From Planctomycetota bacterium (GTDB taxonomy: Bacteria; Planctomycetota; JAMOSO01): a stretch of 37,740 nucleotides of DNA. Below the pieces are notes generated by a model. That model was not told the DNA's origin and did no database searches. It saw only the letters and a program-made list of their open reading frames with translations. The position numbers and the translations under genes were made by a program. Below are positions 1-37,740 of this stretch, one piece after another; the first letter of the stretch is position 1, and every line of letters begins with the position of its first letter. The DNA is taken from positions 1 through 37,740 of the forward strand of contig JAMOSO010000038.1 of the NCBI GenBank assembly GCA_027063065.1, given 5' to 3'.

Positions 1-1
1 C

Positions 2-532
2 ACATTTTTTAACGGCTCCATAGAAATGGGTACTACCCAATCCACAGGAACGGTTAATATTGGCTTGCAAGAATCTGGTATGAAATTTCAACTAGGAGCT
101 GACACTAATCCAAATGAGCAAAAAACAGTTGGTATTGGCAATATGCATTCAACAAACTTAGGCACTAAAGTTTTTACAGAAGGTGACGGAACTACCTCAA
201 GCGGTTACTTGTCTTCTTTAAAATCTGGACAAAATCATTCCCTAGCGGTCGACGCCGACGCTGCAGTAAAAATTATTGATGCTGCCATTGATGATGTAAG
301 TACAACACGTGCTGAGTTAGGCGCATTCCAAAAAAACACTTTGGAATCTAACATTAACAATTTACGTGTTACTACTGAAAACTTAACCTCTGCAGAAAGT
401 CGTATTCGCGATGTTGATTTTGCAAAAGAAATGATGGAATTTTCTAAGAATCAAATTCTTATGCAGTCAGGTTCATCTATGATGAGCCAAGCTAACTCTA
501 GTTCTCAAGTCGTTTTGGGATTATTAGGTTAA
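2..532 (+). CDS. fliC: Flagellin, C-terminal part (5' end outside window)
   Basis: Structural subunit of the flagellar filament. The frame is open to the left edge of the window, so the ATG at 26 is an internal methionine and the gene begins upstream. About the last 100 residues form the conserved helical D0/D1 C-terminal domain of flagellins: TTRAELGAFQ, the segment NLTSAESRIRDVDFAKEM, and the hydrophobic end SSSQVVLGLLG. The upstream part seen here belongs to the variable surface region and carries no recognisable insert. A strong intrinsic terminator follows directly, so the gene probably ends its transcript. Identification rests on the diagnostic C-terminal motif. The variable region and N-terminal D0 domain cannot be judged. 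Confidence 0.96.
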   Translation, partial: TFFNGSIEMGTTQSTGTVNIGLQESGMKFQLGADTNPNEQKTVGIGNMHSTNLGTKVFTEGDGTTSSGYLSSLKSGQNHSLAVDADAAVKIIDAAIDDVSTTRAELGAFQKNTLESNINNLRVTTENLTSAESRIRDVDFAKEMMEFSKNQILMQSGSSMMSQANSSSQVVLGLLG

Positions 533-543
533 TAGCATTAATT

Positions 544-573
544 AGAGAGCGGGAATTTCTCGCTCTCTTTTTT
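544..573 (+). terminator. Rho-independent terminator after flagellin
   Basis: A perfect 8-bp GC-containing stem (AGAGAGCG at 544-551 with CGCTCTCT at 561-568) and a 9-nt loop are followed by a T run to 573. It lies 12 bp after the flagellin stop codon, as expected for a highly expressed monocistronic flagellin transcript. Confidence 0.92.
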
Positions 574-594
574 ACATCATTATAGCGAGGTAAT

Positions 595-804
595 ATGATT
601 AATAATTTACAGTCGTCTCAGACTATTCAACAGATAGAATATGAAATTAGTTCTTTATCAGAAGTAACAGATGAGTTACAAGCGTTTAATTTAAACACTT
701 TAAAAGTGTCAATTCAAGCTTTGGAATCAACGCCACTAGATTGTATGCCAGTAACTAGTTTTGTACCTAATAATCATTGTACATCACCGCTTATTGGGTC
801 ATAA
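595..804 (+). CDS. Small hypothetical protein downstream of flagellin
   Basis: A 69-residue ORF that I do not recognise. It starts 22 bp after the flagellin terminator and has a plausible ribosome site (GCGAGG) a few bases before the ATG. The product is polar, rich in Gln, Ser and Glu in the first 45 residues and predicted mostly helical. It has no signal peptide or membrane segment. Its last 31 bp overlap the 3' end of the convergent gene on the other strand. The position after flagellin would suit a small flagellar accessory protein such as FlaG, but no FlaG motif is visible. It could also be the remnant of a longer gene. Existence as a gene is uncertain. Confidence 0.4.
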   Translation: MINNLQSSQTIQQIEYEISSLSEVTDELQAFNLNTLKVSIQALESTPLDCMPVTSFVPNNHCTSPLIGS

Positions 805-1805
805 ATATAATCTATGCCTGTAGGAGAATTAGGTAAATCCTTGGTAATATTGCGAGATATTAATTCGCTTAAAGTCATTGGAAAGTAGCCATATTTCTTT
901 TTAAAGAGAGCAATGATTTTTTTGAGATACACAATATTTTTGGCGTAGTTTTCATTATTAAATAATTGGCAACTCACTTTGCCATTGATTAATGTGTATG
1001 CTTTTCCGAATGGATCTTTTGGTATTTGGTTTATAGTGCCTTTTGGGGTTTTAAAGCCTTGTAAATTTTTAAGCGTTTTAGGTAAATGTCCAAATATATT
1101 TTTGTATAAATCCACAGCTGATTGTAGGTGTTTAATCATCTCTTGGGCGTTGATTCTTTTAATTTGTTCGGTGGCTATTTTTTTACGTTTTTTATCGGGG
1201 CTATTGGCAAAATTACGCCACATTTGACGAGCCTCTTCAAATCCATCGTCTTGTACATAATAGTCAGTTGCTTGTTCAAATAAGATAGATGCGTCTTTGC
1301 CTTGGTTAGTAGCTGTTTGTGCCGCCATTGCAAAGTATTTGGCCGAATTTATTTTGTCTTTGGCAAAAAAACTATAAACGTGTGCTAAGTCATATTGTAA
1401 ACGCCATACATTTGGGTTGTTTTTTACCCCTTTTGTTAATATTTTTATTGCTTCTGGGGTTTTTAAGGCTGCGCTGGTCAGTAAAAAACCACCATAATGA
1501 TAGGCTTTAACAAATTGAGGGTCTAAATCTGTTATAACATCAAAAATACGTGCTAAATATGGAAAATTTCTATCAATTCCAAAATGTCTAGTTACATAAC
1601 AAAGGGCTTTATTCCATAGGATGTCTGCAAAAACACCTTTAATACCACAACTTGTCATATCTAAGGCAGGGCCTTTAGGCAAATATCGCATTTCGCCAGT
1701 TAGATTTAAATCTGGTCTAGTTTGATTGATTTTATTTTGAGTTACAAAACCAAGACCAATACAAAAAAGTATTAAAAATAATGTAATTATAATGTTTTGT
1801 TTCAT
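774..1805 (-). CDS. Membrane-anchored TPR-like protein with two pseudopilin-like C-terminal modules
   Basis: A 343-residue protein with an N-terminal hydrophobic segment (about residues 4-22) that acts as a signal anchor or signal peptide, so the rest is probably periplasmic. Residues about 75-215 are helical hairpins of TPR type (for example LTKGVKNNPNVWRLQYDLAHVY). The C-terminal third has two copies of a short module resembling the tail of type II secretion pseudopilins: a helix, then a Tyr/Phe-Gly-x-x-Pro turn (FGHLPKTL, YGYFPMTLSEL), then a Pro-Asp/Asn strand (IPKDPFGKAY, LPNSPTGIDYIYDP). Such TPR proteins with a pseudopilin-like tail occur in PVC bacteria and deltaproteobacteria, function unknown. 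No Shine-Dalgarno precedes the ATG. A -10-like box sits 6 bp upstream. It is divergent from the TPR-SPOR lipoprotein. Confidence 0.8.
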   Translation of the reverse strand: MKQNIIITLFLILFCIGLGFVTQNKINQTRPDLNLTGEMRYLPKGPALDMTSCGIKGVFADILWNKALCYVTRHFGIDRNFPYLARIFDVITDLDPQFVKAYHYGGFLLTSAALKTPEAIKILTKGVKNNPNVWRLQYDLAHVYSFFAKDKINSAKYFAMAAQTATNQGKDASILFEQATDYYVQDDGFEEARQMWRNFANSPDKKRKKIATEQIKRINAQEMIKHLQSAVDLYKNIFGHLPKTLKNLQGFKTPKGTINQIPKDPFGKAYTLINGKVSCQLFNNENYAKNIVYLKKIIALFKKKYGYFPMTLSELISRNITKDLPNSPTGIDYIYDPISGDVQ

Positions 1806-1811
1806 AGCAGT

Positions 1812-1840
1812 AGTTTAGCGTAGCGATTTGATGTGTTAAA
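1812..1840 (-). promoter_or_regulatory. Candidate promoter, leaderless type
   Basis: On the minus strand TTTAAC (1840-1835), a 17-bp spacer, and TAAACT (1817-1812) lie 6 bp before the ATG of the TPR/pseudopilin-tail gene. Both boxes are only partial matches. Support comes from the same spacing being seen at other genes in the window. Confidence 0.35.
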
Positions 1841-1907
1841 GTCTATTTTGTATTGATTATATATGTTTAATGTAGTAATTAATCAATCTATTGTTTTTGT
1901 ATTTTTT

Positions 1908-1916
1908 TGGTATACT
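1908..1916 (+). promoter_or_regulatory. Candidate extended -10 promoter, leaderless type
   Basis: TGG followed by TATACT (1911-1916) forms an extended -10 element. The ATG of the lipoprotein gene is at 1923, so transcription would start at or next to the start codon. No good -35 and no Shine-Dalgarno are seen. Confidence 0.45.
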
Positions 1917-1922
1917 ACGCTT

Positions 1923-2741
1923 ATGAAACAAATAATTAGTTTTTGTATATTATTAATTTTTATTGGTTGTAATGCTGTAACGCATAAAAATAAATTAGTG
2001 CCTTTATCTGCGCAATCAGACTATCGACGTGTGATGGTTAAGGTTTCGCCGCTATTGTTGGCAGGTAATTATTATCAGGCTCAAAGGTTATTAAAAAATA
2101 CTCAGGGTTTTTTAAGGGGTTCTAAATTTTTTTATAATACTCAATATTGGTTGGGCGAGTGTTCTGTTGGACAGGGTGATTATATTGGCGCACAAAAATA
2201 TTATTATAGTGCATATAAAGGTTTAGATAATGGGCTCACAAAAATATTGTCAGTTGATGCATTGGCAAGAGCCTATTATTTTAACGGACAATATCAACAG
2301 GCATTAGCGTATTTTACTATAGTTTATAAACAGTATTTCTCTAAAGTTAATGGTCAAAAATTATTGTTTTTAATGGCAGATGCCTATAAGCAAACTGGCA
2401 ATTTACCAAAGTATAGGTTGTGTTTAAACCAGTTAAAATATAAATTTCCTAATAACACATTTGATACCAAGGTTGTTAAGACAGAGTATCATTTAACAAA
2501 ATCAAGTGTTAAAGATTTAAAAACAGATAAATATTATTTGCAATGTGGTATTTTTTCAGATGCTAAAAATGCTACGGCGTTAATTGCCAAATTGAAATGG
2601 AATGGTTTTAGTCCTTTTTTAATAAAAAAGCCCACTGGCAAAGTGTATGTAATACTTGGTTATTATAGTTCAAAACAAAGGGCAAAATTAGAGTCTAAGC
2701 AATTAAAACGATTTGGATTTGATAGTGTGGTAAAACAATGA
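1923..2741 (+). CDS. TPR-SPOR domain lipoprotein
   Basis: A 272-residue envelope lipoprotein. I choose the ATG at 1923 over the longer in-frame ATG at 1863 because it gives a clean lipoprotein signal: Lys at position 2, a hydrophobic core, and lipobox FIGC with Cys16. Residues about 40-190 are TPR-like helices (YYQAQRLL, YIGAQKYYYSAYKGL, QYQQALAYF). The last 65 residues match the SPOR fold that binds denuded peptidoglycan glycan strands: YYLQCGIFSDAKNATALIAK, then a VYVILGYYSSKQRA strand-helix. It is probably tethered to the outer membrane and touching the septal or lateral wall. The stop codon overlaps the start of the ABC ATPase gene by 4 bp (ATGA), so the three genes are co-expressed, which suggests a common envelope function. 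The specific role is unknown. Confidence 0.85.
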   Translation: MKQIISFCILLIFIGCNAVTHKNKLVPLSAQSDYRRVMVKVSPLLLAGNYYQAQRLLKNTQGFLRGSKFFYNTQYWLGECSVGQGDYIGAQKYYYSAYKGLDNGLTKILSVDALARAYYFNGQYQQALAYFTIVYKQYFSKVNGQKLLFLMADAYKQTGNLPKYRLCLNQLKYKFPNNTFDTKVVKTEYHLTKSSVKDLKTDKYYLQCGIFSDAKNATALIAKLKWNGFSPFLIKKPTGKVYVILGYYSSKQRAKLESKQLKRFGFDSVVKQ

Positions 2742-3487
2742 TAGCTTTAGATATACAAAATGTTTCGCATACATATAAAAAGTGGGGTAGGTCTTTGCCC
2801 GCAGCGCTTAACAATTTAAGTTTGCAGGTAAATCAAGATGAGGTATATGGTTTTTTAGGACCAAATGGAGCTGGTAAAACAACTACAATAAAAACTATTT
2901 TAGGTTTATTGCGTCCTGATTTTGGCACGATAAAAGTTTTAGACAAAACAGTTCCTAATAAATCTTCGCGACAATATATAGGCTATTTGCCTGAAAATCC
3001 TTATTTTCATACATTTTTAACGCCAACAGAATCATGCCATTTTTATGGCAGGTTATTTGGGCTTTCTCGTAAGGAACGCCAAAAACGTATATCGCCTTTG
3101 TTGGAGCGAGTAGAGATATTGCCTTTGGCTAAATCTCGTATAGGTACGTTTTCAAAGGGTCAGAGACAGCGTTTTGGCTTGGCGCAAGCTTTGTTAAATA
3201 ATCCTAAATTGTTAATTTTAGATGAACCTTTATCCGGTTTGGATCCACTTGGTAGAGTTCGTTTTAAAGAAATATTATCTAAGGTACATTCAGATGGTGT
3301 AGCGATGTTTTTGTCTTCACACATATTGTCTGATGTTGAAGGCTTGTGTTCTAAGATAGGTATGGTTTATAAGGGGTGTCTTGAGGAAGAAGGTGATGTA
3401 AAGACCTTATTGGCTTCTTCAGGGCATTTGGATTTAGAAAGTTATTTTGTCAATCGCTATAAAGATAAGGACAGTCGCAATGATTAG
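2738..3487 (+). CDS. ABC transporter ATP-binding protein
   Basis: The 249-residue cytoplasmic ATPase of an ABC-2 type transporter. Walker A is GPNGAGKTTT (residues 41-50), the signature is FSKGQRQRFG (138-147), Walker B is LLILDEPLSGLDP (158-170), and the switch histidine is in SSHIL (His195). All catalytic elements are present. The subfamily resembles the CcmA/NosF/NatA type that pairs with a separate membrane subunit. It overlaps the upstream lipoprotein gene by 4 bp and the downstream permease gene by 8 bp, so the partner assignment is secure. Transported substrate is not evident. Candidates are a lipid, a polysaccharide or an ion, or assembly of an envelope component. Confidence 0.95.
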   Translation: MIALDIQNVSHTYKKWGRSLPAALNNLSLQVNQDEVYGFLGPNGAGKTTTIKTILGLLRPDFGTIKVLDKTVPNKSSRQYIGYLPENPYFHTFLTPTESCHFYGRLFGLSRKERQKRISPLLERVEILPLAKSRIGTFSKGQRQRFGLAQALLNNPKLLILDEPLSGLDPLGRVRFKEILSKVHSDGVAMFLSSHILSDVEGLCSKIGMVYKGCLEEEGDVKTLLASSGHLDLESYFVNRYKDKDSRND

Positions 3488-4238
3488 TATTTATGCTATT
3501 GCTTTGGCAACATTTATGGAGGCCGTACGCAATAAAATTGTTTGGGCATTTGGGGCGTTGGCAATTTTGGCTATTTTAGTTTCACGTGCATTGGGTTGGG
3601 TTAGCTCTGGAGAGGATTTAAAAGTAATGATTGATGTGGCATTGGGTGCTATGTTAATTTTTGGTTTATTAATAGCCTCTTTTATATCTAGTCATCTTTT
3701 ATATCAAGAGGAAGAAAAAAAGTCTATTTACTTGGTGTTATCCAAACCTGTATCAAGACTAGAATATGTATTAGGTAAATGGTTTGGATTAATGGGGGTT
3801 TTGTTGTCGCATATTATTGTGATGTTATCTTTATTTCTGCCGTTTTTTTTGGCTCAGGGCGGAAAATATCATAATTCTTTATTAGTTGCGGTCTTTACTA
3901 TGATGTTAGAATTTGCCGTTGTAATCTCATTGTCTTTAGCTTTAAGCGCCTTAACCAGCCCGTTGTTCTCGGCTGTTATGACTTTTGTTATATCATTACT
4001 ATGTCATGGAGTTGAGTCTATCTTAGAATTACAACAGTACGTCAATTCGGTATTAGCTAAAAGAGCATTAAGTGTTATGTATCATTTATTGCCAAATTTT
4101 TCTAATTTTGATTACAAACTTGAGGCGGCGCATAATATGCCCATAGCTATTAACGGATATACTTTTTTATATGCCTGTGCTTGGTTATTGTTGTTTTTGG
4201 GCTCAGCTGTGGTGATTACGCAAAATAAACAATTGTAA
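3480..4238 (+). CDS. ABC-2 type transporter permease
   Basis: A 252-residue integral membrane protein with about six hydrophobic segments: near residues 20-40, 55-80, 105-130, 140-160, 165-185 and the final 20 residues. The motif KKSIYLVLSKPVSRLEYVLG after the second segment is typical of ABC-2 permeases of the NosY kind. I choose the ATG at 3480 because it lies inside the end of the ATPase gene (8-bp overlap) and begins with MISIYAIALATF; the longer form from 3447 overlaps the ATPase gene by 41 bp and adds no membrane segment. It forms the membrane channel for the preceding ATPase. The stop codon touches the start of the decayed tamA remnant, so the operon once continued into the Tam genes. 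Confidence 0.9.
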   Translation: MISIYAIALATFMEAVRNKIVWAFGALAILAILVSRALGWVSSGEDLKVMIDVALGAMLIFGLLIASFISSHLLYQEEEKKSIYLVLSKPVSRLEYVLGKWFGLMGVLLSHIIVMLSLFLPFFLAQGGKYHNSLLVAVFTMMLEFAVVISLSLALSALTSPLFSAVMTFVISLLCHGVESILELQQYVNSVLAKRALSVMYHLLPNFSNFDYKLEAAHNMPIAINGYTFLYACAWLLLFLGSAVVITQNKQL

Positions 4239-4498
4239 ATGTGCATAGCTAAAAAGTTGTTGCTAGTTTTTATATCTGTTTGCATAGCCACAAATATATT
4301 TGCAGTAAGTGATAACCAAATAGTTAAATTAAAAAAATTGCTTCATTTGAATTGTTAAATCCATTTTATTTTTGGCAGACAGGAGTTTTATATCAAGAAG
4401 ATTTAAAAGATGCGTATCAAACAAATATTAAGCAGTTATATCGTCAGACGGGTTTTTATAATGCTAAAATTAATATAGATGAAACCTACCCAAAATAG
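4239..4498 (+). pseudogene. tamA: Remnant of a TamA-like (Omp85/POTRA) gene
   Basis: No intact gene fills 4239-4662. An ATG at 4239, adjoining the permease stop, opens a signal-peptide-like sequence (KKLLLVFISVCIATNIFA) that ends at TAA 4356-4358. Just before that stop lies a run of seven A (4331-4337). In the frame reached by a slip there, translation continues as NPFYFWQTGVLYQEDLKDAY and then IKQLYRQTGFYNAKINID, ending at TAG 4496-4498. The pattern of a helix followed by R-x-T-G-F-Y-N-A-K is the classic end of a POTRA domain, as in TamA/BamA. Only about one POTRA domain remains, with no beta-barrel, so this is a frameshifted and internally deleted pseudogene. Family identification is by motif only. 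Confidence 0.7.
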
Positions 4499-4500
4499 TT

Positions 4501-5690
4501 GAGAAGTTAGTAGTGAATGGTTTTGCTTCTATAAGTTTTACTACTAAAAATGTGAAGGTAAATCAAAACAAAATAGAATTAAACGGTAAATATAATCCTA
4601 TTACAGGTGTTTCAATTAAAATGCGTGCGGATTATTTATAATATTATATTAATAATTTAGGGGTGATTAAATTTTCTGTAGATAGTCATCTTAGTGGTTT
4701 TTCTATTTGGCAATTTAAGGCTAATTTGTCGGCAAAAATCATTTTGCAGGATTGCATTTTACATCCAAATTTTTCTAAAATTAATCAAACGTCTTTAAAA
4801 AAAGATGAGACAATTGTTTTGCTTAATAGTGATGAGGCTAATCTTAAATCTGTTAGTGATTGGCAAAGTATAGAAAACCTAATCAATCAATATTTAAATA
4901 TTAAAGTACATATCAAAACAAGTAGTGTTATGTGGTTAAAGCATAAACAGGTTGAGCTTGCATTTAATGGGCATTTAGATATATCTAAGCAGTGTAATCA
5001 ACCAGCAATTTTTAAAGGTAAGTTAGATGCTAAGCAAGGATATTTTCAATTTAAGAAAAAGCGTTTTAATTTAGATAGAGGACAATTGTATATTGAAGGA
5101 TTAAAACCTAATAATATGTTTTTATCGGTTACTACAAGTTATCGTTATTCTGATTATCGAGTGTTTTTGCAATTAGACGGTCCTTTACATGCTATAAGAT
5201 ACGGACTTTATTCTGAACCAGATTTAAATGAAGCAGAGATTTTTTCTTTATTACTTTTTGATAAAGAACCAAGAGATATATCTAAGGGTGAGCAAGTTGA
5301 GTTGCGTAATGAAGTTGTTAATTATTTTGGTTCATTTTTAACAAGTAGTTTAACTGGTGGTATTGATGATTTTTTTAGTAATAGTTTATTTAGTTTTGAT
5401 TTTAGCAACTTAGACTATATTAGTGATGGCTTAAGTGGTAGTGTGGGTTTTGGACGCCGTTTAGGTGGTGGCAATAACTTGTTTTTATATAAATCATTGG
5501 ATAGAGATGAGCGTGATAAAATTTTGCTAGATATTGGTTTGAGTCAACATTTGAGGTTGAAGGCGTAGGTGTCTACAGAGGACACGCAGAGCTTGGATTT
5601 GATTTGGGGCAAGGAATATTAAAGATTTGGTTAATTAAAACTGGGGCATTAATTATACCGTTGTATAGACTATGTAAATGTTTATACTAA
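4501..5690 (+). pseudogene. tamB: Remnant of a TamB-like (DUF490) gene
   Basis: TamB is the inner-membrane-anchored partner of TamA, moving lipid or outer-membrane proteins across the periplasm. In frame 1, beta-rich sequence begins near 4501 (VVNGFASISFTTKNVKVN) and is cut by TAA 4639-4641, then resumes in the same frame to TAG 5566-5568. The long open part (GTG at 4663 to 5568, 301 codons) shows the TamB C-terminal domain: a strand repeat FKGKLDAKQGYFQFKKKRFN, then LNEAEIFSLLLFD, and a glycine-rich end with GSVGFGRRLGGGNNLFLYKS. At 5550 a shift to frame 3 continues FEVEGVGVYRGHAELGFDLG to TAA 5688-5690, so the true C-terminus is frameshifted too. The long N-terminal part of TamB is missing. 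A residual 301-residue product is possible but unlikely to work. Confidence 0.7.
5661..5688 (+). promoter_or_regulatory. Sigma70-type promoter of gdhA
   Basis: TTGTAT (5661-5666), a 16-bp spacer and TATACT (5683-5688) lie about 42 bp before the gdhA start, leaving a normal leader with the ribosome site AAAGGAG near 5717-5723. Confidence 0.6.
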
Positions 5691-5729
5691 ATTAAATAGA
5701 AAATATTCCAACTGCTAAAGGAGATCAAA

Positions 5730-6980
5730 ATGGCTTCACACAATCCTTTTACTATGGCGCAAAGCCAATTAGATGAAGTAGCAAAACTTTTAGAGTTAGA
5801 TGAAGTAACCCATGAATTTTTGCGTTGGCCTCAAAGAGAATTTACAGTTAGATTGCCAGTTAAAATGGATAATGGCACGACTAAAATTTTTACAGGTTTT
5901 AGGGTTCAATATAATAGAGCATTAGGACCTACTAAAGGCGGTTTGCGTTGGCATCCAGATGAAACTATTGACACAGTCCGTGCGCTTTCTGCTTGGATGA
6001 CATGGAAAACGGCAGTTTTGGATTTACCATTAGGAGGAGGCAAAGGTGGTATTATTTGTGATCCTAAACAGTTATCAGAGGCTGAGAAAGAGCGTCTTGC
6101 CCGAGCCTACGTTAGGGCATTGCGTCATGCTTTTGGACCAGAAATTGATATCCCAGCACCAGATGTGTTTACATCGCCAAAAATTATGGCTTGGATGATG
6201 GATGAATATGAAACTTTAGAAGGTAAACATCAACCGGGAGTAATTACAGGAAAGCCATTGCCAATAGGTGGTAGTAAAGGTCGTATGGACGCTACAGCTC
6301 GTGGCGGTATGATTATTTTGCGTGAAGCGGCTAAGAAGTTAAATTTAGATTTAAAAGGCAAGACTATGGCGTTGCAGGGATTTGGTAACGTTGGTAGATT
6401 TGGAGGTTTATTAGCAGAGCAATTGCTGGGTATTAAAGTTGTGGCAGTGGCCGATGAGAATGGTGGAATTTACAATGGCGATGGTATTTCTATGCAAGAA
6501 CTTGCTCAACATGTCGACAAAACAGGATCGGTTATAAATTTTGCTAATACTACAAAAATTAACAATTACAGCGATATTATTTCTCAAGATGTGGATGTGT
6601 TTTGTCCAGCAGCTTTAGAAAATGTTATTAATCAACAAAATGCCGATACTGTTAAGGCTAATATTATATTAGAACTTGCCAATGGACCTACTACTCCAGA
6701 AGCAGATGCTATTTTGGCGGCTAATAATCAATTGGTTTTGCCAGATTTTTTAGTTAATGCCGGTGGTGTAACTGTAAGTTATTTTGAACAAGTGCAAAAC
6801 AATACTAATTTTTATTGGAGTCAAGAAGAGGTCAATCAAAAGTTAGAAGAAAAAATGACATTTGCTTTTGAAGGTGTATATAAAATTGCTCAGGAACATA
6901 AAGTTTCTATGCGTAAGGCAGCTTATATTGTCAGTATTATGCGTGTTGCAGAGGCAAGTCATTTACGAGGTTGGGTATAA
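5730..6980 (+). CDS. gdhA: Glutamate dehydrogenase (Glu/Leu/Phe/Val dehydrogenase family)
   Basis: Interconverts glutamate with 2-oxoglutarate and ammonia using NAD(P), joining nitrogen assimilation to the citric acid cycle. The 416-residue length is typical of the hexameric small GDH. The dimerisation/substrate domain has [11 protein letters not shown] (66-76) and LPLGGGKGG with the active-site Lys105. The catalytic Asp is in PAPDVFTSP (Asp145). The Rossmann domain has GFGNVG (217-222). [11 protein letters not shown] lies near the C-terminus. The start is firm: it has a strong ribosome site and a promoter. Cofactor preference cannot be decided by eye. The following gene starts 5 bp after the stop, which makes a two-gene operon. 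Confidence 0.97.
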
Positions 6981-6985
6981 AGTTA

Positions 6986-9262
6986 ATGTCTAAATTGTGT
7001 GCTGATGTCGAGGTTCATCTTTTGTATCAACAGGTGTTTTCTCGTATAAAAGCTTTAAAAAAAATATGTAATGTTTTTGAAAGAGTTTTAATCGAAAAAT
7101 GTGATTGGGATGTTGAATCTCAAAAAAAAATAGCTCAAGAGCAATACCAAGAAGATGTTGATTGGAATAGTTGCGAATGTAGATACCAATCTTTGTTATT
7201 TCAACGTTTTTTTGAGTGCTTTGATTTTACTTTAGTATCGCAATATATTAATTTAGGTGTTAAAGAATACTTAGCGCATAGAATGGATCGTTGTTTAAAT
7301 TTAGGTGAGGAAAGCCCAAATACCTTGCGTGAATTATTGCGTGAATTTAGCAATATTCCAATTGGTAATTTACACGTGTCAACTCGTATTACGATGGGAA
7401 TTAGAGTTGATTTAATTAGTCAATATATTAGCGACAGACTACCATTTATTGGTATAGCTAAAAATTATATTAATTTGCGTGATATCGAAAAGGTACTTAG
7501 TCGCTCGGTAGGCTCTTTAAATCATCCAGGACTTATCGGGGGTAAAGCCGCTGGATTTGTTTTGGCAAATGCTATTGTAAAGCCAACTATAGGCGAAATA
7601 GATTTAGACCTAGATAAGTACATAGAACGTACTGATAGTTATTATATAAAAAGTTGTGTTGCAGTAGAGTTTACTAGCGAAAATGGTTTAGAAGACTGTC
7701 ATAGTATTAAATATTACGAGGGTGAAGAAATTGATATTATCCAAGAAGGTTTAGAGGAGCGTTTTTTACAAGGTCAATTTAGTGAACATATTATAGCTAA
7801 ATTTCATCAAATTTTAGAAGAGACAGAAGGTTCTCCATTAATTGTGCGTTCATCAAGTTACTTGGAAGATGGTGTAGGTTCTGCTTTTAGTGGCAAATAT
7901 GATTCGTTTTTTATATCAAATTGTGGCAGTATGCGTGAGCGTTTAGAGGAATTATGTACAGGTATAAAGCGGATATATTTGAGCTTATATTCTGTATCTG
8001 CTATCGAGTATAGACGCGATAGAAGTCTATTAGATTACAATGAGCGTATGGCAGTTCTTGTACAAAAAGTGGTAGGCAATCAATATGGTAAATATTTTTT
8101 TCCTGCTATTGGTATTGTTGGATTTTCTCGCAATAGTTATTGTTGGAACGATCGTATCAAGCCAGAAGATGGTATGTTACGTATGGTGATGGGCTTGGGA
8201 ACAAGAGCAGTAGATAGGGTTGGTGATGATTATCCAAGAATGGTTAGCTTAAGTGAACCTAGTTTGCGTCCCGAATCAACCAGAAGCGAACAGATGCGTT
8301 GTTCACAGCGTTATATAGATGTATTAAATTTAGAAACACGTCAGGTTGAAACTCATCATTTTGTGGACTTAATTAATGAGATTAAACAGGCTGGGCATAA
8401 AATTAATCTAAAAGATATTATTAGCATAGTAGAAGAAGATATGCTAAAAACACCGTTGATTTTTCCTGCTAAATTAGAACATGGTAAATGCAGTATTACA
8501 TTTGATAAATTGTTTAAAAAAGTTTTTTTTACGGCTTTGCTTAAGCGTGTATTGCGCAAGGTAGAAGATGCTTATGGAATGCCAGTAGATATGGAGTTTG
8601 CATATAATAATGAAAAACTCTATATCTTGCAGTGTAGGCATTTGTCGCAACGCAATATATATGAGGGTAAAGTTAGTATTCCCGAAGTAAGTGCTGATAA
8701 TATATTATTTAAAGTAAATCGTAGTTTTGATTCTATAGTTTTAGGACCTTTAAACTGGATTGTATATATTGATGAAGCCCAATATGAACAACTAAATCAA
8801 AGTGATAAACGATATGAGGTTGCTCGTATTATTGGCAGAATTAACCGTAATCTAAATAAAGAAAAATTTGTTTTAATGGGGCCGGGTAGGTGGGGTAGTT
8901 CTAATATTAATTTAGGCGTGCCAGTACGATATGGCGATATTAATAATTCTGCAATCTTAATTGAAATTGCATATCAAAAAGATGGAATTACTCCAGAGTT
9001 GAGTCATGGTACTCATTTTTTTCAGGATTTAGTTGAAGCCAATATTATACCTTTGCCCATATATCCAGATGAAGAGGGCGGATGTTTAAATAGAGATTTC
9101 TTAAAAAATAGTGATAACTATTTAGCTGCTCTTTTACCAGAAGATAAGGCTATGGAACACATAGTACGCATTATTAATTTGTCATCACAAAATAAAAAAT
9201 TGATGGTTTATTTAGATGCGCAAACAAAAGAAGGTTTGGGATGCTTGATGCAAAGTACTTAA
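6986..9262 (+). CDS. PEP/pyruvate-binding (PEP synthase/PPDK N-domain) protein
   Basis: A soluble protein of about 758 residues. Its centre carries the ATP-grasp nucleotide-binding domain of PEP synthase and pyruvate phosphate dikinase: LIGGKAAGFVLANAI near residue 180, SPLIVRSSSYLEDGVGSAFSGK near 285-305, and the acidic segment MPVDMEFAYNNEKLYILQCR near 540. The mobile phosphohistidine domain (TGGxTSHAA) and the PEP-binding TIM barrel of complete enzymes are absent. Instead there is a C-terminal region with the conserved-looking block GPGRWGSSNINLGVPVRYGD. It is therefore probably not a PEP synthase. Phosphotransfer to another partner or regulation is possible. I prefer ATG 6986; a TTG at 6971 would overlap gdhA by 10 bp. 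Neither has a good ribosome site, so coupling with gdhA is likely. The pairing with GDH suggests a role in carbon/nitrogen balance (inference). Confidence 0.8.
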   Translation: MSKLCADVEVHLLYQQVFSRIKALKKICNVFERVLIEKCDWDVESQKKIAQEQYQEDVDWNSCECRYQSLLFQRFFECFDFTLVSQYINLGVKEYLAHRMDRCLNLGEESPNTLRELLREFSNIPIGNLHVSTRITMGIRVDLISQYISDRLPFIGIAKNYINLRDIEKVLSRSVGSLNHPGLIGGKAAGFVLANAIVKPTIGEIDLDLDKYIERTDSYYIKSCVAVEFTSENGLEDCHSIKYYEGEEIDIIQEGLEERFLQGQFSEHIIAKFHQILEETEGSPLIVRSSSYLEDGVGSAFSGKYDSFFISNCGSMRERLEELCTGIKRIYLSLYSVSAIEYRRDRSLLDYNERMAVLVQKVVGNQYGKYFFPAIGIVGFSRNSYCWNDRIKPEDGMLRMVMGLGTRAVDRVGDDYPRMVSLSEPSLRPESTRSEQMRCSQRYIDVLNLETRQVETHHFVDLINEIKQAGHKINLKDIISIVEEDMLKTPLIFPAKLEHGKCSITFDKLFKKVFFTALLKRVLRKVEDAYGMPVDMEFAYNNEKLYILQCRHLSQRNIYEGKVSIPEVSADNILFKVNRSFDSIVLGPLNWIVYIDEAQYEQLNQSDKRYEVARIIGRINRNLNKEKFVLMGPGRWGSSNINLGVPVRYGDINNSAILIEIAYQKDGITPELSHGTHFFQDLVEANIIPLPIYPDEEGGCLNRDFLKNSDNYLAALLPEDKAMEHIVRIINLSSQNKKLMVYLDAQTKEGLGCLMQST

Positions 9263-9266
9263 TAAT

Positions 9267-9977
9267 TTAGTTATTATTGTTGTTAAATTCTATGACATAA
9301 TTATTTAATATTCTAGCCAATATATTGTGCATATTTTTACATTTTTTTGCGTTTGCTTCTAATTCGTTAGGGTTGTGTACATTTTGCCCTTTGACTATAT
9401 CACATCGACATTTTTTAATTAGTGTTGTCAATGTTTCAGGTGTAGTCTCTAGATGAAATTGCAATCCCATGACTCTTTTATGAAATCTAAAGGCTTGATA
9501 TTTGCATGCTTTGCTTTTGGCCAGAAGGTGTCCATCGCGCGGAATATCAAATAAATCTTTATGCCAATGTAAGGCGGTTATTTTTTCTGGAATATCTTTT
9601 AAAAGACAAAAATCTCGTCCTTCTTTATTAAAGCGAACTTCACCAAAACCTATTTCGCGATAGGGGTTTTTGTGTATATCGCCTCGCAATGATTGGGCGA
9701 GGATTTGAGCACCCAACCCAAAGGCTAAAATATATTTGCCTCGTTTAATTGCTTCACCTATAAAATTGCGTTCTTGTTTAATCCACAGGTATCGCCCCTC
9801 TTCATACGCCCCCATAGCTCCACCTAAGACTACCAACATATCAAATTCATCCATTGATGGTAGTAATTCTTTTTTAGATAAATCACAACCTTTTAAAGGA
9901 AAATTATTTTCTTTTGCCCACTGAGCAATATAGCCAATGTCAAAGGCTTCGTGGTGTTTTAAGTATTGTATGCGCAT
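9267..9977 (-). CDS. Class I glutamine amidotransferase-like protein lacking the catalytic cysteine
   Basis: A 236-residue protein with the fold of the GMP-synthase-type amidotransferase domain: an N-terminal Rossmann strand, VVLGGAMGAYEE (49-60) in place of the usual GGPMG loop, and LALHW-like and GLQFHLETTPE with His175 and Glu177 of the triad. The nucleophile elbow, normally G-x-C-x-G-x-Q, reads AFGLGAQ, so Cys is Gly87 (codon at 9719-9717, GGG). Hydrolysis of glutamine is therefore not expected unless another residue substitutes. Possible roles are a regulatory or scaffolding pseudoenzyme, or a ligand-binding protein. It follows the MORN-like gene with its ATG directly after that gene's stop region reversed in order (the MORN gene is upstream), so the two are probably co-transcribed. 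It ends 4 bp from the convergent PEP-synthase-like gene. Confidence 0.8.
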   Translation of the reverse strand: MRIQYLKHHEAFDIGYIAQWAKENNFPLKGCDLSKKELLPSMDEFDMLVVLGGAMGAYEEGRYLWIKQERNFIGEAIKRGKYILAFGLGAQILAQSLRGDIHKNPYREIGFGEVRFNKEGRDFCLLKDIPEKITALHWHKDLFDIPRDGHLLAKSKACKYQAFRFHKRVMGLQFHLETTPETLTTLIKKCRCDIVKGQNVHNPNELEANAKKCKNMHNILARILNNYVIEFNNNNN

Positions 9978-12182
9978 TTAATTTTTCCAATAAGTTTTTT
10001 TTATAATCCAACCATTATGATCCCATTTGATTTTTTGGTTGGTTGGTTTTCCATTTTTAAAATGTTGTTCACTTTCTTTTTTGCCGTCTTTAAAAAAAGT
10101 TTTCATAATTCCATTTTTTAAATTGTTTGTATAGTTAGCTTGTATGGCTAAGTGTATTGTTGCTTGATGTATAGTAATGGGATACCAAGTTTTAAAACTA
10201 CCATTTAATTGTCCATCTAGCCAATGAGACTCTTCTTTAGGTGTTCCGTTAGCATAAAATTTTTTCATTACACCACTGGCTTTTCCTGACAACCATTGAC
10301 TTGTTTCTAATAATTGACCATTTGGATACCAACGAGTACGAGTACCGTTTAATAATCCATTTTTATAATCGCATATTTGCTGTATATTTCCGTCATTATA
10401 AAAAATTAGGTGTTGTGCTTGTAATACGCCTTTGGCATATTGCATTTTTTGTTTTAATGAACCGTCGTTGTTGTATTCGTACCATTGTCCATCAAATAAG
10501 GCTTTATCTGTACCAGCAACAAAATTACATTTTATATGTATCGAACCGTTGGGATACCAAGATTGATATTTGCCTACAATCATACCCTTAATCATTTTGT
10601 ATTCTTGTGCTAGTTGACCGTTGTCATAGTATTGATTGATTAAACCTGTTGGGTAAAAATTATTATTTTTGTCAAACACACCAGCCATATTCCATGCAAT
10701 AATACCATTGTCTCTAACAAATATTAATCGGTCACCGTTTTTCTTGGGTAGATTTTTAACATTGACTTTAGCCCCATCAAAAGTTTGTAGGTTATCAATT
10801 AAATTGCGTTGTATGATTGTACGGCTACCTTGATAAATTGCCGATACAGTTTTCGGTGTAAACCTAAGCTGTGTAACTGGCGCAAGTTTGAGGCCGCTTT
10901 TTAAAATTATGGTTGTTATGATAGATTTAATATGTTGTACAGAAGTTTTTGTGTAGGGATTGGCAAATTTTTTATCTAATTTTAAAGTGCCATTTTTATT
11001 GTAATAGCGTTGTTTTGTTATGCGTCCATTTATGTAGGTGTCTTCTTGTTTTAACCTACCATTGTCGTAAAATTCTAAACAAAGACCTTCGCGTAGATTG
11101 TTTTTAAAATATTCGCGTTTGTGAATATTGCCATTTTTATAATATTCTAAAAACAGTCCATTGCGCATCCCGTTGAGCCAATTAGCTTTGATATGTAATT
11201 GGTTATTTTCAAAATAACGCTCAACTGTTCCATGACATTTGTTGTTTAAGTATGGGATAAAACTTTTTTGACCATCTTTGTGATATATTCTAGCAATACC
11301 ATTTTTTAAACCATTTGTATATGGTGTTACAGAAGCTATATGACCGTTGTTATAATAAGTTTTTACATTACCAACTATCTTATTGTTTTGATATGGTATT
11401 TGGCTTTGTATATGTGAGTTTCTAAAGTATTTAGTTGTTTCACCATTTAATAAATCATTGTTAAATATATTGATTTCTTTTAAACCGCCACCGGCAAAAA
11501 ATATTTTTTGTATACCTTGTTTTTTACCATTGTAAAAAGTAGTTGTTTGAAAAACAGAACCATTGATAAAATATTTATTTTGTGTTCCGTTTAGTTGGTT
11601 CTCTTTAAAATGTTCTTTTAATAAAATAGAATTATTATTAAAAAAAGTTTTGGCAATTCCATTGAGTTTGTTTTTGTAAAAAGTTTTAATTTGATATTTT
11701 GCACCATTTTTACGCCAATGTATTAAGGTCCCGTTTTTTAAATTATCCTGATATATTAAAGACGTCCGTGTTGCGCCATTGTGAAAAAAGTTAATATTCT
11801 CACCATTTAACTTGTCATTTTTATAGTTTTGTAATTGGCAAATGTGTGTGTGTTGCTTGTCATGTTTATGATTAAAATAAAAAAAAGCTTTTCCGTTTAG
11901 TTTTCCATTTTTAAAGTTTATTTTTTGCAATAAATTACCGTCAAAATCAAAGAGCTTGGTTTGTCCATTTAATAAATTATCTACATAAACGCCTTGCCAT
12001 TGTAGGTGGCCATTGCGATACCAACGTTTTGATTTGCCATTTAATTTTTGATTATTACGTTGCCAACTTTGTTTGATTTGATTGTTGTCATAGTAGACGA
12101 TAACATCACCATCTTCTTTTAAATTGGCTCCAAATGCTTGGGTGGATAAGCATATAGCTAAAAGTAGATGTTTTATTTTCAT
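9978..12182 (-). CDS. Large exported MORN-like (YwqK-type) repeat protein
   Basis: A 734-residue protein with a signal peptide (KIKHLLLAICLSTQAFG) followed by about 25-30 repeats of 20-24 residues. The consensus is a Tyr/Phe-Tyr-x-Asn/Asp-Gly start, a polar strand, then N-G-x-x-N-G, for example RYYNKNGTLK and QSWYPNGSIH. These are beta-hairpin repeats of the MORN_2/YwqK type. Residues about 405-505 break the pattern with a non-repeat region (helix near SIITTIILKSG, then TVSAIYQGSRTIIQRN), and repeats then resume to the C-terminus. It is predicted to lie in the periplasm or on the cell surface. Family function is poorly known: surface or cell-contact proteins in some bacteria, antitoxin-like naming in others. 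The latter name carries no evidence here, because no toxin is adjacent. Start has no Shine-Dalgarno but a promoter ends 6 bp before it. Confidence 0.88.
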   Translation of the reverse strand: MKIKHLLLAICLSTQAFGANLKEDGDVIVYYDNNQIKQSWQRNNQKLNGKSKRWYRNGHLQWQGVYVDNLLNGQTKLFDFDGNLLQKINFKNGKLNGKAFFYFNHKHDKQHTHICQLQNYKNDKLNGENINFFHNGATRTSLIYQDNLKNGTLIHWRKNGAKYQIKTFYKNKLNGIAKTFFNNNSILLKEHFKENQLNGTQNKYFINGSVFQTTTFYNGKKQGIQKIFFAGGGLKEINIFNNDLLNGETTKYFRNSHIQSQIPYQNNKIVGNVKTYYNNGHIASVTPYTNGLKNGIARIYHKDGQKSFIPYLNNKCHGTVERYFENNQLHIKANWLNGMRNGLFLEYYKNGNIHKREYFKNNLREGLCLEFYDNGRLKQEDTYINGRITKQRYYNKNGTLKLDKKFANPYTKTSVQHIKSIITTIILKSGLKLAPVTQLRFTPKTVSAIYQGSRTIIQRNLIDNLQTFDGAKVNVKNLPKKNGDRLIFVRDNGIIAWNMAGVFDKNNNFYPTGLINQYYDNGQLAQEYKMIKGMIVGKYQSWYPNGSIHIKCNFVAGTDKALFDGQWYEYNNDGSLKQKMQYAKGVLQAQHLIFYNDGNIQQICDYKNGLLNGTRTRWYPNGQLLETSQWLSGKASGVMKKFYANGTPKEESHWLDGQLNGSFKTWYPITIHQATIHLAIQANYTNNLKNGIMKTFFKDGKKESEQHFKNGKPTNQKIKWDHNGWIIKKTYWKN

Positions 12183-12188
12183 AAATAT

Positions 12189-12217
12189 ATTTTAAGCTAG
12201 TTGGCAATGTAAGGCAA
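12189..12217 (-). promoter_or_regulatory. Promoter of the MORN-like gene, leaderless type
   Basis: On the minus strand TTGCCT (12217-12212), a 17-bp spacer and TAAAAT (12194-12189) are followed by 6 bp and the ATG at 12182. This is the best-supported case of the short-spaced promoters in this window: both boxes and ideal spacing are present, and no Shine-Dalgarno is. Confidence 0.6.
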
Positions 12218-12254
12218 CTTATCTTCGTGAATTTAAATTATAAATATCCACAAA

Positions 12255-12287
12255 AAAAGCCCTAAAAATAAAGTATTTAGGGCTTTT
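12255..12287 (-). terminator. Terminator of the chaperone operon
   Basis: A 12-bp perfect inverted repeat (AAAAGCCCTAAA with TTTAGGGCTTTT, 9-nt loop) is flanked on the minus strand by a run of seven T (complement of 12252-12258). It sits about 22 bp after the FmdB-type gene. Confidence 0.9.
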
Positions 12288-12309
12288 AAATTTTAATAAT
12301 AAGTTTTTA

Positions 12310-12516
12310 TTAAGAGTCTTTTTTATCTTGTTTTTGCTTGTAATCAGTTTGATAAAAACCATTGCCTTTAAAATGTATGCCTGCACCAGTGCCTATTAGA
12401 CGTTCTAATTTTGGTTTTTGGCAGGCAGGGCAAACAAGTAGTTTGTCATCACTCATATTTTGAAATTCTTCAAAGTGATGTCCACAAGCCTCACATTCAT
12501 ACTGATAAGTTGGCAT
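12310..12516 (-). CDS. FmdB/CxxC_CxxC-type zinc ribbon protein
   Basis: A 68-residue protein that starts MPTYQYEC, the family hallmark. Two CxxC pairs (CEACGHHFE near residues 8-11 and CPACQKPKLER near 29-32) form a small zinc ribbon, and the tail is charged (KQKQDKKDS). The family is related to FmdB regulators but is mostly of unknown function. I choose the ATG at 12516, because a longer in-frame version would overlap grpE and lose the family N-terminus. Only one base separates it from the grpE stop codon, so it is translated with grpE and ends the dnaJ-grpE transcript before the terminator. A link to proteostasis is suggested by position only. Confidence 0.9.
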   Translation of the reverse strand: MPTYQYECEACGHHFEEFQNMSDDKLLVCPACQKPKLERLIGTGAGIHFKGNGFYQTDYKQKQDKKDS

Positions 12517-12517
12517 T

Positions 12518-13228
12518 TTATTTATCCGCTTTTTTAGAAACAATAACCTGTGCTGGGCGTAAGGCACGGTCACCAATTTTATATCCGGCTCTAAAGACTT
12601 GCATTACTTTGTTATCTTCTTCGCCGGGCATAGTTGTTAAGGCTTGCATAAAGTTTGGATCAAAGTCTTTCCCTTCAGCTTCAATTTCTTCAACACCACG
12701 TTTTTTAAGAGCATCTAAAAGTTGTTCTTGAGTCATTGAGATACCTTTGACAAAATCATTCATATTATCAGGGACGTCAAGTTTTTCGGCATTATCTAAT
12801 GCCATACTAAATGTATCAAGGACATGAAATACATCTTCAGCAAAACTTTGTATTGCAAATTGTCCGATACGCTCTCTTTCTCTGGTCATACGATTTTGAT
12901 AATTAGTGTACTCGGCTTTAAGGCGTTTAAGCTTATCTAAATAGTCAATACTTTCAGATGTTCTATCGCCTAGTCTTTTTTTTAGCTCGTCAATATCGTC
13001 AATATCATCCCAATCATTTGGTGTGATTTCTTGTTCTTCTATAGGAACTTCTTTAGCTTCTGCTTTAGGTTCTTCAGCAATGGTTTCGTCAGAATCGTCT
13101 TGTGTTTCTGTAGAATCATTTTGTTGTTCAGCATTTTCTTGAGTTGCTGTCTCGGCAGAACTTACATTTTGTTCTTCATTGCCATTTGTTTGTTCTGTGT
13201 CGTTTTGTTTGTCTTTTTTAGATGTCAT
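12518..13228 (-). CDS. grpE: GrpE nucleotide exchange factor
   Basis: Releases ADP from DnaK in the DnaK-DnaJ-GrpE chaperone cycle, in the cytoplasm. The protein has about 236 residues. The first 75 or so are highly acidic and low-complexity (Glu, Gln, Asp, Thr rich), a longer tail than in many GrpEs. Then comes the long dimerisation coiled coil (LKKRLGDRTSESIDYLDKLK onward), followed by NYQNRMTRERERI and the C-terminal beta domain with the family pattern (MPGEEDNKVMQVFRAGYKIG, then RALRPAQVIV). I choose the ATG at 13228 over an upstream TTG at 13243 that would overlap dnaJ. It begins 7 bp after the dnaJ stop. No dnaK lies in the window. Confidence 0.96.
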   Translation of the reverse strand: MTSKKDKQNDTEQTNGNEEQNVSSAETATQENAEQQNDSTETQDDSDETIAEEPKAEAKEVPIEEQEITPNDWDDIDDIDELKKRLGDRTSESIDYLDKLKRLKAEYTNYQNRMTRERERIGQFAIQSFAEDVFHVLDTFSMALDNAEKLDVPDNMNDFVKGISMTQEQLLDALKKRGVEEIEAEGKDFDPNFMQALTTMPGEEDNKVMQVFRAGYKIGDRALRPAQVIVSKKADK

Positions 13229-13235
13229 AGCTATC

Positions 13236-14366
13236 TCAATCAAATAAATCTTTTAATTTGTTTAAAAAACCAGCACATTGGTCGCTGGGATGTTTGTTTT
13301 CGATTTCATATAACTGTTCAAGTAGTTTGCGTTGTTCTTTGGACAGTTTTTTAGGTGTGTCAATATGTACGCGTACGATTTCATCCCCACGTCCATATCC
13401 TTTAACGTTTGGAACCCCTTGATTTTTCATACGAAATGCTTGTCCGCTTTGAGTCCCTGCAGGTATTTTTAGTTTGCCCATACCTGAGATAGTGGGTACT
13501 TCTATATGGTCGCCCAACGCAGCTTGGCTATAGCTAATTGGTATATCGCAAAGTATATCATCGCCATTGCGTTCAAATATTGAATGTGGCTCTACACTTA
13601 TATAGCAGTATAAATCCCCACGTGGGCCACCTTGGTCGCCAGGTTCGCCTTCGCCGGCTATACGCATGCGAGTATCATTGTCAACTCCGGCTGGTATCGT
13701 TATTTTTATGCTACTTGATTTTGCTTGTTTGCCATTACCTCTACAAGCACTACAGGCTTCTTCAATAACTTTACCTGCACCTTGACATTTATGACAAGTT
13801 GTTCTGGTTCTAAAGAAACCCTGTGTGATTTCCATTTGTCCTGATCCGTGACAAGCCGAACACGTCACAGGTGATGTTCCTGGTTTAGCTCCAGAACCTT
13901 TGCATTTATCGCATAATTCTTGTCGGCGTAATTCGATTGTTTTTTCGCAACCAAATACGGCTTCTTCGAAAGTGATTTGTACAGAACATTTTAAACTTGC
14001 ACCTGCTCTAGGGCCACGTTGTCTGCCACTACCACCGCCAAAAAAGCTTTCGAATATGGAATCTCCTCCACCGCCACCAAACATATCACCAAATGCTGAA
14101 AATATATCCTCAGCATTAGAAAAACCGCCACCGCCCATACCACCTTTGACGCCAGCTTCTCCATATTGATCGTAGCGTTGGCGTTTGTTGTCATCACTTA
14201 ATACGTCGTAAGCTTCGGCGGCCGCTTTAAATTTGTTTTCTGCATCGGCATTGTCAGGGTTGCGGTCGGGATGATATTTCATCGCCATACGTTTATATGC
14301 TTTGCGTATTTGTTCTTTAGTTGCTCCGCGTTCAACGCCTAGTGTTTGGTAGTAATCTTGTGCCAT
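13236..14366 (-). CDS. dnaJ: Chaperone protein DnaJ (type I Hsp40)
   Basis: A co-chaperone that brings clients to DnaK and stimulates its ATPase. The 376 residues contain the full type I layout. First is a J domain with the invariant HPD (residues 32-34), then a Gly/Phe-rich linker (about 75-125). The zinc domain has four CxxCxGxG repeats (CDKCKGSG, CSACHGSG, CHKCQGAG, CSACRGNG). Two C-terminal substrate-binding beta domains follow, with GGPRGDLYCYISVEPH. The gene lies after the groEL terminator and has a weak ribosome site (AGAG). I could not see a convincing promoter in the 85-bp gap, so it may depend on read-through from groESL or have its own weak promoter. It is followed closely by grpE. 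Confidence 0.98.
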   Translation of the reverse strand: MAQDYYQTLGVERGATKEQIRKAYKRMAMKYHPDRNPDNADAENKFKAAAEAYDVLSDDNKRQRYDQYGEAGVKGGMGGGGFSNAEDIFSAFGDMFGGGGGDSIFESFFGGGSGRQRGPRAGASLKCSVQITFEEAVFGCEKTIELRRQELCDKCKGSGAKPGTSPVTCSACHGSGQMEITQGFFRTRTTCHKCQGAGKVIEEACSACRGNGKQAKSSSIKITIPAGVDNDTRMRIAGEGEPGDQGGPRGDLYCYISVEPHSIFERNGDDILCDIPISYSQAALGDHIEVPTISGMGKLKIPAGTQSGQAFRMKNQGVPNVKGYGRGDEIVRVHIDTPKKLSKEQRKLLEQLYEIENKHPSDQCAGFLNKLKDLFD

Positions 14367-14411
14367 GATATGTCTCTAATAAATTGTTTTTGTTAAGGCC
14401 TAATTAAAAAA

Positions 14412-14444
14412 TTATAAGGGGCAATATATAATTGCCCCTTATAA
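14412..14444 (-). terminator. Terminator between groESL and dnaJ
   Basis: A 14-bp perfect inverted repeat (TTATAAGGGGCAAT with ATTGCCCCTTATAA, 5-nt loop) is followed on the minus strand by TTTTTTAATTA (complement of 14401-14411). It separates the second groEL from dnaJ and may only partly stop transcription. Confidence 0.9.
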
Positions 14445-14451
14445 AAATTAA

Positions 14452-16071
<1,620 letters not shown>

Positions 16072-16083
16072 TTATAATCTCCT

Positions 16084-16374
16084 TTACTTTCCAGACTTAG
16101 CCAGAATGTCAGATTCTTTAAGAATTAAAAGTTCTTTTCCATCAACAGTAATTTCAGTTCCACCATATTTACTAAAAAGTACAACATCGCCTTCTTTTAC
16201 GTCTAGTGGGGCAACAGTACCGTTTTCAAGGGTACGTCCAGGTCCAACAGCTAAAACTTTAGCTTCTTGAGGTTTCTCTTGCGCACTGCCAGGCAAAAAA
16301 ATACCGCCAGCAGTTTGGGTTATAGCTTCCATGCGCTCTACAACAATTTTATCGCCTAATGGTTTTAAATTCAT
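16084..16374 (-). CDS. groS: GroES co-chaperonin, second copy
   Basis: The 10-kDa lid of the chaperonin, 96 residues. It starts [12 protein letters not shown], has the mobile loop around residues 17-35 with the GroEL-contacting hydrophobic triplet IFL in [12 protein letters not shown], and ends with the family strand [15 protein letters not shown]. It lies 26 bp after the first groEL, with AAGGAT as ribosome site, and 12 bp before the second groEL. Pairing with that copy is the natural reading. It differs from the other GroES in the mobile loop (IFLPGS against IIIPDS), which may set partner choice. Confidence 0.97.
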
Positions 16375-16400
16375 TTTTATATAATCCTTATTAATTTTAA

Positions 16401-18071
<1,671 letters not shown>

Positions 18072-18083
18072 TTATACCTTTCC

Positions 18084-18371
18084 TTAGTTAACAACAACTA
18101 AAATGTCATCTTCACGCATAATTAGAAGTTCTTCGCCATCGACTTTAATCTCGTCGCCAGCATAAGAAGTAAATAAGACAGTGTCACCTTTTTTGACGTT
18201 CATAGTGCTACGACTGCCGTCTTCCAAAATTTTTCCAGGTCCAACAGCAATAACCTTGGCTTCTTTTGGTTTCTCTTGGGCGCTGTCGGGGATTATAATA
18301 CCACCGGCAGTTTTTGTGGCCGCCTCAAGTCGCTTAACAATGATGCGATCATGTAATGGCTCTAGTTTCAT
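18084..18371 (-). CDS. groS: GroES co-chaperonin, first copy
   Basis: Co-chaperonin lid, 95 residues, and the promoter-proximal gene of the chaperone block. [14 protein letters not shown] opens the protein. The mobile loop is about residues 17-35 with the triplet III in [12 protein letters not shown], and [18 protein letters not shown] closes it. The ribosome site AAGGAGAG is strong. The intergenic region upstream (18372-18634) has no CIRCE element, so HrcA control of the usual type is not supported. A different 20-bp palindrome is present there. Confidence 0.97.
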
Positions 18372-18396
18372 TATCTCTCCTTAAAAAAGAATTTTT

Positions 18397-18426
18397 AATA
18401 TATTTGTTTGCTAAGAGCAATCTTAA
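18397..18426 (-). promoter_or_regulatory. Weak candidate promoter for the first groESL
   Basis: On the minus strand TTAAGA (18426-18421), an 18-bp spacer and TATATT (18402-18397) precede groES by about 25 bp, with the ribosome site in between. The -35 is a poor match, so an alternative sigma factor or an activator would be needed for high heat-shock expression. Confidence 0.3.
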
Positions 18427-18495
18427 TGCCAAAGACAACATAGTTGTAAGCTGTTGTTATAAAAGAAGTTGCGTTGACACTGTCTCTGGCTGTTT

Positions 18496-18515
18496 CAATT
18501 TGACCAGTCAAATTG
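18496..18515. promoter_or_regulatory. 20-bp palindrome, candidate operator
   Basis: CAATTTGAC, two bases (CA), then GTCAAATTG: 9-bp perfect arms in the divergent region between groES and the COG3014-like lipoprotein gene, about 125 bp from groES and 120 bp from the lipoprotein gene. A perfect TTGACA (18474-18479, plus strand) lies 16 bp to its left. No T run follows, so a terminator is unlikely. Even-spaced perfect symmetry fits a dimeric repressor or activator site. Confidence 0.45.
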
Positions 18516-18622
18516 TCATACCTATCCCACAATGACGCATTCTATGGATAAAAATAGTAATATGATATTTTTGGTAGTAATTTTTACATATAACACTAAC
18601 CTCAAGATGTTAAATATGGTAT

Positions 18623-18628
18623 TAATAT
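18623..18628 (+). promoter_or_regulatory. Candidate -10 of the lipoprotein operon, leaderless type
   Basis: TAATAT at 18623-18628 ends 6 bp before the ATG at 18635. No Shine-Dalgarno is present and no good -35 is seen. The call is supported mainly by matching spacing at other genes here. Confidence 0.3.
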
Positions 18629-18634
18629 ATGGTT

Positions 18635-19999
18635 ATGAAAAATTTTTATTTTAAATATGTGTTTTATTTGCTTTTGATTTGTTTATGCGCATGTACTTCA
18701 AATAAGCGCAATGGACAACGGGCCTTTGATATGGCTTATTCATTGGGTAACTATCAAAGAGCATTAGATGGTAACAAGGTTGATTTTCACAAATCTTTGA
18801 GGGGGCAGTTGATTGAGTTGTTGCAAAGGGCAATGGCATATAGAGCCTTGGGTGATTATTCTAATAGCAATAAATGTTTTAATTATGCCGAAAAAGCAGT
18901 CATACAGCAGTATGATGATGGCAAGTTTTTAGGTGATATCAGTGCTACATTGTTTAATGATACAGTTTTAGATTATCGGGCCAGCGAATTTGAAGCTGTG
19001 ATGATAAATACTTATAAAGCTTTAAATTATTGGCAATTAGGTCAAATGGATGATGCAAGGGTAGAGTTTAACCGTGCAATTGATCGTCAAAGGCGCGCTA
19101 AAGATTTTTTTGCCAAAGAAATCAATAAGGTTAAGGCAAAGCTTAAAGAGTACGATTCTAACAAAAGTGAAGGTGTCTCAAGTGCAAGAAGCATTATGGA
19201 GAGTCCTGAACTAAAGGGCATTTTAGCATCTAGATATCACACTTTAGATAATTTTAAAGTGTATAAAGATTTTATTAATCCTTATGTATCGTATATAGCG
19301 GGTTTGTTTTTTATTGCAGATAAGGACTATAACAAGGCTACAGATTTGTTAAAACAAGCTTATGCTATGGAAGAAGGTAACTCTGTTGTGCGCGACGATT
19401 TTGAGTGGGTGGAAAAACACCTAGATGGAGTAAAGTCTTTAGGTAAGAAATATGTTTGGTTAATTGCCGAATTGGGAATGGCACCTAAATTTGTAGAAAC
19501 CCGTATTAATATTCCAGTGTTTTTGGTGAGTAATAAAGTGATGTATGTGGGTATTGCCTTGCCAAAGTTGGTTATGGATGATTTTATTGGGCATATCACA
19601 ATGTTGGCTAAGAAATCTCAAATATGCGCCAGTATGGATAGGGTTGTGCAAGCCGAATTTAAAAAACGCTTTAAGATTATATTGACTAGAGCTATATTGG
19701 GGGCAATCGCTAAAGTCAGTGCGCAATACTTTGCTAATAAAAGTTTAGGAGATTTAGGTAGTTTTGCCATGGCAATTTATCAATTTAGTACAATATCGTC
19801 TGATACGCGTTCATGGCGTAGTTTGCCAAAGCAATTTGAGTTGATAAAAACTCAGTTACCAGCTGATGGTAAAGTAGATATTAAAGATAACAATGGACAT
19901 TCTTTAATTCTACAGGTGCCAAAAGATAAAAATTCTGTTATATTTTTACGCAAGCCAAGTATGCAAGCTAGGCTTAATTATCAAATATTTAGTTTTTAG
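18635..19999 (+). CDS. COG3014-like lipoprotein
   Basis: A lipoprotein of 454 residues. The signal peptide ends at LCAC, giving lipidated Cys20, and the next residues (TSNKRN) contain no inner-membrane retention Asp. Residues about 25-260 are helical and TPR-like (LLQRAMAYRALGDYSNSNKC, ALNYWQLGQMDDARVEFNRA, FNKATDLLKQAY-type units). The C-terminal part is beta-rich and ends with SLPKQFELIKTQLPADGKVD. This domain order and the following ycfL-like and lpoB-like genes match a three-lipoprotein set known from gammaproteobacteria and some other diderms. I choose the ATG at 18635; an alternative ATG at 18629 adds two residues. Role probably in outer-membrane control of wall synthesis, inferred from the neighbours. 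Confidence 0.8.
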   Translation: MKNFYFKYVFYLLLICLCACTSNKRNGQRAFDMAYSLGNYQRALDGNKVDFHKSLRGQLIELLQRAMAYRALGDYSNSNKCFNYAEKAVIQQYDDGKFLGDISATLFNDTVLDYRASEFEAVMINTYKALNYWQLGQMDDARVEFNRAIDRQRRAKDFFAKEINKVKAKLKEYDSNKSEGVSSARSIMESPELKGILASRYHTLDNFKVYKDFINPYVSYIAGLFFIADKDYNKATDLLKQAYAMEEGNSVVRDDFEWVEKHLDGVKSLGKKYVWLIAELGMAPKFVETRINIPVFLVSNKVMYVGIALPKLVMDDFIGHITMLAKKSQICASMDRVVQAEFKKRFKIILTRAILGAIAKVSAQYFANKSLGDLGSFAMAIYQFSTISSDTRSWRSLPKQFELIKTQLPADGKVDIKDNNGHSLILQVPKDKNSVIFLRKPSMQARLNYQIFSF

Positions 20000-20006
20000 G
20001 AGTGGT

Positions 20007-20411
20007 ATGAGATATTGTATACTGTTAATAGTGGTGTTTATTTTTGGTGGTTGTAGCCAAAACAATCAACAATCAAATGTAGTTAAAAAAGACAATATTA
20101 GAAGGGTGCATATTAATGCACCAAGTATTAGTGTTGTACAAACTAAAGTTAAGATTTTAGATGATAATAGAGTAGTTGCGCAAATCACAGGTTATAATAA
20201 CGGTAGTTATTACCGTTTGTTAGAATATCGCATTCAATGGTTTGATGCAGACGGCTTTTTAATTAGCAATTCTGCACAAGGTTGGCGTGATGTGCCTGCT
20301 TTTGCTAAAGCAGAATTTTTTATTAAATCACCTTCTCCAACTGGTAAAGGTGTAGATTTTAAAATTATCATCAGACTTAAAAATTCAGTAGAAAAAACTA
20401 AGAGGAGATAA
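20007..20411 (+). CDS. YcfL-like (DUF1425) lipoprotein
   Basis: A 134-residue small lipoprotein. The signal sequence has the lipobox FGGC (Cys16), followed by a Gln/Asn-rich linker. Residues about 40-130 form a single beta-sandwich-like domain with the family pattern: a conserved strand VAQITGYNNGSYYRLLEYRI, the W-F-D-A-D-G motif (QWFDADGFLIS), and GWRDVPAFAKAEFFIKSPSP near the end. In Escherichia coli, ycfL is directly upstream of lpoB, the same order as here. A good ribosome site (AGGAG) lies 7 bp after the preceding stop region. The exact function of YcfL is unknown. Likely outer membrane, facing the periplasm. Confidence 0.82.
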   Translation: MRYCILLIVVFIFGGCSQNNQQSNVVKKDNIRRVHINAPSISVVQTKVKILDDNRVVAQITGYNNGSYYRLLEYRIQWFDADGFLISNSAQGWRDVPAFAKAEFFIKSPSPTGKGVDFKIIIRLKNSVEKTKRR

Positions 20412-20412
20412 T

Positions 20413-21024
20413 ATGAATAATAAATTAAAATACGCTTTGGGTTTAACTTTGTTGCTTTCGTTAAATGCTTGCGAACCAAATACAGAAAATATCGACACCT
20501 ATAACGATAAGGGTAAGGCGGTCATGGTTTTAGATTATCGGGATTTTCAAAAAGCGGCAGCCGATGCTATTGATTCTATGTTGTCATCTGCTGCCATGCA
20601 AAAACCGGGTGGAGGTAGATATGTATTGGCAATTTCTCGTATTATTAATGATACAATGCAACATATTGATACGGATCAATTAGTAAAAAAAATTAGAGTT
20701 CAGCTTTTAAATTCTGGGCGTGTTGCAGTTACTACCAGTATAGGTGGCAATGGTCGAGAAGATAGTCTGCCGTTAGATACCCGTAAATTACGTGAAAATG
20801 ATGAAATAAAACAAAGTACTATAGCAACTAAAGGGCAGATAATCGCCCCAGATTTAAGTTTGTCAGGAAAAATAATTCAACGCAATATAAAGGTGGATAA
20901 AAAAACTTTGCAAGTTGAGTATTATTTTCAATTAACAGTAACAAATGTAAATAATGGATTATCAATTTGGGAAGGTGAAACAATCATTGGTAAACGAGGC
21001 AGTGATAAAAATGTTTCTTGGTAG
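20413..21024 (+). CDS. lpoB: LpoB-like lipoprotein activator of penicillin-binding protein
   Basis: A 203-residue outer-membrane lipoprotein that in Escherichia coli reaches through the wall to activate the synthase PBP1b. The signal peptide ends at LNAC (Cys20), followed by a short polar linker. The globular domain has the LpoB pattern: VMVLDYRDFQKAAADAIDSM, YVLAISRIINDTMQHIDTD, KKIRVQLLNSGRVAVTTSI, and the ending GLSIWEGETIIGKRGS. The linker is short compared with the long disordered linker of enterobacterial LpoB, so the reach may differ, as in other diderms. The start has the strong site GAGGAG, one base after the ycfL-like gene. No PBP1b gene is in the window. Confidence 0.85.
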   Translation: MNNKLKYALGLTLLLSLNACEPNTENIDTYNDKGKAVMVLDYRDFQKAAADAIDSMLSSAAMQKPGGGRYVLAISRIINDTMQHIDTDQLVKKIRVQLLNSGRVAVTTSIGGNGREDSLPLDTRKLRENDEIKQSTIATKGQIIAPDLSLSGKIIQRNIKVDKKTLQVEYYFQLTVTNVNNGLSIWEGETIIGKRGSDKNVSW

Positions 21025-21042
21025 TGTACAAGTATATATAAT
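21015..21042 (+). promoter_or_regulatory. Candidate promoter of rsfS-argS
   Basis: A perfect -10 TATAAT (21037-21042) lies 29 bp before the rsfS start, with TTCTTG (21015-21020) at 16-bp spacing as a weak -35. It overlaps the last codons of the lpoB-like gene. Confidence 0.45.
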
Positions 21043-21071
21043 CTCGCAATTTTAGTGAAACTGAGTAAATT

Positions 21072-21428
21072 ATGAAAAAAATGAATGATAAAGATATTGA
21101 AAATGCAGTGCGTAAAATTGCAAAGGATTTAGACGATAAACGCTTTAGTAATATTCGCGTATTAGATATGCGTGGTATTATCACGTATTGCGATTATTTT
21201 TTAATAGCAACAGGTAGTAATAAACGTCAATTAAGTGCTGCTCAGGATTCTATCCGTGAGATATGGAAAGAGTTAGCCGATGTGCCAGTACGCCCAGAAG
21301 GCGACAATGAAAGCGATTGGTCATTAGTTGATTTAGGTGATATTGTTGTGCATCTATTTACAGCAGACGGACGCAGTTTTTATGATTTGGAAGGCTTATG
21401 GGGTGAGGCATCGGAGTTGGCATTATGA
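21072..21428 (+). CDS. rsfS: Ribosome silencing factor RsfS
   Basis: Binds uL14 of the large ribosomal subunit and blocks joining with the small subunit, lowering translation in starvation. The 118 residues show the full family signature: the strand-helix DKRFSNIRVLDMRGIITYCD, the segment YFLIATGSNKRQLSAAQDSI, RPEGDNESDWSLVDLGDIVV, and HLFTADGRSFYDLEGLWGEA at the C-terminus. The length is normal. The stop overlaps the argS start by 4 bp (ATGA), so translation is coupled. The ribosome site is weak. Confidence 0.96.
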   Translation: MKKMNDKDIENAVRKIAKDLDDKRFSNIRVLDMRGIITYCDYFLIATGSNKRQLSAAQDSIREIWKELADVPVRPEGDNESDWSLVDLGDIVVHLFTADGRSFYDLEGLWGEASELAL

Positions 21429-23119
21429 AAGTAGAGATTGCGACACAGTTGGCATCTTTAATAGAGATGTCCATTGATGATGTTGTCAAGCTTATTGAAG
21501 TGCCTAAAAATACAGAACATGGAGAGTTGGCATTTCCATGTTTTGTGTTATCAAAGATATTGAAAAAAAACCCAGTGCAAATAGCTAAAGATTTATCGGA
21601 TAAAATTAGTGCTAATAATTTTATTACAGTGCCAGTTGGACCATACATTAATTTTAAGGCCAACCGACAGGTCTTAGTAAAAGATGTGATAAGTGAATTT
21701 TTGGCCGATACTGATAAGTTTGGTAGCAGTGATTTTGGACAAGGTAAAACTATTGTGGTGGATTTTTCTAGTCCTAACATTGCTAAACCTTTGGCTTTTC
21801 ATCATATTCGCTCAACAATGATTGGTAATTCTTTAGTCAAAATGCATCGCAATGCTGGATATAATGTTGTGGGTATTAATCATCTTGGTGATTGGGGAAC
21901 TCAGTTTGGCTATATCATAGCTGCTTTTAAAGATTGTGATGAAGAGCAAATTAATAACTTAAATTTAAAAGAAATTATTGATGCTTATGTAGGTATGAAT
22001 AAAGCAGCCAAAGAAGACAGCAGTGTTGAAGATATGGCTAGAAGTTGTTTTTTGGATCTGGAAAGCGGTCATAACAAGGCACGGTTGATATGGCAAAAAT
22101 GTCGAGATTTATCCTTGGCAGAATTTGAAAGGGTATATAGGCGTTTAGGCGTTAGTTTTGATTCAAATATCGGCGAAGCTTTTTTTGAAGACAAACTGGA
22201 AAACTTAATTAAACAAGTAGAAAACGCTGGCATTACAAATATCTCTGATGGAGCGCTGATTGTTGATTTAGAAGATTATGGCATTACAACGCCTTGTTTA
22301 TTGCGTAAAAGCGATGGTGCAACATTGTATGCTACACGAGATTTAGCGGCGGCTTGTTATCGATATGAAACATACAAATTTGATAAAGCATTTTATGTAA
22401 CAGATTCGGGTCAGAGTTTGCATTTTAAACAATTTTTTAGTGTCTTGGATAAAATGCAATTACCATTTGCCAAAAATATGTATCATGCACCATTTGGTGT
22501 TTTATTGGTTTGGGATGAAACCACAAAAGAGTGGACAAAGGGTAGAACACGTTCTGGTCAGATTGTTTTACTTGAGGATATTTTAGACGAGGCCACTAAA
22601 CGAGCTATGGACATTATACAAGATAAACGTCCTGATTTAGCTAATAAATCTCAAGTGGCAGAGCAAATTGGTATTGGTGCTGTTGTTTTTAATGATTTAA
22701 AACATAGGCGCATTAAAGATGTAAAATTCAGTTTTGAAGATGCTATTAATTTTGAGGGCGAAACAGGCCCTTATTTACAATATTCAGCCGCTCGTGCAGC
22801 TAGTGTTGTGCGTAAATATGGTAAAGAAATTAAATTGCCAGAAAATTTTAATGCTTTGATTTCTGATAGCAGTTTTGAAATTATAAAAAAGGTTTCTACC
22901 TTACCTGAGGTTTCTCTAAGAGCTTGCAGTGAGGGTGAACCGTATATTATTGCCAATTTTTGTTTAGAATTGGCCGCGTTATTTAATAGTTTTTATGCAA
23001 AGGTGCATATTTTGGATAATGTAGATGTAGATAGTTTGATTTTAATTCCAGAGATGGTATCAAAGGCATTGTCTAAGGGTTTAAGTATGCTTGGGGTTGC
23101 TGTGCCAGAGCAAATGTAG
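21425..23119 (+). CDS. argS: Arginyl-tRNA synthetase
   Basis: Charges tRNA-Arg with arginine; a class I enzyme acting in the cytoplasm. The 564-residue length is normal. An N-terminal tRNA D-loop-binding domain (about 1-105) is followed by the catalytic Rossmann fold. The HIGH-type motif appears as SPNIAKPLAFHHIRSTMIGN, with AFHH (124-127) in place of HxGH. HLGDWGTQFG, GDKL-like and YATRDLAA blocks follow. The KMSKS position reads RTRSGQIVLLEDILDEA, a normal degenerate form for ArgRS. The C-terminal helical anticodon domain has the characteristic GPYLQYSAARAASVVRK and ends LSMLGVAVPEQM. I believe the AFHH variant occurs in a subgroup of bacterial ArgRS, but could not verify this. Confidence 0.97.
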   Translation: MKVEIATQLASLIEMSIDDVVKLIEVPKNTEHGELAFPCFVLSKILKKNPVQIAKDLSDKISANNFITVPVGPYINFKANRQVLVKDVISEFLADTDKFGSSDFGQGKTIVVDFSSPNIAKPLAFHHIRSTMIGNSLVKMHRNAGYNVVGINHLGDWGTQFGYIIAAFKDCDEEQINNLNLKEIIDAYVGMNKAAKEDSSVEDMARSCFLDLESGHNKARLIWQKCRDLSLAEFERVYRRLGVSFDSNIGEAFFEDKLENLIKQVENAGITNISDGALIVDLEDYGITTPCLLRKSDGATLYATRDLAAACYRYETYKFDKAFYVTDSGQSLHFKQFFSVLDKMQLPFAKNMYHAPFGVLLVWDETTKEWTKGRTRSGQIVLLEDILDEATKRAMDIIQDKRPDLANKSQVAEQIGIGAVVFNDLKHRRIKDVKFSFEDAINFEGETGPYLQYSAARAASVVRKYGKEIKLPENFNALISDSSFEIIKKVSTLPEVSLRACSEGEPYIIANFCLELAALFNSFYAKVHILDNVDVDSLILIPEMVSKALSKGLSMLGVAVPEQM

Positions 23120-23125
23120 GTAAAA

Positions 23126-23929
23126 ATGACTAATAATATAATAATCGAAAACGATAATAATAGTGTAACAGTTAGTCCTTTTGGGGCGCATGTATTGTCA
23201 TGGTTACATAATAATCAAGATGTTTTATTTTTAAGCAAAAAAGCTATTTTTGATAATAGCAGTCCTATTCGTGGTGGGGTGCCAGTTATTTTTCCACAAT
23301 TTGGAGCTCTTGGCGGTATGCTTAATCATGGTTTTGCACGTATTAGCAATTGGCAGTTGGCTTCATCCAACGATACAAGTGCAACATTTGTTTTGCGTGC
23401 CGATAAGGATTCTTCTAAATTGTGGAAGTATCAGTTTGAGGCAGTGTTTAAAATTAGTTTGACAGATGCTTTAAATATGAACTTTTCAGTTACAAATAAT
23501 GATACCCAAGAATTTGATTTTACGGCGGCTTTACATACTTATTTTAAAGTGGGTCATATCGACCGTGTTTTGGTTAAGGGTTTAGATGGTTTAAATTATA
23601 TTGATTCTTTAGATGATGATGTAATTAAGTTAGAAACATCTAAAGCTATCACAATTGGTGAAGAGGTAGACAGAATTTATTTAAATTCACAACATCAACA
23701 AATATGCGATTTGCAAATGGGACGTCATATTCACATTAACTCACAGGGGTTTTCTGATGCAGTTTTGTGGAATCCATGGATTGACAAATCTAAGCGACTA
23801 AATGATTTTGGCGATGAAGAATATAAAGAAATGTTATGTATAGAGGCGGCTCTTATTGACAAACCCGTGACTTTGGCAGTGGGGCAGACATGGCAAGGCA
23901 GTCAGACTATTAAAATTACATCAATATAA
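23126..23929 (+). CDS. yeaD: Hexose-6-phosphate mutarotase-like (YeaD/aldose 1-epimerase family)
   Basis: Interconverts alpha and beta anomers of hexose 6-phosphates; a cytosolic beta-sandwich enzyme. The 267-residue length is normal. Family blocks are in order: RGGVPVIFPQFG (near 50-62), NHGFARISNWQL (near 72-83), ALHTYFKVGHIDRVLVKGLD with the catalytic His, and LWNPWIDKSKRLNDFGDEEY followed by MLCIEAALI with the catalytic Glu. The start follows argS by 6 bp with a modest AGG ribosome site. Its exact sugar phosphate cannot be told from sequence. The symbol follows the Escherichia coli homologue and is tentative. Confidence 0.88.
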   Translation: MTNNIIIENDNNSVTVSPFGAHVLSWLHNNQDVLFLSKKAIFDNSSPIRGGVPVIFPQFGALGGMLNHGFARISNWQLASSNDTSATFVLRADKDSSKLWKYQFEAVFKISLTDALNMNFSVTNNDTQEFDFTAALHTYFKVGHIDRVLVKGLDGLNYIDSLDDDVIKLETSKAITIGEEVDRIYLNSQHQQICDLQMGRHIHINSQGFSDAVLWNPWIDKSKRLNDFGDEEYKEMLCIEAALIDKPVTLAVGQTWQGSQTIKITSI

Positions 23930-23947
23930 ATTTATAACGAGAATAAA

Positions 23948-24922
23948 ATGATAAAACCAGACATAACAAAATTTAACTATCAAGCTATTATAAATTTCAT
24001 AAAAAAGTTTTTATCATTTTTTTGGAAGCATTTAAAAGTTTCTTCGGCTATTATTTTTGTAGTATTGCCAAGTATATTTATAATTTTTTATATTGTAGTT
24101 GAACGGACGGAATTTCCTATTATGGAAAAATCCCTCTCGCAAAATTTAGTGCAAACTAAAAATTTAGATAATCGACAAAAAGGTGCTATTTTGGTTAGCT
24201 CGATTACTTCTCAATTAGAACGAGAGTTAAATTCTACATTGGGGTGGAGTGCTAATGATATTGGGCCTACTAAATTTTTAGATAATCGTAACAATCGTCA
24301 AAAAGGTGTGATTTACGCTACAAAGTTATTAACTCAATTTTTTTCAACTAATATTGCTAAATTAGGCAAGGGAGAAGAAGAAAACCCAGATTTACAAGCG
24401 GCTAGAGATACCTATTTTGTTTATCAACCATCTAAATATTGGTTTCCATCTTCAGAGCGTCAGTATAATTTAGGTATAAAAAAAATATTTAAATATAAAA
24501 AAGATTTATTAGCGGGTAAGGCAGTTTATAATTTGCGTACAGATGATGTTTATAAATTGTTAAAATTTATGACAAGTGAAAACTTTTTAGGAGAACCTTT
24601 AGGTCGCTTAAATCAACACAACGAAGAGCAAAGCTTTGCGGATTTAGATGACCAAATTTATTATGCTCAAGGGGTTGTGCTTGTAGTGCGTGATTTTGTA
24701 GAAACATTATTGGCTTTATATCCAGAATATTTAACTAAGGGTGGGCAAGATAATTTTAAATCAGCATTGCGAGATATGCGTTTAATTGCTACTTTTAATC
24801 CTATGGTTGTTTTAGGTGGCAAACATGATTCTATGTTGCCAGATCATCGAACTAAAATGAATAAATATTTTTTTACTTTAATTGAACGTTTAAATGATAT
24901 AGCAGAAAGTATTAATAGATAG
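23948..24922 (+). CDS. DUF2333 family membrane protein
   Basis: A 324-residue protein that is probably anchored in the inner membrane by one transmembrane helix (about residues 30-52, AIIFVVLPSIFIIFYIVV), with a short cytoplasmic N-terminus and a large periplasmic helical domain. Motifs such as RQKGAILVSSITSQLERELN, WSANDIGPTKFLDNRNNRQK and KKDLLAGKAVYNLRTDD match DUF2333 as I recall it from gamma- and deltaproteobacteria, function unknown. The ribosome site is fair (CGAG). It ends the plus-strand run, 74 bp before the convergent dapF. I saw no good terminator in the gap. Confidence 0.72.
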   Translation: MIKPDITKFNYQAIINFIKKFLSFFWKHLKVSSAIIFVVLPSIFIIFYIVVERTEFPIMEKSLSQNLVQTKNLDNRQKGAILVSSITSQLERELNSTLGWSANDIGPTKFLDNRNNRQKGVIYATKLLTQFFSTNIAKLGKGEEENPDLQAARDTYFVYQPSKYWFPSSERQYNLGIKKIFKYKKDLLAGKAVYNLRTDDVYKLLKFMTSENFLGEPLGRLNQHNEEQSFADLDDQIYYAQGVVLVVRDFVETLLALYPEYLTKGGQDNFKSALRDMRLIATFNPMVVLGGKHDSMLPDHRTKMNKYFFTLIERLNDIAESINR

Positions 24923-24996
24923 CATAGTTTAAAGTATTGTCAGACACTAGGTATTATTATTTATAACATTAGCATACATTATAGTCATTATTGATT

Positions 24997-25803
24997 TTAG
25001 TTTATTTTAATGATGCCTGTAAAAACTTTTTGGGCGGTTCCGGTCATATATATATTTTTTTTAGCTGTTTGTTTTAGTTGTAATTCCCCGCCTAAGAGTT
25101 TTACGGTTATATTTTTATTGGTTAATTTGTTGGCAAATGCAGCTGCTGCGGTGGCAGTCGCGCCTGTTCCACAGGCTAGGGTTTCGCCAGTGCCACGTTC
25201 CCAGACACGCATTTTAATGGTGTTTTTATCAATTATTTTTGCAAATTCCACATTGGTTTTGTTACTAAAAATTGGATAATTTTCAATTTCCGAGCCGTGT
25301 TTTAATACTTGTAAATCTGTTATGTCATCTACAAAAACAACAGCATGAGGATTGCCTATATTGACACAATTTATTTTATAGGTTGTATTATCGTTTAGAA
25401 TAATAGACTGCTTGGTTATTTTGGGCATACCCATATTTACCGTAGCAGAAATAAATTTATTATTTGTATTGGTATTTATTTTAACACTAATAAGTCCAGC
25501 TAATGTGTCTACAGTTAATTGCTTGCAATTATTTGGATTGAGTTCAAATATATATTTAGCAATACAGCGTATAGCATTCCCACACATTTCAGCTTCGCTA
25601 CCATCGGCATTAAAAATACGCATTTTTAAGTTTGCTTTTTGGCTGGGTAGTATCAAAACTATACCATCTGCCCCTATACCAAAATGTCTATCAGATAATC
25701 TTATGGATAATTGACTGGGGTCATTAATAAAGTTTTGATTAAGGCAGTCAAAAAAAATATAATCATTGCCTAAACCATGCATTTTGATAAATGGAATATC
25801 CAT
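24997..25803 (-). CDS. dapF: Diaminopimelate epimerase
   Basis: Converts LL- to meso-diaminopimelate for peptidoglycan and lysine. The 268 residues form two mirrored domains. The two catalytic cysteines are present: Cys74 in EMCGNAIRC and Cys211 in LACGTGA. FIKMHGLGNDYIFFD opens the protein, and NADGSEAEMCGN and NIGNPHAVVFVDD are also family blocks. It starts 3 bp after the carboxynorspermidine decarboxylase stop codon without its own ribosome site, so it is translated by coupling at the end of the operon. The co-location of DAP and polyamine synthesis is noteworthy because both draw on aspartate-derived aldehyde chemistry. Confidence 0.97.
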   Translation of the reverse strand: MDIPFIKMHGLGNDYIFFDCLNQNFINDPSQLSIRLSDRHFGIGADGIVLILPSQKANLKMRIFNADGSEAEMCGNAIRCIAKYIFELNPNNCKQLTVDTLAGLISVKINTNTNNKFISATVNMGMPKITKQSIILNDNTTYKINCVNIGNPHAVVFVDDITDLQVLKHGSEIENYPIFSNKTNVEFAKIIDKNTIKMRVWERGTGETLACGTGATATAAAAFANKLTNKNITVKLLGGELQLKQTAKKNIYMTGTAQKVFTGIIKIN

Positions 25804-25806
25804 AAA

Positions 25807-26916
25807 TTAAGAAAGTCTGCCTTTAAAATCTTGGTAGTTAAATTCTTTAATTATTTCTATATTGCCGTTTTCGTGTTTTAGGGCAATAGATGGCAAGGCA
25901 ATGCCGTTAAAAGTTGTTTGCTTAACGGTTGTGTAGATAGCCATATCTTCAAAATCTATTTCATCGCCTATTTGTAATTTTTTATCAAAACTATAATTGC
26001 CGATAATATCACCAGACAAACAGGATACACCAGCTAGGCGATATGTGTATTGTTTTTCGTTTTCTTTGCCAGAGCCAATAATTTGCGGCCGATAAGGCAT
26101 CTCTAAAACATCGGGCATATGGGCTGTAGGAGATGTGTTTAAAATGGCTATATCCATTTTGTTATGAACGATATCTAGTACGGTTGTGCGTAAAACGCCA
26201 GCATTTAAGGCGATGGCTTCGCTAGGTTCAAGTATAACTTGTAAGTTGTATTTGTTTTGGTAATAGTCTATGCAGTTTATTAGTTTTTCAATGTCATAAT
26301 CTTGGCGAGTTATATGATGGCCTCCACCAAAATTAAGCCATTTTAAATTTGGCAGATAATTTTTAAATTGTTTTTCAAATGCTTCTAAGGTTCTTTCTAA
26401 AGAGTCGGCACCATTTTGACAAAGGCTGTGAAAATGTAACCCATCAATATCGCTAATATCATATTTTTTTAGTTGTTCTAAGGTAACACCTAGGCGTGAA
26501 AATGGCGCACTTGGATTATATAAATCAGTTTTTACTTCGGAGTATTGATGGTTTACTCGCAATCCAAAACTAACGTTATGATTTTTGACTTGTTGTTTAA
26601 ATGTATTTAATTGGGAACAACTATTAAATACTAGATGGTCTGCAATGGGCAAGATAAAATCCATATCTTCTTGGCTATATGCTGGAAAATAACAATGTAA
26701 TTCACCATTAAATTCTTCGTGACCAAGTCTTGTTTCATGTGCAGAACTAGCAGTTACACCACTTAAATATTGGGAAACCAAATTAAATGTTGCAAAAGTA
26801 GAAAAGCCTTTAAGGGCTAAAAGTATTTTACAGTTTGTTTTGTCTATGACTGATTTTAAAATTTCACAATTTTTTCGCAATTGTTTTAAGTCAATTATGG
26901 TGCAAGGTGTTTTCAT
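25807..26916 (-). CDS. nspC: Carboxynorspermidine/carboxyspermidine decarboxylase
   Basis: A PLP enzyme of the alanine-racemase fold that makes norspermidine or spermidine from the carboxy precursor. The 369-residue length is typical. The PLP lysine is Lys36 in LLALKGFSTFA. Other family blocks are GVTASSAHETRLG, LNFGGGHHITRQDYD (phosphate binding) and SCLSGDIIGNY with the second active-site Cys. DDxD-like aspartates of ordinary lysine or ornithine decarboxylases are not seen. The gene abuts the synthase gene with no base between the stop codon and the ATG. The alternative, meso-DAP decarboxylase (lysA), fits less well in length and motifs. Confidence 0.93.
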   Translation of the reverse strand: MKTPCTIIDLKQLRKNCEILKSVIDKTNCKILLALKGFSTFATFNLVSQYLSGVTASSAHETRLGHEEFNGELHCYFPAYSQEDMDFILPIADHLVFNSCSQLNTFKQQVKNHNVSFGLRVNHQYSEVKTDLYNPSAPFSRLGVTLEQLKKYDISDIDGLHFHSLCQNGADSLERTLEAFEKQFKNYLPNLKWLNFGGGHHITRQDYDIEKLINCIDYYQNKYNLQVILEPSEAIALNAGVLRTTVLDIVHNKMDIAILNTSPTAHMPDVLEMPYRPQIIGSGKENEKQYTYRLAGVSCLSGDIIGNYSFDKKLQIGDEIDFEDMAIYTTVKQTTFNGIALPSIALKHENGNIEIIKEFNYQDFKGRLS

Positions 26917-28092
26917 TTATAACTCTTTAACTATCCAAGGTAATCCATTTTTATTTAATTCTTCCATAAAAGGGTCAGGGTCTAACTGTTCCATATTTAA
27001 TACGCCAGATTGATGCCAGATTTTTTGTAGAATAAGCTTGGCTCCTATCATGGCAGGAACACCTGTTGTGTATGAAATAGCCTGTGAACCTAGCTCAGTA
27101 AAACATTTTTGATGATCGCAGATGTTGTATATATATATTTTTTTAGGTTTATTATCTTTGATGCCCTCAATAATACAGCCGATACAAGTCTTGCCAACGG
27201 TGGTTGCTCCTAAGCTAGATGGTTCAGGTAAAAGAGCTTTTAAAAATTCTAAAGGAATAATGTTTAGACCTTTATAGTTAATAGGTTTAATTGAGGTTAA
27301 GCCCAAATTTTGTAATACTCTTAAATGGGTAAGGTATTCTTGACTAAAAGTCATATAAAAACGCATTTCTTTAATTTCTGGAAAATGTTTAGTTAAAGAT
27401 TCCATTTCTTCGTGATACATTAAATACATTTCACGTTTACCAACTTCTGGAAAATCAAAACTGTGATGTTCAGATAATGGCGGAGTCTCAATCCAGTGGC
27501 CGTTTTTCCAATAACGACCTTTTTGTGTTATTTCGCGGATATTTATTTCAGGGTTAAAATTGGTTGCAAAGACTTGCCCGTGATCACCACCATTGCAGTC
27601 CATAATATCTATTTTATAAATAGTATCAAAATAGTGTTTTCTGGCATAAGCTATAAAAACATTTGTAACGCCTGGATCAAATCCAGAACCTAATAACGCC
27701 ATTATACCAGCATCTTTAAAGCGTTGTTGGTAAGCCCATTGCCAGTGGTATTCAAATTTGGCAACATCTTTTGGTTCGTAATTGGCCGTATCTAGGTAGT
27801 CTACTTTACACTCTAAACAAGCATCCATTATGCTTAGGTCTTGATAGGGTAAAGCTGTATTGATTACTAATTGCGGTTTATGTTTTTTTATTAAAGTAAT
27901 GACTTCTTGGGCATTATCGGCATCTACTTGTTCGCATTGTATATTGTTATCGCCAATTGATTTTTTAATGGCCAATGCCTTATTTAAACTGCGATTAGCT
28001 AAACATATTTGATTAAAGGTGTTATCTTTGTAGCATTTTTTAGCTACGACAGCTCCGACACCACCAGTTCCTATAATTAAAATAGAACTCAT
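26917..28092 (-). CDS. Carboxynorspermidine synthase (saccharopine dehydrogenase-like)
   Basis: An NADPH-dependent enzyme that couples aspartate semialdehyde to diaminopropane or putrescine, giving carboxynorspermidine or carboxyspermidine. It has 391 residues: an N-terminal Rossmann fold with ILIIGTGGVGAVVAKK (4-19), INTALPYQDLSIMDACLE, DTANYEPKD, and GSGFDPGVTNVFIAYA, all characteristic of the lys1-like family. Saccharopine dehydrogenase for lysine degradation is an alternative by homology, but the adjoining nspC makes the polyamine assignment strong. The gene overlaps the upstream thioesterase gene by 4 bp. In vibrios the same pair controls biofilm through norspermidine. Confidence 0.93.
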   Translation of the reverse strand: MSSILIIGTGGVGAVVAKKCYKDNTFNQICLANRSLNKALAIKKSIGDNNIQCEQVDADNAQEVITLIKKHKPQLVINTALPYQDLSIMDACLECKVDYLDTANYEPKDVAKFEYHWQWAYQQRFKDAGIMALLGSGFDPGVTNVFIAYARKHYFDTIYKIDIMDCNGGDHGQVFATNFNPEINIREITQKGRYWKNGHWIETPPLSEHHSFDFPEVGKREMYLMYHEEMESLTKHFPEIKEMRFYMTFSQEYLTHLRVLQNLGLTSIKPINYKGLNIIPLEFLKALLPEPSSLGATTVGKTCIGCIIEGIKDNKPKKIYIYNICDHQKCFTELGSQAISYTTGVPAMIGAKLILQKIWHQSGVLNMEQLDPDPFMEELNKNGLPWIVKEL

Positions 28093-28478
28093 ATTAAAAG
28101 CTCCTTAAATTCATTTGGTAAAGGCATAGATTTGCCATTTGTAGTGTTAACACAAACGTGGGTGATTAACGCCGAACCTACTTTGGCGTCAGATTTCCAT
28201 ATAGAATAATTTAAACTCATAGAGCTAAGCCCTACATTTATAGAGTCAATTTTTATCGTTACCTTATCATTTAAAGACAGTGGTTGAGTATAATCGCTTT
28301 CACAATGCACTATTGGCAATATAAATGGAGCTTTTTTTGGATTTATAGATAGGGTAATATTGTTGTGATTTAAAAAAGCTTGAAAGGCTTCGTTACAATA
28401 ATTTAATTGTTCTGTAAAATATATTAGCCCTAGAGCATCGGTATCACGCAGGGTAACGGTGGTGTCATATCTAAACAT
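28089..28478 (-). CDS. Hotdog-fold acyl-CoA thioesterase (4HBT/YbgC-like)
   Basis: A 129-residue cytosolic hotdog enzyme. The N-terminus has the family catalytic pattern RDTDALGLIYFTEQLNYCNE with the Asp that acts in the 4-hydroxybenzoyl-CoA thioesterase group. The long hydrophobic helix EAFQAFLNHN and strands such as PIVHCESDYTQPLSLNDKV and KVGSALITHVCVN complete the fold. A likely role is hydrolysis of an acyl-CoA (fatty acid or aromatic); the substrate is unknown. It starts 14 bp after the CPBP protease gene with a weak GAG ribosome site and overlaps the next gene by 4 bp. Its co-transcription with polyamine genes has no obvious explanation. Confidence 0.85.
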   Translation of the reverse strand: MFRYDTTVTLRDTDALGLIYFTEQLNYCNEAFQAFLNHNNITLSINPKKAPFILPIVHCESDYTQPLSLNDKVTIKIDSINVGLSSMSLNYSIWKSDAKVGSALITHVCVNTTNGKSMPLPNEFKELLI

Positions 28479-28492
28479 AGTTATCTCAAAAG

Positions 28493-29197
28493 TTAAATAT
28501 AAGCTAAAATAAATAGGTACAGATTGGCAAAACTATGGACAATAGTAGCGGTAAAGATGTTTTTTCGCCACTGAAAAAACACGCAACCAAATAACCCGCA
28601 AATAAATGGAATAATGGCACTTTGGAACCCCGAAAGGCTTAAAGATGTAATGTGCAGTGTTGCAAATGTTACAGATGAAATGCTACTGGATAGGGTTATT
28701 TTCCACCAATTCTTGCCTTTAAAATAATGCATTAAAGCATTAAAAAAAATGCTTCTAAATAATATTTCTTCGCAGATAGGAGCTATTATAACACCTGCTA
28801 TTATCCAGCTAAATAACTGTATATTGCTGGGTTGATTGGCTATAGGTGCAATTAAGTGTCTTATTTGCCATGTATTAAAATGGTATAAGCTTAAAATTAG
28901 TGTTCCTATTAAAATAAATGGTAAGCTAAGTAATAAATCAATTTTTAAGTTTTTAGATTTTAGCCCCCAATTTATTTGAGTGTTACCTTTCCATTGCATT
29001 GCAATTTTAATAACAAAGGCGACGCTTATCATGCGTATACTAGCAGAGATAAGCCATTCAATATAGTTTGGTATATCTTCAGTTATTGGTATACATCGTA
29101 TTAATATGCGAAATAATATCTCTATGACAAATATAAAAAAGGTTAAAAAAAGTAATATTTGTTTTGTGTCAAATTGTTTTTGTAGTTTATTAGTCAC
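28493..29197 (-). CDS. CPBP family intramembrane metalloprotease
   Basis: A 234-residue membrane protein with about seven hydrophobic stretches, of the CAAX-protease/bacteriocin-processing (CPBP, Abi) family. The catalytic motifs are all present: EEILFR (Glu143, Glu144, Arg148), FATLH (His182) and HSFAN (His221, Asn225). It is therefore an active-type protease. Family members cleave prenylated proteins or peptide substrates, or give bacteriocin self-immunity; which applies here is unknown. The start lies inside the HEAT protein gene (8-bp overlap), so translation is coupled. Confidence 0.92.
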   Translation of the reverse strand: MTNKLQKQFDTKQILLFLTFFIFVIEILFRILIRCIPITEDIPNYIEWLISASIRMISVAFVIKIAMQWKGNTQINWGLKSKNLKIDLLLSLPFILIGTLILSLYHFNTWQIRHLIAPIANQPSNIQLFSWIIAGVIIAPICEEILFRSIFFNALMHYFKGKNWWKITLSSSISSVTFATLHITSLSLSGFQSAIIPFICGLFGCVFFQWRKNIFTATIVHSFANLYLFILAYI

Positions 29198-30230
29198 AAC
29201 TTAAAGAATTCCAAGATACACCACGGCGTAGTAAGGCGTTAAGTAAGTAATGTTTTTCGTATAAACTAGGCGATTTTAATGCTAATTGTTTTAAAATATT
29301 GGTAGTTTTAGGCAGCTTGGATAAAGCTTCTATGGACATATAACGCACATTAATAATTGGGTCATTTTCTGCTAGGCCAGTTAGTTTATCACGCAATTGT
29401 GTTAATTTTAATTCTCCAGCAACGGCGGCAGCATAATAACGCTCTTTTACAGATGCACTGTTAAAAAGTGTTTGTAACCAAAGCACTGCATTTTGCCTAT
29501 TTTTTGTGTTTAAAGATAGGCTTGTTTTACGGTATAAAAATGCTGTGCGTAAGTCTTCTATATTGTGGTTGTTGATAGCTGTGCTTAATAAAACATTATG
29601 CTTTGTATTATTTGGTGCATAACAAAGTAATAATGCTACCAATACCATAGGGGGTAAAATAGTAGGCCACCACCTACCTAAACAACCTGCAATCAAAAGT
29701 AATATTAAAATTGCTATTATTGGAATTGCTTTAAAAAATAGCAATAATGCTTTTAGCCCATATCTGCCTAATTGTCGGATACCTTTGCCCCAGTCTTGTT
29801 TGGCAGCTTTGCTTTTAAGGTCACCTATTATTTTTGGTATTGGTGCGTTGATAGTTTTTAAAGTATTTGGCACAGAATAAGCATACTGTGTTTCTTTATT
29901 TATAAAAATTGGACCTAGTTGCCCAAAATTGCCAGGCTTTAATAAGTTTTCAGGTTTATTAAAATATTTTCTTAGTTGTTTAAACTTTTTTTGGTCTTGA
30001 GGGGTTAAAATAGCAATTGGAGCGGCTCCAGATACTATTGCCCCAACGGCTAAAGGAGAGTAATGGTAGTACATATTATTTATTTGTGAGCCAATATTGG
30101 TATCAAATAATAGAGTATCCCTAATGTTTACAATAGTATTGATATTTGTGCTGGCAAATATATTTGCACTAATAATATTGGTCAATATTAAAATTATAAT
30201 CGATTTAATAATAAAATTGTATTTTAGCAT
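29190..30230 (-). CDS. Exported HEAT-repeat membrane protein
   Basis: A 346-residue protein not recognised as a named family. An N-terminal signal peptide or anchor (IIKSIIILILTNIISANIFA) precedes a region of about 110 residues with PIAILTPQDQKKFKQL, possibly periplasmic. Then comes a hydrophobic block around residues 165-205 (two transmembrane helices, KAIPIIAILILLLIAGCLG and ILPPMVLVALLLCYA). The last 120 residues are helical pairs of HEAT type (RTAFLYRKTSLS, ERYYAAAVAGELKLTQLRDK, INVRYMSIEALSKLP). The HEAT part would be on the opposite or same side depending on signal cleavage. It begins 17 bp after recN without a clear ribosome site, and the next gene overlaps it by 8 bp. Confidence 0.75.
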   Translation of the reverse strand: MLKYNFIIKSIIILILTNIISANIFASTNINTIVNIRDTLLFDTNIGSQINNMYYHYSPLAVGAIVSGAAPIAILTPQDQKKFKQLRKYFNKPENLLKPGNFGQLGPIFINKETQYAYSVPNTLKTINAPIPKIIGDLKSKAAKQDWGKGIRQLGRYGLKALLLFFKAIPIIAILILLLIAGCLGRWWPTILPPMVLVALLLCYAPNNTKHNVLLSTAINNHNIEDLRTAFLYRKTSLSLNTKNRQNAVLWLQTLFNSASVKERYYAAAVAGELKLTQLRDKLTGLAENDPIINVRYMSIEALSKLPKTTNILKQLALKSPSLYEKHYLLNALLRRGVSWNSLSCD

Positions 30231-30247
30231 AGTAAATTACATGGTAA

Positions 30248-31945
30248 TTATAGTTGACCAGTTTCTTCTAATAATGTTTTAGCGTGTTGTCTTGCTAGTT
30301 CTGTAACATTGTCGCCGGTCATCATTTGAGCTAACTCTTCTTGTCGCTCTTGTAGGGTTAATTTTTTAATACCTGTATATATGATATCTTTATTTTCAAA
30401 TTTTTCTACTTTTAAATGGCTTGTACCAAAGGCAGCTACTTGCGGTAGGTGTGTGATAGCAATAACCTGATGCGATTTTGCTATTTGACACATTTTTTTG
30501 CCTATGATAGAGCCTAAGCGCCCGCCAGTATCAGAGTCAATCTCATCAAAAATTAAAGTTCCGATGGCATCTTTTTGACCGATTACTTTTTTTAATGCCA
30601 GCATAATTCTTGCGGCTTCTCCACCAGATGCAATGTCTTTTATTGGTGCAAATGGTATGCCTTTATTTAGTTGTGCTGTAAAGATTATGCTGTCAAAACC
30701 TTGTTTTAATCCTTTGTGGTTTAATAAAGATAATTTGTTATCTATTTTTGATGTGATTTTGATTTTAAATGAAGCGTCTTTTAAGGCTAAATCTTGCAAT
30801 TCTTTATTGACGGCTTGTTCTATTTTTTTAGCGGCTTGTTTTCTGGATTTACTTAATAATTGAGCGTCTATTTTTAACTGTTTTTCATAAGACTCTATTT
30901 GTTTGTTTAATATTTCAAGTGTGCTGTCGATATTTTCTATACTTTCTAGCTCATTACGCATTTCATCTTGATATAATAAAACTTCATCATAGCTTCTAGC
31001 AAATTTTTTCTCTAAAGATTTTAAATTAAATAATCTTTCTTGCATTGAGTTAAAATCATTTTCGTCAAAATCGCTTTCGTTTTGTTCGCTAGATATATTA
31101 TAGCTTAGATCATTTACAAGGTTGATAATTTCTTCTGATTGTTGCATTAATGGTGCAAAATTATCATCAAGGTTGCTTAGATTGTATAGGGTTTGATTGA
31201 GTGTATTTAATTGCTGTTGAACATTATTATCATTTTCATTAATGAGGCCTGATATGGTTTGTAAGTCTTCTTGTATTTGATTGCGATTTTTTAATCTGTT
31301 TACTTTATGTTCTAATTCTGACAATTCATTTGGTTGAGGGTTTATTTCGCCTATTTCTTGTAGTTTAAAACGTAGTAAATGTAATCTGTCTTCGCGTTCT
31401 TGTGTGGCAATACGTATCTCTTGTAATTGTTGAAAACTAGATTGTAATTTTGTATATGTATCTGCATAGTTATTGATTAAGGTTGAGTGGTCGGCAAAGC
31501 GATCTATTATTTCAAGCTGAATAGATGGTTTTAATACAGCTTGGTCTTCATGTTGCCCGTGAAAATCAATTAAGTGTTGTCCAAGTTTGGCTAAAAACTT
31601 TACCGTAACAGGTGTGTCATTAATAAAACAACGGTTTTGGCCACTTGGTGATATTTCTCGTCTAAGTATTAAGCTGTCTTCACAGTCTATAGACTGCTCA
31701 CTTAAAAGGGATGTTATACTGTGGTCTTGACCGTTAAACTCTGCAGATATCTTTACCTTTTGATTGGTTAAATCAAAAATATTTTTAGATGCTTTAGCTC
31801 CGCTGATTAGTTGTAAAGCACCGATAAACATAGATTTACCTGCGCCAGTTGTACCACTGATTATGGTTAAACCATCAGTAAAATGTAAATCGGCTTGTTT
31901 GAGTAATTTAAAATTATTAATGGTCAAATAATTTAAACTAAACAT
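30248..31945 (-). CDS. recN: DNA repair protein RecN
   Basis: An SMC-like ATPase acting in double-strand-break repair, 565 residues. Walker A is GTTGAGKSMF (31-40). Between lies a long coiled-coil pair (about 150-370, LQEIRIATQEREDRLHLLRF onward). The RecN signature ASGGEAARIMLALK is at about 439-452, Walker B FDEIDSDTGGRLG at about 466, and ITHLPQVAAFGTSHLKVEK near 496. The C-terminal LLEETGQL is short. It is joined to the upstream TPR gene by TAATG (one-base overlap), so the two are made together. No classical SOS box is evident. The promoter of the operon has its own inverted repeat. Confidence 0.97.
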   Translation of the reverse strand: MFSLNYLTINNFKLLKQADLHFTDGLTIISGTTGAGKSMFIGALQLISGAKASKNIFDLTNQKVKISAEFNGQDHSITSLLSEQSIDCEDSLILRREISPSGQNRCFINDTPVTVKFLAKLGQHLIDFHGQHEDQAVLKPSIQLEIIDRFADHSTLINNYADTYTKLQSSFQQLQEIRIATQEREDRLHLLRFKLQEIGEINPQPNELSELEHKVNRLKNRNQIQEDLQTISGLINENDNNVQQQLNTLNQTLYNLSNLDDNFAPLMQQSEEIINLVNDLSYNISSEQNESDFDENDFNSMQERLFNLKSLEKKFARSYDEVLLYQDEMRNELESIENIDSTLEILNKQIESYEKQLKIDAQLLSKSRKQAAKKIEQAVNKELQDLALKDASFKIKITSKIDNKLSLLNHKGLKQGFDSIIFTAQLNKGIPFAPIKDIASGGEAARIMLALKKVIGQKDAIGTLIFDEIDSDTGGRLGSIIGKKMCQIAKSHQVIAITHLPQVAAFGTSHLKVEKFENKDIIYTGIKKLTLQERQEELAQMMTGDNVTELARQHAKTLLEETGQL

Positions 31946-34188
31946 TATTTTTGCGCAGATTCTTTTGTAACTGGTTTTAAGTTAGCCGGTTTTTTTTCGT
32001 GAGCATTGGTTGTTGCGGCAACTTTTTTTTGATTGTCAGTTTTTTGTGATTTTGCTTTTAATTTAGCAATGTCGGATATTATTTTTGATTTTAACATTGC
32101 AATATCTTGTTTTAATTGTCCTTGAGTATTTTTGATGCTATAAAGTTGTTTTAAGCTATCTTTGTATTTTTGTTGAGCGTATAAACTCATAGCTAGATGA
32201 TAAGTAATTAAGGCTTTTAAATGGCTGTTTTGAAAGTGAAACGAATTACCAATAAGAGGTTTTAATTTTTGTGCTTTTATCAAAGTTTGTTGAGCTAATA
32301 GAGCCTGATTGTTATACAAATATGCTATTGCTAAACTGTCTAGTATGGCGGGGTTTTTATCAGTTAATTTAAGGGCCATTTTTGCATATTTTAATCCAAG
32401 TTTGTATTTTTGTAATTTTGTAGAGCATAAATAACTTAAATTATTAATTGCAGCTAAATTTCTAGGGTTATGAGCAATTAAATCTTCAAGGTTTTTTTGT
32501 GCCTGTGAATATTGTTTTAGCGCGATATGATTTACAGAAAGAGCAAATAAGGCTGATTCTTTGTAGGCTATTACATTACTAAGTATGGTAAAGTGTTTGA
32601 TTGCCATTGCGTAGTGTTTGGTCTGTTGGGCGCGTTTGGCTAAGTCTAAGCGAGTAGGGTAGTTTTTTGGTGCCAAATCAACTAATTGATTAAATCTTTG
32701 CAGTGCCAATTCTATCTTGTTTTGTTGCCAGTTTATTTTGCCAAGGTATGTTAAAGCTTCTTGATTGGTAGCATCAATTATTAAAGCTTTATTAAAAAAT
32801 TCTTCGGCTAAAGTTAAATTGTTTTCTTGCCAAGCAATAAATCCTAATTTTATATAAGCTTCTATACTTTGAGGTTTAATTTTAATGGCACGGTTTAAAT
32901 ATGCTTTGGCTTGTTCGTAGTGTTTGTTAGTAAAATGAATACTACCTAAAGCTATTAAGGCTTCATAATACTTAGGATTACGTTTCAATGCTATTTTTAA
33001 AGATGTTATAGCTGCACTTTGGTTGTTTAATCCAAGTTGGCATTTTGCCATACACCAAGGATAGTATGCAGATTGCGGTGCTAAATTTTTAGTTAATTTA
33101 TGGAAGTATGGTAATGCTTTTTTATATTTTTGTTCATTTAAATATATCTGGGCTAATTCGCTGTTTAAAATTAAATTATTTTCAAATAGATTTAAACCAT
33201 CTAAATAACTACTAATAGCACTTGTTGTTTCTTCTATAGCTGTAAAAGTGCGAGCTTTCCAAATGTAAGTGTATAAAATATTTTGATTTCTGAATAAGGC
33301 GCGTTGTAAACTGCGAAGAGCTTGGTGGTATTCTTTGTTTTGATATAAGCCTATGCCAAAAGCTAAATGACCCCATGGATTATCTGGTGTTAATTGGCTT
33401 AATTCATAACCTAATCTACCAATGTTAGCCATACTGTTTGCGTTATTAGATGCTAAAATCGCTTTGATTAAACGGGGTAATATGTAGCTACGATTTGCCC
33501 CTAATTGTAAAACTTCTAGATATTGTTTGCGGGCTTGATTGTATAATTTTAAATCAAAAGAAATATCACCTAATGTCGATTTGATTTCTAAATTTGCCCA
33601 AAGTGGTAGGGACTCTTTTAATGCGCGTTTAAAGTGTAAACTAGCGGTATCATAACGTTTAATGGCTAACCAAGCATAGGCTTTGCGCATTTGATTTATA
33701 CCATATTTATTTAACTGAGGTTCTTTAATAAAAGAGATATCAAGCACTTCTAATAATGGGATGTTTTCTACCACGCCATCTACTCTGGCGTTGATAATTA
33801 TTGGCGTATACATTGGCATAGAACGTAATTTGTTAAAATTTTGGTTATATCTACTAATGTAGCAAGTAGTAAATAGTGAGCGTATACCATTATCAGTCCA
33901 TAGTTGAGCACGGTCTGGCCAAATATGAAAATTTAAAAATTGCTCTGATGTAAAGGCAGATAAATTTGGTAAAAATAATTTACCAGGGCCTTTGTATAAG
34001 GCTTTAATAGTAATTTCTTTATTGTAATATGCTTTTGGAGATTTGGTTAATTCGTTTAGTTCAATATAAACCTTTGGTTGCTTTAGACCTAAAGTTTCTT
34101 TGATTTTCAATATGTCTTGTGCGGCATCACCAACGGCGTTAAAACACAGACCCATAATAATTGCTAAAGATATAATAAGGTTTTTCAT
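31945..34188 (-). CDS. Exported TPR protein with N-terminal beta domain
   Basis: A 747-residue protein with a signal peptide (KNLIISLAIIMGLCFNAVG). Residues about 35-150 make a beta-rich, OB-fold-like domain (EITIKALYKGPGKLFLPN, TPIIINARVDGVVENIP). From about 175 to 660 run tandem tetratricopeptide repeats, well formed in YYEALIALGSIHFTNKHYEQ and AYIKLGFIAWQENNLTLAEE, totalling perhaps a dozen or more. A Lys/Ala-rich low-complexity tail (from about 700) ends the protein. It is likely periplasmic and a scaffold. It is the first gene of the operon and has a near-perfect ribosome site (AAGGAGGT, 4 bp before the ATG). The reason for its joining to recN is unknown. Confidence 0.9.
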   Translation of the reverse strand: MKNLIISLAIIMGLCFNAVGDAAQDILKIKETLGLKQPKVYIELNELTKSPKAYYNKEITIKALYKGPGKLFLPNLSAFTSEQFLNFHIWPDRAQLWTDNGIRSLFTTCYISRYNQNFNKLRSMPMYTPIIINARVDGVVENIPLLEVLDISFIKEPQLNKYGINQMRKAYAWLAIKRYDTASLHFKRALKESLPLWANLEIKSTLGDISFDLKLYNQARKQYLEVLQLGANRSYILPRLIKAILASNNANSMANIGRLGYELSQLTPDNPWGHLAFGIGLYQNKEYHQALRSLQRALFRNQNILYTYIWKARTFTAIEETTSAISSYLDGLNLFENNLILNSELAQIYLNEQKYKKALPYFHKLTKNLAPQSAYYPWCMAKCQLGLNNQSAAITSLKIALKRNPKYYEALIALGSIHFTNKHYEQAKAYLNRAIKIKPQSIEAYIKLGFIAWQENNLTLAEEFFNKALIIDATNQEALTYLGKINWQQNKIELALQRFNQLVDLAPKNYPTRLDLAKRAQQTKHYAMAIKHFTILSNVIAYKESALFALSVNHIALKQYSQAQKNLEDLIAHNPRNLAAINNLSYLCSTKLQKYKLGLKYAKMALKLTDKNPAILDSLAIAYLYNNQALLAQQTLIKAQKLKPLIGNSFHFQNSHLKALITYHLAMSLYAQQKYKDSLKQLYSIKNTQGQLKQDIAMLKSKIISDIAKLKAKSQKTDNQKKVAATTNAHEKKPANLKPVTKESAQK

Positions 34189-34213
34189 ATAACCTCCTTA
34201 AGTAATATAATAA

Positions 34214-34268
34214 TAGATACTTAGATTTTATCAGTTATATAGTGCCTGTCTATAGGTATAAGTATCTA
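34214..34268. repeat. 10-bp inverted repeat framing a promoter
   Basis: TAGATACTTA (34214-34223) and TAAGTATCTA (34259-34268) are perfect reverse complements, 35 bp apart, with an inner 5-bp pair TATAG/CTATA (34238-34242, 34250-34254). The candidate -35 and -10 of the TPR-recN operon fall between the arms. No T run follows on the minus strand, so a terminator is unlikely; an operator is more probable. The 34189-34354 gap otherwise holds no gene that I can support. Confidence 0.5.
34225..34252 (-). promoter_or_regulatory. Promoter of the TPR-recN-dapF operon
   Basis: On the minus strand TAGACA (34252-34247) and TAAAAT (34230-34225) are separated by 16 bp. Both match the sigma70 consensus at five of six bases. 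The predicted start near 34218 leaves a 30-nt leader with an excellent ribosome site. Confidence 0.6.
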
Positions 34269-34354
34269 ATCTACAAGGTGGTATTTTGCAAAAACAGTTG
34301 TTTTGGTGATTTGTTGTTAGATGTTTTGTTGTGTATAGTTTTAAGCAGGTATTA

Positions 34355-35257
34355 TTAATGACACCAACCTTTGGCCGGTAGTTTGTGTAGATATTGGTTG
34401 TGTTTAAATAGTTTAATGCCATTAGATTTATGACAAATTTCGCCTATTTTTGTTAATTTGGTTTTTAAAGTCCAATTGTTGTCAATTTTTTTTGTTAATT
34501 TTGCATCGGCAGTAAATAATAACTCAAAGTCTTCTCCATCATTTAAGGCGTTGTCTAATGTGTTTGTATTTTTGTTGGCGATGGGGATTTGCTCGCAAAA
34601 TATTTTTGATCCAACCTTTGATTGTTTGCAAATATGGTGTAGTTCAGAGCTTAAACCGTCTGATATATCAATCATAGATGTAGGATTGCCAAGTTTGAGG
34701 AGTTCTTTTACCTCTAAAAGTCTTGGCTTAAACCGTAGGTGTTTACCCGTTATTGAACCTCCTAATGATCCAGTTACAAAAATACTATCGCCAATTTTAG
34801 CGCCAGAGCGTGTCAGCGGTTGAGTGTTTTTTTTTATTAATCGTCCTGTCATAGCAACGTTAATCATTAATGCTTTAGGACTTCGGGTAAAATCTCCACC
34901 AACAATTGACAATTGCGATTGACGACAGGCCTTTATCATTCCATTGAATATTGCCTTTAATTTTTGTTGACTAAGGTTATGGGGAACGCAAAAAGTTATT
35001 ACACAATGGCTGGGTTGCATACCCATTGAGGCAATATCACTAACATTTACATTGATTGCTTTTTGGCCTATATCGCTAGGGCGTTGTGTTTGTAGATCAA
35101 AATGTACTTGGTCTACTAAAGCGTCGGTGGTGAAGGCGGTTTTGTTGGTGGTTTTTAAAATGGCAGTGTCATCGCCACTGGGCAACAAAACGCTTGGGTC
35201 GTCTCCAATTTGTTTTTGAGCCCAACTAATAAAATTAAATTCGCTGATAGGGTTCAT
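34355..35257 (-). CDS. thiL: Thiamine-monophosphate kinase
   Basis: Phosphorylates thiamine monophosphate to the coenzyme thiamine pyrophosphate. About 300 residues of the PurM-like ATPase fold. Family blocks are present: LLPSGDDTAIL near 25-35 (metal-binding Asp), FTTDALVDQVHFD near 43-55, AINVNVSDIASMGMQPSHCV near 66-85, SIVGGDFTRSP, and IDISDGLSSELHHIC. I choose the ATG at 35257 (MNPISEF), which overlaps the radC stop by 4 bp. A longer in-frame ATG at 35290 would overlap radC by 37 bp. The gene closes the glycosyltransferase-radC-thiL operon. No strong terminator was found. Confidence 0.95.
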   Translation of the reverse strand: MNPISEFNFISWAQKQIGDDPSVLLPSGDDTAILKTTNKTAFTTDALVDQVHFDLQTQRPSDIGQKAINVNVSDIASMGMQPSHCVITFCVPHNLSQQKLKAIFNGMIKACRQSQLSIVGGDFTRSPKALMINVAMTGRLIKKNTQPLTRSGAKIGDSIFVTGSLGGSITGKHLRFKPRLLEVKELLKLGNPTSMIDISDGLSSELHHICKQSKVGSKIFCEQIPIANKNTNTLDNALNDGEDFELLFTADAKLTKKIDNNWTLKTKLTKIGEICHKSNGIKLFKHNQYLHKLPAKGWCH

Positions 35258-35925
35258 TGTAAAAGACCTTCTTGCTGAAATGACATCCATCCGTCTGGAC
35301 TTACTATAATATGATCTAATAATTTAACATCAATGCTTTGGAGGGCTGTATTAATTAATTGAGTGATTTGTTTATCTTCTGCCGATGGGCTTAGACTGCC
35401 TCCTGGGTGATTATGAGCCAATATTATAGCATTGGCGTTTAGTGCAATACATCTTTTAACTATATGCCTTGGGTATAGTGGTGCTTGATTTAAAGTGCCT
35501 TCAAACAGTAATTCATTTGCTATTAATTTATTGGCAGTATTTAAAAATAAGACTCTGATTTGTTCAATTGATGAACCTTTTAAATCGGCTCGCAATGCAT
35601 TGATTGCCAAATGAGGGTGATTGATTAAATCCATATCTAATGCTTTGGCATTTAGATAGGCTCGTCCCATATCTTTGGTTATTTTAATTACCGATGCCAT
35701 TACTTCGCCAACTCCTTCTACTTGTTGTAAGTCTTCAATAGAAGCATCCATAACCTGAGCTAAACCACCAAAGCGTTTTAATAAGTCTTTGGCAATGGGT
35801 TTGGTGTCTTTGCGTGGATGTCCTAAACTCAATAATAGCTCTAGTTGTAGGTAGCTATCCCAGTGGTCTAATCCTTCACGAAAAAAACGTTCTCTGATTC
35901 GTTGGCGATGTTTTTGGTGGTTCAT
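35254..35925 (-). CDS. radC: RadC (JAMM/MPN+ family) protein
   Basis: A 223-residue protein of the RadC/YicR family. An N-terminal helix-hairpin-helix-like part carries VEGVGEVMASVIK. The C-terminal JAMM metalloprotease-like domain has the motif HNHPGGSLSPSAED with His171, His173 and Asp184 as metal ligands, intact. The repair function originally assigned to RadC was withdrawn; the biochemical role remains unknown. It overlaps the GT4 gene by 4 bp and thiL by 4 bp. Confidence 0.96.
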   Translation of the reverse strand: MNHQKHRQRIRERFFREGLDHWDSYLQLELLLSLGHPRKDTKPIAKDLLKRFGGLAQVMDASIEDLQQVEGVGEVMASVIKITKDMGRAYLNAKALDMDLINHPHLAINALRADLKGSSIEQIRVLFLNTANKLIANELLFEGTLNQAPLYPRHIVKRCIALNANAIILAHNHPGGSLSPSAEDKQITQLINTALQSIDVKLLDHIIVSPDGWMSFQQEGLLQ

Positions 35926-37043
35926 AGTGCATCAATGACATTTAGTGTTTGTTCTACGTTTTTTTCTATGGAATAATCAGCGATTGTTGCTAATGATTGT
36001 TTAATCATTTTTTGTTTGTTTTGATTTTGTATCCAATGTTTTAATCGCTCAAATATTGCCTCTGTATCAAAAGGTGATTCGACGACATATCCATTATGAT
36101 AATCATTTAATAACTCAGACATTCCGTTGCGTTTGGTGGTTAATACAACTGCGCCTGCTGCCATAGCTTCTAAGCAGGCATTGCTACAAGGGTCGTAATG
36201 TGTTGGAAACAGCATCATATCCGCAGCATGTAGATAGGGGCTAGGGTCGTCTACTTCTCCAATAAAACGTACTTGCATAGTTAAATTAAGTTTTTTTACT
36301 AATGGGTCTAATTCGCAGGCATCTTTGCCAAGCACTAAAAATTTAAAATTTCCTTCAATACGGGTGTTCAAAAGTTTTAAAGCCAATAACGCCTCTTTTA
36401 ATCCTTTGCGTACTTGTCCATTGCCTACAAATAAAAATATATGGGTATTTTGGTGGATTATTAATGTATCGTCTAGGGATTGGGCAATTATTTGTCGTTT
36501 TTCTGGGTGGTATTTTTTTAAATCGATACCATTGTAAACAGTTGTAATAGAGCTGTCTGGAGTTTTGTAGTGTTGTTGTATTTCTTGTTTAACCATTTGT
36601 GAGTTAGCTATTATATGCGTGGTCCCGTCATATAATTTTTTTTCTATGGCTAATAGGTGCTTATTTAGAGGGTTTAAATTTTGTAATAATTTGAAACTTT
36701 TATTAATCTGCTGTTTATATTTAAGCCATTGAATATGGCAACCATCTCCAGCTCGATAGATGTCTTGGTATGAAGTACGTTCTAAACTTATCACCACATC
36801 GTAATTGCCTGTTTTTGCACAAATCTCGGCATTTTTAGCAAATGATTTGTCCTTCATTACAGATAAAAAACCAGATGATTGGGCTATGTGTACTTCTACA
36901 CCGGCTATTTTTTTGCGTGGTGGCTTGGCGCAGATTAATTCTACAAAACAACCTTTGCGCATTAAACCTTTAATTAGTAGGCCAAGATAGTTTTCGGCTC
37001 CACCAATAGAGCTCATATTTTTTCTAATAACTGCTATTTTCAT
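35922..37043 (-). CDS. GT4-family glycosyltransferase, WaaG-like (LPS core)
   Basis: A 373-residue GT-B glycosyltransferase. The N-terminal acceptor domain opens AVIRKNMSSIGGAENYL, where glycines contact the nucleotide sugar. The linker has TVYNGIDLKKYHPE. The donor domain has FVGNGQVRKGLKEALLAL, VRFIGEVDDPSPYLHAADMM and the E-x7-E-type site YDPCSNACLEAMAAGAVVLT. The whole resembles WaaG, which adds glucose to the LPS inner core. The divergent heptosyltransferase-like gene supports this. Exact sugar unknown. No Shine-Dalgarno; a -10-like TACAAT ends 6 bp before the ATG. It overlaps radC by 4 bp. Confidence 0.9.
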   Translation of the reverse strand: MKIAVIRKNMSSIGGAENYLGLLIKGLMRKGCFVELICAKPPRKKIAGVEVHIAQSSGFLSVMKDKSFAKNAEICAKTGNYDVVISLERTSYQDIYRAGDGCHIQWLKYKQQINKSFKLLQNLNPLNKHLLAIEKKLYDGTTHIIANSQMVKQEIQQHYKTPDSSITTVYNGIDLKKYHPEKRQIIAQSLDDTLIIHQNTHIFLFVGNGQVRKGLKEALLALKLLNTRIEGNFKFLVLGKDACELDPLVKKLNLTMQVRFIGEVDDPSPYLHAADMMLFPTHYDPCSNACLEAMAAGAVVLTTKRNGMSELLNDYHNGYVVESPFDTEAIFERLKHWIQNQNKQKMIKQSLATIADYSIEKNVEQTLNVIDAL

Positions 37044-37049
37044 AGCTGT

Positions 37050-37055
37050 ATTGTA
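37050..37055 (-). promoter_or_regulatory. Candidate -10 of the GT4-radC-thiL operon, leaderless type
   Basis: TACAAT (minus strand, 37055-37050) ends 6 bp before the ATG at 37043. The -35 region is poor. No Shine-Dalgarno lies between them. Confidence 0.4.
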
Positions 37056-37096
37056 GGGCTATGTCATTAAAAAGAAAGTGCGTATTTTAGTTTAAA

Positions 37097-37105
37097 TGTT
37101 ATAAT
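37097..37105 (+). promoter_or_regulatory. Extended -10 promoter of the heptosyltransferase-like gene, leaderless type
   Basis: TGT followed by a perfect TATAAT (37100-37105) makes an extended -10 element. The ATG is at 37113, 7 bp later, so the message would begin at or next to the start codon. Confidence 0.55.
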
Positions 37106-37112
37106 ATTTTAA

Positions 37113-37740
37113 ATGAATATTTTAGCAGTTAGCACAACAGGTATGGGTGATTCTTTGTTGGCGACGCCAGGGTTGTCGTTATTGCGTAGGTCTTTTGGCA
37201 ATGCGCATATAACATTGTTGACCCATAAACGTTGGAAGGATTTGTTTGCATATAACCCACATATTAATCAATGTTTTGGATATAGTAATAATGGTTTAAT
37301 GCGTCTTTATTTGCGTATGCGCTTGGCTAGGTATTGGGATTATATTGTTGTGTTTCATGCTAATGGTTCTGAGTATCTATTATTAAAAAAATTAAATTTT
37401 GGCAAATTAGTCAATAATCAGGGTGTTAGTGATGTTTCTAAAAATATTTATGCTATCGATGTCGGTTTTGATATGCACGCTGTTGATCGTCGCAGTGCAG
37501 TAGCTAGGGCGATAGGTGCTAATGCAGTATCTCCAAAACGATTAGAATTATTTTTAAATGATTCACAAATCCCACCTATTAAACCACCTTGGCGGATTTT
37601 ATTGCAACCAGCTGCCGCTAATCTCTTTAAAATGTGGCCAGTGGAAAACTTTGCAAAATTAGTTGGTATGTTAGACAATCAATATCGAGCAGAATTTTTT
37701 GTAGTAGGTGGTCCTAAAGATTTCAAGTTATATGATGCTA
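37113..37740 (+). CDS. GT9-family glycosyltransferase (heptosyltransferase-like), N-terminal part
   Basis: A frame open from ATG 37113 to the window end (209 codons, truncated by the window). It begins NILAVSTTGMGDSLLATPGL, the classic start of the LPS heptosyltransferase family (GT9: R/T-x-G-x-GD). The first Rossmann half is LLRRSFGNAHITLLTHKRW, and WDYIVVFHANGSEYLLLKKL and the inter-domain segment WRILLQPAAANLFKMWPVEN (the usual GAS-x-x-K-x-WP motif, here PAAANLFKMWP) are all in place. It transfers heptose or a related sugar in LPS core assembly on the cytoplasmic face of the inner membrane. The C-terminal donor site lies outside the window, so a specific name such as WaaC or WaaF is not justified. 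Confidence 0.9.
   Translation, partial: MNILAVSTTGMGDSLLATPGLSLLRRSFGNAHITLLTHKRWKDLFAYNPHINQCFGYSNNGLMRLYLRMRLARYWDYIVVFHANGSEYLLLKKLNFGKLVNNQGVSDVSKNIYAIDVGFDMHAVDRRSAVARAIGANAVSPKRLELFLNDSQIPPIKPPWRILLQPAAANLFKMWPVENFAKLVGMLDNQYRAEFFVVGGPKDFKLYDA

Follow-up and report, generated by a model that had tools for sequence, protein, structure and literature searches.

Promoter-to-ATG spacing predicts a class of leaderless genes in a low-GC planctomycete genome

Described leaderless systems and the host genome

Leaderless (TA-led) genes were found in 207 of 953 bacterial genomes by Zheng et al. 2011 (PMC3160421). In these genes the Shine-Dalgarno (SD) sequence is replaced by a TAnnnT/TAtaaT box some 10-12 bp upstream of the start codon, and the middle A/T positions of the box become informative in low-GC genomes; in both respects they are like the genes of the genome analyzed here (the host genome). 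The main holders in that survey are Actinobacteria (about 20%) and Deinococcus-Thermus (about 40%), whereas Planctomycetes are not named in its text. The Deinococcus genes with a -10 motif have been tested by mutation and with reporters (PMC12340547) and are mixed with SD genes, as in the host (PMC12340547; de Groot et al. 2014); in our own pipeline they also have the order of spacings of the host (6 > 7 > 8 bp). They account for about 30% of ORFs on average, whereas the host class represents about 4-6% of genes in a genome with 34% GC and a frequent -35-like box. In Leptospira interrogans, mapping by dRNA-seq gave about 440 leaderless mRNAs (PMC5243855). This bacterium is likewise a diderm, with hundreds of mapped mRNAs that have a leader of 0-10 nt and mixed functions, but it belongs to an unrelated phylum.

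Two further sources concern bacteria more broadly. A figure from GeneMarkS-2, as quoted in PMC9581028, gives leaderless transcription as predicted in 21.6% of bacterial species, and Nakagawa et al. 2017 (PMC5397173) found one Planctomycetes species to be positive, by principal component, for leaderless and/or S1 signals. The latter entry is from the same phylum as the host, but it covers one species by composition only and leaves the leaderless and S1 signals unseparated, whereas in the host the promoter is resolved. For Planctomycetes, this one-species signal is the only entry that we found in the literature consulted, and we found no mapped transcription starts there. An earlier note on this DNA held leaderless mRNAs to be less expected in a Gram-negative of this kind, a view that has been overtaken by the Leptospira mRNAs, the quoted GeneMarkS-2 figure and the positive Planctomycetes species. 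As the leaderless architecture is established elsewhere, the host is a solid new instance of it, and it adds a controlled example, resolved at the promoter level, of leaderless initiation from Planctomycetota, where this route is barely documented.

The window analyzed here is a stretch of 37,740 nucleotides that represents the entire contig 38 of a genome of 71 contigs and 2.13 Mb. By its sequence the host is a deep, low-GC, uncultured planctomycete and not a proteobacterium, because its GroEL is 62-67% identical to homologues from Omnitrophota, Kiritimatiellota, Verrucomicrobiota and Planctomycetota, because in the GroEL tree it sits next to planctomycetes on a long branch (support 97/94; the exact place of the long window row is unsure) and because all 29 listed relatives are related to it at phylum level only. 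Genomes classed as belonging to the same phylum carry several GroEL copies. In a quick tree, those with correctly read rows group among named Planctomycetota; twelve rows of this tree are in the wrong strand and carry no meaning. The anti-Shine-Dalgarno region at the 3' end of the host 16S is intact (AGAAAGGAGGTGATCC, reverse strand).

Promoter-like boxes and start codons in the window

The features annotated in the window are listed in Table 1. An Rfam search of the window gave no match.

Table 1. Positions of the promoter-like boxes, genes and probable terminator annotated in the window
Feature	Position	Strand	Details
-10 box, ATG 1805	1812-1817	-	TAAACT, 6 bp before ATG; posterior 0.90; no SD
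-35 box, ATG 1805	1834-1839	-	TTAACA; 16-bp spacer
-10 box, ATG 1923	1911-1916	+	TATACT, extended (TG 1908-1909), 6 bp before ATG; posterior 0.96; no SD
gdhA, SD-led contrast	5730-6980	+	AGGAG at 6 bp; -10 TATACT 41 bp upstream
MORN-repeat protein gene, predicted leaderless	9978-12182	-	ORF, 734 aa; Pfam MORN_2 7e-47; no SD
-10 hexamer, MORN gene	12189-12194	-	TAAAAT, 6 bp (ATATTT) before ATG; 4.9 bits; leaderless-class posterior 0.87
-35-like hexamer, MORN gene	12212-12217	-	TTGCCT; 4/6 matches, 17-bp spacer
Probable intrinsic terminator of the gene upstream of the MORN gene	12255-12287	-	12-bp perfect stem, 9-nt loop, U-run
groES, operon-first, SD-led contrast	18084-18371	-	AGGAG at 5 bp
Weak -10-like box, ATG 18635, not counted	18623-18628	+	TAATAT, 6 bp before ATG; 1.9 bits, no -35
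-10 box, ATG 37043 (glycosyltransferase)	37050-37055	-	TACAAT, 6 bp before ATG; posterior 0.94; Pfam Glycos_transf_1; no SD
-10 box, ATG 37113	37100-37105	+	TATAAT, 7 bp before ATG; no SD; frame runs off contig

The promoter layout that the earlier note had given for the MORN gene (TTGCCT, 17 bp, TAAAAT, 6 bp and ATG, with no SD) is exact on reading. The inverted repeat upstream of the MORN gene, a probable terminator, folds at -14.8 kcal/mol (z -2.8) and leaves 72 bp before the MORN gene, and therefore the MORN promoter must sit in those 72 bp. A simple consensus terminator scan with a loop limit of 8 nt did not list this 9-nt loop. Scanning of 12100-12420 (321 bp) gave two promoter-like sites against 1.7 +/- 1.2 in shuffles, and one such site taken alone can be due to chance. 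Homologues of the MORN gene elsewhere in the phylum have diverged too far for promoter comparison; two more partial MORN-like matches were observed in the host genome and 47 MORN-like matches in a distant planctomycete genome (G017).

The same 6-7 bp distance, which had been reported to recur at five other starts, was found at 1805, 1923, 37043 and 37113, while the claim weakens at 18635. The -10 boxes score 4.9-6.7 bits at the five strong window sites versus the low score at 18635 (Table 1), where an alternative start, ATG 18629, has a leaderless posterior of 0.04. The start of the 1923 gene was refined from 1863, the start of its longest ORF, as the -10 box at 6 bp and a lipobox-like N-terminus (MKQIISFCILLIFIGC) favor 1923 as the true start. 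A plain coding model had put this start 60 bases off and hidden the probable lipoprotein signal, an example of why a leaderless model should be used when calling gene starts in genomes of this kind. The divergent genes at 774-1805 (minus strand) and 1923-2741 (plus strand) both start with ATGAAACAA (Met-Lys-Gln); their protein matches differ, being a weak T2SSG match for the first and TPR plus SPOR for the second. At the other end of the window, 69 bp (37044-37112) separate the ATGs of the divergent glycosyltransferase-type genes 37043 (minus) and 37113 (plus), and since -10 boxes occur at 6-7 bp on both sides, two promoters lie within less than 70 bp.

The ribosome sites reported at contrast genes are likewise present, with AGGAG 5-6 bp before gdhA, groES and the TPR gene at 34188 (at 5-6 bp in the latter). 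As gdhA is leadered, a -10 box as far upstream as its own (41 bp) is expected.

Genome-wide spacing and the size of the predicted class

A total of 1,878 genes were called with a dicodon model that is blind to upstream signals, and a gene was taken as first if it is divergent or more than 60 bp from its same-strand neighbour. Exact TATAAT before the ATG of first genes occurs 18 times at 6 bp and zero to six times at other distances. With a learned PWM (at least 5 bits), the 594 first ATG genes have 39 matches at 6 bp, 18 at 7 bp and 8 at 8 bp over a background of 6.0 (sd 3.0) at 12-59 bp, giving a z of 11.2 for the 6-bp peak. No 6-bp peak was observed for operon-inner genes (z 1.6) or for random internal Met codons (z 0.6), and GTG/TTG starts have zero PWM matches at 6 bp. 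Among the 253 genes with a single possible start, 20 have a match at 6 bp, against 2.5. A mixture model seeded with the two consensus motifs recovered AGGAG at 4-7 bp and TATAAT at 6-7 bp in first genes, and no spacing on shuffled sequence. The earlier note had named the lack of an excess of -10 hexamers at 6-7 bp as its refuting outcome; the genome-wide count shows such an excess and so does not refute the note. The preference is more precisely for 6, then 7, then 8 bp, and the 'many' genes of that note correspond to about 11% of first genes.

The same pipeline gave 0 at 6 bp in 200 kb of E. coli K-12. In 200 kb of Deinococcus deserti plasmid 2, TANNNT was found at 8.0, 4.5 and 2.3% for 6, 7 and 8 bp over a background of 0.6%, a profile of the same shape as that of the host. 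These results bear on chance as an explanation, in which an AT-rich genome gives TATAAT-like words before any ATG and the fitting spacings were picked. Besides the site density near the MORN gene, which does not exceed that of shuffles, such a reading can draw on the raw genome-wide counts of TATAAT-N6-ATG made without gene calls, which show no clear peak as background and codon phase swamp the signal; raw counts of this kind would be useless in relatives. Once genes are called, however, the peak stands at one distance and in first genes only (z about 10-11), and with the blank E. coli profile and the independent -35 signal described below chance is refuted genome-wide and hardly credible as an explanation.

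Two features that played no part in selecting the genes, a -35-like box and the size of divergent gaps, agree with this picture. A TTGACA-like hexamer (at least 4/6) was found 16-18 bp upstream of the -10 box in 48 of 107 predicted leaderless genes versus 12.7% at other spacers (p 2.8e-16), as in the architecture TTGACA-18-TATACT-6-ATG; the other 59 have no -35-like box at 4/6. The absence of a leader is also expected to shrink divergent gaps for each such gene, and the median gaps are 163, 107 and 82.5 bp for zero, one and two leaderless genes respectively (Spearman -0.53, p 1e-9). TATAAT was counted 12 times against a mean of 0.9 for its own anagrams. An AT bias at -20 to -10 can reflect either leaderless starts or S1 binding (Nakagawa et al., PMC5397173), and the AT-rich block might accordingly be a translational element within a normal leader, such as an S1/A-U enhancer or a Bacteroidetes-like A-rich signal. 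We consider this highly improbable, as it is TATAAT itself and not its anagrams that is enriched, the spacing is sharp, a -35-like box lies 16-18 bp further up, the divergent gaps are shorter and the signal is missing from internal genes, whose need for S1 is equal.

It would also be possible for the promoters to be real and for the protein to start at a downstream SD-led codon, leaving the gene leadered. The start calls are computational and refinement shifted 8 of the 107 leaderless starts. Against this, an in-frame start with a strong SD occurs within the next 30 codons in only one of the 107 leaderless genes (three of 444 SD genes), and the 6-bp peak holds in genes with one possible start, so that a downstream start is an extremely unlikely account of the class.

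Refinement of the starts gave 107 leaderless calls among 711 first genes versus 23-33 at decoy distances, leaving about 80 after decoy subtraction, equal to 11% of the first genes and some 4% of the gene total; by the same counts about a quarter of the single-gene predictions may be false. The divergent genes contribute 80 calls out of 396 (decoy 16-22), while the 24 calls among 908 inner genes show no excess over the 17-24 at decoy distances. An EM mixture with free spacing gave a share of 16.8% (bootstrap 14.6-20.5). This serves only as an upper guide, since refits at decoy spacings also take up 17-30% of genes, assigning them to other or leadered motifs. Because a free-spacing EM puts the leaderless share too high, the estimate given here comes from decoy subtraction. 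ATG is the start in 104 of 107 leaderless and 406 of 444 SD genes, with ATG preference scored in both classes. None of the 68 first genes with a strong -10 box also has an SD, although this separation is in part imposed by the spatial overlap of the two sites.

SD-led starts are the majority and leaderless starts the smaller class. The -10 boxes of SD first genes lie anywhere from about 12 to 42 bp before the start, consistent with leaders of about 6-36 nt. In about 160-180 first genes of the host genome, both a clear SD and a -10 box at 6-8 bp are missing; these genes may have a weak SD, a wrong start call or another signal.

Taken on sequence statistics (promoter position, absence of an SD, the -35 signal, restriction to first genes, the ATG start and gap compression), leaderless starts are very probable for the MORN gene, for four more genes in the window and for some 80-110 genes genome-wide, nearly all of them first in their units. 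We infer where the 5' end lies and how the ribosome starts, and a 5' UTR of 1-3 nt would look the same as none in such an analysis. The housekeeping sigma factor would bind the -10 box (TAtaaT), often together with a -35-like box 16-18 bp upstream of it. With a discriminator of 6 bp, transcription would start on the A of the ATG and give an mRNA that opens with AUG and has no leader and no Shine-Dalgarno. Ribosomes would presumably recognize the 5'-terminal AUG with initiator tRNA through a 70S or IF2-assisted route. The set of about 107 genes is on hand for direct 5'-end mapping.

Functions encoded by predicted leaderless and SD-led genes

The earlier note tied the pattern to envelope and LPS genes, and a specificity of this kind might reflect a dedicated regulon. 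The window fits such a reading through its MORN, SPOR/TPR and two glycosyltransferase-type genes, and a Pfam sample of 50 leaderless genes adds three glycosyltransferases and a Wzy-like protein (ligase). The same sample, however, is functionally mixed, as it contains AraC-, GntR- and sigma54-type regulators, RecR, UvrB, TilS, MnmG, a SPOUT methyltransferase, HrpB-type enzymes, helicases, peptide deformylase, transporters and metabolic enzymes. There is also no excess of exported proteins, with N-terminal signal or anchor segments (heuristic) in 16% of leaderless versus 19% of SD first genes (p 0.67); polytopic proteins amount to 10% versus 5% (p 0.12). The mixed sample and the similar share of signal or anchor segments therefore indicate a broad leaderless class, and the envelope reading fails and is very unlikely. 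The leaderless reading of the spacing is in itself well supported; its extension to envelope and LPS genes is not supported.

A Pfam sample of 40 SD genes contains GAPDH, EF-P, RNase Y, a glutamyl-type tRNA synthetase, RF3, transporters, response regulators and a polysaccharide export protein. In the ribosomal-protein cluster most heads are SD-led, as is the groE unit, and none of these was called leaderless. Codon adaptation is 0.649 for leaderless genes versus 0.668 (p 0.002), and among divergent genes alone the difference has a p of 0.11. As the difference is not significant among divergent genes alone, no expression bias is claimed, and any tilt of leaderless genes to weak expression is slight. 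It is conceivable, although we think it unlikely, that leaderless starts form a regular second initiation route for genes of low expression (those for AraC-type regulators, DNA repair, RNA modification and sugar transfer), with the ribosomal, chaperonin and central metabolic operons keeping SD leaders. If true, this two-route split could let the cell shift translation between gene sets under stress.

Two groES-groEL pairs lie in tandem on the minus strand at 14452-18371, in the order groES-like (18084-18371), groEL (16401-18071), groES-like (16084-16374) and groEL (14452-16071). The two GroEL proteins share 58% identity, and the pairs are followed by dnaJ and a grpE-like gene. A perfect inverted repeat, CAATTTGAC-CA-GTCAAATTG, was observed at 18496-18515 (plus strand) in the 257-bp region between the divergent groES and TPR genes; it has no likeness to CIRCE and may be an operator.
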